Positions 1 to 64,000 of a DNA stretch of 64,000 bases are shown piece by piece. The position numbers and the translations under genes were made by a program. The stretch's first letter is position 1. Every line of letters starts with the position of its first letter. The DNA comes from a candidate division TA06 bacterium (GTDB lineage: Bacteria > Edwardsbacteria > AC1 > EtOH8): assembly GCA_016235665.1 (NCBI GenBank), contig JACRJI010000012.1, positions 124,001-188,000 on the forward strand. The letters run 5' to 3'. A model generated the notes under the pieces. The model was given only the letters and a program-made list of their open reading frames with translations. It was not told the DNA's origin and did not search any database.

Positions 1-72
1 GCAGGTGTGGTCGTACAGGATCACGTTGGTGTCCAGCACGAAGAGTTTTTTTGCCTTTTTGTTTTCGGCCAT
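1..72 (-). CDS. PhoH-like ATPase with PIN domain, N-terminal end only
   Basis: The first 24 codons of a minus-strand gene that runs off the left edge. It starts at an ATG read leftwards from position 72, with a GGGGGA ribosome site just upstream. The peptide begins MAENKKAKKLFVLDTNVILY; the LFVLDTNV segment, with its Asp, is the first acidic motif of PIN nuclease domains. This opening is typical of the long PhoH family, where a PIN domain precedes a PhoH ATPase. Only the PIN start is visible, so a stand-alone PIN protein is not excluded. It is divergent from the nuoE-like gene to its right. Confidence 0.6.
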   Translation of the reverse strand, partial: MAENKKAKKLFVLDTNVILYDHTC

Positions 73-132
73 GCTGTCCCCCTTTTGTAATGATGCAATG
101 AGGGTTGATGTATGGGATCTAACGATTATTCA

Positions 133-222
133 ACCACAGAAACACGGAAAGCCGAATATTCTGGAAAATTATTCACTATAGGCCAGTAGTTGTTTTGATT
201 CCGCCCTTCAGTGTTTCAGTGG
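133..222. repeat. Family C small inverted-repeat element, copy 1
   Basis: A 90-bp intergenic stretch starting accacagaaacac (133-145) and ending gtgtttcagtgg (211-222), which is nearly its reverse complement. A related copy with better matching ends lies at 2287-2387, and shorter relatives at 26748-26778 and 35966-35992. Together with the promoter at 337-366 it accounts for most of the gene-free gap 73-418. Confidence 0.55.
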
Positions 223-336
223 AAAAGGGTTATTTCAGTTCCTTTCAAATATAACCCGATGCCTGGATAAAATCAATAGCTTTTACGGCCAAATTTCAAG
301 CAGGGAAAAATATGCTGAAAATAGTTGATTTGGGTC

Positions 337-366
337 TTGCAAAGGTTTGTTTTTATGTGATAGAAT
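337..366 (+). promoter_or_regulatory. Sigma-70 promoter for the nuoE-like gene
   Basis: TTGCAA at 337-342, an 18-bp spacer and TAGAAT at 361-366. The predicted transcript start near 373 lies before the ATG at 419 but after an in-frame ATG at 347, which argues for the downstream start. Confidence 0.55.
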
Positions 367-418
367 AAATTTTGCATTCAAGGGAAAACCATCCAGTAAT
401 GCTATCAGCAGGAGTCTT

Positions 419-907
419 ATGAAAAAGGCCAAGCCAGCTCCCAAGGCGGTCAAGGGCGCAGCGGACCCAGCGGTGAAAAAGGCCGTGGCCCGGCACGCCG
501 GCAACAAGGGGGCTTTGATCACGGTATTACAGGAGGTCCAGGCCGAGCTGGGTTACCTGTCGGGACAGACCATCGAGCAGATCAGCCAAGCCATGGATCT
601 TCCGGCCAGCCAGGTCTACGGCGTGGCCACTTTTTACACCCAGTTCCGGCTGAAGCCGGTGGGAAAGCATTTGATGAGGGTCTGCCACGGTACCGCCTGC
701 CATGTCAGCGGGGCGGTCAAGATCAGCCAGGCTTTGGAGGACGAACTGAAGGTGGGAGACGGCGAAACCACCGAGGACGGAAAATTCACCCTGGAGACGG
801 TGGCCTGCCTGGGCTGCTGCAGCCTGGCCCCGGTGATGATGATAGACAGCGAGACCTACGGCCGGCTGACCCCGGACAGCGCCCGCAAGGCGGCCAAGGA
901 TTTTTAG
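419..907 (+). CDS. NuoE/HndA-like [2Fe-2S] subunit
   Basis: A 162-residue thioredoxin-fold [2Fe-2S] protein of the NuoE/HndA/HydC family. The four cluster ligands are visible as CHGTAC (C89, C94) and CLGCC (C130, C134). The N-terminus has a short Lys/Ala-rich leader. An ATG 24 codons upstream is in frame, but the start at 419 has an AGGAG site five bases before it and lies below the likely promoter. The family passes electrons between a NuoF-type flavoprotein and FeS partners in complex I, bifurcating hydrogenases, formate dehydrogenases and transhydrogenases. A NuoF-like subunit (2449) and a GltD-NuoG fusion (4358) follow on the same strand, so the three probably form one soluble complex. 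Confidence 0.92.
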   Translation: MKKAKPAPKAVKGAADPAVKKAVARHAGNKGALITVLQEVQAELGYLSGQTIEQISQAMDLPASQVYGVATFYTQFRLKPVGKHLMRVCHGTACHVSGAVKISQALEDELKVGDGETTEDGKFTLETVACLGCCSLAPVMMIDSETYGRLTPDSARKAAKDF

Positions 908-935
908 CGAACGTTGATTTACCCGGGGACTATTT

Positions 936-1010
936 AATCCGCAGATTAACGCAGATGATGCTTAAATATTAAGTAAATAATCTGTGAAAATCTGCGAAAT
1001 CTGTGGATAG
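936..1010. repeat. Family B 'CGCAGATTAACGCAGAT' repeat, copy 1
   Basis: An intergenic repeat that begins ccgcagattaacgcagat and ends aaatctgtggatag, with the two ends roughly inverted to each other. A second copy of the same design is at 54816-54903. The interior differs in sequence and length between the copies. Confidence 0.7.
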
Positions 1011-1051
1011 GTAAGCATTGGTCAATAAACTCCACCAAAAGGAGTAAAATC

Positions 1052-2272
1052 ATGACCGGGTTGAAAAGAACATTATGGGGAGGATTATCCCTGCTGTCTA
1101 TGGGCAGTCTGCTGTGGGCGCAGCCCCAGGCTGGCCCAAAGGCGCTTTTCCCAGTCAACCAGCAGGGCAAGTTCGGATATATCGACCAGCAAGGCCGGGT
1201 TGTAATTGAGCCCAATTACGACTGGGCCTTTGATCTTTCAGAGGGCCTGGCCCTGGTCAACATCAGCGGAACCAAGAACGAATACGGGTTCGTGGTGGGG
1301 GGCAAGTGGGGATACCTCAGCCCCGATGGCGAGATGGCCGTCACCCCGCAGTACGACGACGCCAAGAATTTTTCCGAAGGGTTGGCCCTGGTGAACGTCG
1401 GCGGCAAGACCATCGAAACCGGGATGATCTCCGGGGGCAAGCGGGGATTCATAGACAAGACCGGAAAAACAGTGATCGAGCCGGTTTACGAGGACGCCCG
1501 CAGTTTTTCCGAAGGGCTGGCCCTGGTGCGGCAGAACGACAAGTACGGTTTCATAGACCAGAGCGGCAAAGTGATCGTGCCGTTCCAGTACCAGGACGCC
1601 ATGAGCTTTTCCGGCGGCCGGGCTTTGGTGAAGCTGGGAGACCGCTGGGGATTCATCAATAAGAACGGCGAGGCCGTGATCCCGCCGGTCTACCACGGGG
1701 CCCGCAGTTTCGTCAACGGGTTCGCCATCGTCCAGACCGAGGGCAAGTTCGGGTTCATAGACTCACTAGGCCGGGTGGTGGTGGCCCAGCATTACGATGA
1801 TGCAGGCAACTTTTACCAGGGGCTGGCGGCGGTCAAGCTCAACGGCCGCTGGGGCTATGTGGACACCGCCGGACAGAGGATAATTACCCCCAAGTACGCC
1901 GCGGCCTCGGGTTTCTGCGAAGGCCTGGCCTGCATCCGCATCGGCGGCAAGCGGGGATACATCAACCGGGCCGGCCGGATGGCCATCGCCCCGCGCTTCG
2001 ACGGCGCCATGGACTTCTCCGAAGGGCTGGCCCTGGTGAACCTGGGCGGCAGAATGAACGAGAATGGCATCATCCAGGGCGGCAAATGGGGGTACATCAA
2101 CAAGGCCGGGCAGACGGTGATCAAGCCCCGGTTCGACTACGCCTGGGACTTCAAGCACGGCCTGGCCATGGTCAACATGGGCGGAAAGATGAACTCCTAC
2201 GGCAACACCGAGGGCGGCACCTGGGGCTACATCGACCGGACCGGGAAGTATGTCTGGAAGTCAGGGGAATAA
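1052..2272 (+). CDS. Secreted KWG (WG) repeat protein
   Basis: A 406-residue protein made almost wholly of WG repeats. An N-terminal hydrophobic segment ending SLLWAQ looks like a cleavable signal peptide. Nine full repeats and a final partial one follow, with the pattern (W/F/Y/R)G(Y/F)I(D/N)..G..VI.P.(Y/F)(D/E).A..FSEGLA.V. The start has AAAAGGAG eight bases upstream. KWG repeats are widespread in bacterial surface and secreted proteins, are predicted to form beta-rich folds and have no single known function. The gene sits between the nuoE-like and nuoF-like genes on the same strand, but repeat sequences flank it, so it may be an insertion into an older operon and not a partner of the redox complex. 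Confidence 0.9.
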   Translation: MTGLKRTLWGGLSLLSMGSLLWAQPQAGPKALFPVNQQGKFGYIDQQGRVVIEPNYDWAFDLSEGLALVNISGTKNEYGFVVGGKWGYLSPDGEMAVTPQYDDAKNFSEGLALVNVGGKTIETGMISGGKRGFIDKTGKTVIEPVYEDARSFSEGLALVRQNDKYGFIDQSGKVIVPFQYQDAMSFSGGRALVKLGDRWGFINKNGEAVIPPVYHGARSFVNGFAIVQTEGKFGFIDSLGRVVVAQHYDDAGNFYQGLAAVKLNGRWGYVDTAGQRIITPKYAAASGFCEGLACIRIGGKRGYINRAGRMAIAPRFDGAMDFSEGLALVNLGGRMNENGIIQGGKWGYINKAGQTVIKPRFDYAWDFKHGLAMVNMGGKMNSYGNTEGGTWGYIDRTGKYVWKSGE

Positions 2273-2286
2273 AGAGAATTTCCTTT

Positions 2287-2387
2287 ACCACGGAAATACT
2301 GAAAATTATAAATTTCAACTTTGCGCAACCCCATATTTAAAATGTTCCGGAATATTCCGTGGTTTCCCGATTCCGTGTTTCCGTGGT
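2287..2387. repeat. Family C small inverted-repeat element, copy 2
   Basis: A 101-bp AT-rich intergenic element with terminal inverted repeats: accacggaaatac (2287-2299) against gtgtttccgtggt (2375-2387), 12 of 13 pairing. An inner inverted pair (ttccggaatattccg) lies near 2345-2359. It resembles copy 1 at 133-222 at the ends but not inside, a MITE-like pattern. Confidence 0.6.
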
Positions 2388-2448
2388 AGGTAATGTACAT
2401 ATACCTGAAGTCTTCAATCAAATCAATATATAACGGAGGGAAAGCCTC

Positions 2449-4263
2449 TTGAGAACTGCTGCTGAAACCAAGAAAAGATCCTTAAAAAGCCCCGACTACC
2501 GGGTGGTGGTGGGGCTGGGCAGCTGCGGGATCGCGGCTGGCGGCCACAAGGTGATGGCGGCCCTTAAGGACGAGATCAAAAAAAGAAAGCTTAACGTGGC
2601 CCTGGCCGAGACCGGCTGCGTGGGGATGTGCTACCGCGAGGTGCTGCTGGACGTCTACGACAAGGGCGGCAATCTTTTTACCTACGGCAACATGACGCCG
2701 GAACGCCTGCCCCGGTTTGTTGACGAGCATCTGGCAAAGCATCAGCCGGTGACGGACTGGCTGGTGCGGGCCCACAATCAATCGCTTCCCGACGACAGCT
2801 TCTACGCCAAACAGAAGAGGATAGTGCTCCGCAACTGCGGGGTGTTCAACCCCGAGAGCATCCAGGATTACATGGATCACCAGGGTTACCAGGCGCTGGA
2901 GAAGGCGCTCAAGACCATGACCCCGGAGCAGGTGATCAAGGAAGTGCTGGATTCGGGCTTAAGGGGCCGGGGCGGGGCCGGCTTTCCCACAGGCCGCAAG
3001 TGGCAGTTCGCCCGGGACAGCAAGAACGACAAGAAATACATCATCTGCAACGGGGACGAGGGCGACCCCGGGGCCTTCATGGACCGCTCGGTGCTGGAGG
3101 GCGACCCCCACAACGTGATGGAGGGGATGCTGATCGCGGCCTATGCCATCGGGGCCCAGGAAGGTTACCTCTACGTCCGGGCCGAATACCCGCTGGCGGT
3201 GCAGCGGCTGAAGCTGGCCATCACCGAGGCCAAGAAGAAGGGCCTGTTGGGCAAGAACATCATGGGTACCGGATTCAATTTTGAAATGAAGATCAAGGAA
3301 GGGGCCGGGGCCTTCGTCTGCGGCGAGGAGACGGCCCTGATGGCCTCGATAGAAGGAAAGCGGGGAATGCCCAAGCTGCGGCCGCCGTTCCCGGCGGTCT
3401 CCGGCCTGTGGGGAAAGCCCACCAACATCAACAACGTGGAAACATACGCCAACGTGCCCTGGATCATATTGAACGGCGGGGCGGCCTTCGCGGCCCTGGG
3501 AACGGAGAAGAGCAAGGGCTCAAAAGTTTTCGCCCTGGCCGGTCAGATCGTGCGGGGCGGCCTGGTGGAGGTCCCCATGGGCATCACGGTCCGGGAGATC
3601 ATCTACGAGGTGGGCGGCGGCATCAAGGGGGGGCGTCAGTTCAAGGCGGTGCAGATGGGCGGGCCTTCGGGCGGCTGCATCCCGGCGGCCCTGGCCGACA
3701 CCGTGATCGACTACGACTCGGTGACCCAGACCGGGGCCATCATGGGCTCGGGCGGCATGGTGGTGATGGACGACACCACCTGCATGGTGGACATCGCCCG
3801 GTTCTTTTTGGACTTCACCCAGAAGGAATCCTGCGGCAAGTGCACCTTCTGCCGGGTGGGCACCAAGCGGATGCTGGAGATACTGGACCGGATCACCAAG
3901 GGGAAAGGCGTGGAGGGCGACATAGAGCTTCTTTTAGAGCTGGCCGACAAGATCAAGGTCTCCTCCCTGTGCGGGCTGGGGCAGACCGCCCCCAACCCGG
4001 TGCTGACCACCATCAAGTATTTCCGGGATGAGTACGAGGCCCACATCAAGCAGAAAAAATGCCCGGCCCACAGCTGCAAGGAACTGCTGACCTACGAGAT
4101 CATCGCCGAGAAATGCGTGGGCTGTACCGCCTGCGCCCGGGTCTGCCCGTCATCCTGTATTGCGGGCGCGGTCAAGAAGCCCCACACCATAGACCAGGCC
4201 AAGTGCGTCAAGTGCGGCAGCTGCGTGGCCAAGTGCAAGTTCGACGCCATCAGGGTCAGCTGA
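2449..4263 (+). CDS. NuoF/HndC-like flavoprotein subunit
   Basis: A 604-residue subunit starting at TTG 2449, with GGAGGG eight bases upstream. Domains in order: a thioredoxin-like N-terminus (about 18-100) with only three plausible cluster cysteines (C26, C57, C61); the NuoF FMN/NADH domain with GRGGAGFPTGRKW and a CNGDEGDPGAFMDR stretch; an SLBB-like region; the [4Fe-4S] motif SCGKCTFCRVGT near 461; and two C-terminal [4Fe-4S] ferredoxin motifs, CVGCTACARVC near 556 and CVKCGSCVAKC near 585. This is the HydB/HndC architecture, not plain NuoF. It should bind FMN and NAD(H) and is the probable electron-splitting subunit of the complex with the genes at 419 and 4358. Confidence 0.93.
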   Translation: MRTAAETKKRSLKSPDYRVVVGLGSCGIAAGGHKVMAALKDEIKKRKLNVALAETGCVGMCYREVLLDVYDKGGNLFTYGNMTPERLPRFVDEHLAKHQPVTDWLVRAHNQSLPDDSFYAKQKRIVLRNCGVFNPESIQDYMDHQGYQALEKALKTMTPEQVIKEVLDSGLRGRGGAGFPTGRKWQFARDSKNDKKYIICNGDEGDPGAFMDRSVLEGDPHNVMEGMLIAAYAIGAQEGYLYVRAEYPLAVQRLKLAITEAKKKGLLGKNIMGTGFNFEMKIKEGAGAFVCGEETALMASIEGKRGMPKLRPPFPAVSGLWGKPTNINNVETYANVPWIILNGGAAFAALGTEKSKGSKVFALAGQIVRGGLVEVPMGITVREIIYEVGGGIKGGRQFKAVQMGGPSGGCIPAALADTVIDYDSVTQTGAIMGSGGMVVMDDTTCMVDIARFFLDFTQKESCGKCTFCRVGTKRMLEILDRITKGKGVEGDIELLLELADKIKVSSLCGLGQTAPNPVLTTIKYFRDEYEAHIKQKKCPAHSCKELLTYEIIAEKCVGCTACARVCPSSCIAGAVKKPHTIDQAKCVKCGSCVAKCKFDAIRVS

Positions 4264-4305
4264 CCTCACCCCTGCCCCTCTCCTAAAGCATTAGGAGAGG
4301 GAGGC
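4263..4305 (+). repeat. Family A palindromic repeat, copy A1
   Basis: A GC-rich repeat starting acctcacccctgcccctctc, directly after the nuoF-like stop codon. The stem is cctctcctaa / ttaggagagg with loop agca, a 10-bp perfect hairpin. It shares the outer arm with copies at 43466 and 43903, but its stem bases near the loop differ and still pair. Confidence 0.85.
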
Positions 4306-4357
4306 CCGGTAAACGGATAATAGCTCAATCACAAGAATATAACAAGGAAGCATAAAG

Positions 4358-7300
4358 ATGTCCGAGATAAAGATACAGCTCAACGGCAAAGAAGTCATCT
4401 GCGATTCCAGCCAGACCATCCTGCAAGTAGCCGAAAAGCAGGGCCTGGACATTCCCAACATGTGCCACGATCAGAAGCTGGAGCCGTTCGGCTCCTGCTG
4501 GGTCTGCCTGGTGGAGGTGAAAGGGGCCCGGGGCTTCGTGCCCTCCTGCGCCACCAAGGTCTACGACGGGATGGTGGTGGACATAGACAACCAGAAGATC
4601 CGGGCCGCCCGCCAGCTGGCCCTGGAGCTGCTGCTCTCCAACCACTCCGGCGACTGCATCGCCCCCTGCCAGGCCACCTGCCCGGCCGGCTGCGACGTCC
4701 AGGGATACACCGCGCTGATCGCCAACGGGATGGAGGCCGAGGCCATCAAGCTGATCAAGGACACCCTGCCGCTTCCCGCCAGCTTGGGCCGGGTCTGCCC
4801 CCACCCCTGCGAGACCGAGTGCCGCCGCAACCTGGTGGAGGAGCCGGTGTCCATCTGCTACCTTAAGCGCCGGGCCGCCGATTTTGACCTCAACTCCGGA
4901 AAGCCGTATCTTCCCAAGATCGCCCCCGAGACCGGCAAGAAAGTGGCGGTAGTAGGGGCCGGGCCGGCCGGATTGAGCGCGGCCTACTACCTGAGGCAAA
5001 AAGGCCACCAGGTCACCATCTTCGAGGCCCTGCCCAAACCGGGCGGCTGGCTGCGCTATGGAATTCCCCAGTACCGTCTGCCCAAGGAGGTTTTGGACCA
5101 GGAGATCAAGACCATCACCGACCTGGGGATAGAGATAAAATGCGAGCAGACCCTGAACCAGGATTTCACCATTGATTCCTTAAGAAAATCATACGACGCT
5201 GTATTCCTGGGCTTCGGGGCCCACGCCTCCACCAAGATGGGGGTGGAGGGCGAGCAGTCGGACGGGGTCTGGGACGGGATCGGCTTCCTTAAGAAACTGG
5301 CCATGGGCCAGGAGATCAAGATCGGCAGGACCGTGGCGGTGATCGGCGGCGGCAACACCGCAATCGACGCGGCCCGGACCTCGCTGCGGCTGGGGGCCGA
5401 GGAGGTAAGCATAGTCTACCGCCGCTCGGAAAAGGAGATGCCGGCCAACCCCTTCGAGATCGAGGAGGCCAAGCACGAGGGTGTCAAGTTCAGATTCCTG
5501 ACCGCGCCCACCCGGGTGATCGCCTGCACCCAAACAGAGGGCGGCGGGTTGATCTGCCAGAAGATGGAACTGGGCGAGCCCGACGCCTCGGGGCGTCGCC
5601 GCCCGGTGCCCCAGGCCGGCTCTGATTACAAGGTGGAGGCTGAGACCATCATCGCGGCCATCGGCCAGGCCCCGGACCTCTCCGTGCTGGGACAGAACCA
5701 CGGGGTGGAGACCACCAAGTGGTCCACCATCAAGACCGACGAGCAGACCGGGGCCACCAATGTGCCGGGACTGTTCGCGGCCGGAGACCTGGTGACCGGC
5801 GCCGCCACGGTGGTGGAGGCCATCGGCGGGGCCCACCGGGCGGCCGAAGCCATCCACTCCTATCTGATAACCGGGCAGGCGGCCAAGCCTGTCAAGAACT
5901 TCAACATCACCAAGGGCAAGATCAACGAAGTGCCCAAGGAGCTTTTCGCCCACATCCCCAAGGCGGCCAAGGCCCAGATGCCGATGCTGCCCATCGCCCA
6001 GCGCCGGAACTTTGAGGAAGTGGAAAAAGGCTTCGTCTCCACCGTGGCCACGGACGAGGCCCGGCGCTGTCTGGAATGCGGCTGCGCCGACGTGGTGGAA
6101 TGCAAACTGCGGGACTACGCCACCCAGTACCAGGCTTCGGTCAAGCGCTTCATGGGCGAGGTCAAGATACACCCCATCGACGAGAGCCATCCCTTCCTGG
6201 TGCGGGACCAGAGCAAGTGCATCCTGTGCGGCCGCTGCGTCCGGATGTGCCTGGAGGTGGTGGGGGCCTCGGCCCTGGGCTTCGTCTACCGGGGCTTCGG
6301 CACCATCGTGGCCCCGTCGCTGGAAAAACCCTTCCCCGAATCCAGCTGCGTGTCCTGCGGGGCCTGCATCGAGACCTGCCCGGTGGGCGCGCTGACCGAG
6401 CGTCCCCGTCATCTGAAGCCGGCCCCCTGGGAGATGCCCAAGACCAACTCGGTCTGCACCTTCTGCGGGGTGGGCTGCGGCACCGAGATCCATTCCAAGG
6501 ACGGCCAGGCGGTCAAGCTGACCGGCAACCAGGAAAGCCCGGCCAGCCAGGGGTCGCTTTGCTTCAAGGGCAAGTTCGGCTTTGAACTGATCCACAGCCG
6601 GGAAAGGCTGGCCGCACCCCTGGTGAAACAGGGCAGATCCCATGTCCCGGTGGAATGGAAGAAGGTTTTCAATCTGATTAACGGGGACATCGACGCCATT
6701 GTCAAGAAGCACGGGCCGGAAGCGGTGGGGGTGCTGGCCTCGGGCCGGACCTCATTGGAAGAGGCCGAGGGCCTGCGCTCATGGGCGGCCAAGAAAGGCG
6801 TGACCAAATTCTCCAGCCTGGTTTATTCAGAAGGCCGGGCCCTGGACCAACTGGAAAAGATACTGGGCGGACTGAACGGCAAGAGCTACGCCGACCTGGA
6901 AAAGGCCCAGGCCATACTGCTGGTGGGATCAGACCCCTACAGCCAGCATCCGGTGTTCGGGCAGATCTTAAGACAGGCGGCCAAAAAGGGCGTACCGGTC
7001 TACATCTTGGCAGAAAAATCAGGACCGTTGGCCGAGATCGCCTCCGGGCAGTTCACGGTCAAAGCGGGCGGCATCTCTTCGGCGCTGAACGGGGCGCTGA
7101 AGGCACTGACAGCCTCTTCCAACCTGGCGGGTTTCACTGAATACAAAAAAGGCCTGGCCAAGATCACCGGGGCGGCGGCCCTCAAAGACAGCGGGCTGAA
7201 GAAGGCCGAGCTGGAGCAGCTGGCCCAGGTCTTATCGCAGAACAAAAATATGTTGATAGCCTTCAACGCCGAGGCGATAGACGGCGAGACCGCCAAGGCC

Positions 7301-7870
7301 ATCGGCAACTTCCTGCTGTTGAATGAGACTCCGGAGAACTTCATAGCCTTAAGGGCCAAGGCCAACCTGAACGGGGTGGACCGGTTCGTCACCGTTCCTG
7401 CGGCCGAGATCGTCAAACAAATGGAGAAGGGCGTCATCAAGGCGGCGGTGCTTTGGAACGAGGACCCCTTAGGCTCCCTACCCGGCGGCAAGAAGCTGGG
7501 CCAGGCTCTCTCCAAGCTGGAGAAGCTGGTGGCGGCCGACCTGTTCCTGACCGAAACCGGAAAAACAGCAGACTTTGTGCTCCCCGCCTGCGCCTTTGCC
7601 GAGCAGGACGGTAGTTTCATCAATTCCGAGGGACGGCTGCAGCACTTTAAGCAGGCTATTCCGCCGGTTTGCGGCATGACCTCCAAGCAGATCCTCTCCG
7701 AGCTGGGCGGGACGGCCCTGCCCGGCATGCCGGCCGAGAAGAAGGGGGCCAAAATGTTCCTGGCGCCGGAGATCAAGAAGACCAAGCCGGCCAAGGAAGG
7801 GTTCTCCAGCGACCTGCTGGAGAAGATGGTTTGGGAGCTGAAGAAGAAAGAGGGGTTGTTAAAAGAGTAG
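4358..7870 (+). CDS. Fusion: ferredoxin + GltD-type NAD(P)H oxidoreductase + NuoG/Fdh-like domain
   Basis: A 1170-residue fusion. Residues 1-80 form a [2Fe-2S] ferredoxin (C36, C47, C50, C64). A GltD-like cysteine region (APCQATCPAGCD, VCPHPCETEC) and FAD/NAD(P) Rossmann folds follow, with GAGPAGLSAAYYL near 198 and GGGNTAIDAAR further on. Two [4Fe-4S] motifs (CILCGRCVRMC near 620, CVSCGACIETC near 665) precede a molybdopterin-oxidoreductase-like domain that opens VCTFCGVGC near 698. I see no Cys or in-frame TGA where formate dehydrogenases carry the catalytic Cys/Sec, so this domain is probably structural, as in NuoG. With the NuoE- and NuoF-like subunits the set recalls the Sporomusa-type Nfn (Stn) bifurcating transhydrogenase. 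No hydrogenase H-cluster subunit is nearby. AAGGAAG precedes the ATG. Confidence 0.88.
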   Translation: MSEIKIQLNGKEVICDSSQTILQVAEKQGLDIPNMCHDQKLEPFGSCWVCLVEVKGARGFVPSCATKVYDGMVVDIDNQKIRAARQLALELLLSNHSGDCIAPCQATCPAGCDVQGYTALIANGMEAEAIKLIKDTLPLPASLGRVCPHPCETECRRNLVEEPVSICYLKRRAADFDLNSGKPYLPKIAPETGKKVAVVGAGPAGLSAAYYLRQKGHQVTIFEALPKPGGWLRYGIPQYRLPKEVLDQEIKTITDLGIEIKCEQTLNQDFTIDSLRKSYDAVFLGFGAHASTKMGVEGEQSDGVWDGIGFLKKLAMGQEIKIGRTVAVIGGGNTAIDAARTSLRLGAEEVSIVYRRSEKEMPANPFEIEEAKHEGVKFRFLTAPTRVIACTQTEGGGLICQKMELGEPDASGRRRPVPQAGSDYKVEAETIIAAIGQAPDLSVLGQNHGVETTKWSTIKTDEQTGATNVPGLFAAGDLVTGAATVVEAIGGAHRAAEAIHSYLITGQAAKPVKNFNITKGKINEVPKELFAHIPKAAKAQMPMLPIAQRRNFEEVEKGFVSTVATDEARRCLECGCADVVECKLRDYATQYQASVKRFMGEVKIHPIDESHPFLVRDQSKCILCGRCVRMCLEVVGASALGFVYRGFGTIVAPSLEKPFPESSCVSCGACIETCPVGALTERPRHLKPAPWEMPKTNSVCTFCGVGCGTEIHSKDGQAVKLTGNQESPASQGSLCFKGKFGFELIHSRERLAAPLVKQGRSHVPVEWKKVFNLINGDIDAIVKKHGPEAVGVLASGRTSLEEAEGLRSWAAKKGVTKFSSLVYSEGRALDQLEKILGGLNGKSYADLEKAQAILLVGSDPYSQHPVFGQILRQAAKKGVPVYILAEKSGPLAEIASGQFTVKAGGISSALNGALKALTASSNLAGFTEYKKGLAKITGAAALKDSGLKKAELEQLAQVLSQNKNMLIAFNAEAIDGETAKAIGNFLLLNETPENFIALRAKANLNGVDRFVTVPAAEIVKQMEKGVIKAAVLWNEDPLGSLPGGKKLGQALSKLEKLVAADLFLTETGKTADFVLPACAFAEQDGSFINSEGRLQHFKQAIPPVCGMTSKQILSELGGTALPGMPAEKKGAKMFLAPEIKKTKPAKEGFSSDLLEKMVWELKKKEGLLKE

Positions 7871-7896
7871 TAAAGTTACAGTAATTGATCTGTTAT

Positions 7897-7926
7897 TATA
7901 GCCCCGGCCTTAAGGCCGGGGCTATA
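7897..7926. terminator. Perfect 30-bp palindrome, terminator-like (family H)
   Basis: tatagccccggcc joined to its own reverse complement, giving a perfect 30-bp palindrome 27 bases after the fusion gene stops. It has no strong T-run. Similar palindromes with the core TAGCCC...GGGCTA are at 11694-11725 and 12938-12971, each just after a gene, so it may be a dispersed repeat serving as a terminator. Confidence 0.6.
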
Positions 7927-8014
7927 AATTTATCCGGACCGGGAATAATCCCACCTCTTCCAACGTATATTAAACAGCCAACCAAAAACCAAATTACTTT
8001 AAGGGAGAGGAAAA

Positions 8015-9901
8015 ATGAAAAAGCTTACCCTGATAGCCCTGACGGCGGCTTTGATCCTGAGCTGCTTCAGCTATCTCCAGTCCCAGCAGACCGGCAGCCT
8101 GGCCGGGACGGTCACCGACGCCAGGACCGGCCGGGCCGTTTCCGGGGCCGCGGTCAATATTTTGAACACGCAATTCAGCGCCCTGACCGATAACCAGGGG
8201 AAGTATCTCATAAACAATGTCCCGGCCGGAAAATATTCCATCCAAGCCTCAGCCGCCGGGTACGATGCCCAGGTCAGAAAAAATATCACGGTCAAAGCCG
8301 GTTCGACAGTGACTGTTGACTTCAAACTAAACCCCCCGATCCCGGCCAAGGACGAGAAGAACCGGCTGTTTCCTGATGTGGCGGCAAAATGCTGTGAACA
8401 ATCGGCCCCGGCCTGCATGCCAATAGGCTCCGGAATGGTCTACCGGGGACAGCCCCAGGACTTCAACACCGAGGAATACTCCAAGATAGAAGAGAACGCC
8501 TTTAAGCAGGTCAAAGCCGACCCGCTTTCCACCTTCTCCATCGACGTGGACCCGGCCAGCTATGCCAATATGCGGCGGTTCATTAGCTCCGGGCAGCTGC
8601 CGCCCAAGGATGCTATCAGGATAGAAGAACTGATCAACTATTTCGACTATACCTACGCCCAGCCCGGCGATGGCCGCCCCTTTGCGGTGCATACCGAGGT
8701 GGCCGAATGCCCATGGAACCAGGGCCACCGCCTGGTGCGGATAGGCCTGAAGGGAAAAGAAATACCTCTGGACAAGCTTCCCCCGGCCAATCTGGTCTTT
8801 TTGTTGGACGTCTCCGGCTCAATGCAAAGCCCTGACAAACTTCCCCTTTTGAAATCAGCCTTCAAACTGCTGGTCAACCAGCTGCGGCCTCAGGACAGGG
8901 TGGCCATCGCGGTCTACGCCAGCGCCGAGGGTCTGGTCCTGCCCTCCACTCCGGGCAGCGACAAGAAGACCATCCTGGAAATGCTGGACAAACTGGAGGC
9001 CGGGGGCTGCACCGCCGGGGCGGCCGGGATCCAGCTGGCATACAGGACAGCCAGGGAGAATTTCATCAAGCACGGCAACAACCGGGTGATATTGGCCACC
9101 GACGGGGATTTCAATGTGGGAGTCTCCTCCACTTCGGAACTGATCCGGATGATCGAGCAGAAGAGGGAAGAGGGGATTTACCTTTCGGTGCTGGGCTTCG
9201 GCACCGGAAATCTCAAGGACTCCAGGATGGAACAGCTGGCCGACAAGGGCAATGGCAACTACGCCTACATCGACAACATCACCGAGGCCCGCAAGGTGCT
9301 GGTCAGCCAGATGGGAGGCACCCTGTTCACCATCGCCAAGGACGTCAAGATCCAGGTGGAATTCAACCCGGCCAAGGTGAAGGCCTACAAGCTGATCGGT
9401 TACGAGAACCGGCTGCTGAACAAGGAAGACTTCAACAACGACAGGAAGGACGCAGGCGAGCTGGGCTCCGGCCACACCGTGACCGCTCTGTACGAGATCA
9501 TCCCGGCCGGTTCACAGGAAGAGGTCCCGGGGGTGGATCCCTTAAAGTACCAGGAGACCAAGGTCTCCCCCAATGCTTCCAAGAGTTCCGAGATGATGAC
9601 GGTGAAACTGCGCTACAAGCTGCCGGCCGAGAGCGAAAGCAAGCTGATCTCCAAAGTGATCATGGACCGCAACGGCGAGATGGCGGAAGCTTCTGAAGAT
9701 TTCAGATTTGCCGCGGCGGTGGCCGAGTTCGGCCTGCTGATCAGGGACTCCGAGTTCAAGGGCAAGGCATCGTACGGGCAGGCTTTGGCGCTGGCCCGCG
9801 GGGCCAAGGGGCAGGACAAGGAGGGCTACCGGGCCGAGTTCATCAAACTGGCCGAGACGGCCCAGCTGCTGACCAAGAATCAGAGCCAAAATCAGGATTA
9901 G
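8015..9901 (+). CDS. VWA domain protein, YfbK-like, with N-terminal CarboxypepD_reg domain
   Basis: A 628-residue exported protein. The hydrophobic leader MKKLTLIALTAALILSC could be a lipoprotein signal (Cys at 17), though the lipobox is imperfect. A carboxypeptidase-regulatory beta-sandwich follows at about 28-108 (GSLAGTVTDARTG...SAAGYDAQV). Next comes the von Willebrand N-terminal region and a VWA domain whose MIDAS motif DVSGSMQ lies near 264, and finally a C-terminal region like DUF3520. This is the order seen in E. coli YfbK homologues, whose exact role is unclear; VWA proteins bind partners through a divalent metal. GGGAGAGG precedes the ATG. It is followed by a strong terminator and looks monocistronic. 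Confidence 0.88.
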   Translation: MKKLTLIALTAALILSCFSYLQSQQTGSLAGTVTDARTGRAVSGAAVNILNTQFSALTDNQGKYLINNVPAGKYSIQASAAGYDAQVRKNITVKAGSTVTVDFKLNPPIPAKDEKNRLFPDVAAKCCEQSAPACMPIGSGMVYRGQPQDFNTEEYSKIEENAFKQVKADPLSTFSIDVDPASYANMRRFISSGQLPPKDAIRIEELINYFDYTYAQPGDGRPFAVHTEVAECPWNQGHRLVRIGLKGKEIPLDKLPPANLVFLLDVSGSMQSPDKLPLLKSAFKLLVNQLRPQDRVAIAVYASAEGLVLPSTPGSDKKTILEMLDKLEAGGCTAGAAGIQLAYRTARENFIKHGNNRVILATDGDFNVGVSSTSELIRMIEQKREEGIYLSVLGFGTGNLKDSRMEQLADKGNGNYAYIDNITEARKVLVSQMGGTLFTIAKDVKIQVEFNPAKVKAYKLIGYENRLLNKEDFNNDRKDAGELGSGHTVTALYEIIPAGSQEEVPGVDPLKYQETKVSPNASKSSEMMTVKLRYKLPAESESKLISKVIMDRNGEMAEASEDFRFAAAVAEFGLLIRDSEFKGKASYGQALALARGAKGQDKEGYRAEFIKLAETAQLLTKNQSQNQD

Positions 9902-9921
9902 ACGGATTCGGGAAAAATATC

Positions 9922-9953
9922 AAAGGACGGCCATTGCTGGCCGTCCTTTTTTT
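9922..9953 (+). terminator. Rho-independent terminator after the VWA gene
   Basis: A 12-bp perfect stem (aaaggacggcca / tggccgtccttt) with loop ttgc, followed directly by a T-run. The -35 box of the nadE promoter starts two bases later. Confidence 0.92.
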
Positions 9954-9954
9954 C

Positions 9955-9983
9955 TTGACTTTAGCTCCGATTTACGTTATCTT
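9955..9983 (+). promoter_or_regulatory. Sigma-70 promoter for nadE
   Basis: TTGACT at 9955-9960, a 17-bp spacer and TATCTT at 9978-9983. The predicted transcript start near 9990 leaves a leader of about 33 nt before the GTG at 10023. Confidence 0.75.
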
Positions 9984-10022
9984 AATTTATCCTAACAATA
10001 ATTTACTGAGGTTCTAAAATAG

Positions 10023-11666
10023 GTGAAAATCGCCATTTGCCAATATAACCCGGTGGTGGGAGACTTAGAAGGGAATCTGGCCAAGGTCGCTTCGGCTTTA
10101 AAATCCTGCGCCAGGCAAAAGCCCGACCTGCTGGTCTTTCCCGAGCTGTTTCTGACCGGCTATCCGCCCCGCGATCTGCTGGAAAAGGACTGGTTCCTGC
10201 GGAAGATTGAGCAGGCCATAAAGGACATTACTAAACTGTCCCGAAAATATCCCGACACTGGGATACTAATTGGGGCGCCGACATTGGTCGTGGAAAAAAC
10301 TTCCATGCGTTTGCATAACTCGGCACTGTTGATCCACTGTGGCAAGGTCATCTTCACCCAGCACAAAACTTTGCTGCCAACCTACGATGTCTTTGATGAG
10401 ACCCGTTACTTCAAACCGGCGGAAAAAGTCTCGGTGGTGAACTTCAAAGGCCGGAAACTGGGAATATCCATCTGCGAGGATGCATGGAACGATGCCGCCT
10501 TGTGGCCAAAAGGGAGACCGTACAATCAGGATCCAGTAAAAACGTTAGCCAAGGCAGGGGCGGAAATATTCATCAACCTTTCAGCCTCGCCGTTCGAAAT
10601 GGGAAAAGCTTCCCTCAGGTCCGGCCTCTTTACAAGGCTGGCCAAGAAATACCGCAGGCCGTTCATCTATGTCAACCAGATAGGCGGAAACGACGAGTTG
10701 GTCTTCGACGGCCGCAGTTTTGCAGTGAACGAAGCCGGACAGCCGGTCCTGACGATGAAGGCCTTCCTGGAAGAACTGACGATATTTGACACAGAGGACA
10801 TTGCGCTCTCCGCAAAATGGTTCAAGGCTGACCCGGCCGTTGATGTTTATCAAGCCCTGGTTTTGGGCCTGCGGGATTACATTAAAAAGACCGGTTTTCA
10901 CCAGGCAGTGATAGGGCTTTCCGGCGGGATTGACTCGGCCCTGGTGGCAGCAATCGCGGCCGAGGCGCTGGGTCCCAAAAACGTGACGGGAATCTCCATG
11001 CCCTCGCCCTATTCTTCCAAAGGCAGCGTGGACGATTCCAGAAAGCTGGCCGAGAACCTGGGGATAGGTTTTAAGGTCATTCCCATCTCCGGACTGTACC
11101 AAAAATACCTGGCTTCGCTTAAAAATACCTTCAAAGGCACAAGATCCGGGCTGGCCGAGGAGAATATCCAGGCCCGCATCCGGGGAAATATTTTGATGGC
11201 TTTCTCCAACAAGTTCGGGCACATCGTGCTTTCCACCGGCAACAAGAGCGAGATGGCGGTGGGCTACTGCACGCTGTACGGCGACATGAGCGGCGGGCTG
11301 TCGGTGATCTCGGACGTTCCCAAGACCCTGGTCTACAAGATCGCCGGATATGTCAACCGGAAGGGGGAGATGGTCCCCGGGGCCACGATCAAGAAAGCGC
11401 CCTCGGCCGAACTGCGGCCCAATCAAAAGGACCAGGACACCCTGCCGCCCTACCCGGTGCTGGATGCGATCCTTGAGTATCATCTGGAAGACGGCAGGTC
11501 GCGGGAAGAGATCATCAAGCGCGGCTACAAACCTGCGGTGGTGGACTGGGTGATCAAAGCCGTAAGGAACAGCGAGTACAAGCGGCGGCAGGCCGCGCCG
11601 GGGTTGAAGGTGACCAGCAAGGCCTTCGGGTCAGGACGCAGAATGCCGGTGGCGGCCAAGTACTGA
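10023..11666 (+). CDS. nadE: Glutamine-dependent NAD+ synthetase
   Basis: A 547-residue two-domain enzyme that makes NAD+ from deamido-NAD+, ATP and glutamine, in the cytosol. The N-terminal carbon-nitrogen hydrolase (glutaminase) domain shows FPELFLTGYPPRD, the HKTLLPTYDVFDE lysine segment and the catalytic Cys in GISICEDAWND. The C-terminal synthetase has the PP-loop GLSGGIDSALVAA near 300 and STGNKSEMAVGYCT. It starts at GTG; a GAGG lies upstream. Length is usual for the fused bacterial form. A terminator and its own promoter separate it from the gene before. Confidence 0.97.
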   Translation: MKIAICQYNPVVGDLEGNLAKVASALKSCARQKPDLLVFPELFLTGYPPRDLLEKDWFLRKIEQAIKDITKLSRKYPDTGILIGAPTLVVEKTSMRLHNSALLIHCGKVIFTQHKTLLPTYDVFDETRYFKPAEKVSVVNFKGRKLGISICEDAWNDAALWPKGRPYNQDPVKTLAKAGAEIFINLSASPFEMGKASLRSGLFTRLAKKYRRPFIYVNQIGGNDELVFDGRSFAVNEAGQPVLTMKAFLEELTIFDTEDIALSAKWFKADPAVDVYQALVLGLRDYIKKTGFHQAVIGLSGGIDSALVAAIAAEALGPKNVTGISMPSPYSSKGSVDDSRKLAENLGIGFKVIPISGLYQKYLASLKNTFKGTRSGLAEENIQARIRGNILMAFSNKFGHIVLSTGNKSEMAVGYCTLYGDMSGGLSVISDVPKTLVYKIAGYVNRKGEMVPGATIKKAPSAELRPNQKDQDTLPPYPVLDAILEYHLEDGRSREEIIKRGYKPAVVDWVIKAVRNSEYKRRQAAPGLKVTSKAFGSGRRMPVAAKY

Positions 11667-11693
11667 TCTCTATTACTATGGCATGATGTCTGT

Positions 11694-11725
11694 CATTAGC
11701 CCAGTCCGTAAGGGCTGGGCTAATG
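11694..11725. terminator. Imperfect palindrome after nadE (family H)
   Basis: cattagcccag and ctgggctaatg pair as an 11-bp stem around a short loop. It has the TAGCCC/GGGCTA core of the palindromes at 7897 and 12938. It is a likely transcription end for nadE without a clear T-run. Confidence 0.55.
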
Positions 11726-11789
11726 GACGAAACTAATTGTTTACAGAAATACTCCTAATAAACTGAAACAGATATAAGGAGGATGGACC

Positions 11790-12926
11790 ATGGCGGACCA
11801 GTTCACCGAAACCGTCACCACCGGGTGGGGCAAAAGGATCATGAACTCCTTCATGGGAGTGCTGATAGGCATCCTGCTGTTCTTCTTCTCCTTCGTGGTC
11901 CTGTGGAAGACCGAGGGCCGCACCAATTATGCAAAGATCGCCGGCAAGGCGGTGGCCCTGTCCACGCAGTCCGTGGACCAGAACGGCCAGGACCAGCTGG
12001 TCTCGGCCACCGGAGCCCTGGAAACTCCAGATTCGGTGGGCGATCCGGAGTTCCTGCGGCCCGGCAGCTACATTATGCTGCAGCGGACGGTGGAGATGTA
12101 CGCCTGGAGGGAGCGCTCCAGTTCAAAGTCCGAGAAAAAGATGGGCGGCAGCGAGACCACCACCACTACTTACACCTACGAAAAAGAATGGACCTCCAAC
12201 CCGGAGAACTCAGCCGAGTTCAAGAAGCCCGAGGGCCACGCCAATCCCGGCTTGGATATTGCGGAAAAGGAATTCTATGCCAGCCAGGCCAAACTGGGGG
12301 CCTATGAGCTGGATATCCAGAACATGCAGCTGCCGGACGCCCCGAAATTAGAGATAGGACAGAACGACCTGTCGCCGGAGATGCCCGACAGCTTCAAGCT
12401 TTCACAAGGTTATTTGTTCAAGGGGAAGGGGACCTTAAGCGAACCGGAAGTGGGCGATATCCGTTTGAGCTTCGGGGCCATCGCTTCCGGCAAAAAGGTG
12501 ACGGTCTTCGGCAAGCTGATCGGCGGGGCCATTGAGCCGTATATGATCAAGGGCGAGACCAAGTTCTACCGGGCCATGGCCGGCACCAGGGACGAGGCCA
12601 TAGCCCAGCTTAAGGCGGAGTACAAGATGACCGGTTGGATCGGCCGGATCATCGGCTTTTTGATGATGTGGATCGGGATGCTGATGCTGCTTGGTCCGCT
12701 GCACACCGTGCTGGATGTCCTGCCGTTCCTGGGCACCGCCAGCCGCTTTGTGGTGGGGCTGATGACCTTTCCCATTGCCCTGGTGCTGTCTCTGGTAACC
12801 ATCATCGTCTCCATGATAGCCCATAATATCATCGCTCTGGTGATCGTGCTGGCGCTGGTGGCCGGAGGGATCTTGTTCCTGATGCGAAAGAAGAAACAGC
12901 CGGTAGCTCAGGCAGCGGTGAAATAA
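11790..12926 (+). CDS. TMEM43 (LUMA/DUF1625) family membrane protein
   Basis: A 378-residue membrane protein with the TMEM43 layout. One transmembrane helix sits near the N-terminus (about 25-42, GVLIGILLFFFSFVVLW). A long soluble region follows, including a Ser/Thr-rich stretch and EKEWTSNPENSAEFK. Hydrophobic segments after about 285 form the C-terminal membrane domain, ending in a basic tail MRKKKQP. Homologues occur in animals and scattered bacteria; the bacterial function is not established. AAGGAGG stands before the ATG. It appears monocistronic between palindromes at 11694 and 12938. Confidence 0.85.
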   Translation: MADQFTETVTTGWGKRIMNSFMGVLIGILLFFFSFVVLWKTEGRTNYAKIAGKAVALSTQSVDQNGQDQLVSATGALETPDSVGDPEFLRPGSYIMLQRTVEMYAWRERSSSKSEKKMGGSETTTTTYTYEKEWTSNPENSAEFKKPEGHANPGLDIAEKEFYASQAKLGAYELDIQNMQLPDAPKLEIGQNDLSPEMPDSFKLSQGYLFKGKGTLSEPEVGDIRLSFGAIASGKKVTVFGKLIGGAIEPYMIKGETKFYRAMAGTRDEAIAQLKAEYKMTGWIGRIIGFLMMWIGMLMLLGPLHTVLDVLPFLGTASRFVVGLMTFPIALVLSLVTIIVSMIAHNIIALVIVLALVAGGILFLMRKKKQPVAQAAVK

Positions 12927-12937
12927 ACGGAAGACAA

Positions 12938-12971
12938 AAAATAGCCCAGGCATTAATGCCTGGGCTATTTT
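12938..12971. terminator. Perfect 34-bp palindrome, bidirectional terminator-like
   Basis: aaaatagcccaggcatt followed by its exact reverse complement, flanked by an A-run on the left and a T-rich run on the right. It would terminate the TMEM43-like gene on the plus strand and could act on leftward transcripts too. Confidence 0.75.
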
Positions 12972-13023
12972 GTTTTTGTCAATTATTAACTCAACCCACT
13001 TCGGCTCTGCTCAGCGCAAGCCT

Positions 13024-13060
13024 TACTCCCCTTCTCTTTTAAAGAGAAGGGGACGGGGGA
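13024..13060 (-). repeat. Family A palindromic repeat, copy A9
   Basis: ccccttctcttt and aaagagaagggg form a 12-bp perfect stem, followed by gacggggga. Read on the minus strand it is a divergent member of the CCTC-CCC palindrome family. It lies between the batE stop and the terminator-like palindrome at 12938, and could end the Bat operon transcript. Confidence 0.6.
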
Positions 13061-13077
13061 TGAGTTCCCTTCGGGGA

Positions 13078-13794
13078 CTAAAACACTCTTTCCACTTCAT
13101 CTCTCCTGACCCATCCCCCGATGCCCCCGGGCATCTGGATCAGCAGGTACTCGCCCCGGGTCTCCTTGATCTGTCCCTCGGTGCCGTCGTGGACCAGGAT
13201 GATCTGCTTGTACTCCGGGCCGGGGCCGCTCAAGGCGCTGACCTCGGCGGCAGTGATCACCACCGGGAACTGCTGCCGCTCGTTCCTCCAGGTTAAAAGG
13301 TCAGCCAGGAAAAAGAGGAAGACCAAAACCCAGAAAATGGAAATGTAAGCATAAGCCTTTTTACGGTAGATCACGAACAGGGCCAGCATCAAAGAACCAA
13401 GCCCAAAGCAGATCAGGGCCATCAGGGCGGCTTCGCGCTCCGAAAAAAAGTGGAACAGGTCGTAAAGGAGCCTGGAAAAAGGGTCGGGCACTGTCAGTAT
13501 CTTGTCGGCCCGGTAACTGCGGACGAATTCAAGGTTGGCCCGGATGTCCCGGTCCCGGGGGCTTAAGTACTGGGCCCGGCGGTAGCTGGCCAAGGCCTGT
13601 CCGGCCTGTCCGTTCTTGAAATAGGCATTACCCAGGTTATACAGCACCGAGGCATCCGGCCCGGCCTGCAGGGCCTGCTGATAGGCGGCCACGGCTCCGG
13701 CGTAGTCGTTCTGGCTGTAACACTTGTTGCCCAGGTTGTAGAATTCAGCCGGGCTTAAGGCGATGGCGATATAGAGTAATAGATGGGTCAGCAT
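13078..13794 (-). CDS. batE: BatE-like TPR and SH3 membrane protein
   Basis: A 238-residue last gene of the Bat operon. A signal-like N-terminus (MLTHLLLYIAIALSPAEF) precedes two to three TPR units (YNLGNKCYSQNDYAGAVAAY, YNLGNAYFKNGQAGQALASY). Two hydrophobic helices follow, then a C-terminal SH3-like region ending GGWVRRDEVERVF. This is the BatE layout. I chose the ATG at 13794 because the protein then starts with the signal; an in-frame ATG at 13833 and an open frame to 13914 exist, but that upstream part is encoded by repeat D1. Bat proteins are periplasmic or membrane partners of MoxR and are linked to oxygen or stress tolerance in Bacteroides; a molecular role is unproven. Confidence 0.82.
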   Translation of the reverse strand: MLTHLLLYIAIALSPAEFYNLGNKCYSQNDYAGAVAAYQQALQAGPDASVLYNLGNAYFKNGQAGQALASYRRAQYLSPRDRDIRANLEFVRSYRADKILTVPDPFSRLLYDLFHFFSEREAALMALICFGLGSLMLALFVIYRKKAYAYISIFWVLVFLFFLADLLTWRNERQQFPVVITAAEVSALSGPGPEYKQIILVHDGTEGQIKETRGEYLLIQMPGGIGGWVRRDEVERVF

Positions 13795-13831
13795 AACATT
13801 AGTTATTGGATAATGTTTATCTAATTTGATC

Positions 13832-14088
13832 ATGTTCTTTTTCTTTTTTGTGCCGCCAAATAAGAAAAAGAACCAAAAAGAAAAAAGCTCGTCGCAAAAT
13901 ACTATCCGGGCCACGCTTACGCCAAGGCTTCAGCGGGCCCGCGCTGCGCTTCTCGTTGATGGCGGGCTTGTCTGAACTCGGGCTTTGGCCCAGCCCTCAA
14001 ACAGGCCAGACAAGCTTTTTCCGCCATAAACTGCGATGCTCACTGATAGAATTTAACGCGACATACGGGGTGGCACCGGTAGATCAGT
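13832..14088 (+). repeat. Family D structured element, copy D1
   Basis: A 257-bp repeat between batE and batD. It opens with a 12-bp perfect hairpin (gttctttttctt / aagaaaaagaac). The conserved core follows, with the inverted pair gcttgtctg / cagacaagc enclosing a smaller hairpin gggct / agccc, and the element closes with tttaacgcgacatac...ggcaccgg. Copies D2 (20739) and D3 (47504, reversed) share these parts. D1 alone carries about 30 extra bases inside (near 13911-13942). It fills the gene-free gap 13795-14131. Short open frames across it are not conserved in length and are not called. Confidence 0.85.
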
Positions 14089-14131
14089 ACATTTCTGGTG
14101 CTATCTGGATAATTGTTATTGAACATTAGAG

Positions 14132-15910
14132 CTACAGTTGGCTCAGTATCTCCCGGGACCTTTCGAACAGCTCCCGGGGCGTTTTGTATGCGGCCTGTCC
14201 CGGCGAGAACCGGGCGATGTCGCATTGCTCGATTATCTCGATGATCTTCTCCACCAGTCCTGGCGCCAGGTTCAGCTGCAGAAGCCCGGCCTTGAGTTGG
14301 TCCTTGGAAAGGGCGTGGGTGTCCAAATTGTAGCGGTCGCCTACATATCCCAGCACCGCCTGGAAAAGCACGGCGTAAAATTCCTGGCGGGGATCGTTCT
14401 GCAGCAGCTTTTCGGCGGCCTTCAGCCTCTTTTTGACCAGGGCCCCTGATCTGTGTTTGCGGGCATAACCCCGGTCGCTGTCCAATTTGTTGCGGTGAGC
14501 GCGATAGAGGAACGATAGACCCAGCAGGGCGAACGACAGCAGATAACCAAATCCCAATAGCCACCACGGCGGCTGTTTTAAAGGTTTGATCTCCGTTCGG
14601 TCCGGCTTGATGTAATTAATGTCGGTGCCCAGCACCTTCAGGCCGGTGGCTTCCACCAGCGGGGCATTGGGGGTGCAGCCGGTGGCGGTGCATTCCAAAA
14701 CCTTTGACTGGAGGGTGTGGTAGCTTTTGTCGCCGGGATCAAAATAGGCCATCTTGATGGCCGGCAGGACGTACTTGCCGTCGGCCTGGGGGATGACCGG
14801 GTAGCGGAAGGTCTTGGAGCCTTTGATGACATCGCCCGAGGCCTGGATCTGGTCCTTGATCTCGGGGTCCAGTATCTTAAGGCCCGTGGCTGGAGGAATG
14901 ACGGGCTTTTCGATCAGCCTGATGTTCCCGGTGCCGGAGACCTTGATGGTCAAGTTGATGGGCTCGCTGTCGGTGGTGGAGGTTCTGTCCAGTTCCGCGG
15001 TCATGGTGAACCTGCCCACCCCGCCGGTGAATTCCGCCGGCTTGCCGCTCTCCGGCAGGGGCAGCACCGTCAAGCGCAGGGGTTTGGATTCCACCTTGAC
15101 GGCCTGGGTAGTGCCGAACATGTCAAATATATCACGGGAACCCTGCACCACGCCGACGTTCATGGACAGGGGGCCTATCTCGACCTCTCCGGATGTGACC
15201 GGGAACAGGGCGGTCTTTTTAAGCAGGGCCACCTCAAATTGCTTGCCGTCGACCACCTTGCGCTGGAAATTAAGCTTATCCGCGTCATATATCTTCTCCG
15301 GCCAGAAACCGCTGAATGAAGGCATCTGGACATCTCCGACGCCGCTTATCTGAAAACGGTTGTAAAGGGAGAACTCCACGTTGACCTGCTCGCCCTGGTA
15401 AACCGTCTTTCTGCTGGCGTTGGCCGAAAGGAAGAGATTGCCGTCAATAGGCACCCTGGATTGCGAGGTTTGGGAGTTTTGTCCCTGCTGTCTGGGCTGG
15501 GCCTGGGCGGTCTTGGTCACCTCGATGCTGATGGGCTGGCTTTGGTACTCCTGGCCTTCGTAGTTTATTTTGCAAGGGCCGATGGTCAGCTGGCCGGTCT
15601 TCTTGGCGCTGAGGTAGTAGACGAAGTTGACGGTGGCCTGCTTCTTCATGCTGCCGTTGATGATCGAGATGCTGGTGGACTGGGAGGAGGAGCTGCCCAG
15701 CAGGTTGAAATCGGGCAGGTCCGGCAGCTGGGGCTTGGGGACCGTGGCCATGCCCTCGCCCTGGACGGTGACGTTCAAAGTGAATTGTTCGCCCAGGCCC
15801 ACCGTGCTTTGGTCCACCGAGGCGTTGAAATCGATGCCGGCGGCACATACACTGGTAACGAGGGCAAAAGTCACCAGGACGGCAGAAAATATTTTTACAA
15901 AGGTAGTCAT
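14132..15910 (-). CDS. batD: BatD, large periplasmic protein of the Bat operon
   Basis: A 592-residue exported protein. The N-terminal signal peptide MTTFVKIFSAVLVTFALVTS ends near the Ala at 23-24. Several immunoglobulin-like beta-sandwich regions follow, containing the BatD hallmarks (VGLGEQFTLNVTVQGEG, a Ser-rich loop LLGSSSSQSTS, and YYLSAKKTGQLTIGP). A single transmembrane helix lies near 465-485 (PPWWLLGFGYLLSFALLGL), then a basic cytoplasmic tail with a helical bundle. Length fits BatD. It lies downstream of the MFS gene (11 bases between 15910 and 15921) and upstream of batE, with repeat D1 between. It should sit in the inner membrane with the beta domains in the periplasm. Confidence 0.9.
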   Translation of the reverse strand: MTTFVKIFSAVLVTFALVTSVCAAGIDFNASVDQSTVGLGEQFTLNVTVQGEGMATVPKPQLPDLPDFNLLGSSSSQSTSISIINGSMKKQATVNFVYYLSAKKTGQLTIGPCKINYEGQEYQSQPISIEVTKTAQAQPRQQGQNSQTSQSRVPIDGNLFLSANASRKTVYQGEQVNVEFSLYNRFQISGVGDVQMPSFSGFWPEKIYDADKLNFQRKVVDGKQFEVALLKKTALFPVTSGEVEIGPLSMNVGVVQGSRDIFDMFGTTQAVKVESKPLRLTVLPLPESGKPAEFTGGVGRFTMTAELDRTSTTDSEPINLTIKVSGTGNIRLIEKPVIPPATGLKILDPEIKDQIQASGDVIKGSKTFRYPVIPQADGKYVLPAIKMAYFDPGDKSYHTLQSKVLECTATGCTPNAPLVEATGLKVLGTDINYIKPDRTEIKPLKQPPWWLLGFGYLLSFALLGLSFLYRAHRNKLDSDRGYARKHRSGALVKKRLKAAEKLLQNDPRQEFYAVLFQAVLGYVGDRYNLDTHALSKDQLKAGLLQLNLAPGLVEKIIEIIEQCDIARFSPGQAAYKTPRELFERSREILSQL

Positions 15911-15920
15911 AGAATATTCG

Positions 15921-17120
15921 TTATTTTCTCTGGGTATCCAAGTATTTATTTTGAAATGAAAGGTAGTAAAAGGTATATGCTAAAGCAACCGCCCCTAAAA
16001 AGCCGAAACCTGCAAAGATATCGAAACGGGTGCTGAAAAACCCGAACAAGAGACCCACTACAATGGAGCCGATCCTCAAAGCCAGAGATTGAAATGATTC
16101 GATCGTGGCGCGATGAGAGGAGTCTATGCGGTGATGGAGATATCCCAGCGACAAAGGCTGGGCTGCGCCGACCAGCGAAAAGGCTGCCATGAACGGGACG
16201 AGACCCCAAGGAGAGCGGATACGGCTGGAAACGATGAAGCATACCGACAAAACGACCAATATGGCAGACAGTACCATTTTCAGTGGTATCCGATCCTTGT
16301 ATTTAACGGCCAGGTAGCCGGAAGCATTATACAAAAAACCGAAACCGGCGCTGATGATGCCGAAATATACCAATGGTATGCCTACTTCCTTATTGTAGAC
16401 CTGGTAGTACTCCCAGAAATAATTCACTATGGAGCCGATAATGACGCCGTAAAAAATAACAAACAACAAGGAATGGGATTTTCTTAGGAACTGGAATGCC
16501 TCCTGCATATGTTTCCAGTACGAACCCTCGCCGTTATCTTCACTGGTGACTACTTTCGGGTTTTTAAGGCTGAGGGCAAAGAAAAATGAAGCCGTGACGC
16601 TTATCACCGACATCCAGTAGTTGAAGGTATAGCCTTTTCTGGAGGCCATATACCCTCCTAACAGGGCGGCGGAAGCGGCGGCGGCGAAATCTAAAATATT
16701 GATCCGGGCCAGTTTGTTTTCAAAGAAGGATTCCTGTCCTTGCTCCTTCAGGGTATCGTACAGAATTGAATTGAGGGTCCCGCTGGCTAAGGCCCCGGCT
16801 ATCGCCGCCGAGACCATTGACAGTGAAAATATCCAGAAATTATAAGCGAAGATCAGTATGAAGAATTCAAAGAAAGTAAAAAAAGCGCTCAGTACCATGA
16901 CCTTCTTCCGGTCCCATTTGTCGGCCAATGCTCCGGTGGGTATTTCCAGCAGGCTGACTATGGTCAGGTAAATGACCTCCAAATAGACCATTTGCTGGAT
17001 GGAAAGGCCGCGCTCCAAAGCGAACAGACGCTCGATAACATAAGCGAAGATCAAAGTGTGAAAGAATAAATATCCGTATATCTTCCAGATATTCGATCCT
17101 ACGCCCTTGTATGTTATCAC
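15921..17120 (-). CDS. MFS transporter inside the Bat operon
   Basis: A 399-residue polytopic membrane protein with about twelve hydrophobic segments. It carries the MFS loop motif between helices 2 and 3 (GALADKWDRKKVMV) and its weaker repeat later. The substrate cannot be read from the sequence. The ATG overlaps the stop of the batB-batC gene by four bases (17117-17120), so the two are translationally coupled. MFS genes are not part of the usual Bat set, so this is a lineage-specific addition. Base use is a little richer in A/T than its neighbours, which fits a later arrival. Confidence 0.85.
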   Translation of the reverse strand: MITYKGVGSNIWKIYGYLFFHTLIFAYVIERLFALERGLSIQQMVYLEVIYLTIVSLLEIPTGALADKWDRKKVMVLSAFFTFFEFFILIFAYNFWIFSLSMVSAAIAGALASGTLNSILYDTLKEQGQESFFENKLARINILDFAAAASAALLGGYMASRKGYTFNYWMSVISVTASFFFALSLKNPKVVTSEDNGEGSYWKHMQEAFQFLRKSHSLLFVIFYGVIIGSIVNYFWEYYQVYNKEVGIPLVYFGIISAGFGFLYNASGYLAVKYKDRIPLKMVLSAILVVLSVCFIVSSRIRSPWGLVPFMAAFSLVGAAQPLSLGYLHHRIDSSHRATIESFQSLALRIGSIVVGLLFGFFSTRFDIFAGFGFLGAVALAYTFYYLSFQNKYLDTQRK

Positions 17121-18787
17121 CAGTCCTTCTCCGCGTTCTCCTTCTGGGGCTGGCGTTCCTTCTGCTTCTTCATGTTCTCCTTTTCCTTGTTCTGCAGGGC
17201 CTGAAGCATGCGGTTGGCGTCATCCTTGTTGATCTGCCCCTTTTGGGGCTGGGGCTTGGGCTGCTGTTGCTGCTGTTGATTCTGTTGTTTTTGCTGCTGT
17301 TGCTTTTGTTGCTGGTCCTGCTTGGTGGAATCGCTTTTGGATTCCTCCTTCTTCTTCCAGCAAAATTCCAGGTTCTGCTTGGCCTGCTGGTCGCCGGGGT
17401 CCAGCACCAGGGCGGCGGTGTATGAGCCTATGGCCTCGTCCAGCTTCTGCGCCTTGAACTGGCAGTTGCCAATGTTGTACAGGGTCCGGGCCTGCAGTTT
17501 CTTGTCCTTGGTCAGCAGGGACAGCTGGAACTCGGAAACGGCCTCGGGATATTTGCTCAGTTTATACAGCGCCCGGCCGATGTTGTAGTGTATCTTAACA
17601 TTATCCGGTTCAAAAACCAAGGCCTCCTGGTACTTTTTAAGGGCTTCCTCGTAATTGCCCTTTTTGTAGGCCTGGTTGCCGGAGCGCATGTCGGAGCCGA
17701 CACCAGCTTGGACCGCGGTCGAAGGCAGAAGGCAAAAGGCAGAAATTAGGATCACCAATTTGAAACGGGAAAGCTTCAGTTCCGGGAACCATTTTCCCCG
17801 CCGGTCGCTGATGAATATCCCGGTCATTATGAAGATAAAGGCCGCCAGCAAAAAGTACTGGTAGCGCTCCTGATACTGCACAAAATCTCCTCCGCCGATG
17901 TCCTTCTTCTTCAGCTGGTCCAATGACAACAGCAGGGCGTCCAGGTTAAGGGCCTGGCTCCGGAAATAGCGTCCGTCTGCGGCCTTGGCCATCACCAGCA
18001 GCAGGCGCTCGGCCAGCCGGGAGACCACCACCTGGTCCTTCTGGTCCTTCTTGTAAGACACACCGTAGCCGCTCTGGTCGCTCTCCGGTATGGTGGAGCC
18101 TTCCAAAGTACCCACGCCCACCGCGTAGATCCGGATGCCCTGCTCGGCCGCCAGCTTGGCCGCCTGCATGGGGTCTCCCTCCAGGTTATCGCCGTCGGTG
18201 ATCAGCACCAGGGCTTTGGAGGCGCCTTCCTTGGCGTCAAACAGGGTGGAGGAGACCTCGATGGCCCGCTGGATATTGGTGCCGGGTTTGGGAATGTTCC
18301 CGGGCTCGATGATGTCCAGGAACATCTTGGCGGCGTCCACATCCGTTGTCAGCGGGCACATCACGTAGCAGTCGCCGGCAAAGGCGGTGATGCCTACCTG
18401 GTTGGCACTGAGGTTGTCCAAAAGCGAGGACACTTCCACCTTGGCCCTCTCCAACCGGCTGGGTTGGATGTCCCCGGCCAGCATGCTTTTTGAGGCGTCC
18501 AGGGCGATGACCACGTCGATTCCCCGGCCCTTGTAGCTCTGCAGTTTCTCGCCCCACTGGGGCCGGGCGGCGGCCAGGATCAAAAAGAAGAAGCCTAAAA
18601 GCAGCAGCGTTGCCTTGGCCAAGGCCAGCCTGCCGCTGTAATTGGCGCTGATCCTGGCCAGCAGCTCCCGCTCGGCCAGCTTTTGCCCGGCCCGGGACTT
18701 AAGCCAGCGGCCCCACAGCAGGGCCAGCACCATCAGGGGCAGGGCCAGCAGCAGATAAAGATATTGCGGTTGGGCCCACTTGATCAT
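17117..18787 (-). CDS. batB: BatB-BatC fusion: VWA domain plus TPR
   Basis: A 556-residue fusion of two Bat proteins usually encoded apart. N-terminal half (BatB): a helix near the start, a second near 60-72, and a VWA domain with MIDAS motif DASKSML near 95 and TxDG motif LITDGDNLEGD. A helix near 320 closes this half. C-terminal half (BatC): a hydrophobic export-like segment, three TPR units (YKKGNYEEALKKYQEAL, IHYNIGRALYKLSKYPEAV, YNIGNCQFKAQKLDEAI) and a charged Gln/Lys-rich tail. The start overlaps the batA stop by four bases. The join means both parts are made one to one and anchored together, with the TPRs probably periplasmic. Confidence 0.9.
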   Translation of the reverse strand: MIKWAQPQYLYLLLALPLMVLALLWGRWLKSRAGQKLAERELLARISANYSGRLALAKATLLLLGFFFLILAAARPQWGEKLQSYKGRGIDVVIALDASKSMLAGDIQPSRLERAKVEVSSLLDNLSANQVGITAFAGDCYVMCPLTTDVDAAKMFLDIIEPGNIPKPGTNIQRAIEVSSTLFDAKEGASKALVLITDGDNLEGDPMQAAKLAAEQGIRIYAVGVGTLEGSTIPESDQSGYGVSYKKDQKDQVVVSRLAERLLLVMAKAADGRYFRSQALNLDALLLSLDQLKKKDIGGGDFVQYQERYQYFLLAAFIFIMTGIFISDRRGKWFPELKLSRFKLVILISAFCLLPSTAVQAGVGSDMRSGNQAYKKGNYEEALKKYQEALVFEPDNVKIHYNIGRALYKLSKYPEAVSEFQLSLLTKDKKLQARTLYNIGNCQFKAQKLDEAIGSYTAALVLDPGDQQAKQNLEFCWKKKEESKSDSTKQDQQQKQQQQKQQNQQQQQQPKPQPQKGQINKDDANRMLQALQNKEKENMKKQKERQPQKENAEKDW

Positions 18788-19764
18788 GGCAGCCTCCTGG
18801 CCACGGTCAGCGCCAAGGCCATTCCCAAAAGCATCAGGAACAGGGCCGGGAACAGGAAGAGGTAGGCTTTTTCGGAATACACGGTATGGCGGTTGACTTT
18901 ATAAGTGGTGGGTTCCAGTTTGTTGATCTCGTCGTAGATGATCTTCAGCGCCTCGTCATCGGTGGCCAGGAAGGCCCGTCCCCCGGTTATCTTGGCGATC
19001 TCGTCCAAGGGCTTCATGTCGAACTCCATGTTCACGGTCTGGGGCCGCGGTCCCCAGAAGGGGTCGTTGACCATGATCGTCACCGGGCCGTTGGTCCCGA
19101 TGCCGATGCAGTAGACCTTGATGCCGAAGCTCTGGGCCAGCCGGGCGGCGGTCAGGGGGTCGATATCCCCGGCGTTGTTGAGGCCGTCGGTCAGTAGGAT
19201 TATCAGCTTGTCTTTTGACTTGGAGTCCTTGAGCCGGGAGACGGCCGAGGCCAGTCCCATGCCGATGGCGGTGCGGGTGGGGTCTATGGTTCCCACCTGC
19301 AGCCGGTCGATGATACCGCCCAGGATGGTGCGGTTGATGGTCAGCGGGCACTGGGCCATGGAGCCGTTGGCGAAGGCCACCAGTCCTATCCGGTCGCCCG
19401 CCCGCTTGGCGATGAATTCCTTGGCCCGTTCCTTGGCCACGTACAGCCGGTTCCTGGGGCTGAAATCCTCGTATTTCATGGTCTCCGAGACATCCAGGCA
19501 AAGCATGATGTCCACGCCCTTGACCTCCACCTCCTCGTAAACCCTTCCCCGCTGGGGGCGGGCCAGGGCCAGGGTCATGAAAACCAAAGCCAGGAGGTTC
19601 AGGGCCAGCAGCAGGTATTTCAGAATGTCCGATCTCTTCTTATAGCCGGCGAAGAACGAAGTGTCGGAGAATATCACCGCTCCGGTCCTCTTCTTCAACT
19701 CCAGCCACAATAGAAGGGCGATGGGTAGCAGCAGCAGCAGATATAATGGTGAAGCGAAGCGCAT
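18784..19764 (-). CDS. batA: BatA VWA domain membrane protein
   Basis: A 326-residue protein with the BatA pattern. An N-terminal helix (LYLLLLLPIALLLWL) and a second helix near 55-70 (LLALVFMTLALARPQRG) precede a VWA domain, and a C-terminal helix ends it. The MIDAS reads DVSETM, so the third position is Thr where DxSxS is usual; TDGLNNAGD supplies the later Asp. Four-base overlap with the batB-batC gene downstream and two bases from the gene upstream indicate one transcript. VWA pairs BatA/BatB are thought to be acted on by the MoxR ATPase. Confidence 0.9.
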   Translation of the reverse strand: MRFASPLYLLLLLPIALLLWLELKKRTGAVIFSDTSFFAGYKKRSDILKYLLLALNLLALVFMTLALARPQRGRVYEEVEVKGVDIMLCLDVSETMKYEDFSPRNRLYVAKERAKEFIAKRAGDRIGLVAFANGSMAQCPLTINRTILGGIIDRLQVGTIDPTRTAIGMGLASAVSRLKDSKSKDKLIILLTDGLNNAGDIDPLTAARLAQSFGIKVYCIGIGTNGPVTIMVNDPFWGPRPQTVNMEFDMKPLDEIAKITGGRAFLATDDEALKIIYDEINKLEPTTYKVNRHTVYSEKAYLFLFPALFLMLLGMALALTVARRLP

Positions 19765-19766
19765 AT

Positions 19767-20687
19767 CTATACGGCCTCCGTTGCCGGCTTTTCGCTTTTA
19801 GCCTTCCCGGCGGGTTCCGGAGGGAGGGGGATGGTCCGGGTGATCAGGTCCCTGACGGTTTCCATGGCTTGGGCGGTCTCCTGTTCCGGGGGCACGGCCT
19901 TGGCGTACTTGACCAGGTCGGCCCGGTTCAAAAAGTCTGAGAATTCCTGCCGCAGGGGCGTTTTGTATATTTTTAAATTCAAAACGATCTCGGTGGTGGT
20001 CTGCTCCACCGCGTTGAACTCAAAACGCCTTTCGATATAGCGTTTGAGAATTTCGGACAAGGCGTAATAATATTTGCTGACAAAACCCTTGGCCAGCCAT
20101 TCGTCCTTGGGCAGATTGTCCAAGGCCTTCAACGCTTCCTCCCAGGGCGGCAGCGGGGCCAGGGCCAGTTCCCTGATCTTCTTAAGCTTTTTGTACAACT
20201 GCAAACTCAAGTAAACCAAGGCGGCCAGGACCAGGACCAGGGCCGGGATCAGCCACAGCCAGTAGTTGGGGAATTTTGCCTCGGGCTTAAGTTCATTGAT
20301 GTCCTGCATCTTTGGGGACAGGACGCTGGTGATCTTCACCGTCAGGCTGTCGCTGCGCAGGGTGTCGGTCCTGTCCCCGGAAGACAGCAGAAAGAACAGC
20401 CGGGGCAGGGCCTGCTCGCCGGCCTTGAACCCGGCCATCTTCAGGCGGTACAGGTTCTCGTTGTAACCCTGGCGGCTTTTGGTCTTCAGCTGCTGGTCCA
20501 GGATCAGGAACGGTCCCAGGCTGTCGGCCAGGGGGCCGGTTATCTTGGTGCTGTTGGAGCAGGTCAGCTTCAGTTCGACGTAAAAGGGATCGCCCACCGT
20601 CAGCTTTTTAGGTGAGCATTTGGTGGAAAGAGTGGGACCGGAGGGCAGCTGGGTTAAAAGCAGCAATGTCAGAAGCAGATGGGTCAT
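19767..20687 (-). CDS. DUF4381-like membrane protein of the Bat operon
   Basis: A 306-residue protein between the DUF58 gene and batA. The signal-like N-terminus MTHLLLTLLLLTQLPSGP precedes a beta-rich periplasmic region that resembles one BatD domain (LTVGDPFYVELKLTC). One transmembrane helix lies near 142-162 (YWLWLIPALVLVLAALVYL), then a charged helical cytoplasmic region with YYYALSEILKRYIERRF. That last motif is typical of the DUF4381-type proteins found in MoxR/DUF58/VWA operons. Function is unknown. Repeat D2 separates it from the DUF58 gene. Confidence 0.75.
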   Translation of the reverse strand: MTHLLLTLLLLTQLPSGPTLSTKCSPKKLTVGDPFYVELKLTCSNSTKITGPLADSLGPFLILDQQLKTKSRQGYNENLYRLKMAGFKAGEQALPRLFFLLSSGDRTDTLRSDSLTVKITSVLSPKMQDINELKPEAKFPNYWLWLIPALVLVLAALVYLSLQLYKKLKKIRELALAPLPPWEEALKALDNLPKDEWLAKGFVSKYYYALSEILKRYIERRFEFNAVEQTTTEIVLNLKIYKTPLRQEFSDFLNRADLVKYAKAVPPEQETAQAMETVRDLITRTIPLPPEPAGKAKSEKPATEAV

Positions 20688-20738
20688 TATGTTCGGTATG
20701 ATTATTTTAGTTTCTTATATGGGACGCAAATTTCCATT

Positions 20739-20956
20739 ATGTTCTTTTCTTTTTGTGTCGCCAAAAAGAGAATAACCAAAAGAAAAAGCCCGTCGCTTAA
20801 AACTCTCCGGGCGTTGCGCTTCTCGTTGCCGGCGGGCTTGTCTGAACTTGGGCTTTGGCCAAGCCCTCAAACAGGCCAGACAAGCTTTTTCCGCCATCAA
20901 CTGCGATGCTCACTGATCGTTTTAACGCGACAACCGGGATTGGAACCGGTTGATCA
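20739..20956 (+). repeat. Family D structured element, copy D2
   Basis: A 218-bp copy of the family D element in the 321-bp gap between the DUF4381-like and DUF58 genes. It keeps the opening poly-pyrimidine hairpin, the gcttgtctg / cagacaagc outer stem, the inner stem gggctt / aagccc and the tttaacgcgac end. The inner stem differs from D1 and D3, yet each copy still pairs. Nothing else is seen in the gap. Confidence 0.85.
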
Positions 20957-21008
20957 ATCCGTGTTTCCTGTTTTCCTGGATTCCTTATAGATTAACCTGT
21001 GTCTTGCT

Positions 21009-21902
21009 TCAGTGGAATCTCTTGGCTCGCTGTTTGAAGAACTTGTGCAGCTTGGGGGTGAAATCCTCGGTAGTGGAGATGTCTATCTGGTCCACACTGA
21101 GCTGTTTGAACAGCCGGTCCTTTTCCTGGCGGGCGCTCTGGGTATAGTTGTAAAAGCCCTGGGCGATTTTCTTGTCGGAGAAATTGACAGTGTATATCTT
21201 TCCGCTTTCAGCATCCTCGACGTCCACCAAGCCGGCCGGGGGCAGACTCTGCTCGGCCGGGTCGCTGATGGACACGGCCACCAGGTCGTGGCGGCGGGAG
21301 GCGATGCCCAGGGCCGTCTTGAAATTCTGGGGCCGGTACCCCTGGCCCAAAAAGTCGCCGATGAAGAACACGATGGCCCGGTGCTTAAGGATGTGCATCA
21401 AAAATTCCAGGGCAGAGGAAGGGCTGGTGCCCTTGTGCTCCGGCTTAAAATACAGGATGTCCCGGATCAGCCGCATCACATGGAGCCGGCCCTTCTTAGG
21501 AGGGATGTACTTCTCCACCCGGTCGGTGAAGAACAGCAGGCCCACCTTGTCGTTGTTCTTGACCGCCGAGAAGGCCAGGGTGGCCGCCACCTGGGCGGCC
21601 TGCTCCACCTTGAAGCGGCCCCGGGTGCCGAAGTAGCCGGAGCCCGAGGCGTCCACGCACAGGATCACGGTCAGCTCCCGCTCCTCCACGAATTTCTTGA
21701 CATAGGGGTGCCCCATCCGGGCGGTGACCTTCCAGTCTATGGACCGGACGTCGTCACCGGGCTGGTATTCCCGCACGTCCACGAACTCCATGCCGGTGCC
21801 CTTGAAGGTGGACTTGTACTCGCCGGCAAAGGTGGTGTTGACGATCTTCCGGGTGTGAAGCTCGATCTGGCGGATCTTTTTTATGAATTCAGGCGTCAGC
21901 AT
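21009..21902 (-). CDS. DUF58 domain protein of the Bat/MoxR operon
   Basis: A 297-residue soluble DUF58 protein. The core motif is visible as EFVDVREYQPGDDVRSIDWK near 41-60. A VWA-like fold follows with CVDASGSGYFG (an incomplete MIDAS, DxSxS kept) and FIGDFLG. DUF58 genes almost always follow a moxR ATPase gene and precede bat genes, as here. The 138-bp gap to moxR holds no gene I can support. It is likely a cytosolic partner or adaptor of MoxR; its molecular activity is not known. Confidence 0.9.
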   Translation of the reverse strand: MLTPEFIKKIRQIELHTRKIVNTTFAGEYKSTFKGTGMEFVDVREYQPGDDVRSIDWKVTARMGHPYVKKFVEERELTVILCVDASGSGYFGTRGRFKVEQAAQVAATLAFSAVKNNDKVGLLFFTDRVEKYIPPKKGRLHVMRLIRDILYFKPEHKGTSPSSALEFLMHILKHRAIVFFIGDFLGQGYRPQNFKTALGIASRRHDLVAVSISDPAEQSLPPAGLVDVEDAESGKIYTVNFSDKKIAQGFYNYTQSARQEKDRLFKQLSVDQIDISTTEDFTPKLHKFFKQRAKRFH

Positions 21903-22039
21903 GACTTATAGGCACTTCTTTCCCCGCTAAAAACGCGAAACAACGCGAAATATTTTATTTCAATATACACTGGCTACTGGGTTCATGGTCCTTCGGGACT
22001 GACGATTTTAGAATAAAGAATAACCATTAACCAAGTGTA

Positions 22040-23041
22040 TCAGGGAACCTCGACCCCGGCCAGGATCTTCTGGATCACATCGTCGGTGGTCACTTCCTCG
22101 GCCTCGGCCTCGTAGGACAGGATTATCCGGTGCCTCAGGATGTCCCCGGCCAGCTCCTTGACGTCCTCTGGTATCACGAAGCCGCGGCGCTTTAAAAAGG
22201 CTAAAGCCCGGGCGGCGGTGGTCAGGTTGATGGAGGCCCGGGGCGAAGCCCCGAAGCGGACCAGCCCTTTCAGGTCCTTCAATCCGTATTTCTCCGGCTC
22301 CCGGGTGGCGAACACCAGATCCACGATGTAATCCTTGATCTTCTTGTCGATGTAGATGCTCTTGCACAGCTCCCGGGCCTTGATGATGTCCGAGGTGTCT
22401 ATCACCGCCTTGATCTTGGGCTCGCCAACTCCGGCGATCCGCTCTACGATCTCCTTTTCCTCCTCCTTGCTGGGGTAGGTGATCTTGATCTTCAGCAGAA
22501 AGCGGTCCAGCTGGGCCTCGGGCAGGGGATAGGTGCCCTCCTGCTCGATGGGGTTTTGGGTGGCCAGCACCAGGAAGGGGTCATCAAGCTTATAGGTCTG
22601 CTCGCCGATGGTCACCTGGCGCTCCTGCATGGCCTCCAGCAAAGCGCTCTGCACTTTCGGGGGCGTGCGGTTGATCTCGTCGGCCAAAATGAAGTTGGCG
22701 AAGATGGGTCCCTTGCTGGTGATGAATTCCCCGGTCTTCTGGTTGTAGATCAGCGTCCCCACTATGTCCGAGGGCAGCAGGTCCGGTGTGAACTGGATCC
22801 GCTGGTATTTTGCCTTGACGGCCGCCGCCACCGTCCGCACCGCGTAGGTCTTGGCCAGGCCGGGCACGCCCTCTATCAGGATGTGGCCGTTGGCCAGCAG
22901 GCCCACCAGCATCCGGCTGACCAGGTAGTTCTGGCCCACAATGGCCTTGGAGATCTCGGCGGTGATGGTCTGAACGATGACGCTCTTCTTTTCGATCTCT
23001 TCGTTGAGCTTCTTGATGTCGTCGTTGTTGAATTGTTCCAT
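22040..23041 (-). CDS. MoxR family AAA+ ATPase
   Basis: A 333-residue AAA+ ATPase of the MoxR subfamily. The Walker A region reads IEGVPGLAKT (residues 56-65), with the MoxR form PGLAKT. Walker B is FILADEINRTPPKVQ, followed by LEAMQERQVTIG, sensor 1 in LATQNPIEQEGTYPLPEAQLDRF and a C-terminal lid. AAGGAG precedes the ATG. It is the first gene of the Bat operon and is read from a perfect consensus promoter. MoxR proteins act as chaperone-like ATPases that remodel VWA-domain partners, here probably BatA and BatB. Confidence 0.93.
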   Translation of the reverse strand: MEQFNNDDIKKLNEEIEKKSVIVQTITAEISKAIVGQNYLVSRMLVGLLANGHILIEGVPGLAKTYAVRTVAAAVKAKYQRIQFTPDLLPSDIVGTLIYNQKTGEFITSKGPIFANFILADEINRTPPKVQSALLEAMQERQVTIGEQTYKLDDPFLVLATQNPIEQEGTYPLPEAQLDRFLLKIKITYPSKEEEKEIVERIAGVGEPKIKAVIDTSDIIKARELCKSIYIDKKIKDYIVDLVFATREPEKYGLKDLKGLVRFGASPRASINLTTAARALAFLKRRGFVIPEDVKELAGDILRHRIILSYEAEAEEVTTDDVIQKILAGVEVP

Positions 23042-23096
23042 GGCTTATATTCTCCTTTAATTACTGACTTCTCTGGTCCGGGGGATACAATCCTAT

Positions 23097-23125
23097 ATTA
23101 TAAAAAACATATTTTTTTTTGTCAA
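23097..23125 (-). promoter_or_regulatory. Consensus sigma-70 promoter for moxR and the Bat operon
   Basis: Read on the minus strand: TTGACA (23125-23120), a 17-bp spacer rich in A and T, and TATAAT (23102-23097). Both boxes match consensus exactly, the strongest promoter seen in the window. It accounts for the left part of the gap 23042-23457. Confidence 0.85.
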
Positions 23126-23277
23126 GGGGCAATGGTCTCGAAACGGCTGTTTGATGCACTTTGGCGGCGATCTCGACATGTTAAAAAAACATAAACCCCT
23201 TAAAATGTATGATTACGAGGTAAAAATCGGGAAAGTTTCATAATATTTCTAATTTTCTATATGAAATTAAAAAATGC

Positions 23278-23317
23278 TTGATTTTGGTTGGGTTTAAAGG
23301 TATGATTGACATCATAC
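23278..23317 (+). promoter_or_regulatory. Promoter with overlapping inverted-repeat operator
   Basis: TTGATT at 23278-23283, a 17-bp spacer and TATGAT at 23301-23306. The -10 box lies inside an inverted repeat, GTATGAT-TGAC-ATCATAC (23300-23317, 7-bp arms, 4-bp centre). That placement is typical of a repressor site. The regulated genes would be the small membrane protein, the DUF559 gene and possibly polA. Confidence 0.55.
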
Positions 23318-23457
23318 AATTCACGCATCTATCAAGCAAAAGCGGGAATATTACCTTATGACCAATAGAGGCCGACATAGGATGAAGGATTCAAGGATTA
23401 GTTCCTATAAAATATGAAATGAAGAAGAAATAATATGGTTGAAGCAGGAGGATTATC

Positions 23458-23673
23458 GTGAAAAACGAATTACAAAGTATTATTGCAATGTTTGCTGATG
23501 ATAGTGGATTTGGTGATCCAGAGGCGAGACGAAACGCAGAACTCCGATTACAAATAATATTGGCTCAACAGCAAAGTAAAACAGCATCACGACTTAATCT
23601 CATGACTTTTTTACTTGTAGTTGTTGGGTTGCTCAATGCATTAATTCTTGCCTTTCAGGTATGGGGCAAGTAA
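23458..23673 (+). CDS. Small single-span membrane protein, unknown
   Basis: 71 residues starting at GTG, with AGGAGG six bases upstream. The first 45 residues are polar and helical (DDSGFGDPEARRNAELRLQI). A single transmembrane helix follows (about 50-66, MTFLLVVVGLLNALILAF) with a very short tail, so the bulk probably faces the cytosol. I do not recognise a family. It is clearly richer in A/T than polA downstream and lies 12 bases before the DUF559 gene, with which it probably shares the transcript starting near 23313. It is an accessory gene by base use. Confidence 0.7.
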   Translation: MKNELQSIIAMFADDSGFGDPEARRNAELRLQIILAQQQSKTASRLNLMTFLLVVVGLLNALILAFQVWGK

Positions 23674-23685
23674 CTTATTGAGAAA

Positions 23686-24126
23686 ATGGATAATAATGAT
23701 AAACGAACCCCAGGCGTTTCTACCGGTCAATTTATCAGTAGAGATAAACGGGAAATGGCAAAACATATGCGCCAGCATATGACAGTTGCTGAGAAATGTT
23801 TTTGGAATGAGGTAAGAAAAAGAAGGTTCCCAGGATTACGGTTTAGAAGACAACAGGTGATTGATGGTTTTATCGCCGATTTTTATTGCAACGAATTAAG
23901 AATGGTTATTGAAATTGACGGAGGGATACATGAGAAACAGAAGGATTATGATAAGTTGAGAGACCAAATAATCAACCAACGTGGGATCAAAGTGTTAAGA
24001 TTTAAGAACGAAGACGTGATAAATAGGATAGAGTGGGTATTGGAAACAATTTTGGGGTACGACCCCACCCTGCCCTCCCCTAAAGCTTTAGGGGAGGGAG
24101 AAAAGGGAGGGGTATGCCTAAACTGA
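23686..24126 (+). CDS. DUF559 endonuclease-like protein, copy 1
   Basis: A 146-residue DUF559 protein, related to the Vsr/restriction-endonuclease-like fold. Features: MTVAEKCFWNEVRKRR, GLRFRRQQVIDGFIADFYC, VIEIDGGIHEKQKDYDKLRD and IKVLRFKNEDV. The Asp of ADFYC, the E-x-D of IEIDG and the following His are the likely metal and catalytic residues. The last residues (PTLPSPKALGEGEKG) are translated from palindrome A4, and the gene overlaps the polA start by 13 bases. A close paralogue is at 43534. Base use is A/T-rich compared with polA. DUF559 proteins are of unproven function; some are linked to DNA mobility or repair. Confidence 0.88.
   Translation: MDNNDKRTPGVSTGQFISRDKREMAKHMRQHMTVAEKCFWNEVRKRRFPGLRFRRQQVIDGFIADFYCNELRMVIEIDGGIHEKQKDYDKLRDQIINQRGIKVLRFKNEDVINRIEWVLETILGYDPTLPSPKALGEGEKGGVCLN
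24061..24108 (+). repeat. Family A palindromic repeat, copy A4
   Basis: A 26-bp perfect palindrome (24073-24098) whose half is ccctcccctaaag, preceded by gaccccaccctg and followed by agaaaagggagggg. The right part supplies the GGGAGGGG ribosome site of polA, and the whole repeat encodes the C-terminal tail of the DUF559 protein. Confidence 0.85.
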
Positions 24127-26729
24127 TCCTGGTCGACGGCACCGCCCTGGCCTACCGGGCCCACTTCGGGTTCATCCGCAACCCCCTGATCAACTCCAAG
24201 GGGGAGAACACCAGCGCCTCCTTCGGTTTCACCAACATGCTGATGCGGATGATCAAGGAGCACCAGCCTGACTACATCGGGGTGGCCTTCGACACCTCGG
24301 CCCCCACTTTCCGCGACAAGAAGTACGCCGAGTACAAGGCCCAGCGCCCCGGCATGCCAGAGGAACTGCGCTCCCAGCTGCCCCGGATCAAGGAGATCCT
24401 GAAGGCCCTGAACATAGCGGTGCTGCAGCAGGACGGCTTTGAAGCCGACGACGTGCTGGCCGGGCTGGCCAAGCAGGCCGAGGCCAAGGGCTGGATGTCC
24501 TACATCGCCACCGGGGACAAGGATCTTTTACAGGTGGTGACAGAGCGGATCAAAGTGATCAAGCCCCGGCTGGGCAAGAGCGACGAATCCATCTACGGCC
24601 CGGAGGATGTCCTCAAGGAATACGGGGTGACCCCGGACAGGATCAAGGACATCTTCGCCCTGTCGGGCGACTCGGCCGACAACGTGCCCGGGGTGCCGGG
24701 AATCGGCCCCAAGACCGCCACCGAGCTGATAATCCAGTTCGGCTCGTTCGACGACCTTTACAATAACCTGGATCAGGTCAAGAAGCCCCGGATAAAAAAT
24801 CTTCTGGAAGAGCACCAGGACCAGGCCCGGCTCTGCAAGGAGCTGGTGACCCTGCACCTGGATCAGCTTCCCGACATTTCGCTGTCTTCGCTTAAGACCC
24901 ACCAGCCGGACCAGGAAATTCTGGCCAAGCTTTTCAAGGAACTGGAATTCAATTCCCTATACCACGAGTTCGTCTCCGGGCAGATCAAGAAAGTGGCGCC
25001 CCAGGCGGTCACCGGCAAGGCCGAGTTGGAACTGCTGGCCGGGCGGCTGAAGCGCGAGGGCGAGATGTGCCTGGAATTGGAGACAGCTGACGGCCTGCCC
25101 TCAAAACTGTGCCTGTTCTGCCGGGGCCAGGCCCATATCATCGGCGGCCTGGATATCGGGAAACTAAAGAAGTCATTTGAAGACGCTGATATCTTAAAGA
25201 CCGGACATGACCTGAAGAAGGCCATCAAAGCTTTGGCCGCATCGGACATTCAACTGAACGGGACGATGTTCGACACCATGATCGCCTCGTACCTGCTGGA
25301 CCCATCCAAGCGCAACCACCAGTCGCTGGAAGCCCTGGCCGAGGAGCACCTGGGGATCAGCCTGGCCCAGCCGGGCGGGCCCGCCAAGAAGCAGACCGAG
25401 CTTGACTTTTCGGCCGAGTCCGGCCTGACCGACGAGCTGATGGCCAGGCGGGCCGACGCGGTGTCTTCGCTGAGATCAAAATTCGAGCCGGAGCTTAAGG
25501 ACAAGGAACTGATCCAGCTGTTCCAAGAGATCGAGATGCCGCTGGTGAAGGTCCTATCGCAGATGGAAACCGAGGGGATCCTGCTGGACATCCCGGTCTT
25601 CAGCCAGATGTCCAAGGAGCTGGAGCGCCAGGTCAACAAACTGGAAAAGGAGATCTACCGGATTGCCGGCGAGGAGTTCAACCTGAACTCGCCCAAACAG
25701 CTGGGGACTATCCTTTTCGAGAAGCTGAAGATCGGCAAGGGCAAGAAGACCAAGACCGGCTTTTCCACCGACGTGGACGTTTTGACCAAGCTGGCCCTGC
25801 ACCACGACCTGCCGAAATTGATCCTGGATTACCGCCAACTCTACAAGCTGAAATCCACCTACAGCGACGCCCTGCCGCTGGCCGCCGATCCAAAAAGTCA
25901 CAGGCTGCACACCACCTTCAACCAGGCTCTCACCGAGACCGGCCGGCTTTCCTCCTCGGACCCCAATCTCCAGAACATCCCGATGAGGGAAGGGGTGGGG
26001 CGGGAGATCCGCAAGGGCTTCATCGCGCCCAAGGGCCAGCTGCTATTGTCGGCGGACTATTCGCAAGTCGAACTGCGCCTGGTGGCTCACCTTTCCGGTG
26101 ACCAGCATTTAAGGCAGGCCTTCAAGTCGGGCCGGGACATCCACAGCGAGACCGCTTCGGCGGTGTTCGGGGTCAAGCCCGACCAGGTAGAGCCCGATAT
26201 GCGGCGCAAGGCCAAGGCCATCAACTTCGGCATCGTCTACGGCATGGGGCCCTACGGGCTCTCCCAGCAGCTGGGGATAGGGGTGGAGGAGGCCTCGCAT
26301 TTCATCGAGCACTACTTCAACCAGTTCCCCCAGGTGCAGGCCTGGATAGCGCTGACCACCGCCCGGGCCAAGAAGGACGGCTTCGTCTGCACCATGCTGG
26401 GCAGAAGGCGCTACCTGCCGGAGATCAACTCCGAGAACGGCCAGCGCCGGGCCTTTTCCGAGCGGACCGCGGTCAACACCCCCATCCAGGGCACGGCGGC
26501 CGATCTGATCAAGCTGGCCATGGTCAATATTTCCAGAAGATTGGAAGTTGAGAAGTTAAGAAGCAAGATGATACTCCAGGTCCACGACGAACTGCTGTTC
26601 GAGGTGCAGAAGGATGAGCTGGCCAAAGTGAAGAAACTGGTCAAGCAGGAGATGGAGCAGGCGGTGAATCTTGAGGTGCCAATAGTAGTGGAGATGGGCG
26701 AGGGGGAGAACTGGTTCCAGGCGCACTGA
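24114..26729 (+). CDS. polA: DNA polymerase I
   Basis: An 871-residue repair and Okazaki-fragment polymerase. Residues 1-290 are the 5'-3' exonuclease (LVDGTALAYRAHFG, FEADDVLAGLAK, LSGDSADNVPGVPGIGPKTA). The central 3'-5' exonuclease domain looks inactive: Exo I reads LELET where the pattern is DxE, the Exo II acidic residue is replaced (GHDLKKAI) and the Exo III Tyr/Asp pair is not found. Polymerase motifs are intact: motif A DYSQVELR near 647, motif B RRKAKAINFGIVYG near 696, motif C VHDE near 822. The ribosome site comes from palindrome A4, and the start overlaps the DUF559 stop. Confidence 0.96.
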   Translation: MPKLILVDGTALAYRAHFGFIRNPLINSKGENTSASFGFTNMLMRMIKEHQPDYIGVAFDTSAPTFRDKKYAEYKAQRPGMPEELRSQLPRIKEILKALNIAVLQQDGFEADDVLAGLAKQAEAKGWMSYIATGDKDLLQVVTERIKVIKPRLGKSDESIYGPEDVLKEYGVTPDRIKDIFALSGDSADNVPGVPGIGPKTATELIIQFGSFDDLYNNLDQVKKPRIKNLLEEHQDQARLCKELVTLHLDQLPDISLSSLKTHQPDQEILAKLFKELEFNSLYHEFVSGQIKKVAPQAVTGKAELELLAGRLKREGEMCLELETADGLPSKLCLFCRGQAHIIGGLDIGKLKKSFEDADILKTGHDLKKAIKALAASDIQLNGTMFDTMIASYLLDPSKRNHQSLEALAEEHLGISLAQPGGPAKKQTELDFSAESGLTDELMARRADAVSSLRSKFEPELKDKELIQLFQEIEMPLVKVLSQMETEGILLDIPVFSQMSKELERQVNKLEKEIYRIAGEEFNLNSPKQLGTILFEKLKIGKGKKTKTGFSTDVDVLTKLALHHDLPKLILDYRQLYKLKSTYSDALPLAADPKSHRLHTTFNQALTETGRLSSSDPNLQNIPMREGVGREIRKGFIAPKGQLLLSADYSQVELRLVAHLSGDQHLRQAFKSGRDIHSETASAVFGVKPDQVEPDMRRKAKAINFGIVYGMGPYGLSQQLGIGVEEASHFIEHYFNQFPQVQAWIALTTARAKKDGFVCTMLGRRRYLPEINSENGQRRAFSERTAVNTPIQGTAADLIKLAMVNISRRLEVEKLRSKMILQVHDELLFEVQKDELAKVKKLVKQEMEQAVNLEVPIVVEMGEGENWFQAH

Positions 26730-26747
26730 TCGCATCGGGGAGAATAG

Positions 26748-26778
26748 CCACAAAGGCACTGAGACACAGAGAAAATAC
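26748..26778. repeat. Family C-like 'CACAAAGGCACTGAGACACAGAG' fragment
   Basis: A short intergenic relative of the C elements (gccacaaaggcactgagaca...) without a detectable inverted partner. Another is at 35966-35992. It forms part of the leader of the small secreted protein. Confidence 0.5.
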
Positions 26779-26798
26779 AATAGCATAGGATATGACCA

Positions 26799-27131
26799 AT
26801 GAAACTAAGCAGGATACATCTATTGTTAATGATGGCCGCTATTCCGGTAACGGGCTTGGCCCAGCAAATCAGCGATACTTTACCGGCCGGGAAAGACCCG
26901 GTCCAAAGCGAGAGCCAGGCGGTGAGCGCCGCCAAACCGGCCGGTGTTCCTGCAGATCATGCAATGAACGTTCTGGGCTACGACCCCATTGGAGACGAAG
27001 AGGAAATGGATTCCATGGAGAACAGGGAGTCAGATGATTCCATGCCTTTTTGGCTGGAGCTTGACCCCGACCGGGATTATGACCCGCCGGACCAAAGGGA
27101 AAGGGAGCAGGAACAGGATGGCAGAGATTGA
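26799..27131 (+). CDS. Small secreted acidic protein, unknown
   Basis: 110 residues with a signal peptide (MKLSRIHLLLMMAAIPVTGLAQQ, probable cut after LAQ). The mature part is low in complexity and very acidic towards the end (GDEEEMDSMENRESDD, DPDRDYDPPDQRE). No family recognised. An AGGAT lies upstream of the ATG. It stands between polA and coaE on the same strand with short gaps. A charged disordered exported protein could bind cations or stay in the periplasm; no function is claimed. Confidence 0.65.
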   Translation: MKLSRIHLLLMMAAIPVTGLAQQISDTLPAGKDPVQSESQAVSAAKPAGVPADHAMNVLGYDPIGDEEEMDSMENRESDDSMPFWLELDPDRDYDPPDQREREQEQDGRD

Positions 27132-27163
27132 AGGCCGCTTCCTCCAAACATGAATAGATCAAT

Positions 27164-27790
27164 ATGTCAATGATCATCAAAAGAAAAATCGTGCTGGCCG
27201 GCCTGACCGGCGGGGCCGGCTCGGGCAAAAGCACGGCGGCCGGATATTTCCGCGGCTTGGGGGCAAAGGTCATCGATGCCGACCGGATCGGGCACGGCCT
27301 GCTGAAAGCCGGCTCGCCCTGCCATGACAAGGTCATCAAGGCTTTCGGCCCTGGCATAGCGGCCGGGGGCAGGATAAACCGGAAAGCTCTGGGCAAGGTC
27401 GTCTTTGGCAACAAAAGGGAAATGAGAAAACTGAACAGGATCGTTCATCCTTGTATTCTAACCGATATAAAAAATAAAATAGAAAAAATAAAAAATGGCG
27501 GGTTCAAGGGTCTGGTGATAGTGGACGCCGCGCTGATCGTGCCCTGGGGCCTGCAGAAGAAGCTGGATATTCTGATAGTGGTGGACACTCCGGTAAAGAC
27601 CAGGCTGGAGCGTCTTGCGGCCAAGGGAATTTCCCCGGCTCAGGCCCGGAGAATAATGGCATCCCAGCTTCCGGTTTCAAAACTCAAACGGGAAGCGGAC
27701 ATAATTCTCGTCAATGACGGCAGCCTGTCCGGTCTGAAGAAAAAAGTGAATATGATCCACCGCTATCTGTTGGACCAAAGTTCAACTTGA
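27164..27790 (+). CDS. coaE: Dephospho-CoA kinase
   Basis: A 208-residue P-loop kinase that phosphorylates the 3'-hydroxyl of dephospho-CoA, the last step of CoA synthesis. Seen: P-loop GGAGSGKST at 16-24, the DADRIGH substrate segment, GRINRKALGKVVFGN, RIVHPCI and the lid segment RLERLAAKGISPAQARRIMASQ. A second ATG stands two codons in; the first is kept. The lysine-rich insertion IKNKIEKIKNGG is somewhat unusual. It is in keeping with the pantothenate genes panB, panC and panD about 8 kb away. Confidence 0.93.
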   Translation: MSMIIKRKIVLAGLTGGAGSGKSTAAGYFRGLGAKVIDADRIGHGLLKAGSPCHDKVIKAFGPGIAAGGRINRKALGKVVFGNKREMRKLNRIVHPCILTDIKNKIEKIKNGGFKGLVIVDAALIVPWGLQKKLDILIVVDTPVKTRLERLAAKGISPAQARRIMASQLPVSKLKREADIILVNDGSLSGLKKKVNMIHRYLLDQSST

Positions 27791-27816
27791 TTTTAAACAA
27801 TGATTGGTTTAAAATC
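27787..27816 (+). promoter_or_regulatory. Promoter for prfB inside an inverted repeat
   Basis: TTGATT (27787-27792), a 17-bp spacer and TAAAAT (27810-27815), overlapping the coaE stop. A perfect 10-bp inverted repeat, gattttaaac (27789-27798) and gtttaaaatc (27807-27816), covers both boxes, so a regulator could bind across them or the hairpin may end coaE transcripts. Confidence 0.6.
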
Positions 27817-27860
27817 ATACTACTGACAACAAAATCATAATATAAAAGGCAAGAGACAAA

Positions 27861-28989
27861 ATGACGATCCCCGAATTGAAGCAGGGCTGCAAGGCGGCCC
27901 GGGAGAAACTGGCCCATCTCCGGAGGTATCTTTGACCTCGATAGATTAGAGAAAGAACTGGCCCAATACGAAGAACAGATGGCCGGGCCGGGCTTTTGGA
28001 ACAACAACCTCAAGGCCAAGGAAGTGATAGCCCAGGCCAACCTGCGCAAGGACTGGGTGGAGGCCTGGCGGCAGCTGGACAAAAAATGCGCCGATGCCGC
28101 CGACCTTTTGGAAATGGTAGAGGAAGGTGACAGCGCTTCGCTGACGGAGATAGAGAACGACCTGAGGTCCCTGGATACTGGGGTGGAGACCCTGGAATAC
28201 CGACACATGCTGCGGGGCGAGGACGACGCCCGGGACGCCATCATGACCATCCATCCCGGGGCCGGCGGCACAGAGAGCCAGGACTGGGCCGAAATGCTGC
28301 TGCGGATGTACACCCGGTGGATGGAGCGAAACGGTTACGCATACAAGATGATCGATCTCCAGCCGGGGGACGAGGCCGGGATCAAAAGCGCCACCCTGGA
28401 GGTGACCGGGAAATACGCCTTCGGCTACCTCAAGGCCGAGATCGGGGTGCACCGGCTGGTGAGGATCTCCCCATTTGACGCCAACAAGAGGCGGCACACC
28501 TCCTTCGCCTCCATCTTCGTCTATCCCGAGATCGACGACGAGATCAAGGTGGACATAGCGGAGTCCGACCTGCGGGTGGATGTCTACCGGGCCGGGTCGG
28601 CCGGGGGCCAGAACGTCAACAAGGTGGAGACGGCCATCCGGATGGTGCACATCCCCACCGGGATCGTGGTCTGCAGCCAGAACGAACGCTCCCAGTACCA
28701 GAACCGGATCAACGCCATGAAGGTCTTAAGGGCCAGGCTCTACCAGCACTACAAGGCCGAGGAGGACAAGAAAAGGCAGCACCTGGAGGCCGGCAAGGCC
28801 GACATCGCCTGGGGCAGCCAGATCCGCTCCTACGTCTTCCAGCCCTACACCATGGTCAAGGACCACCGCACCGGCCAGCAGGACGGGGACGTTCAGGCGG
28901 TGATGAACGGCGACCTGGACAAGTTCATATTTGCCTTTTTAAAGACCGGGGGAAAGTTTGAGCGGGTTGACAAAAGCGACGATTTATGA
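27861..28989 (+). CDS. prfB: Peptide chain release factor 2, programmed +1 frameshift
   Basis: RF2, ending translation at UGA and UAA. The gene is in two frames: ATG at 27861 reads 24 codons to CTT then TGA (27933-27935). The context cggaggtatctttgac is the classical autoregulatory slip site, with a Shine-Dalgarno-like GGAGG just before CTT. Skipping T27933 continues as GAC CTC GAT through 28989, giving about 375 residues. The second part carries the SPF-type codon-recognition tripeptide (RISPFDAN) and the GGQ peptidyl-transferase motif (GSAGGQNVNK, near residue 248). An ATG-initiated product from 27979 alone would lack the N-terminal domain. Low RF2 lets ribosomes pause at UGA and shift. Confidence 0.95.
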
Positions 28990-28995
28990 TATCTT
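28967..28995 (+). promoter_or_regulatory. Sigma-70 promoter for the Lrp-type gene
   Basis: TTGACA (28967-28972), a 17-bp spacer and TATCTT (28990-28995). The -35 lies in the last codons of prfB, giving the next gene its own transcript. Confidence 0.65.
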
Positions 28996-29046
28996 ATAGA
29001 CAACAAAACTTCATATTATATTCCGAAAGGAGGTGCAAGAATACTG

Positions 29047-29283
29047 ATGTTTGCTGCTTATGAATTCATCAACTGCGATTCCGGCAAGGCCGAGGCGGTG
29101 GTCCGCTCTCTGCGCAAGATCAAGGGAGTGAAACAGGCTCACGTAGTGACCGGTTTGCATGATATCGTGGCCTATGTGGAATCCCCGAACCTGGGCGAGC
29201 TGACCAAGCTGATCATCGCCAAGATCCAGGGCACCAAGGGCGTCGGCAGGACCGTTACCTGCATCGTGGTCAACGGCAACTAA
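29047..29283 (+). CDS. Stand-alone Lrp/AsnC ligand-binding (RAM) domain protein
   Basis: 78 residues that match only the effector-binding half of Lrp/AsnC regulators (AYEFINCDSGKAEAVVRSLR, VTGLHDIVAYVE, GRTVTCIVV). The DNA-binding helix-turn-helix is missing, as in the short SMART/RAM proteins, which form beta-alpha-beta oligomers that bind amino acids. AAAGGAGG lies upstream of the ATG. It has its own promoter and a strong terminator, so it is a single-gene unit. It may sense amino acids and modify a partner; no target can be read here. Confidence 0.88.
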   Translation: MFAAYEFINCDSGKAEAVVRSLRKIKGVKQAHVVTGLHDIVAYVESPNLGELTKLIIAKIQGTKGVGRTVTCIVVNGN

Positions 29284-29298
29284 GAATCCTTTTCTCTG

Positions 29299-29331
29299 AA
29301 CCCCCGTCTAATATATAGGCGGGGGTTTTTT
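29299..29331 (+). terminator. Rho-independent terminator after the Lrp-type gene
   Basis: aacccccg and cgggggtt pair across an AT-rich loop, followed by a T-run. Confidence 0.9.
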
Positions 29332-29433
29332 ATTGCATTAAAAATGCAATAAATTATCAAATATGATAATAGTTTCCCAGACATCAACGATTGTAATGCT
29401 ATGCCAGACAACAATTAAAAACATATAATATGT

Positions 29434-29449
29434 TGGCACGGTTTATGCA
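29434..29449 (+). promoter_or_regulatory. Sigma-54 type promoter
   Basis: TTGGCACGGTTTATGCAA carries GG (29435-29436), exactly ten bases, then GC (29447-29448), with TTGGCACG matching the -24 box closely. It lies about 75 bases upstream of the ATG at 29526. Sigma-54 promoters need an activator ATPase, so the secreted protein would be switched on by a signal. Confidence 0.65.
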
Positions 29450-29525
29450 ATACTATGAATATAAAACGCTATAATATATGGTTTTCAAGTTATTCAGACC
29501 AAGGAATTATAGCTGGAGGAAAAAC

Positions 29526-31232
29526 ATGAAAAAACATTGTATAATAAAACTATCGTTGATTGCCGCTTTAATGCTAATCTCCCACCAAGCCTGGTCTTTC
29601 TCATTGGTGATGAATGCCAACCAGGTTCTGGAAAACAACGGCGGTTATTGGACCGATCCCGGCTATACTTATCAGGATGATGCTTTGTCAGCCTGGGTTT
29701 TGGGTACGGCCAATGGAGGCAGGTATTTAAGGGTCGGGCTGGAAGACCCGTCCATTGATACAACCAATATCATGATAACCGGGGTTACCATATATGCAAA
29801 GGCATACAGCAACTATTCCAAATCCAAGATCCGTCTGCAGCCGTATTTCAATAATGTTGCCGGTCTTGAATCCCCCGGCGTCAATCTGGGCACATCCGAA
29901 GTTCTCAGATCCTATGACATAACCTCACAGCGGGCCTGGACCTGGCAGGAACTTAAGGACCTCAGCGTCCGCGTTACCCCCAGGACCGGATCGTATTTTT
30001 ACCTCAATCATGTTTTTGTGGTAGTGACCTATACCGACAGCACCATTTTGGGCGACTACAGTTTTGAATTTTCAACCATAGCCTCACCTGAGACTTTGGG
30101 CTATTATTTTCCCGTCAGGATCATAGTCCGGGACAGCCTGGGAGATACCGCCAAAAGCTATAACGGAAATGCCTCGATCTCCGATCTCACCGGAACCATC
30201 ACGCCCATAAATGCCCAGTTTATTTCCGGCGTCTGCAACCTGCCGGTGATGATCGGCGAAAACACCGCCCTTACTTCCATTACGGTGGATGACGGGGACA
30301 CCTCTGCCGTAAGCAACGGATTTTCGGTGGTGAGCGGACTGCATCACTTCTGGATAAGCCCAGTCGCTTCCCCCCAAACCGTCGGATCACCATTCCCGGT
30401 TAGCATCTCGGCCTGCGATTTCAACGGCGACACATTGACCACCTTTAACGGAAAAGCAGACCTGGTTGAAATCACTGGAGCGTTGATACAGGACTCCACC
30501 GGCAGTTTCACCTCCGGGGTCTGGAACGGGAACATAACCATCAACGGGGGCGCGGGAATCTACGATACTTTATGGGCCGAGTACACCAAGACCTCACACT
30601 CCAGCCGGGGGAAGAGCAATGCCTTTTTGCTGGCCAGTCCTTTGGGGTTGGAGATGACCGGGATGACGGCCGAGGTTGGCCCAAAGGCGGTGACGGTAAC
30701 CTGGCAGACCCAGTGCGAACGCGGTTGCGCTTATTGGAAAATAGAAAGGTCATCAACCCCGGAAACGGGTTATCAGGAGGTTGGCCGGGTCAACGGAAGA
30801 GGCAATACCAATGCGCCCAGCGATTACAGTTTTAGCGATGCACAGGTTCCCAAAGCGGGAAGTTATTATTACCGCCTGGCCCAGGTCTCGACCTCCGGCA
30901 CAGTAAGTTATTTCGGTCCGGTCTCGGCATACTGGAAAGGGGTAACAGAAGAGGTTCCGGGCTTTTTGAGGAGTTTTCCCAACCCTGCCCGCGGGGGGAG
31001 CATAAGCCTGGATTTCAATATCGGGCAAGAGCAAAAAACGGCCCTCAAAGTATACAGCATAACCGGGGCTTTAGTTAGAACCCTGCTGGACCAGACCCTT
31101 ACAGTGGGAAAACACTCTTTCCTTTGGGATGGTAAAGACCAAGCGGGAAATAAAGTCGCTCCGGGGATCTATGTAATAAAATTGGCGGGAGAACGCACCA
31201 ATATCACAGTTAAGCAGGTGTTGCTTAGATAG
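29526..31232 (+). CDS. Secreted protein with C-terminal FlgD/Por-type tail, paralogue 1
   Basis: A 568-residue exported protein. The ATG at 29526 has GGAGG six bases before it. Signal peptide MKKHCIIKLSLIAALMLI ends near HQAWS. Then comes a beta-rich domain shared with the next gene (VMNANQVLENNGG, ITGVTIYAKAY), a second part with two similar Ig-like repeats (FEFSTIASPETLGYYFPVRI, FWISPVASPQTVGSPFPVSI), a fibronectin-like segment (VTVTWQTQCERG), and a C-terminal tail (FPNPARGG...VYSITGALVRTL...GKDQAGNKVAPGIYVIKL) of the FlgD/Por kind. Such tails serve as sorting or anchoring domains in FCB-type bacteria. Likely surface or secreted; it has a sigma-54 promoter. Confidence 0.85.
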   Translation: MKKHCIIKLSLIAALMLISHQAWSFSLVMNANQVLENNGGYWTDPGYTYQDDALSAWVLGTANGGRYLRVGLEDPSIDTTNIMITGVTIYAKAYSNYSKSKIRLQPYFNNVAGLESPGVNLGTSEVLRSYDITSQRAWTWQELKDLSVRVTPRTGSYFYLNHVFVVVTYTDSTILGDYSFEFSTIASPETLGYYFPVRIIVRDSLGDTAKSYNGNASISDLTGTITPINAQFISGVCNLPVMIGENTALTSITVDDGDTSAVSNGFSVVSGLHHFWISPVASPQTVGSPFPVSISACDFNGDTLTTFNGKADLVEITGALIQDSTGSFTSGVWNGNITINGGAGIYDTLWAEYTKTSHSSRGKSNAFLLASPLGLEMTGMTAEVGPKAVTVTWQTQCERGCAYWKIERSSTPETGYQEVGRVNGRGNTNAPSDYSFSDAQVPKAGSYYYRLAQVSTSGTVSYFGPVSAYWKGVTEEVPGFLRSFPNPARGGSISLDFNIGQEQKTALKVYSITGALVRTLLDQTLTVGKHSFLWDGKDQAGNKVAPGIYVIKLAGERTNITVKQVLLR

Positions 31233-31387
31233 AGTGCCGGGGCATGGTACAAGAAGTGACGGGGCGGTTCCTGTATGAAACAGGAACGTGAGCAACCTGA
31301 CACAGCATCATCTGCAATACCTCCGTCAAATAGAATAAAGGGGAGATTATTTTATCCATAAAGCAAGATAAATCCCCCGGCTATCAC

Positions 31388-31416
31388 TTGATTTTGCATA
31401 AAATCGGGTGTATTAT
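31388..31416 (+). promoter_or_regulatory. Sigma-70 promoter for the second secreted protein
   Basis: TTGATT (31388-31393), a 17-bp spacer and TATTAT (31411-31416), about 50 bases before the GTG start. So the paralogues appear to use different sigma factors. Confidence 0.6.
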
Positions 31417-31466
31417 CAATAGTGTATATTGATTCTCTTGGTGGTTAAAAAGAAGGAGACAATGCC

Positions 31467-32873
31467 GTGAAAAAAACAGCATCATGTATCTTTGTGTTAA
31501 TGATAGGGATGGTTTTGACCGCACAGGCTGGAGTGATGGTGCTTAATGCCAATGATTCACTGGCCGCAGCCGGGGCCTGGGCCGATGTTCCATACAGCTA
31601 TGTTGATGACATGCTTTATACCGTCGGGATCGGCGCGGCCAACGGCAGCAAGAACTTCAGGGTGGGGCTGGCCGACCCGGCAGATACCGTTAACCAGAGG
31701 ATCACGGGCGTAGTGATCTACGTCAAATGTTACCTGGCCGGTTCCAAAGGCAAGCTTCAGTTAATACCATTCTATAACGAGGTTCAGGGCACTGCTTCCG
31801 CTCCTTTGGGGCTGAGCGGCACGGAGATAACAAGATCCTTTGACATCACCGTCCAGAAGGCCCAATGGTTGTGGGAGGATATAAAGAGCCTTAGCGTTCA
31901 ATTCAAACCGAAGACCGCCAAAACCTATTACGCCAATCATATCTTCACCGTGGTGACTAGCATCGATACTACGGCGGCCCAGGCCAGCCATAGGTTTGCT
32001 TTCGACCCCGTCGCCACGCCGGATACAGTGGGGGTGGCCTTTCCGCTGGGGATCAGCGTACTGGATTCGCTGGGAAGCCTTTTAACCAGTTATAACGGAT
32101 CGGTTCTGATCAGCGACCAGACCGGGACCATCAGTCCGTTCATAGCCAATTTCACCGGCGGGCTGGCCGCGGCCAGCGTCACCATCAGCGACACCCTGCG
32201 CAACGATTTCATAGTCATTGACGACGGAGCAGCCAACGATACCAGCGGATTGTTCGATGTGGTCAACTCCGGGCTGCATCACTTTGCGGCGGATCCCATC
32301 GGGATGCAGATCAAAAACATTCCTTTCCCCATCAGTCTTTCGGCCCGTGACTTTTTCGACGACACGGTCGCCAGTTTCACCGGCAAAGCGGACCTGTGGG
32401 ACAAGACCGGAACCCTGACCCCGGATTCCACCGGGGCGTTTACTGCCGGGGTCTGGAGCGGAAACGTCAACGTTGGCGCGGGAAGCAATTCCGACAGCAT
32501 CTTCATCTCATATTATAACGGTAAAGTTATCGCCGGTGTCAGCAATGGTTTCTGGGTGGATGACCCCTTAGGGATCGAAACGGAAAAACCGTCAACGGCC
32601 ATCACCGGCCCGGCCCGGCTTAACATCTTCCCCAATCCACTTTACCGCAAGGCAGAGTTCTCAATCTATTCACCCAAGGCAGGCTCAACCCGCATCATCG
32701 TTTACAACCTGCTGGGGCAGAAGGCCGCCCAGAAAGACTTGGGGAAAATAAATCCCGGAACGGTGAAACTAAATTGGGACCTTGGTTCCGCCCTGCCACA
32801 GGGTGTTTATTTTGCCGATCTTCAGGTCGACGGGAAAAGCGCGTCATTTAAGAAACTGGTGATCCTCAAGTAA
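31467..32873 (+). CDS. Secreted protein with Por-type tail, paralogue 2
   Basis: 468 residues, a paralogue of the gene before. It starts at GTG 31467 with AAGGAG upstream; the nearby ATG at 31462 is in another frame and meets a stop after two codons. Signal peptide MKKTASCIFVLMIGMVLTAQA. The N-terminal domain matches paralogue 1 (VLNANDSLAAAGAW, ITGVVIYVKCY, RSFDITVQKA). Two Ig-like repeats follow (HRFAFDPVATPDTVGVAFPL, HHFAADPIGMQIKNIPFPIS). The C-terminal tail LNIFPNPLYRKAEFS...VYNLLGQKA...LPQGVYFADLQ is a type IX-like sorting domain. Compared with paralogue 1 it lacks the fibronectin-like part. No enzymatic motif seen. Confidence 0.85.
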   Translation: MKKTASCIFVLMIGMVLTAQAGVMVLNANDSLAAAGAWADVPYSYVDDMLYTVGIGAANGSKNFRVGLADPADTVNQRITGVVIYVKCYLAGSKGKLQLIPFYNEVQGTASAPLGLSGTEITRSFDITVQKAQWLWEDIKSLSVQFKPKTAKTYYANHIFTVVTSIDTTAAQASHRFAFDPVATPDTVGVAFPLGISVLDSLGSLLTSYNGSVLISDQTGTISPFIANFTGGLAAASVTISDTLRNDFIVIDDGAANDTSGLFDVVNSGLHHFAADPIGMQIKNIPFPISLSARDFFDDTVASFTGKADLWDKTGTLTPDSTGAFTAGVWSGNVNVGAGSNSDSIFISYYNGKVIAGVSNGFWVDDPLGIETEKPSTAITGPARLNIFPNPLYRKAEFSIYSPKAGSTRIIVYNLLGQKAAQKDLGKINPGTVKLNWDLGSALPQGVYFADLQVDGKSASFKKLVILK

Positions 32874-32891
32874 CGACAGACATGGCCATTC

Positions 32892-32921
32892 AAAAAGGCC
32901 CGCCGATGGCGGGCCTTTTTT
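32892..32921 (+). terminator. Rho-independent terminator after paralogue 2
   Basis: aaaaggcccgcc and ggcgggcctttt form a 12-bp stem with loop gatg and a T-run. The asnS promoter begins two bases later. Confidence 0.92.
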
Positions 32922-32922
32922 C

Positions 32923-32951
32923 TTGACTATATGCTTGAAGTTTGGTAAATT
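32923..32951 (+). promoter_or_regulatory. Sigma-70 promoter for asnS
   Basis: TTGACT (32923-32928), a 17-bp spacer and TAAATT (32946-32951). A leader of about 85 nt precedes the ATG at 33045. Confidence 0.7.
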
Positions 32952-33044
32952 TACAGTTCTACAGTCTTTGAAGACTTCAACAAAAACATTATCTGAGTCC
33001 GCCCATATCCAGGCCGGACTGCGGTGTGAATTTACGGAGGATCT

Positions 33045-34343
33045 ATGAAACTGGACTGGGTTTATATTTCTGAAATCGGGAAACACCTGGGGCAGGAGGT
33101 CACTCTCAAGGGCTGGCTGTACAACAAGCGCTCCTCGGGCAAGATCCACTTCCTTCAGATCCGGGACGGCTCGGGCGTGATCCAGGGGGTGATGGTCAAG
33201 AGCGAGGTGGGCGACCCGGTCTTTGACCTGGGCGACAAGGTCACCCAGGAATCCTCCATCATCGTCAAGGGTTTGGTCAAGGAGGACAAGCGCTCGCCCT
33301 CTGGTTTTGAGCTGGGGGTCACCGATCTCAAGATAGTTCAGCTGACCCAGGACTATCCCATCACCCCCAAGGAGCACGGGCCGGCTTTCCTGATGGAGCA
33401 CCGCCACCTGTGGATGCGCTCGTCCAAGCAGCACGCCACCTTAAGGGTCCGCGACACCATCGAGCAGGCCATCCACGCCTACATGCATAAGGAAGGGTTC
33501 ATCCACACCCCGGCCCCCATTTTGACCCCCACCTCCTGCGAGGGCACCACCACTTTGTTCCAGACCGACTACTTCGGCGAGCCGGCCTTCCTGTCCCAGT
33601 CCGGCCAGATGTACATCGAGGCCACGGCCGCCGCCTTCGGCAAGGTCTACACCTTCACCCCGGCCTTTAGGGCCGAGAAGTCCAAGACCAGAAGGCACCT
33701 GACCGAACTGTGGATGATGGACGCCGAGGCCAGCTATTTTGAGCACGCCGAGAACATGCAGTGCCAGGAGGGAATGATCTGCGCCGTGGTGGAAAGGGTG
33801 TTGAGCGAATGCCAGAGCGAACTGAAGACACTGGAGCGCGACACCGCCCCGCTGGAGAAGATCAAGGGCCCCTTCCCCAGGATATCATACAAAGAGGCGG
33901 TGGAGTTGTGCAACAAGGCCGGGGTACACATAGAATACGGCGAGGATTTTGGGGCTCCGCACGACACCGCCATTGCCGGCTCCTTCGACAAGCCGGTGTT
34001 CGTGGACCGCTTCCCTGCGGTCATCAAATCCTTTTACATGCAGCCGGACCCCCAGGATCCTTCGGTAGTGCTGGGTTCCGACCTCTACGCTCCGGAGGGC
34101 TACGGCGAGATCATCGGCGGCAGCCAGCGCATCCACGACCTTGACCTGCTGCTGAAGAAGATGGAGGAGCACAAGGTGCCCTACGAGCCTTATAAATGGT
34201 ACGTGGACCTGAGACGCTACGGCAGCGTGCCCCACTCCGGATTCGGGATCGGCATCGAGCGCACGGTCTGCTGGATGTGCGGACTGTCGCACATCCGCGA
34301 GGCCATACCGTTCGCCCGGATGCTGGAGAAGATATACCCTTGA
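33045..34343 (+). CDS. asnS: Asparaginyl-tRNA synthetase
   Basis: A 432-residue class IIb synthetase charging tRNA-Asn. N-terminal OB-fold ([20 protein letters not shown]). Class II motifs: motif 2 in [20 protein letters not shown], motif 3 in [16 protein letters not shown]. The [17 protein letters not shown] segment and the GGSQRIHD part favour AsnS/Asp[20 protein letters not shown] fits AsnS, as does the absence of the bacterial AspRS insertion domain. GGAGG lies before the ATG. It overlaps the lipoprotein gene by four bases, so the two are probably translated from one mRNA. Confidence 0.92.
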
Positions 34344-34984
34344 TCCTCGCACAAAAAATAAGATGGCCGGCTCTGCTGCCGGCCATCTTGCTGCTGGCCT
34401 TTTTCGGCTGCGGACCCAGGCCCCAGGGCACGCCCAGTTCCCAGGCCATCGAGATAAACCTGGAACCGGAGCAGTACCCGGCCGACGGCGTTCCGGAATT
34501 CGTGTTCCAGCCCAACAAGAAAAAATACCTGATAAAACCCAAGGCCGAGTATTTCTTGGACGGAGTGGTGCTGGGCAAGGAAAGATATGTTTACGACCGG
34601 GGGGCCGACCTCGCCCCTTACGACCTGGCCATCGCCTGGAGCAAACTGGTGATCACCAAACTTTACAAACAGCTCAAGTGGTCCCAGGAGGGGCGCTGGT
34701 ATCTGTGGCGCTACGACCAGGATTTTCCCTTCGACAATGCCTTCGTGGCCCGTTATTCCGCCAACAACCACATCATCCCGGCCAACCGCAATCTCCGGGC
34801 GGCGCTGGGGCTGGTGAGGGAAGGCCAGAGCATAGGGCTTTCCGGCTACCTGGTGTATGTCCGCCAGGCCGAGGGCGAGGAATTCACCTGGAACAGCTCG
34901 CTCAGCCGGGAGGATGAGGGCGGAGGCTCCTGCGAGGTGTTCTACGTTACGGAGATCAGATACAAGGGGATGAGCTATAAATAA
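34340..34984 (+). CDS. Lipoprotein of unknown function
   Basis: A 214-residue protein starting at TTG 34340, overlapping the asnS stop. The leader [20 protein letters not shown] ends in the lipobox FFGC, so the mature protein would start at Cys 24 or so. The mature part is alpha/beta with SWS-like aromatic motifs ([22 protein letters not shown]) and [20 protein letters not shown], close to a group of conserved hypothetical proteins seen next to metabolic genes. The WYLWRY and SGYLVYV motifs could fit an envelope repair role, but no function is claimed. It is the last gene before the palindrome at 35047. Confidence 0.75.
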
Positions 34985-35046
34985 CAATTTTTCCGGGTGT
35001 CGGGGGAGAGATATCCATGAAATATTCCGGATTATTATCATGAGGC

Positions 35047-35080
35047 ACAGTAGGGACATAGCATGCTATGTCCCTACTGT
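35047..35080. repeat. Perfect 34-bp palindrome (family G), terminator-like
   Basis: acagtagggacatagca followed by its exact reverse complement, then a T-rich run (gtattttt). Related in design to the GTAGGGGCGA palindromes at 49311 and 49423. It lies between the lipoprotein and panB and may end the asnS transcript. Confidence 0.7.
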
Positions 35081-35088
35081 ATTTTTCC

Positions 35089-35117
35089 TTGATATCCTGT
35101 GTTTTTTGGTGTATGAT
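35089..35117 (+). promoter_or_regulatory. Sigma-70 promoter for the pan operon
   Basis: TTGATA (35089-35094), a 17-bp spacer and TATGAT (35112-35117), ending 32 bases before the panB ATG. Confidence 0.7.
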
Positions 35118-35149
35118 TATCTGTTCAATACATTATCAGGAATAGAATT

Positions 35150-35959
35150 ATGAACGAAAAGATCACTACCCGGACCCTGCTTAAAATGAAGCAAAAGGGA
35201 GAGAAGATCGCCAGTCTGACGGCCTACGATTTTCTCACCGCCCGGCTGCTGGACGAGTGCGGGATAGATCTGATCCTGGTGGGCGACTCGGCGGCCATGG
35301 TCTTCGCCGGCTACGAGAACACGTTGCCGATCACCATGGAAAACATGCTCTACCACACCGCCGCTGTCAAGCGCGGGGTCAAGCGAGCCATGGTGGTGGC
35401 CGACATGCCGTTCCTGTCCTACCAGACCTCCATCGCCGACGCGGCCTACAACGCCGGGAGGTTCCTCAAGGAATCGGGAGCCGAGGCGGTCAAGATCGAG
35501 GGCGGCCGGGTGGCGGCCCCCATCGTCAAGAACCTGGTGGAGCGCGGCATCCCGGTGATGGGCCACCTGGGCCTCACCCCCCAGTCCATCCACAAGTTCG
35601 GGGGCTACCAGCTGCAGGCCAAGGACAAGGAGTCGGCCGAGCGCCTGCTGGCGGCGGCCAAGGCCCTGGAGAACGCCGGTTGTTTTGCCATCGTGCTGGA
35701 GAAGATACCGCACCAGGTGGCCAAGCGGGTCTCGGAGAGCCTGACCATCCCCACCATCGGCATCGGGGCCGGGCCGCACTGCGACGGGCAGATCCTGGTG
35801 GTGGACGACATGGACGGGAGGTTCGAGGACTTCGTGCCCAAGTTCGTGAGGCAATATGCCCACATAGCCAAGGACATGAGGCAGGCCTTCAAGGGGTACA
35901 TCGGGGATGTGAAAGGGAAGAGTTTTCCGAACATGGAGGAGAGTTTCTCGGAGGAGTGA
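35150..35959 (+). CDS. panB: Ketopantoate hydroxymethyltransferase
   Basis: A 269-residue cytosolic TIM-barrel enzyme that adds a hydroxymethyl group from methylene-tetrahydrofolate to alpha-ketoisovalerate, first step to pantothenate. Signature segments are all present: SLTAYDFLTARLLDE, LILVGDSAAMVF, VVADMPFLSY, VKIEGG, MGHLGLTPQS, and IGIGAGPHCDGQILV. Length is usual for the family. It begins the pan group (panB, panC, nitrilase-like, panD) on one strand. AGGAATAG lies upstream of the ATG. A fragment of the C-type repeat (35966-35992) follows. Confidence 0.96.
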   Translation: MNEKITTRTLLKMKQKGEKIASLTAYDFLTARLLDECGIDLILVGDSAAMVFAGYENTLPITMENMLYHTAAVKRGVKRAMVVADMPFLSYQTSIADAAYNAGRFLKESGAEAVKIEGGRVAAPIVKNLVERGIPVMGHLGLTPQSIHKFGGYQLQAKDKESAERLLAAAKALENAGCFAIVLEKIPHQVAKRVSESLTIPTIGIGAGPHCDGQILVVDDMDGRFEDFVPKFVRQYAHIAKDMRQAFKGYIGDVKGKSFPNMEESFSEE

Positions 35960-35965
35960 CCGCTG

Positions 35966-35992
35966 CCACCAAGACACTAAGACACCAAGAAC
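35966..35992. repeat. Family C-like 'GCCACCAAGACACTAAGACACC' fragment
   Basis: A short intergenic repeat directly after panB, similar in form to 26748-26778. No inverted partner within 100 bases. Confidence 0.45.
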
Positions 35993-36041
35993 TCATTACC
36001 TGTAGTCTGTATTCACTATACAGTATTCAGTATAGTTCCGA

Positions 36042-36884
36042 ATGAAAGTAGTTAAGACCATAAAACAAGTCAGGCAGATCATTGCTTTTCAGAAGAAGCA
36101 GGACAAGCGGGTCGGCTTTGTGCCCACCATGGGAGCGTTGCACGAAGGGCACCTGTCATTGATACGGCTGGCCAGGAAGAATTCCGACTTCGTCGTGGTA
36201 TCCATTTTTGTGAACCCAACCCAGTTCGGACCGAAGGAAGATTTCAAGAAATATCCCCGGGACCTTAAAAAGGATGCGGCGCTCTGCCAGACCGCAGGGG
36301 CGGACCTTATATTCGCGCCCGCGCCGGAAGAGATATATCCCAAGAACTTTTCCACCTACGTCAACGTAGAGCACCTGACCGAGGGGCTGTGCGGGGCCTC
36401 CAGGCCCGGGCATTTCCGGGGCGTGGCCACGGTAGTCAGCAAGCTGTTTAACATCGTCCAACCTGACACAGCGGTCTTCGGGCAGAAGGACGCCCAGCAG
36501 CTGGCAGTGATCAGGCGAATGACGGCGGACCTGGACCTGCCGGTCAAGATCATAGGAGCGCCGATAGTGCGGGAAGGGGACGGTCTGGCCATGAGCTCGC
36601 GCAATGCGTATCTGACCCCGGAGGAACGCAAGCAGGCTGTGGCTTTGAACCGGGCGCTGAAGCTGGCGGGGCTAAAAGTTAGAAACGGAGTAAAGGATGT
36701 AAAGGTAATAAAGGCGGAGATGATCAAGTTGCTGAAGCGCGATGCCCCGCTGGGGGAAATTGATTACATTGAGATAGTGGATAATGAGACTTTGAAGCCT
36801 GTAAAAATAATTAAGAAGAATGTATTTATTGCTTTGGCGGTGATATTCCCAAATGCAAGGTTGATAGATAATATTATCGTTTGA
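36042..36884 (+). CDS. panC: Pantothenate synthetase
   Basis: A 280-residue enzyme joining pantoate and beta-alanine with ATP. The HxGH-type ATP site is GALHEGHLSLI near the N-terminus, after FVPTMG; the second, KMSKS-like part is MSSRNAYLTPEER. FVNPTQFGPKEDF, RPGHFRGVATVV and FGQKDAQQL are family blocks. The C-terminal 60 residues are more A/T-rich and basic than the rest, still typical in pattern. It follows panB by 82 bases. Confidence 0.96.
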   Translation: MKVVKTIKQVRQIIAFQKKQDKRVGFVPTMGALHEGHLSLIRLARKNSDFVVVSIFVNPTQFGPKEDFKKYPRDLKKDAALCQTAGADLIFAPAPEEIYPKNFSTYVNVEHLTEGLCGASRPGHFRGVATVVSKLFNIVQPDTAVFGQKDAQQLAVIRRMTADLDLPVKIIGAPIVREGDGLAMSSRNAYLTPEERKQAVALNRALKLAGLKVRNGVKDVKVIKAEMIKLLKRDAPLGEIDYIEIVDNETLKPVKIIKKNVFIALAVIFPNARLIDNIIV

Positions 36885-36923
36885 TGTAAATGATAAAAGA
36901 AATTAGCTCAAGGTATAAATAAA

Positions 36924-37703
36924 ATGAAAATTGGTACATTTCAATTTGCGGGCAGTCATAATATTGAAAACAACTACTTAGCTATCATTCGCGGAATAAA
37001 TAAAGCCGTTGAACAGAATGTGGAAGTGTTGTTGATGCAAGAATGCGCTTTATGCGGGTATTATGAGCAAATGATAAAGGACGAAAGCATCTATGACCTT
37101 AAGAAGCAGGATACATATCAAGAAAAAATACAACAAGCGATCGACAAAACGAATATTACCCTGATATTTGGCAGAGTACAGAAATGGGAACACCAAATTT
37201 ATAACGCAGTAGCAATTTTGCATAAAAACAAAAACTGCTCATATTATGCTAAAAGGGCATTATGGGGATGGGATAAAAATAATTTTTCCAGAGGTACTGA
37301 AAAAGGTTTTTTTAATGTCGGGAATATCAGATATGCCACAAGGATATGCTACGAAACGGAATTTCCAGAATACTTCAGGGAACTGTTCAACGAAAAAATA
37401 CCAATCGCACTTATCAGTTATGCCTATACGGGCCATGAGGACGATCTCGACAAGTATGATTTGACCAAGGGGCATTTGCGAACCAGGGCTTTGGAAAATT
37501 CAATTTTTGTTGTTTCGGCGAACGATATCTCAAGGTATCAATTGGGGCCGACGGCCATAATAAACCCCTCTGGAAGAATTGTTAAGATTGCATCACGAAC
37601 CGAAGAAGAATTATTAGTATTCGATTATGAAGATTACCCTATGACTTTTGGCCGACAAGGAATCATAGAGAATTCCGAATATGTTCTTAAAAAAGGAAAA
37701 TAA
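36924..37703 (+). CDS. Nitrilase-superfamily carbon-nitrogen hydrolase
   Basis: 259 residues with the Glu-Lys-Cys triad of the nitrilase fold: E41 in MQECALCGYY, Lys in YAKRALWGW, and Cys in RICYETEFPE. This class cleaves amides, carbamoyl groups or nitriles. Substrate is not readable. It sits between panC and panD, with an A/T-rich base composition unlike both, so it was probably gained. One idea is an N-carbamoyl-beta-alanine amidohydrolase that makes beta-alanine, the panC substrate; this is inference from position only. AAGG lies upstream of the ATG. Confidence 0.85.
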   Translation: MKIGTFQFAGSHNIENNYLAIIRGINKAVEQNVEVLLMQECALCGYYEQMIKDESIYDLKKQDTYQEKIQQAIDKTNITLIFGRVQKWEHQIYNAVAILHKNKNCSYYAKRALWGWDKNNFSRGTEKGFFNVGNIRYATRICYETEFPEYFRELFNEKIPIALISYAYTGHEDDLDKYDLTKGHLRTRALENSIFVVSANDISRYQLGPTAIINPSGRIVKIASRTEEELLVFDYEDYPMTFGRQGIIENSEYVLKKGK

Positions 37704-37744
37704 TCGGTTTGAAATCTGTGTTTGAATCATATAGAAAGGCACCC

Positions 37745-38107
37745 ATGTTTCGTATACTCTGCAAATCCAAGATCCACCGCGCCACCCTGACCGGGGCCAA
37801 CCTGCACTACTCCGGCTCCATCGCCGTTGACGAGACTCTGATGGAAGCCGCCGACATCCTGCCCAACGAGATCGTGCAGGTGGTGAACATCAACAACGGG
37901 AACCGCTTTGAGACCTATGTCATCAAGGCCCCCAAGAGGTCGGGCACCATCACCCTGAACGGGGCGGCGGCGCGGCTGGGCCTGGCCGGCGACAAGGTGA
38001 TCATCATCTCCTCCTGCTACAAGGAGGACGCCGAGGCCAGAAAGCACCAGCCCAAGATCGTCTGCGTGGACGACAAGAACCGCATCGCCAAGAAGACCAA
38101 GCTATGA
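37745..38107 (+). CDS. panD: Aspartate 1-decarboxylase proenzyme
   Basis: A 120-residue pyruvoyl enzyme turning aspartate into beta-alanine. The self-cleavage site is the Gly-Ser of LHYSGSIAVD; the new N-terminal Ser becomes the pyruvoyl group. Other blocks: KSKIHRATLTGANL, YVIKAPKRSGTITLNGAAARL and GDKVIIISSC. I chose the ATG at 37745 with AAAGG upstream; a TTG frame opens 12 codons earlier. It overlaps the uridylyltransferase start by four bases. Confidence 0.95.
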   Translation: MFRILCKSKIHRATLTGANLHYSGSIAVDETLMEAADILPNEIVQVVNINNGNRFETYVIKAPKRSGTITLNGAAARLGLAGDKVIIISSCYKEDAEARKHQPKIVCVDDKNRIAKKTKL

Positions 38108-38844
38108 CCAGGGACTGCATCTGCCTGATACTGGCGGCGGGCCAGGGGACAAGGATGAAGTCGGACCTGGCCAAGGTCCTGCATCCTTTGTGCGGGAAGC
38201 CGCTGGTGGAGCATGTGGTCCGCTCGGCCCAAGCGGCCGGGGTGGCCCGGACCGTGGTCATCGTCGGCCACCAGGCCGAGAAGGTCAGGGAATCACTGAA
38301 GGGCCTGGAGGTTGAGTTCGTGCTTCAGGCCGAACAGAAGGGCACCGGCCATGCGGTGATGCAGTCCCTGCCCCTAATCGAAAAATTCGCCGGCGAACTG
38401 CTGGTGCTCTATGGCGACGTGCCGCTGATAAAACCGGCCACCATTGTCTCCCTGCTCAAAAAGCACCGGGAGGAGCGCAACGCCTGCACCATGCTGACCA
38501 CTATCATCGGCCAGCCGGGAGGCTACGGCCGGGTGATCCGGGATGCAGGAGGCTATGTCACCAAGATCGTGGAGGCCAAAGACGCGTCACCGGAAGAACT
38601 GGCGGTCAATGAGATCAACCCGGCCATCTACGTTTTCGAGAACCAAAAACTGGTGGAAGCGCTGGGGCTTTTACAACCCAACAACAAGCAGGGCGAATAT
38701 TACCTGACCGACGTGATCGGAATATTCAAGCAGCAGGGGAAAAGGATCGCGGCCCAGGTTGTCGAAGACAGCCGGGAAGTGCTGGGGATCAATACCCCGG
38801 AGGAACTGGCCGAGTGCGAGAGATACTTGTCACAAAGGCAGTAA
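38104..38844 (+). CDS. GlmU-type uridylyltransferase domain only
   Basis: 246 residues of a nucleotidyltransferase with the GlmU N-terminal motif LILAAGQGTRMKSDLAKVLH, the QKGTGHAV uridine-binding block, LYGDVPLI with its metal-binding Asp, EINPAIYVF and YYLTDVIGIF. The left-handed beta-helix acetyltransferase half of a typical 450-residue GlmU is absent, so it probably makes UDP-GlcNAc from GlcNAc-1-P, with acetylation done elsewhere. A different sugar phosphate is possible. It starts inside panD by a four-base overlap, so is cotranslated with it. Confidence 0.88.
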   Translation: MTRDCICLILAAGQGTRMKSDLAKVLHPLCGKPLVEHVVRSAQAAGVARTVVIVGHQAEKVRESLKGLEVEFVLQAEQKGTGHAVMQSLPLIEKFAGELLVLYGDVPLIKPATIVSLLKKHREERNACTMLTTIIGQPGGYGRVIRDAGGYVTKIVEAKDASPEELAVNEINPAIYVFENQKLVEALGLLQPNNKQGEYYLTDVIGIFKQQGKRIAAQVVEDSREVLGINTPEELAECERYLSQRQ

Positions 38845-38879
38845 ATGTACCAAATGTGTAAATGTGATAAAGGGTGAAA

Positions 38880-39347
38880 ATGTCGCCAGTTGACCTGAAA
38901 AAACGCCCGGCCGGGAAAGGCCGGAAGAAAATCATATTCGCCGCGGTCTTAGCGCTGGTCATCGTCTGCGGGGCCGTGGGTCTTTCCCTCTACTGGCGCT
39001 GGAAGGAGAACCACGAGATCGAGAAGAAACGGCGCATCGCCCAGATCAGGGTGCAGGTGCTCAATGGCACAAAGGAATCGGGCCTGGCCCAGAAGATGGC
39101 CGACGAACTGCGCCGCTGGGGCTTTGACGTGGTGGACATCGCCAACGCCGAGAACGACAGTTTCCCCGAGACGGTGGTAGTGGACCGGGCCGACAACAGC
39201 ACCGGCAACGCCGCTTATGTGGCCGAGGCCTTAAAATGCAAAAACATAATCCCGCAATTAGAATCAAGATCATATTTGGAGGTAACAGTAATAATTGGCA
39301 AAGACTACATCCGTCCCCAAAAGAAAGGTTTCCTCGGCCGGTTCTAA
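38880..39347 (+). CDS. Membrane-anchored LytR_C domain protein
   Basis: 155 residues with one N-terminal transmembrane helix (about 18-38, IIFAAVLALVIVCGAVGLSL) and a periplasmic LytR/CpsA/Psr C-terminal domain (IRVQVLNGTKESGLAQKMADE...LRRWGFDVVDIANA, VVVDRADNS). The catalytic LCP domain is not present. The ATG at 38880 has AAAGGG five bases before it; a GTG two codons earlier is too close to that site. The C-terminal end overlaps the rsfS frame by 53 bases. LytR_C domains sit with proteins of cell-wall polymer attachment; this free one may act as a binding module. Confidence 0.8.
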   Translation: MSPVDLKKRPAGKGRKKIIFAAVLALVIVCGAVGLSLYWRWKENHEIEKKRRIAQIRVQVLNGTKESGLAQKMADELRRWGFDVVDIANAENDSFPETVVVDRADNSTGNAAYVAEALKCKNIIPQLESRSYLEVTVIIGKDYIRPQKKGFLGRF

Positions 39348-39867
39348 AGCCTTGAGGAGGCCCAAAAAAGTATCCTTGGCCAGGAGAAAGGCCGCCGTCC
39401 GGAAACCGGCGGCCAGGAAGACCGTTCCGGTCAGAAAATTGGTGATCAAGAAAACAGCGCCGGTTCAGAAGAAGACGGTCCGCTCCCAGGCGACACCTCG
39501 ACGCGGCTCGGTGCAGGCACCGGACCAGGTCAAGGCGCTGGCCCACGAGATCTCCCAGCTGGCATTGAGCAAGAAAGCCTTCGACGTCAGCGTGCTGGAG
39601 ATCAAGGACCTGTCGTCCGTGGCCGATTACTTTGTGCTGGCCTCCGGAGCCACCGACATCCAGGTGCGGGCCATCTGCCACGCCATCGAGGACGGCCTAA
39701 GGGCCAAGGGCGTCAAGCCTCACCACGTGGAGGGAATGGCCGGGGCCACCTGGGTGCTGCTGGATTACGTGGACGTGGTGGTGCACATCATGCAGCCCCG
39801 GGCCCGCGATTACTATGCCCTGGAAGAACTGTGGGCCGACGCTCCCAAGGAGGAAGTAAAGGACTGA
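39295..39867 (+). CDS. rsfS: Ribosomal silencing factor RsfS with basic N-terminal extension
   Basis: 190 residues. The C-terminal 110 are RsfS (VLEIKDLSSVADYFVLASGAT, VEGMAGATWVLLDYVDVVVH, YYALEELWADAP), which binds ribosomal protein L14 on the large subunit and blocks subunit joining in starvation. The first 75 are a Lys/Arg/Ala/Pro-rich tail unlike standard RsfS, perhaps an rRNA-binding arm. It starts at TTG 39295 with GGAGG twelve bases away, inside the gene before. A later start would give a normal-length RsfS, but no good site is visible. Confidence 0.88.
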   Translation: MAKTTSVPKRKVSSAGSKALRRPKKVSLARRKAAVRKPAARKTVPVRKLVIKKTAPVQKKTVRSQATPRRGSVQAPDQVKALAHEISQLALSKKAFDVSVLEIKDLSSVADYFVLASGATDIQVRAICHAIEDGLRAKGVKPHHVEGMAGATWVLLDYVDVVVHIMQPRARDYYALEELWADAPKEEVKD

Positions 39868-39912
39868 CGGACCTAACCCCTGCCCCTTCCCGATGCGGGA
39901 AGGGGATTCGGG
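39868..39912 (+). repeat. Family A palindromic repeat, copy A5
   Basis: gacggacctaacccctg then the stem ccccttcccg / cgggaagggg with loop atg, placed directly after the rsfS stop. The stem differs from A1, A2 and A4 and is still perfect. Confidence 0.8.
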
Positions 39913-39938
39913 TCAATAAGCGCAATGGACTCTTAACA

Positions 39939-41651
39939 ATGATCCATCCCCAAAGCATAAAGGACATAGACCTGGCGCCCATCCCCGGCAAGAAGTACTG
40001 GAGCATAGACCGGGAATGGCGCGAGGAGTTCATCTATTTCCTAATGGTGGACAGGTTCCATGACGGAAAAGAACGTGCTTCGACAAGCTCAGCACAAGCG
40101 CCCACAAGGTATCCCTCGGAAAGGCTGAAAAAATTCTGCGGCGGCACACTGCATGGCATTGCCAAGCATCTGGATTACATCCAGGACCTGGGCTGCACCG
40201 CGCTGTGGCTGTCGCCCATCTTTGAGAACGACGGCGCGCCGGACAAAAATTCCTACAGCTACCACGGCTATGCCATCCGCAATTACCTGAACATCGATCC
40301 CCGCTTCGGCACCAAGCAGGACCTGATAGAACTGGTCGAAAAAGCCCACGGCCTGGGCATGCGGGTCTTTTTGGACGCTGTGGCCAACCACTGCGGCGAC
40401 GTCTGGTATTATCCCGATGACAAGCCATACCAGTATTCCGACGACCATCGGCAGTACCCGCTGGGCGGGTGGAGAAGCCCGGATTACCCGGTCCCGTCAG
40501 AACTGCGCAACCCGGAGTATTTTCACCGGCGGGGGCAGATCCGGGACTGCGGCTGGGACAACCTGCCCGAGACCCAGTGGGGCGACTTCTTCTCCCTCAA
40601 GGGCTTCAACAACGAGGACGACCCGGCCGGGTTGGAGCTGCAGCGGCTGATCATCGACTGCCACCGCTACTGGATGCGCGAGGCCGACATTGACGGATAC
40701 CGGATGGACGCGGTGAAGCACATGGGCGAGACCGCCATCGCTCGCTTCTGCCAGGGGATGCGGGAATACGCCTACGAACTGGGCAAGAAGAATTTCTTTT
40801 TGTTCGGCGAGTTGGTGGGCGGCGACGACGCCATCAACCGCTACACCGGGCCCAACACCGCTGGCAAGCTGGGCAACAAGACAATATTCTACGGCCTGTC
40901 CTCGGTGCTGGATTTCCCGCTTTACTGGTCCCTGCCCGGTGTGATCAAGGGCTTCTCGGCGCCGTCCCAGCTGATAGACCGCTACGAGTCCTTGCGGGAG
41001 CGGGCCCTGAACCGGGGAGAGCTGGGCCGCTATCTGGTGACCTTCATCGACAACCACGACCAGATCGGGCAGAACCGCAAGCGGCGGTTCGCGGCCGGAT
41101 GTCCGGACCAGCAGGTGATCGCGGCCATGGGCTACCTGATCTGCGCCCTGGGCACGCCCTGCATCTACTACGGCACCGAGCAGGGCTTTTGCGGAGAGGG
41201 CGACGGCGACGAGTTCATCCGCGAGCCGATGTTTGATCTGGACGATCCGTCCCGTGATCTGCTGAATACAAATACCAGGATCTACCAGGAAATCGCCAAG
41301 ATCGCCAAAGTAAACCAGCAGCACCCGGCGCTCCGCTTCGGCCGGATGTACTTTAGGGAGATCTCGGGCAACGGACGTGATTTCGGCCTGCCGCAAAACC
41401 AGCCATGCACCCTGGCCTTCTCGCGCATCCTGGCCGACGACGAGATACTTGTGGTCTACAACACCTCGGTTGCCGAGGCCAGGAAGGATTTCGTGATCGT
41501 GGACGCCATGCTTCACAAAGCCGGGGATAAGATGAAATACCTGTATGGACAAGAGGGAGAGATCACGGTCTGCAAGCATCCCGACCCCGGCAACGGGTCG
41601 GTGTTCGTCCAACTGGAACTGAAGCCGATGGAGTTCGTGATACTGACCTGA
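39939..41651 (+). CDS. GH13 alpha-amylase family enzyme with in-frame repeat
   Basis: A 570-residue GH13 glycoside hydrolase without a signal peptide, so cytoplasmic. Barrel motifs: FLMVDRFHDG, LDAVANHCGD, GYRMDAVKH (nucleophile Asp near 257), FGELVGG (acid/base Glu near 290), FIDNHDQ (Asp near 373). A C-terminal beta domain follows. Specificity (amylase, trehalose- or sucrose-related) cannot be fixed. Residues 46-54 (RASTSSAQA) are encoded by a dispersed repeat cgtgcttcgacaagctcagc, in frame, in a loop after the first strand. The ATG at 39939 lacks a strong ribosome site; an open frame reaches 39831 through repeat A5. Confidence 0.85.
   Translation: MIHPQSIKDIDLAPIPGKKYWSIDREWREEFIYFLMVDRFHDGKERASTSSAQAPTRYPSERLKKFCGGTLHGIAKHLDYIQDLGCTALWLSPIFENDGAPDKNSYSYHGYAIRNYLNIDPRFGTKQDLIELVEKAHGLGMRVFLDAVANHCGDVWYYPDDKPYQYSDDHRQYPLGGWRSPDYPVPSELRNPEYFHRRGQIRDCGWDNLPETQWGDFFSLKGFNNEDDPAGLELQRLIIDCHRYWMREADIDGYRMDAVKHMGETAIARFCQGMREYAYELGKKNFFLFGELVGGDDAINRYTGPNTAGKLGNKTIFYGLSSVLDFPLYWSLPGVIKGFSAPSQLIDRYESLRERALNRGELGRYLVTFIDNHDQIGQNRKRRFAAGCPDQQVIAAMGYLICALGTPCIYYGTEQGFCGEGDGDEFIREPMFDLDDPSRDLLNTNTRIYQEIAKIAKVNQQHPALRFGRMYFREISGNGRDFGLPQNQPCTLAFSRILADDEILVVYNTSVAEARKDFVIVDAMLHKAGDKMKYLYGQEGEITVCKHPDPGNGSVFVQLELKPMEFVILT
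40074..40100 (+). repeat. Family E 'CTTCGACAAGCTCAG' repeat inside a gene
   Basis: The core gcttcgacaagctcagca matches the repeats after tRNA-Glu (55780-55803) and, in more altered form, at 52060-52112. It has entered the GH13 gene without breaking the frame. Confidence 0.75.
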
Positions 41652-41805
41652 CGCGTTAGCGTCATTGCGAGGTTGATAGGTTTTGTTACGGACGACGCAA
41701 TCCATAAATTATTCAGCAACTTTTTACAAAAGGACACATAGTGGTCATTAGTCGGATTACTTCGTCTGTAAGGCACGGAGTAGACTCGTAATGACGTTAT
41801 AAGCA
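41652..41805. repeat. Family F 'GTCATTGCGAGG' repeat, copy 1
   Basis: acgcgttagcgtcattgcgaggttg at the left and ctcgtaatgacgttat at the right form distant inverted ends (gtcattgcgag / ctcgtaatgac, 10 of 11 pairing), between the GH13 gene and argS. A related copy, partly preserved, is at 58056-58195. Confidence 0.6.
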
Positions 41806-41807
41806 TT

Positions 41808-43460
41808 ATGTCAAAACAATACCTGCAAGACCAGATACTGCTGGCGGCGGAAAAAGCCACCGGGATCAAAATAGAAGCAAAAAACCTGACGCTGGAAAAG
41901 CCCAAGCAGGCCGCCCACGGCGACTGGGCCACCAGCATCGCCCTGTCGCTGGCCAAGGAGCTTAAGGCCAAGCCCCGGGACATCGCCCAGAATATCGTCG
42001 ATTCTCTGGAACTCGATGCCTCTCTTGTTGCCAAGACCGAGATCGCCGGGCCGGGGTTCATTAATTTTACCCTGACCTCGGATTGGCTGTACAAGGAACT
42101 GACGGGACTATTATCACAAGGCTCCAAATACGGGCAATCCCAAATGGGCCCCTCGACTTTGCTCGGGGTCCCCAAAAAAGCTCAGGTCGAATTCGTCTCA
42201 TCCAACCCCACCGGGCCGCTGAACGTGGGCCACGGCCGGCAGGCGGCCATCGGGGACTCACTGTGCCGGCTGCTGGAGGCCACCGGCTACCAGGTGACCC
42301 GGGAATATTATTTCAACAACGCCGGTCTGCAGATGAAGAAACTGGCACAGTCGGTCTTCCTGCGTTACCAGGAAATATTAGGCAAAAAGATCGATTTTCC
42401 CGAGGACCTATACCAGGGCGAATACATCAAGGAGATCGCCGGGAACTGCCGCCGGGAGAAGGGCGATTCGCTGACCGAGGCCGACCTGGAGTACTTCAAG
42501 CAGAGCGCGGTGGCGGTGATCTTCGAGGAGATCAAGGCCACCCTTAAACGGATGGGCATCGTCTTCGATGTTTTCTACAACGAAAGCGACCTTTACCAGA
42601 GAGGCGAGATCGAAAGCACCCTGCAGGCCCTCAAGGGCCAGGGGCTGACCTACGAGAGCGAGGGCGCTGTCTGGTTCAAGGCCACCCAGTTCGGGGCCGA
42701 GAAGGACCGGGTGCTGGTGCGTTCCACCGGCGAGCCCACCTACCGCCTGCCGGACATCGCCTACCACCTCACCAAATTTAAACGGGGCTTCGACCTGGTG
42801 ATAGATGTATTCGGGTCGGACCACCAGGCCACCTTCCCCGACGTGCTGGCCGCGTTGGGCGCGCTGGGCTTCGATCCTTCGCGGATCGATGTCCGGATCC
42901 ACCAGTTCGTGACTTTGATGCGGGGCGGCGAGCAGGTAAAGATGTCCACCCGCAAGGCCAACTTCGTCACCCTGGACGAGCTATTTGACGAGGTGGGGGC
43001 TGACGCTGCCCGCTACTTCTTTTTGATGCGGCGGATGGAGTCGCACCTGGACTTTGACCTGGACCTGGCCAAGAAGAAATCCGACGAGAACCCGGTCTTC
43101 TATGTGCAGTACGCCCATGCCCGGATCTGCTCGATCCTGGAGCACGCCAAGGAGAAAGGCGTGGTGCGGGCCGCCGGGGACCTGCTGCTTTTGAAAGAAC
43201 CGGAGGAGATAAAGCTGATAAAATCCCTGCTTGAATTCCCGGAGCTGGTGCAGGGAGCGGCCCAGTCGCGGGAACCGCACCGCATACCGACCTACCTGCA
43301 GGAGCTGGCCGGGATTTTTCACAACTTTTACCACCAGCACCGGGTGGTCACCGAGGACCAGGCGCTGTCCAACGCCCGGCTGGATTTGTGCCAGGCCACC
43401 CGCACCGTGATCGCCAACGGGCTGGGGCTTTTGGGGGTAAGCGCACCGGAGAAGATGTAA
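41808..43460 (+). CDS. argS: Arginyl-tRNA synthetase
   Basis: A 550-residue class I synthetase. HIGH-type motif NVGHGRQ near 138, after SSNPTGPL; KMSK-like motif KMSTRKANF; the C-terminal DALR anticodon domain includes YVQYAHARICSILEH. The short AlaX-like N-terminal Add1 domain (first 110 residues) is present. Residues 114-122 (GPSTLLGVP) are encoded by a repeat cccctcgactttgctcgggg, in frame in the loop just before the catalytic domain. The start at 41808 has no strong ribosome site. Family length is slightly extended by the insert. Confidence 0.95.
   Translation: MSKQYLQDQILLAAEKATGIKIEAKNLTLEKPKQAAHGDWATSIALSLAKELKAKPRDIAQNIVDSLELDASLVAKTEIAGPGFINFTLTSDWLYKELTGLLSQGSKYGQSQMGPSTLLGVPKKAQVEFVSSNPTGPLNVGHGRQAAIGDSLCRLLEATGYQVTREYYFNNAGLQMKKLAQSVFLRYQEILGKKIDFPEDLYQGEYIKEIAGNCRREKGDSLTEADLEYFKQSAVAVIFEEIKATLKRMGIVFDVFYNESDLYQRGEIESTLQALKGQGLTYESEGAVWFKATQFGAEKDRVLVRSTGEPTYRLPDIAYHLTKFKRGFDLVIDVFGSDHQATFPDVLAALGALGFDPSRIDVRIHQFVTLMRGGEQVKMSTRKANFVTLDELFDEVGADAARYFFLMRRMESHLDFDLDLAKKKSDENPVFYVQYAHARICSILEHAKEKGVVRAAGDLLLLKEPEEIKLIKSLLEFPELVQGAAQSREPHRIPTYLQELAGIFHNFYHQHRVVTEDQALSNARLDLCQATRTVIANGLGLLGVSAPEKM
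42146..42173 (+). repeat. Short palindromic repeat in frame within argS
   Basis: ggcccctcgactttgctcgg followed by ggtcccc. The cctcgac...gctcggg form is a common dispersed sequence type. It adds about nine residues to ArgS in a loop between the N-terminal and catalytic domains. Confidence 0.6.
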
Positions 43461-43465
43461 ACCTG

Positions 43466-43514
43466 TTTCGACCTCACCCCTGCCCCTCTCCAAACGCATT
43501 TGGAGAGGGAGGTT
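43466..43514 (+). repeat. Family A palindrome A2, left end of DUF559 unit
   Basis: Starts tttcgacctcacccctgccc; the stem is cctctccaaa / tttggagagg with loop cgca. Bases 43466-43492 form a perfect 27-bp inverted repeat with 43926-43952. The GGGAGG at its inner end can act as a ribosome site for a 14-codon leader frame (43518-43562) overlapping the DUF559 start. Confidence 0.9.
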
Positions 43515-43533
43515 GTAATGAGTAAAAGCATTT

Positions 43534-43944
43534 ATGTCAAGTGCAAAGAATTTTGGTGTTAGCACCGGGCGCCGGATCAAGAACGAGAAACTTGAAATGG
43601 CAAAGCAAATGCGGAGGGAGATGACCTATGCCGAGCGATGCTTCTGGAACGGGGTCAGGGGCCGCAAACTGCATGGCTTGAAGTTCCGCCGCCAGCAGAT
43701 CATTGACGGGTTTATAGCAGATTTCTATTGTAACGAGCTAAGGCTGATAGTTGAGATAGACGGCGGGGTTCACGAGACCCAGAAGGATTATGATAAACTC
43801 CGCGACAGGATAATCAGCCGGAATGATATTAAAGTTATCCGGTTTCCCAACGAGCTGGTCGTAGACCAGTTTGATACTGTGGCCAAACGTATTGGTGAAC
43901 TACGGCCTCCCTCGCCAGGTTTACCTGGAGAGGGGCAGGGGTGA
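43534..43944 (+). CDS. DUF559 endonuclease-like protein, copy 2
   Basis: 136 residues, closely related to the copy at 23686. Shared blocks: FRRQQIIDGFIADFYCNELR, VEIDGGVHETQKDYDKLRDR and IKVIRFPNE. The fold is the Vsr/PD-(D/E)xK-like one; candidate catalytic residues are D of ADFYC, E-x-D in VEIDG and the following His. The C-terminal RPPSPGLPGEGQG is encoded by palindrome A3. This copy has the GC-rich codon use of the host, so it has been here longer than copy 1. It lies between argS and a methyltransferase and is flanked on both sides by A palindromes. The ATG at 43534 has only a weak ribosome site. Confidence 0.9.
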   Translation: MSSAKNFGVSTGRRIKNEKLEMAKQMRREMTYAERCFWNGVRGRKLHGLKFRRQQIIDGFIADFYCNELRLIVEIDGGVHETQKDYDKLRDRIISRNDIKVIRFPNELVVDQFDTVAKRIGELRPPSPGLPGEGQG

Positions 43945-43952
43945 GGTCGAAA
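43903..43952 (-). repeat. Family A palindrome A3, right end of DUF559 unit
   Basis: Reverse-oriented copy. The 27 bases 43926-43952 are the exact reverse complement of 43466-43492. The inner stem is cctcgccagg / cctggagagg with one mismatch. It encodes the tail of the DUF559 protein, and its gaggt gives the methyltransferase start a ribosome site. Confidence 0.9.
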
Positions 43953-43954
43953 CC

Positions 43955-44626
43955 ATGAGCTTAAAAACCAATTACATAGCCCACGACTCCCAGTACAAGC
44001 GTTTCAAAGCCGAGGGACTGAACGGCTGGAACGACGACGAAACCTGGCAGGCATGGAAGGCGGAAATCCTTGCCCTGATCGCTTCAACCGATTTCCCCAA
44101 ATCGGGAAAAGTGCTGGAGTTGGGCTGCGGGGCCGGGGATGTGGCCCTGCTGTTTGCGGAAAAGGGATATCAGGTCTATGGAATAGACATTGCGCCGAGC
44201 GCCATAGAGTGGGCCAGGGAGAAGAACCTAAAAGCGAATATAAGGGCAGAATTTGAAATCGGTGATGTAACAAAGCTCGGAAGGTGGGAAGACAGATACT
44301 TTGACATCGTGATAGACGGACATTGCCTGCATTGCATCATAGGTGACGACCGGGCCAAAATGCTGGAAGAGGCATGCCGGGTCTTAAGACCCGGAGGATC
44401 GTTTTATGTCAGCAGCATGTGCGGAGATCCGAAGGAGCCGGAAGTATTGAAGAATTATGATCCAGAATCACGTTGCACGATACACGGAGGCGTGGCGGGA
44501 AGGTATTTCGGCTTGCCGGAAGATGTCATCAAAGAGATAGAGAAAGCGGGTTTTAAGATCAAACGACACGAAGTTCGGGATAATAACGAATTGCAAGACG
44601 ATTTGATCGTGCTTGCAGAAAAATAA
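43955..44626 (+). CDS. SAM-dependent methyltransferase
   Basis: A 223-residue class I methyltransferase. SAM motif I VLELGCGAGDVALLFA, the motif II Asp in GYQVYGIDIAP, motif LEEACRVLRPGGSFYVSS and a C-terminal ILAEK-like strand. The substrate is unknown; small-molecule methylases of the UbiE/ubiquinone type look similar. The start at 43955 has GAGGT from repeat A3; an open frame extends upstream into the repeat but is not favoured. GC content is intermediate. No linked gene shows a pathway. Confidence 0.85.
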   Translation: MSLKTNYIAHDSQYKRFKAEGLNGWNDDETWQAWKAEILALIASTDFPKSGKVLELGCGAGDVALLFAEKGYQVYGIDIAPSAIEWAREKNLKANIRAEFEIGDVTKLGRWEDRYFDIVIDGHCLHCIIGDDRAKMLEEACRVLRPGGSFYVSSMCGDPKEPEVLKNYDPESRCTIHGGVAGRYFGLPEDVIKEIEKAGFKIKRHEVRDNNELQDDLIVLAEK

Positions 44627-44647
44627 ATTTCGTTTGTAAAAGACGAC

Positions 44648-45265
44648 ATGAAACCAAAGATATTTCTTTTTGCAGTTTGCATATCAGCAGCTGTTATAGG
44701 CTGTGCTTCATTGCCTCGTCTTGAAAAAAGATTGCTTAGTGAGAATGATGGTGTTGTTGTAAAGGCTCGCGCTGATCTCGATACCATTTGGAATACACAA
44801 AAACTAATAGAGATATCACGAGACTTGATGCAAAAAGCCAAATATGGCAATAAACGTCAATCGCTTATGGCTTTCCAAGCTTTGTCTTCAATGTATGTCT
44901 CTGGTGATCATCTTTTTATGAGGGGTTATCCCGTAGTTGGTTTAGTAACCCCACTTACAATAGAAATTGGAAAGCAAGGGTTACTATTCCAGCAGTTAGA
45001 TGATTACTGCATCGACAATTATTTAGCTGCGATTGAAAATGGGAACCCTGAGACAAAAATATTTTGCATTGAGGTTTTGTCGGAAGCACGCCCAATATAT
45101 ACTAAAACAGTTGACTATTTGATAAATTTGCTATACAGGGACTGGGAAGAACCTGCGTATCGTGCATATCGCGCCCTGAAAAGAATCAGGACGCTGCAGG
45201 CACAGGAAGCTGTCGCAAAGTTTGAAGCTAACAATAAAAATAAGTATATGCTTTTCAGGGATTGA
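44648..45265 (+). CDS. Lipoprotein, AT-rich, HEAT-like
   Basis: A 205-residue protein with a lipoprotein signal MKPKIFLFAVCISAAVIGCA (lipobox VIGC, Cys 19). The rest is helical, with a pattern of paired helices like HEAT or armadillo repeats (ETKIFCIEVLSEA, EPAYRAYRALKRI). No family recognised. Clearly A/T-rich against argS and purM, so a recent gain is likely. It lies between the methyltransferase and purM with short gaps. It would sit in the inner or outer membrane facing the periplasm. Confidence 0.7.
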   Translation: MKPKIFLFAVCISAAVIGCASLPRLEKRLLSENDGVVVKARADLDTIWNTQKLIEISRDLMQKAKYGNKRQSLMAFQALSSMYVSGDHLFMRGYPVVGLVTPLTIEIGKQGLLFQQLDDYCIDNYLAAIENGNPETKIFCIEVLSEARPIYTKTVDYLINLLYRDWEEPAYRAYRALKRIRTLQAQEAVAKFEANNKNKYMLFRD

Positions 45266-45301
45266 CTAATCATTAACACGGGACAAGCAGAAAGATAACC
45301 T

Positions 45302-46342
45302 ATGCGCTACAAGGACGCTGGCGTCAACATAGACGCCGGGACCGAATCGGTCCAAAGAATTAAAAAAGTGGTTCGCTCCACCTTCACCAAGAACGTGCTG
45401 ACGGACATCGGCGGCTTCGGCGCCCTGTACGACGGGACGCTAAAAGGCTACCAACAGCCGGTGCTGGTCTCCTCCTGCGACGGGGTGGGCACCAAGCTCA
45501 AGGTGGCCTTAATGGCCAAGCAACACGGCACGGTGGGCCAGGACCTGGTCAACCACTGCGTCAACGACATTCTGGTCCAGGGGGCCAAGCCCCTGTTCTT
45601 CATGGACTATGCCGCTTTCGGACGCCTTGAGCCAAAGATACTGGAAGCCATCGTCACCGGGTTCGCCAAGGCCTGCCGGGAGAACGGCTGTTCCCTGATC
45701 GGCGGCGAGACCGCCGAGATGCCGGGAATGTACGCCGTCGGCGACTACGACCTGGCCGGGTTCATAGTAGGCGCAGTGGACAAGAAGAAACTTATCACCG
45801 GAAAGACCATCAGGCCCGGGGACGTGGTGATAGGACTCTCCACCAATGGCCTGCAGACCAACGGCTATTCGCTGGCCCGGAAGATTCTGTTCGAAAAATG
45901 TAATTACAAAGTAATTACATACCTGCCGGAGTTTGGATCCACGGTCGGAGAAGCCCTGCTCAAAGTGCATCCTTCGTTCTTAAAACCCGTCACTCCGCTG
46001 CTGGACAAAAATCTTGTCAAGGGCATGGCCCACATCACCGGGGGCGGGTTCCTGGATAACATCCCACGGGTGCTGCCCAAGGACTGCAATGTGGAGATCA
46101 AACTGGGCTCCTGGCCGGTGCTGCCGGTCTTTGAGTTGATGCAGAAAAAGGGAAAAGTGCCGCAGGATGACATGTACCGCACCTTCAACATGGGGATAGG
46201 GTTTGTGTTGGTCGTGGCCCAGCCCGATGCCGCCGCAGCGCTGAAGTGTTTAAGGGGGTTAAAAGGTTTGAACGGGTTTTCGCCCAAGGCTTATGTGATA
46301 GGGCAAGTGGTTAAGGGAAAGAAAAAGGTCGAGCTTATTTGA
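45302..46342 (+). CDS. purM: Phosphoribosylformylglycinamidine cyclo-ligase
   Basis: A 346-residue AIR synthetase, fifth step of purine synthesis: ATP-dependent ring closure of FGAM. Family blocks: YKDAGVNIDAG at the start, SSCDGVGTKLKVA, VNHCVNDILVQGAKPLFFMD, GGETAEMPGMY and AHITGGGFLDNIPRVLP. Length and order are standard. The last codons lead straight into palindrome A6, whose left end contains the stop TGA. No other pur gene of this pathway is adjacent; purA is 7 kb away. Confidence 0.96.
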   Translation: MRYKDAGVNIDAGTESVQRIKKVVRSTFTKNVLTDIGGFGALYDGTLKGYQQPVLVSSCDGVGTKLKVALMAKQHGTVGQDLVNHCVNDILVQGAKPLFFMDYAAFGRLEPKILEAIVTGFAKACRENGCSLIGGETAEMPGMYAVGDYDLAGFIVGAVDKKKLITGKTIRPGDVVIGLSTNGLQTNGYSLARKILFEKCNYKVITYLPEFGSTVGEALLKVHPSFLKPVTPLLDKNLVKGMAHITGGGFLDNIPRVLPKDCNVEIKLGSWPVLPVFELMQKKGKVPQDDMYRTFNMGIGFVLVVAQPDAAAALKCLRGLKGLNGFSPKAYVIGQVVKGKKKVELI

Positions 46343-46375
46343 CCCCTCCCTACCCTCCCCGATGCGGAGAGGGAA
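46341..46375 (+). repeat. Family A palindromic repeat, copy A6
   Basis: gacccctccctaccctcccc then gatgcggagaggg, with stem ccctccccg / cggagaggg holding one mismatch. It overlaps the purM stop. Confidence 0.75.
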
Positions 46376-46388
46376 TGTTAGGAGAAAT

Positions 46389-47210
46389 ATGAAGATCTAC
46401 CTCAACGAAAAGCACATCAAGACCGAGAAGGGGGCCAAGGTGGCCGACCTGGTCAAGCAGCACAAGCCAGGGGCCGAGGTCTGCGTGCTTAACGGTTTCC
46501 CATGCCTCATGGAGCATACTGTGGAGGAGGGCGACCGCCTGGTGCTGATCAAAAAGGGCGAGGTGCCTTCCAAGAACGACCTGGAGCACCTGCTGTCCGC
46601 CCGCCACACCCCGGGCATCGCCGACAAGCTTAAAAAGTCCTGCGTGGGGATCGCCGGCTGCGGGGGCCTGGGTTCGACCGCAGCCATCGCTCTGGCCCGG
46701 GCCGGGGTGGGCCGGCTGGTCATCGCCGATTACGACGTGGTGGAGCCTTCCAATTTGAACCGTCAGCAGTATTTTGTCTCGCACATCGGCCTGCCCAAGG
46801 TGGAGGCCTTGAAGGAAGTGATCAAGAAGGCCAACCCCTTCACCAAGGTGGAATCCCACCACCTGCGGATCGTGCCCGAGAACGTGGAAACACTGTTCGG
46901 CAAATGCGACGCCGTCATCGAGGCCTTCGACATGGCCGACCAGAAGCAGATGCTGGTGGAGACGGTGCTGGCCAAGCTGCCCAAGACGCCCATCGTGATC
47001 GGCAGCGGCATGGCGGGTTACGGGGCCAACGATCTTTTAAGGACCAGAAGGACAGGCAACCTCTACATCTGCGGGGACGAGCGGAGCGAGGCCGGGCCGG
47101 GCTTCGGGCTGATGGCCCCCCGGGTGGGGATGGCCGCCTGCATGCAGGCCAACCAGGCGCTGGAGATACTGCTGGGGCCGGATCCGCGCATCAAACAAAG
47201 TGAATCGTGA
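46389..47210 (+). CDS. ThiF-family adenylyltransferase with N-terminal ThiS-like domain
   Basis: A 273-residue E1-like enzyme. The first 60 residues resemble a ThiS/MoaD ubiquitin-like fold without a terminal GG (YLNEKHIKTEKGAKVADLVK, VEEGDRLVLIKKGEVP). The ThiF domain follows: nucleotide motif GIAGCGGLGSTAAIALARAG, DYDVVEPSNLNRQQYF with the catalytic Asp/Arg, and a C-terminal CGDE. It adenylates the C-terminus of a carrier such as the product of the next gene. With moaA and moaC behind it, the carrier could be MoaD instead of ThiS; both are possible. AGGAGA precedes the ATG at 46389. Confidence 0.85.
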   Translation: MKIYLNEKHIKTEKGAKVADLVKQHKPGAEVCVLNGFPCLMEHTVEEGDRLVLIKKGEVPSKNDLEHLLSARHTPGIADKLKKSCVGIAGCGGLGSTAAIALARAGVGRLVIADYDVVEPSNLNRQQYFVSHIGLPKVEALKEVIKKANPFTKVESHHLRIVPENVETLFGKCDAVIEAFDMADQKQMLVETVLAKLPKTPIVIGSGMAGYGANDLLRTRRTGNLYICGDERSEAGPGFGLMAPRVGMAACMQANQALEILLGPDPRIKQSES

Positions 47211-47235
47211 ATTGTAATACGTGAATCGCGGCACT

Positions 47236-47433
47236 ATGATCAAAGTCAATGGTGAAGAGCATCCCTGGCGGCAGGGGCTGAATATAACAGAGTTGCTGAA
47301 GGAAAAGAATTACGTCTATCACGCCATCATCGTGCGGATAAACGAGAAGTTCGTTCCGCCCGAGGAGTACCAGGCTACCGTGATCAGCGACGGGGACAAT
47401 GTGGAGGCGATACATCTGATAACGGGAGGGTGA
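47236..47433 (+). CDS. ThiS/MoaD-like sulfur carrier
   Basis: A 65-residue ubiquitin-like carrier (MIKVNGEEHPW...LNITELLKEKNY...VAIHLITGG pattern). It ends in Gly-Gly, the site of adenylation and thiocarboxylation. It immediately follows the ThiF-like gene (25 bases apart), its likely activator. ThiS and MoaD cannot be told apart by the sequence alone; ITGG is nearer ThiS, while the genomic setting (moaA, moaC, MOSC) suggests molybdopterin. The ATG at 47236 has no good ribosome site; a GTG frame opens five codons earlier. Confidence 0.85.
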   Translation: MIKVNGEEHPWRQGLNITELLKEKNYVYHAIIVRINEKFVPPEEYQATVISDGDNVEAIHLITGG

Positions 47434-47503
47434 GGCCCGAAGTTTAAATGGAGTAAATGTTGTAGAAGTTGTAAATGCTTATCCATCAACTTCAGAAAAC
47501 TAG

Positions 47504-47729
47504 TTGAACAATTGGTGCCAACCCCGGTATGTCGCGTTAAAACGATCAGCGAGCATCGCAGTTGATGGCGGAAAAAGCTTGTCTGGCCTGTTTGAGGGCT
47601 TTGCCAAAGCCCGAGTTCAGACAAGCCAGTCAGCAACGAGAAGCGCAACGCCCGGAGAGTTTTAAGCGACGAGCTTTTTTCTTTTTGGTTCTTTTTCTTA
47701 GTTGGCGGCACAAAAAAGAAAAAGAACAT
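47504..47729 (-). repeat. Family D structured element, copy D3 (reversed)
   Basis: A 226-bp reverse copy in the 402-bp gap between the sulfur carrier and moaA. The hairpin gttctttttctt / aagaaaaagaac, outer stem gcttgtctg / cagacaagc, inner stem gggcttt / aaagccc (seven pairs, longest of the three copies) and tttaacgcgacatacc end are all seen on the minus strand. The rest of the gap, 47730-47835, shows nothing I can support beyond the moaA leader. Confidence 0.85.
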
Positions 47730-47835
47730 AACCGGGTTAAAGTTACTTTTTAAACCAAATCCACCATCTTCATTCTACTTTTCTGAGCAAGTTAGATAGT
47801 CATTAAGTTGTAAATGTATAAAAGTTAGTGCAACA

Positions 47836-48807
47836 ATGTTAGCTGACCAATACGGAAGAAAAATAAATTACCTGCGGGTCTCGGTCACCGACCGCTGCAA
47901 CCTGCGCTGCCGCTACTGCATGCCGCTTCAGGGCGTGCCGCTGAAGAAGCACGAGGACCTGCTGACCTTCGAGGAGATCGAGACCATCGTGCGGGCCGGG
48001 GCGGAGCTGGGCATCGAGAAGGTGCGGCTGACCGGCGGCGAGCCCCTGCTGCGCAAGGGTATTTTGGACCTGGTGAAAAAACTGGCGGCCATTCCGGGCA
48101 TCAAGGACCTGGCCCTGACCACCAACGGCGTCCTGCTGGGCCCCATGGCCAAAGACCTGAAAGCCGCCGGCATCATGCTGGTGAACGTCAGCCTGGACAC
48201 GCTGAAGCCGGAGCGCTTCAAGCAGATGACCGGCAGCGGCGACTGGCAGAAGGCTCATGACGGGATACTGTCCGCGCTGGGAGCTGGTTTTCAGCAGGTC
48301 AAGATGAATGTGGTGGCCATTGCCGGATACAACCAGGACGAGATCGCGGATTTCGTGACCTTCGTCAAGGACAAGCCCATAGGACTAAGGTTCATCGAGT
48401 TCATGCCGGTGGGCAATGCTTTCTGGGAAAGTTCCAAAATGCTGGGCACAGAAGAGATAAAGAAGCTTATAGCTGAAAGCGTAAAGCTTGTTCCGGTGAA
48501 TAACAAAAACAGCATAGCCGAAGAGTTTCAGATCGAAGGTTCTCCGGCCACGGTGGGGTTCATCTCGCCGCTCTCAGGTAAATTCTGCAAAAAGTGCAAC
48601 CGCTTGCGGCTGACCTCCGACGGGTTCCTCAAACCCTGCCTGGGCTCCAAGAGCGAGGTCAACATCCGGGTGCCGGTGCGCAGCGGGCTGGCCGGGACGG
48701 AGCTGCGGAGGGTGTTCTACGAGGCTCTCCGTTTGAAGCCGGCCTGCCACAAGATGGACCAGGGGGGCGTGGACATCGCGCGGCATATGGCGGAAGTGGG
48801 AGGGTGA
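47836..48807 (+). CDS. moaA: GTP 3',8-cyclase
   Basis: A 323-residue radical SAM enzyme that starts molybdopterin synthesis from GTP. The radical SAM cluster is C21-x3-C25-x2-C28 (RCNLRCRYC); SAM contacts in LTGGEPLLR; the second [4Fe-4S] site is CKKCNRLRLTSDGFLKPC near 250-270. The C-terminal GG expected for activation by MoaC is there (EVGG). MoaA and MoaC together make cPMP. GTGCAACA precedes the ATG with no clear ribosome site. The stop lies just upstream of moaC on the same strand. Confidence 0.96.
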   Translation: MLADQYGRKINYLRVSVTDRCNLRCRYCMPLQGVPLKKHEDLLTFEEIETIVRAGAELGIEKVRLTGGEPLLRKGILDLVKKLAAIPGIKDLALTTNGVLLGPMAKDLKAAGIMLVNVSLDTLKPERFKQMTGSGDWQKAHDGILSALGAGFQQVKMNVVAIAGYNQDEIADFVTFVKDKPIGLRFIEFMPVGNAFWESSKMLGTEEIKKLIAESVKLVPVNNKNSIAEEFQIEGSPATVGFISPLSGKFCKKCNRLRLTSDGFLKPCLGSKSEVNIRVPVRSGLAGTELRRVFYEALRLKPACHKMDQGGVDIARHMAEVGG

Positions 48808-48812
48808 ACGCC

Positions 48813-48848
48813 AAATGAAAAATGAAAAATTAAAAATTAAAAATTCGC
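48813..48848 (+). repeat. A-rich 'AAAAATGAAAAATTAAAAATT' repeat at moaC start
   Basis: aaatgaaaaatgaaaaatta followed by aaaattaaaaattcgcc, a low-complexity A/T run of a type seen dispersed in many genomes. It carries the annotated moaC start codon. Confidence 0.6.
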
Positions 48849-49327
48849 CAAGTTTGTCCCATGTGAATGCCAAGGGCCGGGTCCGAATGGTCGATGTCAC
48901 AGAAAAGGCCAAGACTGACCGGATGGCCCGGGCTTGCGGGCAGGTAAAAATGAAGCCGGCCACACTGAAGCTGATCGCCGATAACCAGCTGGCCAAGGGC
49001 GATGTGCTGGGCGTGGCCAGGATCGCCGGCATCCAGGCGGCCAAGCGGACCCACGAGCTGATCCCGCTGTGCCATCCTCTGGCTTTGACCCACGTGGAGG
49101 TGGAATGCAGATTGGACAAGAAAAGATCCGTGGTGGAAGTGACCGGCACCGTGCGCTGCGCCGACCGCACCGGGGCCGAGATGGAGGCCCTAAGCGCAGT
49201 GGCCGCGGCCTGCCTGACCATCTACGACATGGCCAAGGCGGTGGAAAAGGGGATGGTGATAAAGGACCTGAAGTTAATCGAAAAAAGAGGGGGAAAGAGC
49301 GGAACATGGCGTAGGGGCGAATCGTGA
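48815..49327 (+). CDS. moaC: Cyclic pyranopterin monophosphate synthase, repeat-derived ends
   Basis: 170 residues. The core (about 17-155) is MoaC: MVDVTEKAKTDRMARA, IAGIQAAKRTHELIPLCHPL, TGTVRCADRTGAEMEALSAV and IYDMAKAVEKGM. It converts the MoaA product to cPMP. The N-terminus MKNEKLKIKN is encoded by an A-rich dispersed repeat (48813-48848), and a later start near the VRMVDVTEK segment would match usual MoaC. The C-terminal WRRGES is read from palindrome G1 (49311). Both ends therefore appear to have been built from intergenic repeats. Confidence 0.92.
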   Translation: MKNEKLKIKNSPSLSHVNAKGRVRMVDVTEKAKTDRMARACGQVKMKPATLKLIADNQLAKGDVLGVARIAGIQAAKRTHELIPLCHPLALTHVEVECRLDKKRSVVEVTGTVRCADRTGAEMEALSAVAAACLTIYDMAKAVEKGMVIKDLKLIEKRGGKSGTWRRGES

Positions 49328-49490
49328 TTCGCCCAAGGTTTCGACCCCTCCCTGCCACATTCGCATGTAATATAAAAGTCTATCTCAGTGCAGGCCTCCC
49401 CGATGCGGAGAGGGAAGATATTGTAGGGGCGATTCATGAATCGCCCAAGGATTAACCCCTCCCTGCCCTCCCCCAATGGGAGAGGGTTCG
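49311..49490. repeat. Nested repeat array: G1, interrupted A7, G2, A8
   Basis: Four repeats in a row. G1 (49311-49338): stem gggcgaatc / gattcgccc. A7 (49342-49415): cgacccctccctgcc and ctccccgatgcggag, split by about 39 foreign bases (49357-49395). G2 (49423-49450): palindrome gggcgattcatgaatcgccc. A8 (49453-49490): cccctccctgccctccc with gggagaggg. Order G-A-G-A suggests duplication of a G+A pair. The array links moaC and the MOSC gene. Confidence 0.8.
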
Positions 49491-49505
49491 TAAATTGTAA
49501 AAGAT

Positions 49506-49937
49506 ATGGGTAAAATAATCTCCATAAACATAAGCCAGGGCAAGGGCGAAAAGAAGACCAGCGTTCCCTCCGCCGTTCTCAAAGAAAACCACGGCATCGT
49601 GGGCGACGCCCATGCCGGGGACTGGCACCGCCAGGTGAGCCTTTTGGCCACAGAGAGCGTGGACCAGATGCGGGGCAATGGGGTTGAGCTGCACCCAGGG
49701 GATTTTGCCGAGAACCTCACTATAGAGAATATACAATTAAGTAAATTGAAAATTGGGCAAAGGTTGTTGGTTGGTTCTGAGATTATTTTGGAGATCACCC
49801 AGATCGGCAAGGAGTGCCATAACGACTGCGCCATAAAGAAACAGGTGGGCGACTGCGTGATGCCGCGGGAGGGAGTGTTTGCGAAGGTGATAAAAGGCGG
49901 CGAAGTCTCTAATGGTAATTCAATCATTATTCTGTGA
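49506..49937 (+). CDS. MOSC domain protein
   Basis: A 143-residue MOSC-domain protein of the short type (VPSAVLKENHGIVGDAHAGDWHRQVSLLA, GVELHPGDFAENLTIE, IGKECHNDCAIKKQVGDCVMP). MOSC proteins handle sulfur and molybdenum cofactor; the conserved Cys of GKECHNDC is the likely sulfur carrier. The position between moaC and mogA agrees with a role in cofactor modification or insertion. The stop is at 49937 and the next gene starts ten bases on. The C-terminal region is richer in A/T. Confidence 0.9.
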   Translation: MGKIISINISQGKGEKKTSVPSAVLKENHGIVGDAHAGDWHRQVSLLATESVDQMRGNGVELHPGDFAENLTIENIQLSKLKIGQRLLVGSEIILEITQIGKECHNDCAIKKQVGDCVMPREGVFAKVIKGGEVSNGNSIIIL

Positions 49938-49947
49938 GGTAAGCAAA

Positions 49948-51525
49948 ATGTGGATTAAAGGGATAAGGGTTGAAGATTTTAGATGCTTTAAGGTAATAGC
50001 CCCAGTATTATTCTCGCGGGGCATTAATTTATTTGTTGGCCCAAATAATTCCGGGAAATCTACGATCATAAAAGCAATAAAACATATACAGCTGCAAAAT
50101 AAAATAGAATTAAATATGCCTGATATTAGGCACGGTAAAAGAGGGCTGAAGGTCATACTTTATGTAGATGGTTTTGAGTTTAAGTCTGGGGGATTTAGTG
50201 GTGGAGGGCCAATAGGACATGACAGAAAATTTGTAAACGACAATGGTATTAACCATGCAATCACATACCACCTTAATAGAGATGACGTAAATCAATCAAA
50301 TCTCAAATTATTTATCAACAAATATGTCGAAAACAATTTTGAATTCACTCAACATAAACCATTTGACAACAAAGAACCAAATAATATTATTTATGCGTAT
50401 TCTTCTAAGAGAAATGTAATAAATTATTCGCAAGAAACTAAAAGTGAAAAAGCTGATTATGTGTATGATGACATAGAACATATAATTGCAAAATTTGTCA
50501 AGATATCAGGTGACCGTACTGTCAGTAAAGGGTTTGACGAGTATGTACAACAGTTATTGGGAATTGAATTAAGCCATTATCCAGCACCCAATGGCAATAA
50601 TGTTGGGCTAAAAATAGATGATGATTCTAAAATAAATATTGATTCCATGGGGGATGGCGTCCCACACATAATATCTTTTTTGATAGATATTATTCGTGCA
50701 AAAAATAAAATATTTTTAATAGAAGAAATTGAAACTAATTTACACCCAAAGAGTATAAAGAAGTTATGTGAATTAATTGTAAATAATTCACAAGACAACC
50801 AATTCATTATTACAACGCATTCAAATATTGTCGCAAAACATTTAGGTTCGGAAGAAAAAACGAAGATCTTCCGTATTGACAACACAACAGAAAACAATGT
50901 TCCCACGGCAACTGTTTCCGAAGTAGTTGATGAAAACGGGAAAATCAACTTATTGGAAAATCTTGGTTATGAATTATTTGATTATAATTTATGGAATGGT
51001 TGGATTATTTTTGAAGAATCTTCGGCAGAAACAATAATTGTGAAATATTTAATACCTTGGTTTACTCCAAAGTTAAGCAACAGGCTGGGTAGCATTTCTG
51101 CAAAAGGTATTGATAAGCTTGAGGCTAAGGTAGAAGATTTTGACAGATTATTTCTATTTATACATAAACAACAAATCTATAAAGATAAAGCATGGGTTAT
51201 TTTTGACGGTGGTGCCTATGGAACTACAATTAAAGAAAAATTTATAAAGTCAAAATATTGCACAAGTGGTAAATGGTGTGAGAATAATTTTATCTGCTTG
51301 TCAAAAGATAATTTTGAAAAGTATTATCCAGATAATTTTAAAGAAGATGTAGAAAGCGCATTGTCAAAAGAAGGTGAACAGAAGAAAATTGCCAAGGAAG
51401 AATTATTGAAAAAAGTAATCGATTGGATTGAGAACAACCAAGAAGAAGCAAAAGAAAAGTTTAAAGAATCTACGAAAGAAATAATAGACGTTTTAACAAA
51501 CATTGACAAAAATATAAATGGTTAA
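49948..51525 (+). CDS. OLD-family AAA ATPase with degenerate TOPRIM-like part
   Basis: 525 residues, very A/T-rich next to its neighbours, so acquired. The N-terminal ABC-type ATPase has Walker A GPNNSGKST (31-39), a D-loop/Walker B region IFLIEEIETNLHPKSI and a switch THSN. The C-terminal half has FEESSAETIIVKYL and VIFDGGAYG, which occupy the places of the TOPRIM VEG-E and DxD motifs, but the second Asp is lost; nuclease activity is uncertain. OLD-type proteins include phage-exclusion and Gabija GajA nucleases; no UvrD-type GajB follows. The ATG at 49948 has GAGGT upstream, and the stop overlaps the mogA start by eight bases. Confidence 0.85.
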   Translation: MWIKGIRVEDFRCFKVIAPVLFSRGINLFVGPNNSGKSTIIKAIKHIQLQNKIELNMPDIRHGKRGLKVILYVDGFEFKSGGFSGGGPIGHDRKFVNDNGINHAITYHLNRDDVNQSNLKLFINKYVENNFEFTQHKPFDNKEPNNIIYAYSSKRNVINYSQETKSEKADYVYDDIEHIIAKFVKISGDRTVSKGFDEYVQQLLGIELSHYPAPNGNNVGLKIDDDSKINIDSMGDGVPHIISFLIDIIRAKNKIFLIEEIETNLHPKSIKKLCELIVNNSQDNQFIITTHSNIVAKHLGSEEKTKIFRIDNTTENNVPTATVSEVVDENGKINLLENLGYELFDYNLWNGWIIFEESSAETIIVKYLIPWFTPKLSNRLGSISAKGIDKLEAKVEDFDRLFLFIHKQQIYKDKAWVIFDGGAYGTTIKEKFIKSKYCTSGKWCENNFICLSKDNFEKYYPDNFKEDVESALSKEGEQKKIAKEELLKKVIDWIENNQEEAKEKFKESTKEIIDVLTNIDKNING

Positions 51526-52015
51526 ATTCAAAATAGCCATCCTCACGGTCAGCGACAAGGGCTCCAAAGGCCAGCGCACCGACACCTCCGGGCCGGCCCT
51601 CAAAGCAATGCTGGCGCCCCTGGGCGCGGAAGTGGCCGCCTACGAGATCGTGCCCGACGAGCGCTCGCTCATCGCCGATAAGCTCAAGTACTTTGCGGAC
51701 ACCCTGGGCTGCGACCTGGTGCTGACCACAGGCGGAACCGGCTTCTCGCCCCGGGACGTGACCCCCGAGGCCACTTTGGATGTCCTGGACCGCCTGGCGC
51801 CAGGCATCCCCGAGGCCATCCGGGCCAAAAGCATGCAGATAACCCCCAAGGCCATGCTGTCCCGGGCGGTGGCCGGGATCCGCAAGAAGACCCTGATCAT
51901 CAACCTGCCCGGCAGCGAGAAGGGGGCGCGGGAGTCGCTGGAGGCGGTGCTTCCGGCGCTGGTCCACGGGATAGAGATCCTGCGGGGCGATGCCGGCGAG
52001 TGCGGAAGAACTTAA
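51518..52015 (+). CDS. mogA: Molybdopterin adenylyltransferase, MogA/MoaB type
   Basis: 165 residues of the MogA/MoaB/CNX1G fold (IAILTVSDKGSKGQRTDTSG, VLTTGGTGFSPRDVTPEAT, INLPGSEKGARESLEAVLPA). It adenylates molybdopterin before metal insertion. The TTGGTG and NLPGS parts bind substrate. The ATG starts inside the OLD-family gene's last codons and has no clear ribosome site, so it may be translated by coupling to that gene. Return to GC-rich codon use marks the OLD gene as an insert in the moa group. Confidence 0.93.
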   Translation: MVKFKIAILTVSDKGSKGQRTDTSGPALKAMLAPLGAEVAAYEIVPDERSLIADKLKYFADTLGCDLVLTTGGTGFSPRDVTPEATLDVLDRLAPGIPEAIRAKSMQITPKAMLSRAVAGIRKKTLIINLPGSEKGARESLEAVLPALVHGIEILRGDAGECGRT

Positions 52016-52059
52016 AACAAAATATAAAAAATAAAATACTAAAAATATTTGGTTTTTGA

Positions 52060-52112
52060 TTTCTTGCCCTGAGCCGCCGGGCTGAGCGTGCCGAAGCCCC
52101 TGTCGAAGGGTT
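52060..52112. repeat. Family E-like repeat upstream of clpX
   Basis: cttgccctgagccgccgggc and tgagcgtgccgaagcccctgtcgaaggg, a longer form of the CTTCGACAAGCTCAG type, read in the opposite sense. It lies in the short gap before the clpX promoter. Confidence 0.55.
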
Positions 52113-52122
52113 GATTTTCCCC

Positions 52123-52151
52123 TTGCATTGGCTTTTATCTTGTGTTAAAGT
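52123..52151 (+). promoter_or_regulatory. Sigma-70 promoter for clpX
   Basis: TTGCAT (52123-52128), a 17-bp spacer and TAAAGT (52146-52151), about 33 bases before the ATG. Confidence 0.6.
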
Positions 52152-52184
52152 AAAATATCATTCTCACTATATTTAAGGTGCCGC

Positions 52185-53429
52185 ATGCCCAAAGACAATT
52201 ATTACCCCAAGCACAACAAATGCTCGTTCTGCGGGCGCCCCTCCAGCGAGGTCTCCCAGCTGATAGACAGCGGCGAGGCGGCCATCTGCAGCGACTGCGT
52301 AACCAAGTGCTCCGAGGTCATCTCCCAGGACAAGAAGTACACCGGCTTTCCCTCCAAGGAGGACCTGCCCAAGCCCCTGGAGATAAAGGCGGCGCTGGAC
52401 GAATATGTGATCGGACAGGACCGGGCCAAGAAGGCCCTGGCGGTGGCGGTCTACAACCACTACAAGCGGATCCTTTCCTACGGCGGCGATTCCGAGGTGG
52501 AGCTGGACAAGAGCAACATCCTGGTGATCGGGCCCACCGGCACCGGAAAGACCCTGCTGGCCCAGACCCTGGCCCGGATGCTGAAGGTCCCCTTTGCCAT
52601 CGCCGACGCCACCACCCTGACCGAGGCCGGCTACGTGGGCGAGGACGTGGAGAACATCCTGGTCAGATTATTGCAGTCGGCCAACTACGACCTGAAGCGG
52701 ACCGAGATCGGGATCATCTACATAGACGAGATGGACAAGGTGGCCCGCAAGTCCGAGGGCCCGTCCATCACCCGGGACGTCTCCGGCGAAGGGGTGCAGC
52801 AGGCCCTGCTGAAGATCCTGGAGGGCACCATGGCCCACGTGCCGCCCCAGGGCGGCCGCAAGCACCCGGAACAGCCGCTGCTGCCGGTCAACACCAAGAA
52901 CATCCTGTTCATCTGCGGCGGCACCTTCGACGGCCTGGACAAGATCATCTCCTCGCGGATCGGCACCAAGACCCTGGGGTTCGGGGCCGACATCCGGGAG
53001 AAGAGCCAGCTGCAGCCCAACGAGCTTTTGGCCAAGGTCCAGCCCGACGACCTGCTGAAATACGGGCTGATCCCCGAGCTGATCGGGCGGCTGCCGGTGA
53101 TCTGCTCCCTGGACCCGCTGGACAAATCCGCCATGATGGAGATACTGACCAGGCCCAAGAACGCCCTGGTCAAGCAGTACCAGACCTACTTCGGGATGGA
53201 GGGGGTGGAGCTGGAATTTTTGCCCCCGGCCCTGGAAGCAATCTCCGAGGACGCCTTAAAACGAGGCACCGGGGCCCGGGGCCTGCGGGCGGTGCTGGAG
53301 GAGGCCATGCTGGACATCATGTACCACCTGCCTTCCAGCAAGGACATCACCAAGTGCACCATCGGGCGCGAGGTCATCGTCAACCGGCAGGAGCCGGAGT
53401 ATGTCCGCAAGGAGCAGGACGCGGCGTAA
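52185..53429 (+). CDS. clpX: ClpX, ATPase subunit of ClpXP
   Basis: A 414-residue AAA+ unfoldase. The N-terminal zinc domain has C13, C16, C35, C38. Walker A GPTGTGKT near 115; Walker [14 protein letters not shown]; arginine-containing [13 protein letters not shown]; sensor 2 [14 protein letters not shown]. The pore loop GYVGEDVE is in place. The ClpP-binding IGF loop appears as LGF (KTLGFGADI). No clpP is adjacent. AAGGTG stands before the ATG. Length is standard. Confidence 0.97.
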
Positions 53430-53502
53430 CGTGGGAACTGGGAATTGATCTTTGGGATCTGTGATAGCCGGAACTTAATATCAAAAGCAATATAGAGATC
53501 GC

Positions 53503-54789
53503 ATGAAACAGAACATCTGCATCGTGGGGGCCCAGTGGGGCGATGAGGGCAAGGGCAAGATAGTGGACCTGCTGGCCGAGCGGGTCAACATAGTGGCCCG
53601 CTATCAGGGCGGGGCCAACGCCGGGCACACCGTCAAGGTCAACAAAAAGGAATTCGTGCTGCATCTGATCCCCTCCGGCATCGTCCATCCCGGCAAGCTG
53701 TGCCTGATCGGGAGCGGGGTGGTGATAGACCCCAAGAGCCTGCTGGAGGAGATGGAGTACCTGAAAAAACTGGGGATCAGCGTCAAGGGGCGTCTGCTGA
53801 TCAGCGGCGGGGCCCACCTGACCATGCCCTATCACAAGCTGCTGGACAGCGCCCGGGAATCCAAGGGCGCCGGGGCCATCGGCACCACCCACCGGGGCAT
53901 AGGGCCCACCTACGCTGACAAGGCCTACCGCAGCGGCCTGAAGATGGTGGATCTGCTGGACCCGGAGCTTTTCTCCAGGAGCCTCAAGCGCAACCTGGAC
54001 GAGAAGAACTTCATCCTCCAGAAATATTACGGCCATAAAAAAGATGATTTTTCCCGGACCCTGGCGCTGTACCGGTCTTACGCCAAGGTCTTAAGGCCCT
54101 ATATCGCCGACGTCTCAGATCTTTTGAACAAGGAAATGTCCAAGGGCCGAAAGGTGCTGTTCGAAGGGGCCCAGGGTACGTTCTTGGATGTGGACTTCGG
54201 CACTTATCCCTTCGTCACCTCGTCATCCACCATCGCCGGAGGGGCCAGCACCGGGCTGGGGATCGGTCCGGACAAGGTGGGCCGGGTGATCATAGTGGCC
54301 AAAGCCTATACCACCAGGGTGGGCAACGGGCCGTTCCCCACCGAGTTCGATGCCAAAATGTCCGACTTTCTGCGGGCCAAGGCCGGCGACGAGGTGGGCC
54401 GGACCACCGGCCGCCCCCGGCGCTGCGGCTGGCTGGATGCCGTGATGCTGAAACGGGCGGTGCAGCTTAACGGGGCCGGCGAGCTGGCCCTGACCAAGCT
54501 GGACATTCTGGATGGCTTCAAAGATATCAAGATCGCCGTGGGTTACAGTCATGAAGGAAAGAAGATAGACGGCTATCCCCTAAGCACCGAAGAACTGGCC
54601 GGGTGCCGGCCCCAGTATCTGACCCTGCCCGGTTGGGATAAGCCCACCGCCGGACTTCGCAAGTACAGCGACCTGCCGGCCAATGCCAAAAGGTACATCA
54701 GCACCATAGAAAAACTGGCCGGGGCCAGGGCCAGCATCATCTCGGTGGGCTCGGAACGGCAGGCCACCATTCTCCGGGGTAAGTTCTAA
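53503..54789 (+). CDS. purA: Adenylosuccinate synthetase
   Basis: A 428-residue GTP-dependent enzyme making adenylosuccinate from IMP and aspartate. The glycine-rich loop GAQWGDEGKGKIVD is at the start, with the catalytic Asp. Then come NAGHTVKVNKKEFVLHLIPSG, GTTHRGIGPTYADK, EGAQGTFLDVDFGTYPFVTSS, GRPRRCGWLDAV and the GTP motif LTKLDILDG. All parts and length are usual. It follows clpX with a 73-bp gap. A family B repeat is downstream. Confidence 0.97.
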   Translation: MKQNICIVGAQWGDEGKGKIVDLLAERVNIVARYQGGANAGHTVKVNKKEFVLHLIPSGIVHPGKLCLIGSGVVIDPKSLLEEMEYLKKLGISVKGRLLISGGAHLTMPYHKLLDSARESKGAGAIGTTHRGIGPTYADKAYRSGLKMVDLLDPELFSRSLKRNLDEKNFILQKYYGHKKDDFSRTLALYRSYAKVLRPYIADVSDLLNKEMSKGRKVLFEGAQGTFLDVDFGTYPFVTSSSTIAGGASTGLGIGPDKVGRVIIVAKAYTTRVGNGPFPTEFDAKMSDFLRAKAGDEVGRTTGRPRRCGWLDAVMLKRAVQLNGAGELALTKLDILDGFKDIKIAVGYSHEGKKIDGYPLSTEELAGCRPQYLTLPGWDKPTAGLRKYSDLPANAKRYISTIEKLAGARASIISVGSERQATILRGKF

Positions 54790-54815
54790 ATGTCTGTTTA
54801 ATCAAACCGGGGGTT

Positions 54816-54903
54816 TATCCGCAGATTAACGCAGATAAAAAACGGCCTTTATCTGAAGCGATTTAATTAAAAATCTGTGTAAATCTGTGAAATCTGCGGA
54901 TAG
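54816..54903. repeat. Family B 'CGCAGATTAACGCAGAT' repeat, copy 2
   Basis: tttatccgcagattaacgca begins and aaatctgcggatag ends this 88-bp element; ends are inverted to each other (atccgcagat / atctgcggat). The interior is unlike copy 1 (936-1010). It lies between purA and tRNA-Lys. Confidence 0.7.
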
Positions 54904-54929
54904 AAATAGCCGGACCTAATGTTTTTTGC

Positions 54930-54958
54930 TTGACCAAGGCCTGGTATTTATAGTAAAA
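54930..54958 (+). promoter_or_regulatory. Likely promoter for tRNA-Lys
   Basis: TTGACC (54930-54935), then after 17 bases GTAAAA (54953-54958); a TAGTAA with a 15-bp spacer overlaps. It ends 30 bases before the tRNA. Confidence 0.5.
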
Positions 54959-54987
54959 TTAACAGTTTGCGATAAGTCGCACAAAAT

Positions 54988-55063
54988 GAGCCAGTAGCTC
55001 AGTCGGTAGAGCACCGCCCTTTTAAGGCGGGAGTCATGAGTTCGAATCTCATCTGGCTCACCA
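54988..55063 (+). tRNA. tRNA-Lys (anticodon UUU)
   Basis: A 76-nt cloverleaf. The acceptor pairs GAGCCAG with CTGGCTC, discriminator A, CCA encoded. D arm gctcagtcggtagagc, anticodon stem CCGCC/GGCGG around the loop CTTTTAA (anticodon TTT), and T arm with GTTCGAATC. Confidence 0.97.
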
Positions 55064-55097
55064 GGAAACATCACTATTAATTGGGAGGTCATTCATT

Positions 55098-55610
55098 ATG
55101 GCTACGACCGATGTTTTAAAGAAGGTGTTTCTTTTCAAGTACCTTTCGTCCACCGAACTGGACGCCCTGCATGACCGGCTGGTAAAAAGGGCGGTGCCCA
55201 AGGGCGAAAAGATCTTCAACGAAGGCAGTCAGGGCAACGAGATGTACCTGATTACCAGGGGCGAGGTGGAGATCTCTATCTCCCGCAACGAGTCCAAACT
55301 GGTGCTGGCCGAGCTCCAGGAAAGCTCGTTCTTCGGTGAGATGGCCCTGATCACCGACAAGCCCCGCACCGCCACCGCCATTGCCATGGTGGATTCCGAG
55401 ATCTACGTCCTGACCAAGGAGGAATTCCAGAGGCTTTTGGTGAAGGAACCCCAGCTTTCGGCCCGGATCCTGCTGGCCATCACCGAGATCCTTTGCGACC
55501 GGATCCAATCCACAAATGAGAACCTGGAAACCTACTTCCTGATCAACCGGGCCATCGTGGACAACGAACAGTTCCGCCGGCTTTATATCCAAAGCCACCT
55601 CAAGGTTTGA
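55098..55610 (+). CDS. Cyclic-nucleotide-binding domain protein 1
   Basis: 170 residues, a single CNBD of the Crp/PKA-regulator type without a DNA-binding region. Blocks: VFLFKYLSSTELDALHDRL, GSQGNEMYLITRGEVEISI, SSFFGEMALITDKPRTATAIA. The phosphate-binding cassette FGEMALITDKPRTATA holds the Glu and Arg that grip cyclic nucleotides. GGGAGGT precedes the ATG. A short C-terminal helix follows. It may sense cAMP or a related nucleotide and act on a partner. A paralogue is at 62197. Confidence 0.88.
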   Translation: MATTDVLKKVFLFKYLSSTELDALHDRLVKRAVPKGEKIFNEGSQGNEMYLITRGEVEISISRNESKLVLAELQESSFFGEMALITDKPRTATAIAMVDSEIYVLTKEEFQRLLVKEPQLSARILLAITEILCDRIQSTNENLETYFLINRAIVDNEQFRRLYIQSHLKV

Positions 55611-55703
55611 GATTTATATTTACCGGACGCTGATCCCCGCAGATTTTGAATAATAATATCCGGAACACGGACCCCCAATCAATTCCCAATAATCTTAAGC
55701 TTT

Positions 55704-55778
55704 GTTCCCATCGACTAGCGGTCAGGTCACCACCCTTTCACGGTGGCGGCACGGGTTCGAATCCCGTTGGGAACGCCA
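55704..55778 (+). tRNA. tRNA-Glu (anticodon UUC)
   Basis: 75 nt. The acceptor pairs GTTCCCA with TGGGAAC, discriminator G, CCA encoded. The anticodon stem CCACC/GGTGG encloses CTTTCAC (anticodon TTC); the T arm has GGTTCGAATCC. A family E repeat begins directly after the CCA. Confidence 0.97.
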
Positions 55779-55803
55779 TTCTTCGACAAGCTCAGGATGA
55801 CAT
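55779..55803 (+). repeat. Family E repeat next to tRNA-Glu
   Basis: ttcttcgacaagctcaggat abuts the tRNA 3' end. The same core as in the GH13 gene at 40074. No integrase is near. From here to 56239 no gene is supported; the gap holds a hairpin (ttctccgc / gcggagaa near 55881), the promoter at 55987 and an mRNA leader. Confidence 0.7.
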
Positions 55804-55986
55804 CCTAATACAGGCGCGGGGTGTCACTAACAAATAACGTGCTGTTACCGTGAATAGATGGCTTAAGGCAGCACGAGAAGGTTCTCCGCCGCAAGCGGAG
55901 AATCAACGTTTTGGAGGGTATTTTCCCGGTGTGTCTTGGTTCATACCAAAGGGAATATAAAAAAATGACATTTTTTTAAAAAACCC

Positions 55987-56016
55987 TTGACAAACCAGGG
56001 CAAAAGTTGGTAATAT
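55987..56016 (+). promoter_or_regulatory. Sigma-70 promoter for the OmpA-like gene
   Basis: TTGACA (55987-55992), an 18-bp spacer and TAATAT (56011-56016). It gives a leader of about 215 nt that contains an exact AGGAGGTGA at 56092-56100, a possible 9-codon frame (56082-56111) and a small hairpin cccttt / aaaggg (56104-56125). Confidence 0.7.
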
Positions 56017-56239
56017 TATTGAGTGTTTAATAAAACCTTTATATCCCTTTAACATAGCGATACTTTTAATCCAAAAATCAAATGCGAACGCAGGAGGTGA
56101 TAACCCTTTAATTTTTCGCAAAGGGATTTTATTATTTAAATCCGGCACAAAAACAAAAGACGTAACAAACCTGAACAATGGCGTCTTTTATTAAACAAAA
56201 GAAAACAAACAAATTAACTAAACAGGAGGAATAACCCAA

Positions 56240-57982
56240 ATGAAGCGAATCTTCGCAATGTTCGCAGTGGTAGCCCTGATGGCCGGCATGGCCATGGCCC
56301 AGCCGTCAATCTACGGTTCCAAGGGTTTGATTTGGACGATCGATCCCGGCAACGCCGGCCCCATGAACTACGGCGTGGGCGTAAACGGAGCCGTCATGAT
56401 GAGCGACTCAACCTTATTTACCTACAAATCCATGAGCATCACAGTTCTTCCCGGGATTTATTTTTCAATCAGCGATATGTTCGAGCTTTCGGTCGCTCCC
56501 GCATATCAAATGACCACAACCACTGTTGCCGGTACTGATTACAAGAACAATGGATTGTTGGACACCAGGGTCGGTGTTAAATACTCCCAGAAGTTCAGCG
56601 ATCTGTTCTGCCTGGGCGTCTATGCTGGTTACGATGTCCCGACCTTGGCCGACACCTTTAAGTTTGGCGCCACGGGTTCGGCTTACAAGTATACCGGCGT
56701 GGTCCATGGAGTGTTGATCCCCGGCTTCAATTTTGGAGCCGCCAATCTGAACCTGAACGTAGGCGTTGACTATAGCTTGAACAAAGTCCCGGATGGGGCT
56801 ACTGTCGATACTACTGACAGCAAGGCTGTTTATCCCAACATGGTTATACCTTACGGATTGGGCTTTAGCTACAAGGTAAACGACATGTTCACGCCGTTTG
56901 TGGAAGCTTCTGGCTCATATGCCATGGACACCAACAAATATGGCACAGACGCCAAGACCCGTGGTTTCATGAACTATGATATGTTCGTTACCCCTGGTTT
57001 GCGGATGTCATTCCCGATGGGTCTCCATATCACTGCCGGGTTCTCCTATAATCTTATCGACACCGTAAAGGGGATCGCAGCAAAGCCGTATCCGTGGATC
57101 GGTCACTTCGGCTTGGCCTATGCCCCGGTGAAGACAGCCGGACCCAAGGTCGCCCCCACCGCCAGCATCTCGGGTAAGGTCACCGATGCCAAGGGCAAGG
57201 GCCTGGCCGCCACCATCACCGCCGGCGGACTGACCGCCAACACCGATCCCGCCACCGGCGTCTATACCCTGGCCGGCCTGCCGATCACCAAGGCCCCGGT
57301 AGAGATCAAAGCCGACGCCAAACTTTACATCGCCAAGAGCGCCTCGGTTATCCTGACCAAGAAGAACAAGAAGACCCCGGCTGTCCAGGACTTCGCTTTA
57401 GAGCTCAAGCCCATCCCGATGGGCGCAGCCAAGGGCATGGTCAAGGACGCTGCGGGACCGGTTGAAGCCACCATAGCCTTTGCCGGACCCAAGGCCGAGA
57501 CCGCCAAGGCCGTCGCCGGAGCCTACAATGTCAACCTGCAGACCGGCAACTACACCGCCACCGTTACTGCGGCCGGTTATTTCGACAAGACGGCCACCAT
57601 CGCCATCACCGAGAAGGGCACCGCCATGACTGACTTCGCCATGCTGAAGAAGGGCGCAGTGGTTCCGGTGGAAGTTGTATGGACCGCCGCCAACAAGGCC
57701 ATGGTCAAGACCGTCAACGTGGAAGCCCTGGTCAAGATGATCCAGGACAATCCCAAGGCCAAGGTTGTCATCACTGCCTATGTCGACAGGGTCGGCGGCA
57801 AGAAGATGAACCAGACTTTAGCCACCCAGAGAGCCGATGCGGTTCGCGCTGAGCTGGTTAAAGTTGACGGCAAGATTGACGTTGCCCGCATCACCACCGT
57901 CGGCCAGCTGGTCGTCCCCGCCGGCAAGACCAATGCCGCCCGGGCCCTCAACACCAAGGTTGAAGTTTCCTTCGTAGAATAA
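56240..57982 (+). CDS. OmpA-like outer membrane protein with barrel and carboxypeptidase-regulatory domains
   Basis: 580 residues. Signal peptide MKRIFAMFAVVALMAGMAMA, cut after AMA. About 20-300 is beta-barrel-like with alternating strands and Tyr/Phe at turns (GVKYSQKFSDLFCLGVYAGY). Two carboxypeptidase-regulatory-type domains lie at about 310-460 (ASISGKVTDAKGKGLAATIT, AAKGMVKDAAGPVEATI). The C-terminal 100 residues are OmpA-like (VVITAYVDRVGGKKMNQTLATQRADAVRAEL), likely holding peptidoglycan. AGGAGGA stands before the ATG. It has its own strong promoter and terminator with codon use of an abundant protein; it is probably a major outer-membrane protein. Confidence 0.88.
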   Translation: MKRIFAMFAVVALMAGMAMAQPSIYGSKGLIWTIDPGNAGPMNYGVGVNGAVMMSDSTLFTYKSMSITVLPGIYFSISDMFELSVAPAYQMTTTTVAGTDYKNNGLLDTRVGVKYSQKFSDLFCLGVYAGYDVPTLADTFKFGATGSAYKYTGVVHGVLIPGFNFGAANLNLNVGVDYSLNKVPDGATVDTTDSKAVYPNMVIPYGLGFSYKVNDMFTPFVEASGSYAMDTNKYGTDAKTRGFMNYDMFVTPGLRMSFPMGLHITAGFSYNLIDTVKGIAAKPYPWIGHFGLAYAPVKTAGPKVAPTASISGKVTDAKGKGLAATITAGGLTANTDPATGVYTLAGLPITKAPVEIKADAKLYIAKSASVILTKKNKKTPAVQDFALELKPIPMGAAKGMVKDAAGPVEATIAFAGPKAETAKAVAGAYNVNLQTGNYTATVTAAGYFDKTATIAITEKGTAMTDFAMLKKGAVVPVEVVWTAANKAMVKTVNVEALVKMIQDNPKAKVVITAYVDRVGGKKMNQTLATQRADAVRAELVKVDGKIDVARITTVGQLVVPAGKTNAARALNTKVEVSFVE

Positions 57983-58003
57983 GCCAGCTTAACACGGCAT
58001 AAT

Positions 58004-58035
58004 AAAGAGCCCCGCTGTTTACAGCGGGGCTCTTT
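58004..58035 (+). terminator. Strong terminator after the OmpA-like gene
   Basis: A 15-bp perfect stem (aaagagccccgctgt / acagcggggctcttt) with a two-base loop. Confidence 0.92.
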
Positions 58036-58055
58036 CTATTATACCAATAACGGTT

Positions 58056-58195
58056 ACCGCGAGCGCGGTTTCATGGGATTTCAAACGAAGCGGTCCAACA
58101 AGCAACCAGTCGTATTATTTCACTTCGTTAGGCATTCAAGGAGCCACACTCAGTGCTAGCTCTTGATGGAATGCCTTCTCGTAATGACGTTTTCA
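58056..58195. repeat. Family F repeat, copy 2
   Basis: taccgcgagcgcggtttcat at the left and ttctcgtaatgacgtttt at the right, the latter shared with the F1 right end at 41652-41805. It ends at the mazG stop. Confidence 0.5.
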
Positions 58196-59035
58196 GCTCT
58201 TTCTGCGGCGCTGCTTCTTGGCTTTCTGCCACAGGGCTTCCAGATCCTCCAGGCTGCTTTGTTTGAAGGTTTTGCCGGTCTTTTCCATCTGCTGTTCGAT
58301 ATACTTGAAACGCCGGGTGAATTTTTCCGAGGTCAGCCGCAAAGCATCCTCTGGGTCGATCTTCAGGAACCGGGACAGGTTGACCAAAGTGAACAGGATG
58401 TCGCCCAGCTCGTCCTGGATCTCCCTTTTATTCCCCTTGCTGTAGGCCTTGGAGAATTCCCCCAGCTCCTCCTCCAGCTTGGCGAAGGCCCCGTCGATGT
58501 GCTCCCAGTCGAAACCCAGCCGGGCGGCCTTGTCCTGGATCCTGTGCGCCTTAAGCAGGGCCGGCAGGCGGCGGGGGATGCCGTCCAGGGCCGAGCGCCG
58601 GACGCCCTTCTTCTCCTTGTATTTCAGCTCCTCCCAGTTCATCAGCACTTCTTTGGCGTCCCTGGCGCGGCCCTGGGCGAAAACGTGGGGGTGGCGCCGC
58701 CGCATCTTATCGGCGTGGCCCTGTATCACCTGGTCGATGTCGAACAACTTCTTCTCGGCTGCCATCTGGGAGTGAAAGATGATCTGCCCCAGCAGGTCGC
58801 CCAGCTCCTCCTTCATCTTAACCGGATCGCTCTCGTCGATGGCCTCCAGCACCTCGTAGGTTTCCTCGATCAGATAGGGCTTGAGGGTCTTGGGGGTCTG
58901 GACCCGGTCCCAGGGGCAGCCGCCGGGGGCGCGCAGCCGGGCGAAGATGTCCACTAGTTCGTAGAACGGTCTGCCTTGGGGCTGTTTACTATTTAGCCGT
59001 TTACGGTTATTTTTTGTTTTTGGTTTAGTCGGCAT
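58193..59035 (-). CDS. mazG: MazG nucleoside triphosphate pyrophosphohydrolase
   Basis: 280 residues of the two-domain MazG type. The first domain (about 20-130) has LRAPGGCPWDRVQTPKTLKP, EETYEVLEAI and EELGDLLGQIIFHSQMA, the EExxE and ExxD metal sites. The second has KLEEELGEFSKAYSKGNKREIQDELGDILFTLVNLSRFL. It cleaves NTPs to NMPs and pyrophosphate, including damaged ones, and can lower (p)ppGpp effects. The ATG at 59035 is chosen; a TTG four codons earlier is possible. A basic N-terminal leader (KPKTKNNRKRLNSK) is unusual. Confidence 0.93.
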   Translation of the reverse strand: MPTKPKTKNNRKRLNSKQPQGRPFYELVDIFARLRAPGGCPWDRVQTPKTLKPYLIEETYEVLEAIDESDPVKMKEELGDLLGQIIFHSQMAAEKKLFDIDQVIQGHADKMRRRHPHVFAQGRARDAKEVLMNWEELKYKEKKGVRRSALDGIPRRLPALLKAHRIQDKAARLGFDWEHIDGAFAKLEEELGEFSKAYSKGNKREIQDELGDILFTLVNLSRFLKIDPEDALRLTSEKFTRRFKYIEQQMEKTGKTFKQSSLEDLEALWQKAKKQRRRKS

Positions 59036-59141
59036 TGTTTGTCTCAAAATCTTTCAGGATATTGTTCATGTTGTCAGCACCCGGACTCTTGATATTTCTG
59101 TTAATCAAAGGTACAAGCACCGTTGATCCTCCTGGGAATGG

Positions 59142-60293
59142 TCACACAACCACCCGGGGCAATTGGGGATTGATCCTGGTCACCACCTCGTAGTTGATGG
59201 TTCCGATCCACTGGGCCAGCTGTTCGGCCGAGAGATGCTCCCTGCCCTGCTTTCCCAGCAGCACCACCTCGTCCTCCGGCCTGACCCCCGGAATGTCAGT
59301 GATATCGGCCATGCACAAGTTCATGCAGACCCGGCCCCGGATGGGGGCCCGCTTTCCCCTAACCAGCACATAAGCGGTGTTGGAAAGTTTGCGGTCGTAA
59401 CCGTCGTAATAGCCCACCGGCAGCACCGCGATCCTGGTCCTGCGGCTGGTCCTGAAGGTGCAGCCGTAGCCTATGTATTCCCCGGCCGCCACCGTTTTTA
59501 CCTGGGCCACCCGGGTTTTCCAGGACAGCACCGGCTCCAGCCTGAATTCCGATCCCTGCTCCTTAAGCGAGACCATGGTCTCGCGCGAGGGCCACAGCCC
59601 GTAAAGCCCGATGCCGATCCGGGCCAGCTGCAATCTGGTCTGGGGAAATACCAGCGAGGCCGCAGTGCAGGCGATATGGTTGACCGGAGCCTTAAAACCA
59701 TTTTTCTCCAGTTCGCCCAGCATCTTCTGGTAACGCTGTAACTGCCGTCCGGCAAAACTTCTGTCGGTGGTGTCCTCGATGTTGGCGAAGTGGGTGGAAT
59801 AACCTTCAAGCACCATGTTCCTTGATACCTTGATCATTTTGGCCAGCAGCAGCGCGTCTTTCAGGTCCACTCCCTGGCGGTTGGTGCCGGTTTCCAGTTT
59901 GAGGTGGAGGTATATTTTCTTTTTGGTTTTCAGGGCTTTCAGTCTCAGTACTGTTTCCCGGTTGTAGACCGTCAGCCGCAGGTCGTACTGCGCCGCTTCA
60001 GACAGCCTTTCCAGAGGGACGTACCCCAGCACCAGCACCGGAAGCTTTATTCCCCGGCGGCGCAGTTCCAATCCTTCGTCCACCGAATTGACCGCCAGCC
60101 AGCTGGCCAGCCCGGAATCCTGGATCATCCGGGCGGTCTGAAATGCCCCATGACCGTAGGCGTTGGATTTGACCACCGGGCAGAGTTTTGTTCCGTCACC
60201 CAGCAGGCCCCGGAAGGCCTGCAGATTTTTTAACAAAGATTTTTGATTGAGCTCAACCCAGATCAGGTGATCTATGGCCGCGGTTTTTTGCAT
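59142..60293 (-). CDS. alr: Alanine racemase
   Basis: A 383-residue PLP enzyme making D-alanine for the cell wall. Lys 42 in VVKSNAYGHG binds PLP. The second catalytic residue is Tyr in EYIGYGCTFRT. ARIGIGLYGLWPS, VLPVGYYDGYDR and GRVCMNLCMADIT are further family blocks; the last usually reads VCMDQ, so Asn replaces Asp here. AAGGAC precedes the ATG, and the promoter is divergent from the DUF1844 gene. The gap to mazG (59036-59141) shows nothing supported. Confidence 0.95.
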   Translation of the reverse strand: MQKTAAIDHLIWVELNQKSLLKNLQAFRGLLGDGTKLCPVVKSNAYGHGAFQTARMIQDSGLASWLAVNSVDEGLELRRRGIKLPVLVLGYVPLERLSEAAQYDLRLTVYNRETVLRLKALKTKKKIYLHLKLETGTNRQGVDLKDALLLAKMIKVSRNMVLEGYSTHFANIEDTTDRSFAGRQLQRYQKMLGELEKNGFKAPVNHIACTAASLVFPQTRLQLARIGIGLYGLWPSRETMVSLKEQGSEFRLEPVLSWKTRVAQVKTVAAGEYIGYGCTFRTSRRTRIAVLPVGYYDGYDRKLSNTAYVLVRGKRAPIRGRVCMNLCMADITDIPGVRPEDEVVLLGKQGREHLSAEQLAQWIGTINYEVVTRINPQLPRVVV

Positions 60294-60345
60294 GTTTTAA
60301 TTGTCCTTACAGTGGAAATTTTATGATTTGATCCTTATTTCATAT

Positions 60346-60375
60346 ATTCTACTACTTTTATGGCCTGTGATGCAA
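60346..60375 (-). promoter_or_regulatory. Sigma-70 promoter for alr
   Basis: On the minus strand TTGCAT (60375-60370), 18-bp spacer, TAGAAT (60351-60346). Confidence 0.55.
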
Positions 60376-60403
60376 TAATATTTAAAAAAAAGAAAAATAA
60401 CTA

Positions 60404-60432
60404 TTGCTTTTTAAGTCAAAATGTGATAAAAA
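60404..60432 (+). promoter_or_regulatory. Sigma-70 promoter for the DUF1844 gene run
   Basis: TTGCTT (60404-60409), a 17-bp spacer and TAAAAA (60427-60432), 27 bases before the ATG. It is divergent from the alr promoter in the same AT-rich gap. Confidence 0.5.
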
Positions 60433-60459
60433 TTAAGATTAAAGCACAAGTTAAGTAAA

Positions 60460-60738
60460 ATGACAGAACCTATAAACAATTCATTGCCTTCGCCCAGCAT
60501 GGAATCACTGTTTTACATGCTGGCCACCTCGGCCCTGGTGAACCTGGGCGAAGTGCCCAACCCGGTGGATCAAAAGAAGAAAACAGACCTGGTCATGGCT
60601 TGCCACAACATTGATACCATCGTACTGTTGCAGCAAAAGACCAAGGGAAACCTGACCCCGGCCGAGGACCGGCTATGCATGGAGATACTTAACGAGCTGA
60701 GGCTTAAATACGCCGCGGCTTCGCAAGTAAAGAAATAA
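60460..60738 (+). CDS. DUF1844 family protein
   Basis: 92 residues that match DUF1844 (MESLFYMLATSALVNLGEVP, VMACHNIDTIVLLQQKTKGN, LTPAEDRLCMEILNELRL). The family is a small helical protein of unknown function found next to genes for translation or secretion in many phyla. GTTAAGTAAA precedes the ATG, no clear ribosome site. It is the first of four short-spaced plus-strand genes ending at 62676. Confidence 0.85.
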   Translation: MTEPINNSLPSPSMESLFYMLATSALVNLGEVPNPVDQKKKTDLVMACHNIDTIVLLQQKTKGNLTPAEDRLCMEILNELRLKYAAASQVKK

Positions 60739-60760
60739 AAACTTTTAGGAGGAAAAGATC

Positions 60761-61936
60761 ATGTCCCAGAAGAGGTTTGGGTTTTTCCTTATCGCCGCTG
60801 CGGTTTCGGTCTTTTTGGGCTTCACCGCCAAGGCGCAGGACGGCAAGACCACACACACCGTTTTATTGGACGAGACCCTGCACGGCCTGGCCGAACAGTA
60901 TCTCGGCAACCCGGCTTCCTGGCCCATAATCTATAACGCCAACAAGGACAAGATCGAAGACCCGCACTGGATATATCCCGGACAGGAACTGGTCATACCG
61001 CTGACCCCCGAAGCCATGGCCGCCGCACCGGATACCTCCAAGGTGATTACGCCAACGGCGATTGATACAACCCCTGTTCCGGTCCAGGTGCAGGCCGCTC
61101 CGGAGCCAGAGCCGGAACCGGAGCCGGAGCCAGAGCCGGAGCCGGAGCCGGAACCCCAGACCGCGGGTCCGGTAAAAATCACTGGAGGCCAAGTGGTGGT
61201 CCGGAAGCTGATCGTCCCGGTGGTTTCCGAGGAACTGGTCTTTTCTTCGGGCTACATCACGGCCGAAGAGGAAAAGCCCCTGGCGTACATCAACGGCGCC
61301 GACAAGCCTCTCAGCGATTATCTGATGCCTAACGACATCGTTTATATCACGGCTGGAAGCGATCAAGGCCTAAAGCCCGGAGATACTTTGACCATCTACC
61401 GCATAGGCGATAAGGTCTCCCACCCCCAGACCGGGAAAAAGATGGGTAAGATCGTAACCATCGTGGGTCTGGTGCAGATGACCGAAGTTGGTCCGCAGTC
61501 GGGCAAGGCCAAGATCATCCGCAGCATGGAAGCCATTTCCCGCAAAGAGATGCTCAAGCGTTACGAAAAATTCAATGTTCCCAAAGTCACCATGGGAGAC
61601 CCCATGCTGGCCGTGGCCAAGACCCCGGAAGGTTTTATCGTAGCCACCAAATCCCCGGTCGAAGCGGCCACCGCCTACCGGGTGGTCTTTCTGGACAAGG
61701 GGACCGACGACGGCATCGGCATCGGCGACATTTTTGAGATCTACCGGCTGCAGGGCAAAATAACCAACCCGGGCGGAGGCCCAAAAGTTGAAAAACTGGA
61801 AACAGTGATCGGCACCATTCAGGTGCTGAATCCCCGCCCGGCCACTTGCTCGGCCTATATCAACAATTCTATCATAGAGGATATCAAGCCCGGTGACCAG
61901 ATCCGGCTGATAAAAAAAGTACCGATCCAGCAGTAA
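60761..61936 (+). CDS. Secreted LysM protein with (Pro-Glu) repeat spacer
   Basis: 391 residues. Signal peptide MSQKRFGFFLIAAAVSVFLGF ends at TAKAQ. A LysM domain (about 30-82, HTVLLDETLHGLAEQYLGN...WIYPGQELVIP) binds glycan. A (PE)9 tract at 61100-61153 acts as a stiff acidic spacer over the periplasm. The C-terminal part has two similar beta-rich domains (VYITAGSDQGLKPGDTLTIY, VVFLDKGTDDGIGIGDIFEI) of the kind seen in LysM-containing envelope proteins. AGGAGG precedes the ATG. The repeat is built from hexanucleotide units that could slip. Confidence 0.88.
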   Translation: MSQKRFGFFLIAAAVSVFLGFTAKAQDGKTTHTVLLDETLHGLAEQYLGNPASWPIIYNANKDKIEDPHWIYPGQELVIPLTPEAMAAAPDTSKVITPTAIDTTPVPVQVQAAPEPEPEPEPEPEPEPEPEPQTAGPVKITGGQVVVRKLIVPVVSEELVFSSGYITAEEEKPLAYINGADKPLSDYLMPNDIVYITAGSDQGLKPGDTLTIYRIGDKVSHPQTGKKMGKIVTIVGLVQMTEVGPQSGKAKIIRSMEAISRKEMLKRYEKFNVPKVTMGDPMLAVAKTPEGFIVATKSPVEAATAYRVVFLDKGTDDGIGIGDIFEIYRLQGKITNPGGGPKVEKLETVIGTIQVLNPRPATCSAYINNSIIEDIKPGDQIRLIKKVPIQQ

Positions 61937-61971
61937 CTAAAAATTCAACACCTGATGCTGAACAAATAAAT

Positions 61972-62163
61972 ATGACACCGCAAAAAAAGCTGATCGGAGA
62001 GATTTTAGTTTCGCTGGGCTACGTCTCGGTGGAACACATCAATGAAGCCCGCCGCCATCAGATGCAGGGCGAGGGCAAGAAGATCGGGGAGTGTCTGGTG
62101 GAGCTGGGGTTTTTGGGGCACGAAGACATCAAGCGGGCGCTGTCCATCCAGGAAATTGATTAA
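61972..62163 (+). CDS. Stand-alone MshEN/GspE-N-like domain
   Basis: 63 residues containing two copies of a short motif, IGEILVSLGYVSVEHINEA..Q and IGECLVELGFLGHEDIKRA..Q, like the N-terminal MshEN part of GspE/PilB ATPases. In MshE that region binds c-di-GMP. No ATPase domain follows, so it would be a free sensor or adaptor. It lies 34 bases before the CNBD gene, so two possible nucleotide-second-messenger modules are adjacent. AACAAATAA precedes the ATG. Family assignment is by motif only. Confidence 0.7.
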   Translation: MTPQKKLIGEILVSLGYVSVEHINEARRHQMQGEGKKIGECLVELGFLGHEDIKRALSIQEID

Positions 62164-62196
62164 ACCCGGCCCAATAAACATTTCAATAGAGGTAAT

Positions 62197-62676
62197 ATGC
62201 CCCCGGTAAATAAAAGTTCAGAGTTGTTGCGCAATGTTTATTTGTTCAACGACCTATCCCAACCGGAGCTGGAAAAGATAATGGGGCTGGCCTATGACAA
62301 AAGCTACGAAAAGGAGGCGGCTGTTTTCCAAGAGGGCGAGATCGGCGACGCATTTTACATCGTGACCGAAGGCGAGGTCCGGATCTCCACCATTGTTCCG
62401 GGGGTGGGCGAGGAGGCTTTAAAGATCCTCCGTCCCGGGGAGTATTTCGGGGAGATGGCCCTGATCGACGATTTCCCCCGTTCGGCCGCGGCCATTGCCC
62501 ACCAGGGCCCGGTGAAGCTGCTGGCCATTTATAAGCGGGATTTCAAAAAAATGCTTTCCGAGGACAAGGAACTGGCCTACAAGCTGCTGTCGGTCTTCAT
62601 TAAGACCCTTTCCTCCCGGCTGCGCGAGACCAACGAGAAGCTGAAGAGCATTTTCGCCATGGCCAAGGCGTTCTAA
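62197..62676 (+). CDS. Cyclic-nucleotide-binding domain protein 2
   Basis: 159 residues, one CNBD and a C-terminal helix, similar to the protein at 55098. Blocks: NVYLFNDLSQPELEKIMGLAY, GEIGDAFYIVTEGEVRIST, GEYFGEMALIDDFPRSAAAIA. The phosphate cassette FGEMALIDDFPRSAAA keeps the Glu and Arg for nucleotide contact. No helix-turn-helix follows. AGAGG stands upstream of the ATG. A strong terminator is just after, ending the DUF1844/LysM/MshEN-like/CNBD run. Confidence 0.87.
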   Translation: MPPVNKSSELLRNVYLFNDLSQPELEKIMGLAYDKSYEKEAAVFQEGEIGDAFYIVTEGEVRISTIVPGVGEEALKILRPGEYFGEMALIDDFPRSAAAIAHQGPVKLLAIYKRDFKKMLSEDKELAYKLLSVFIKTLSSRLRETNEKLKSIFAMAKAF

Positions 62677-62692
62677 GGTCGGAGCAATTTTA

Positions 62693-62736
62693 CCAAACGA
62701 GGTTGAATTATTTTTTCGGCCTCGTTTTGGTTTTTT
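62693..62736 (+). terminator. Rho-independent terminator after CNBD 2
   Basis: ccaaacgagg pairs with cctcgttttgg across a loop rich in T, followed by tttttt. Confidence 0.85.
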
Positions 62737-62916
62737 ACGGGAGCGAACTGGGGGTGGACAGGAGCGCCTCCGCTGAAGCTTCGGCGCTTGAAGAAGTCCG
62801 GCGTTGAAGCGTAAGCGGATTTACATGATTTTTAGGATAAATACTGGGGCATAATCTTAACGATCATAATCCGGCATTTGCTGGCTACTTCATAAACGGT
62901 TATTTAAAAGGAAGAA

Positions 62917-63324
62917 ATGCGAAAATATCTAATTATAACGATGGCGGCCGCTGTTCTGCTGTCCGCCGGTTGTTGCCGGCAGGGTCTGGGAACTTCAAAA
63001 CCGTTCAAACTGAAACTTTCCCAGCTATCTGTAAACCAGGAAAAGTATGCCGATAAGCTGATAGCAGTAAAGGGCGAGCTGAGCAATTCCGGCACCAACT
63101 ATTTCAACGATCTTAAGGTAATCCTCAGCGACGGCCAGGGGAACAGCATCCGGGTCCAACCCTGGCTGCCCATTTCGGTGCCGCCTCCCCGTCCCGGCGG
63201 GCCCAGGAACCGTCCGGCCTTGATCTCGGATTATCTGGGAAAAACCCTCAGGTTGTTGGGGAAGTGGGTAAAACAGGATGAAGGATTTATTCTGCAGGTG
63301 GAGAAGGCCGAGCCGGTAGAATGA
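62917..63324 (+). CDS. Lipoprotein with possible OB-fold, unknown
   Basis: A 135-residue lipoprotein: the signal MRKYLIITMAAAVLLSAGC has lipobox LSAGC (Cys 19). The mature part (LIAVKGELSNSGTNYFNDLK, ILSDGQGNSIRVQPWLP, LRLLGKWVKQDEGFILQVEK) has the strand order of a small OB-fold binding protein. A Pro/Arg-rich loop (VPPPRPGGPRNRP) interrupts it. Function unknown. AAAAGGAAG lies before the ATG. Its own transcript ends at the hairpin 63335-63354. The 240-bp gap before it (62677-62916) holds the terminator above and short GC-rich inverted sequences near 62763-62822. Confidence 0.75.
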   Translation: MRKYLIITMAAAVLLSAGCCRQGLGTSKPFKLKLSQLSVNQEKYADKLIAVKGELSNSGTNYFNDLKVILSDGQGNSIRVQPWLPISVPPPRPGGPRNRPALISDYLGKTLRLLGKWVKQDEGFILQVEKAEPVE

Positions 63325-63334
63325 TAAAAAAATA

Positions 63335-63354
63335 AAACCCCTAAAAAGGGGTTT
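63335..63354. terminator. Short bidirectional terminator-like hairpin
   Basis: aaacccct and aggggttt pair perfectly around aaaa. Confidence 0.7.
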
Positions 63355-63371
63355 CAACTTTCATTTAGAAG

Positions 63372-63400
63372 TTGACTATATTCTGGCATTGGGGTATATT
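63372..63400 (+). promoter_or_regulatory. Sigma-70 promoter for the ferritin-like gene
   Basis: TTGACT (63372-63377), a 17-bp spacer and TATATT (63395-63400). The ATG is at 63473 with AAGGGG nine bases upstream. Confidence 0.7.
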
Positions 63401-63472
63401 TAAAAGCAGTCCTTTCATTTAAGGGCTTAGGTCTAACAGAACCGGCGCCGCAACCGTTACTAAGGGGACAAA

Positions 63473-64000
63473 ATGAAAACTCTAAAGAACATGCCCAAAG
63501 CCCTGAAGGCCGCCCTGAAGCTGGAGCACAAGGGCAGCGCCTTTTATCTTAAGATGTCCCAGAAGACCGGGAACATCCTGGCCAAAAAGCTCTACGACCA
63601 GCTAGCCCTGCAGGAGGTGGAGCATATCGGGCGGATCAACGAGATCTACGCCGCCATCATTCAGGGTCAGGCCTGGCCGGTGCCAGCCGGAAAGAAAACC
63701 GGCTTTTTGGAAGCGGAGATCAAGAAGCTGTTCCTCAAGCTCAACCGGGACGGGGTAAAACTTAAACCGGACAACACCTCGGGGATGAAGGTGGCCATGG
63801 ACATGGAGTGGTATAGTTTTAAGATGTATGAAAAACTGTGGAAGGAATCGGTGGACGGTCCGGAGAAGGATTTTTTCAAGCATCTGATGGCCGAAGAGAC
63901 CAAGCACTACGAGGCGCTGTCCAACGTTTATGCCTACATGACCAACAACGGGGACTGGCTGGAGCGATCGGAGAGCGAAACCTGGAACTGGATGAACTCG
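63473..64000 (+). CDS. Ferritin-like/rubrerythrin-family protein, partial
   Basis: The first 176 codons of a gene cut by the right edge, reading MKTLKNMPKALKAALKLEHK and onward. The four-helix bundle metal sites are visible: LEHKGSAFYLKMS (E-x2-H-like first helix), ALQEVEHIGRINEIY (E-x2-H), MDMEWYSFKMYEKL and AEETKHYEALSNVY (E-x2-H). This is the pattern of rubrerythrin-type di-iron proteins, which reduce peroxide or handle iron. A C-terminal rubredoxin domain would lie beyond the window if present. Together with the Bat operon it may be part of oxygen defence; that link is inferred. Confidence 0.85.
   Translation, partial: MKTLKNMPKALKAALKLEHKGSAFYLKMSQKTGNILAKKLYDQLALQEVEHIGRINEIYAAIIQGQAWPVPAGKKTGFLEAEIKKLFLKLNRDGVKLKPDNTSGMKVAMDMEWYSFKMYEKLWKESVDGPEKDFFKHLMAEETKHYEALSNVYAYMTNNGDWLERSESETWNWMNS

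Follow-up and report, generated by a model that had tools for sequence, protein, structure and literature searches.

A candidate REPtron-like mobile unit pairing a DUF559 nuclease-like gene with dispersed palindromes in Edwardsbacteria

Introduction

Among described systems, the closest parallel to the locus reported here is offered by the RAYT (TnpA_REP) genes of the IS200/IS605-like Y1 kind and their REP, REPIN and REPtron arrangements, in which a small gene is flanked by palindromes dispersed genome-wide, the gene copies are specific to the repeat type, and the stem carries a conserved mismatch. In the E. coli REP, activity depends on the bulge (PMC8266576). DUF559 units share these traits, and the likeness extends to target duplication, none of which was seen in the DUF559 units. 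Unlike the RAYTs, however, DUF559 proteins are predicted metal nucleases of the Vsr/EDxHD fold without an HUH/Y1 domain, their repeats lack the GTAG tag and are C-run/G-run palindromes with GACCTC-like ends, and where RAYTs occur in the same genomes, their palindromes are separate ones. The CGTC-tagged REPs are likewise widespread palindromes without a known transposase (PMC3733652), whereas the DUF559-linked repeats differ from them in tag and stem and have a clear partner gene.

With respect to the enzyme, the nearest solved fold outside DUF559 is that of the EDxHD homing endonuclease I-Bth0305I (TM 0.69 on target), and one DUF559 gene was once filed under the EDxHD homing endonucleases (PMC9403480). 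Allele replacement at a fixed site resembles homing, but the DUF559 gene is free-standing, has neither intron nor intein, encodes a single short domain and is tied to dispersed palindromes. The Vsr very-short-patch repair endonuclease and the Caulobacter protein VsrA belong to the same superfamily; VsrA, which contains a DUF559 domain, provokes an SOS response, and a DUF559 protein of Caulobacter is induced by SOS and damages DNA in vivo when a methyltransferase is missing (PMC12907096). Vsr senses a mismatch, and the DUF559-linked repeats hold a conserved one, albeit an A.A/T.T mismatch within a hairpin rather than the T.G in duplex of Vsr; unlike Vsr, the DUF559 locus is repeat-flanked and has no linked cytosine methyltransferase. 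The literature outside subscription papers and preprints yielded no link of DUF559, COG2852 or Vsr to palindromes or repeats, leaving priority uncertain, and among the matches listed in a text search for the repeat letters, none concerned bacterial repeats.

Results

The locus lies in the window, the whole 64,000-nucleotide stretch of Edwardsbacteria DNA analyzed here (Table 1). An earlier note, made from the sequence alone, had described a DUF559 gene between two family-A palindromes in opposite orientation, with exact reverse complements over 27 bp at 43466-43492 and 43926-43952. Both statements hold: the gene at 43534-43944 matches DUF559/PF04480 in Pfam (E = 2e-32), and the perfect inverted repeat in fact spans 28 bp (arms 43465-43492 and 43926-43953) within a 53-nt pair that is 81% complementary. 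The view that each end is a hairpin applies fully to the left palindrome, which folds strongly (z = -5.2), and in weaker form to the right one, which contains mismatches (z = -2.6). As the note had also proposed, the right end encodes the tail of the protein, the stop codon lying inside the palindrome, and supplies the ribosome site of the next gene, GGTGAGG standing directly upstream of the ATG at 43955. The 20-mer CCTCACCCCTGCCCCTCTCC occurs exactly three times in the window and gives four matches with up to three mismatches, versus 0.02 expected in shuffles. The gene is free-standing between two complete genes, and no cytosine-5 DNA methyltransferase is linked to it at the locus. Part of the context around the window's second DUF559 gene is also found in genomes G005 and G008.

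Table 1. Positions of the DUF559 genes, palindromes and neighboring genes in the window
Feature	Position	Strand	Remarks
Left palindrome	43465..43517	+	GACCTCACCCC end plus inner hairpin CCCTCTCC..GGAGAGGG at 43484-43509
DUF559 (PF04480) endonuclease-like gene	43534..43944	+	136 aa, predicted Vsr/EDxHD-type fold
Right palindrome, inverted orientation	43901..43953	-	codes for DUF559 protein tail and stop codon
argS, left neighbor	41808..43460	+	3' end is left border of insertion site
SAM-dependent methyltransferase, right neighbor	43955..44626	+	Methyltransf_11 (small-molecule) type, not DNA cytosine methyltransferase
Second DUF559 gene, same group	about 23686..24126	+	tail read through palindrome, overlaps polA start
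Palindrome CCCTCCCCTAAAGCTTTAGGGGAGGG	24073..24098	.	3' end of second DUF559 gene; same grammar
Solo family-A palindrome	4264..4301	+	
Inner stem of solo family-B palindrome CCCCTTCTCTT..AAGAGAAGGGG	13028..13052	.	
Solo palindrome CCCTCCCCGATGCGGAGAGGG	46353..46373	.	grammar as at DUF559 genes
Solo palindrome CCCTCCCCCAATGGGAGAGGG	49466..49486	.	grammar as at DUF559 genes

Only PF04480 matched in the DUF559 protein, and no Y1/HUH transposase domain (PF01797) was found. With an AlphaFold model (pLDDT 79, pTM 0.75), Foldseek returned the DUF559 structure 3hrl first and then the homing endonuclease I-Bth0305I; the match to 3r3p had E 4e-3, prob 1.00 and TMt 0.69. The modeled protein is thus predicted to have a Vsr/EDxHD homing-endonuclease fold, which makes the likeness to homing endonucleases drawn in the earlier note an apt one. 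Fifteen columns are invariant in 51 DUF559 proteins (T31, E34, W38, Q54, D63, F64, Y65, E74, D76, G77, H80, D87, R90, R103 and N106), and dN/dS is 0.03, so the protein is under selection.

The 2.7-Mb Edwardsbacteria genome contains five DUF559 genes, all of which (5/5) touch palindromes of one grammar, and tens of solo palindromes of the same grammar are scattered through this genome. The pattern is thus wider than the earlier note had described. Family B (CCCCTTCTCTT-loop-AAGAGAAGGGG) has only 21 copies genome-wide and brackets two DUF559 genes of one subgroup (C5 and C13), at which five of these 21 copies are located. Family A-like palindromes number 43, and the remaining three DUF559 genes are accompanied by CCCTCYCC..GGRGAGGG palindrome types.

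The solo repeats are imperfect palindromes in which an unpaired step separates the inner stem from an outer stem (GAACTCAWCCCC..GGGGWTGAGTTC, or GACCTCWCCCC..GGGGWGAGGTC). A neutral search admitting outer stems with at most one mismatch yielded 24 distinct complete solo repeats, every one of which has exactly one mismatch in the outer stem (perfect stems, 0/24). This mismatch is A.A, or T.T on the other strand, in 22 of the 24, lies mostly just outside the C/G block and is conserved in solo repeats of three stem families; the paired outer arms at 43465/43953 do not carry it. Cyanobacterial repeats contain two inner hairpins (ACCTAACCCCC-P1-P2-GGGGGAGAGGT), and their outer arms also meet in A.A plus A.G. 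The mismatch is missing from the repeats of Planctomycetota, Bacteroidota and some Chloroflexota, although these share the GACCTCACCCC ends, and is therefore no universal feature. No GTAG (or CGTC) tag was found at the palindromes, which end in GACCTCACCCC or GAACTCAWCCCC, and they have no match in Rfam. Two-hairpin solo repeats of the form GACCTCTCCCC-hp1-hp2-GGGGGCGGTC are grouped within a few kilobases at loci L009, L012 and L013 (G000:C8:224719-227964), and in G008 a 41-bp insertion divides the right palindrome of locus L146 at its center.

DUF559 loci were gathered without regard to palindromes, on the basis of protein similarity or a profile, with short genes from the same loci as controls and a C-rich-pyrimidine hairpin within 200 bp as the criterion. 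In the 100 bp beside the DUF559 domain, the density of hairpins with arms of 9 bp or longer is 4-9 per kb; further out it is 0.2-0.4 per kb. The earlier note had made its reading depend on DUF559 genes lying nearer to such palindromes than other genes do, and this is the case: 28 of 45 DUF559 genes versus 3 of 196 controls satisfied the criterion in Edwardsbacteria (p = 1e-21), 8/15 versus 2/77 in another locus set, and 33/41 versus 2/111 in other phyla (p = 2e-23, a value that overstates independence in a set rich in related Nostocales, the effect being seen in the remaining phyla alone). Palindromes stood on both sides of 25 of the 41 DUF559 genes from other phyla and of none of the 111 controls. 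Near DUF559, 155 hairpins have the C-rich-pyrimidine arm first, versus 3 of the opposite sense.

DUF559 genes and such palindromes are found together in eight or more bacterial phyla: Cyanobacteria (16/18), Chloroflexota (3/3), Planctomycetota (2/2), Armatimonadota (3/7), Bacteroidota and relatives (4/9), Spirochaetota and Desulfobacterota (single loci, 1/1 each) and Edwardsbacteria. The single Patescibacteria locus is also positive (1/1), and the ratios are 0/2 in Bacillota and 1/22 in viral contigs. In one viral contig (L272, IMGVR_UViG_3300031451_000150), a DUF559 gene lies between inverted palindromes; the contig is a possible transfer vehicle. Palindromes around DUF559 genes are inverted in 27 cases and direct in 8, and the cyanobacterial genes have complete two-hairpin repeats in direct orientation on either side; there is therefore no single transposon-like architecture across DUF559 units. 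The mobile unit envisaged in the earlier note is supported as such, but it does not take the form of a simple inverted-repeat element in every case.

More palindrome copies are found where DUF559 is present. Of the 19 named genomes, 18 have 2-522 palindrome copies each, versus 0-28 for the control pattern, the highest count of 522 standing against no control copies. Genomes with stand-alone DUF559 show a palindrome excess over the reversed control pattern, and outside the home family this excess has p = 6e-4. Stems resemble each other where related DUF559 proteins are encoded at non-orthologous sites, and in Edwardsbacteria protein distance correlates with stem distance across non-orthologous pairs (Mantel r = 0.34, p = 2e-4). 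Judged from these correlations, gene type and repeat type appear to be cognate, as is characteristic of RAYTs and REPtrons.

None of the 28 Y1_Tnp (RAYT) genes of the same genomes, the most stringent control, has DUF559-type palindromes; other, different hairpins lie near more than half of them, several on both sides. G004 and G009 have DUF559 and palindromes with no Y1_Tnp detected. Edwardsbacteria RAYT genes at L251, L256, L257, L259, L237 and other Y1_Tnp loci have palindrome sets of their own, for example TTAACCCAGCCCTTAAGGGCTGGGTTAA on both sides; two independent gene-palindrome systems therefore coexist.

The gap between argS and the methyltransferase gene is filled in G000, G002, G003, G007, G008 and G009 and empty in G001, which is of the same genus and in which the methyltransferase start is fused to the argS stop, and in G006; neither empty site has a palindrome. 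Other genes occupy the gap in G004, and a lone palindrome of another type does so in G005. Empty sites, which the earlier note had suggested looking for, thus exist, and the uniform filling by descent that would have told against mobility did not occur. In G003 (L104), the DUF559 right palindrome is separated from the methyltransferase gene by an acetyltransferase gene, after which the right palindrome occurs a second time; this acetyltransferase is also present in the empty site of G006.

The DUF559 gene of G008 is 92.6% identical to that of the window, with argS only 75% identical. Between G008 and its congeners, argS is 92-94% identical and DUF559 72-74%. The switch point is the left palindrome, and the methyltransferase gene is partly carried along. 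By these identities, the element at the argS site has undergone a cross-genus replacement starting at the left palindrome. The copy in the window is old at its site, not freshly inserted, and has been horizontally replaced.

In Nostoc, L187 and L188 are 92% identical over 582 bp, from ACCTAACCCC to the 3' hairpin, with unrelated flanks, and G014 has two copies of the DUF559 unit at unrelated places. The same unit thus recurs in unrelated contexts, the classical mark of IS elements and MITEs. An 88-bp two-hairpin repeat with sharp ends is dispersed in the Nostoc-group genomes searched. At the site orthologous to L187 (P1-P2-gene-P1), G080 has a single P1 palindrome, a difference that may have arisen by deletion between the two direct P1 repeats. 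In agreement with the earlier note, no target-site duplication was found at the argS site, and none in the pair L187/L188. A solo palindrome in a DUF559 pseudogene (L098, G002:C203, about 8675-8850) replaces about 16 bp; among the fetched loci, this is the one clear empty-site case for a solo repeat, and several others are confounded.

Discussion

Our data make it likely that 43465-43953 is a copy of a REPtron-like mobile unit in which a Vsr-type nuclease cuts folded palindromes and which spreads by break repair. The association of DUF559 with palindromes and the mobility of the unit are strongly supported by comparison among genomes, which documents specificity, dispersal, presence/absence polymorphism, horizontal replacement and unit boundaries at palindromes. 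We infer the cleavage of palindromes and the repair route as follows. The DUF559 enzyme would recognize its palindrome either as a single-strand fold or as an extruded cruciform, and would nick or cut there. One strand would be distinguishable by the conserved A.A/T.T mismatch beside the C/G block. Host break repair or recombination would then carry copies of palindromes to new sites, either alone or together with the gene. Such copying would explain both the lack of target duplication and the small target deletion. Counting against this explanation are the DUF559 genes without palindromes (only 3/7 with them in Armatimonadota, 0/2 in Bacillota and 1/22 in viral contigs) and the absence of the A.A/T.T mismatch from the repeats of several phyla and from the outer arms of the window's own copy. 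The lack of one uniform architecture, the alternative reading of the G080 difference as a deletion and the age of the window's copy at its site also weigh against it.

The main rival is that DUF559 is merely a free-standing homing gene that inserts into palindromes which are ordinary dispersed repeats, spread by other means. The nearest fold, I-Bth0305I, is that of a homing endonuclease, a single palindrome in G080 occupies exactly the site of the palindrome-gene-palindrome unit of L187, and the cross-genus gene replacement at the argS site resembles homing or gene conversion. However, the empty sites of G001 and G006 have no palindrome, palindrome numbers track DUF559 across genomes, and no other mobilizer was found, the RAYTs having different palindromes. 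We therefore consider homing alone improbable; homing into pre-existing palindromes may nevertheless be part of the same process as break-repair copying. That RAYT/TIRYT elements of the Y1 transposase kind spread the palindromes, with DUF559 as a passenger, would fit the GGGGWSAS motif in the TIRs of some RAYT-like genes (PMC3733652), with which the GGGGTGAG / GGGGAGAG ends also agree, and the presence of Y1_Tnp genes in most of these genomes. Yet the Y1_Tnp genes have distinct palindromes of their own (0/28 with those discussed here), which tells strongly against RAYT as the mobilizer, and with G004 and G009 doing without any detected Y1_Tnp, the passenger role is highly unlikely.

Equally remote is the reading of the palindromes as RNA elements, either terminators or a repeat-RNA antitoxin like those of type III toxin-antitoxin systems, serving an RNase-like DUF559 protein with no mobility of the DNA. 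Hairpins do lie at gene ends, and Vsr-like RAP domains are reported to be able to act on RNA (PMC11879112), but tens to hundreds of gene-less copies lie away from DUF559, the unit boundaries are kept in unrelated contexts, and palindromes flank the gene on both sides and in both orientations. Terminators and other Rfam RNAs are also rejected by the missing Rfam match and by the 155:3 bias in arm composition, which is unlike that of terminators. Palindromes are known to be fragile, recombinogenic sites. Ordinary intergenic hairpins could thus, by chance or as recombination hot spots, collect any mobile gene; this is very improbable, however, as neither the control genes nor RAYT, another mobile family, gather at these palindromes, and as stem sequence tracks protein type. 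Vertical inheritance alone is ruled out by the empty sites and the cross-genus replacement. A defense system was rejected on merely weak PADLOC matches to nuclease folds, and a phage origin on the rarity of palindromes at viral DUF559 genes.

The parallel with RAYT/REP elements, already drawn in the earlier note, is apt as an analogy. By this analogy, the DUF559 unit would work like a REPtron without being one (PMC3116915, PMC8266576, PMC3733652), because enzyme class, tags and repeats differ and RAYTs use other palindromes. DUF559 genes and their palindromes point to mobile DNA of a hitherto undescribed type, with a repair-type nuclease at its base. A wider reading, which we offer tentatively and regard as possible if somewhat doubtful, is that of a phylum-spanning selfish DNA whose Vsr-fold nuclease recognizes a folded palindrome containing a built-in T.T (A.A) mismatch and copies it via break repair, the C-rich palindromes found by the hundreds in cyanobacteria, planctomycetes, chloroflexi and others being its gene-less miniature offspring. 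If true, this would provide a function for PF04480, a widespread domain still named "unknown function," a partner enzyme for palindromes of which many bacteria have hundreds of copies, and a chemistry of mobile elements that has no relation to the HUH, DDE, serine or tyrosine enzymes.
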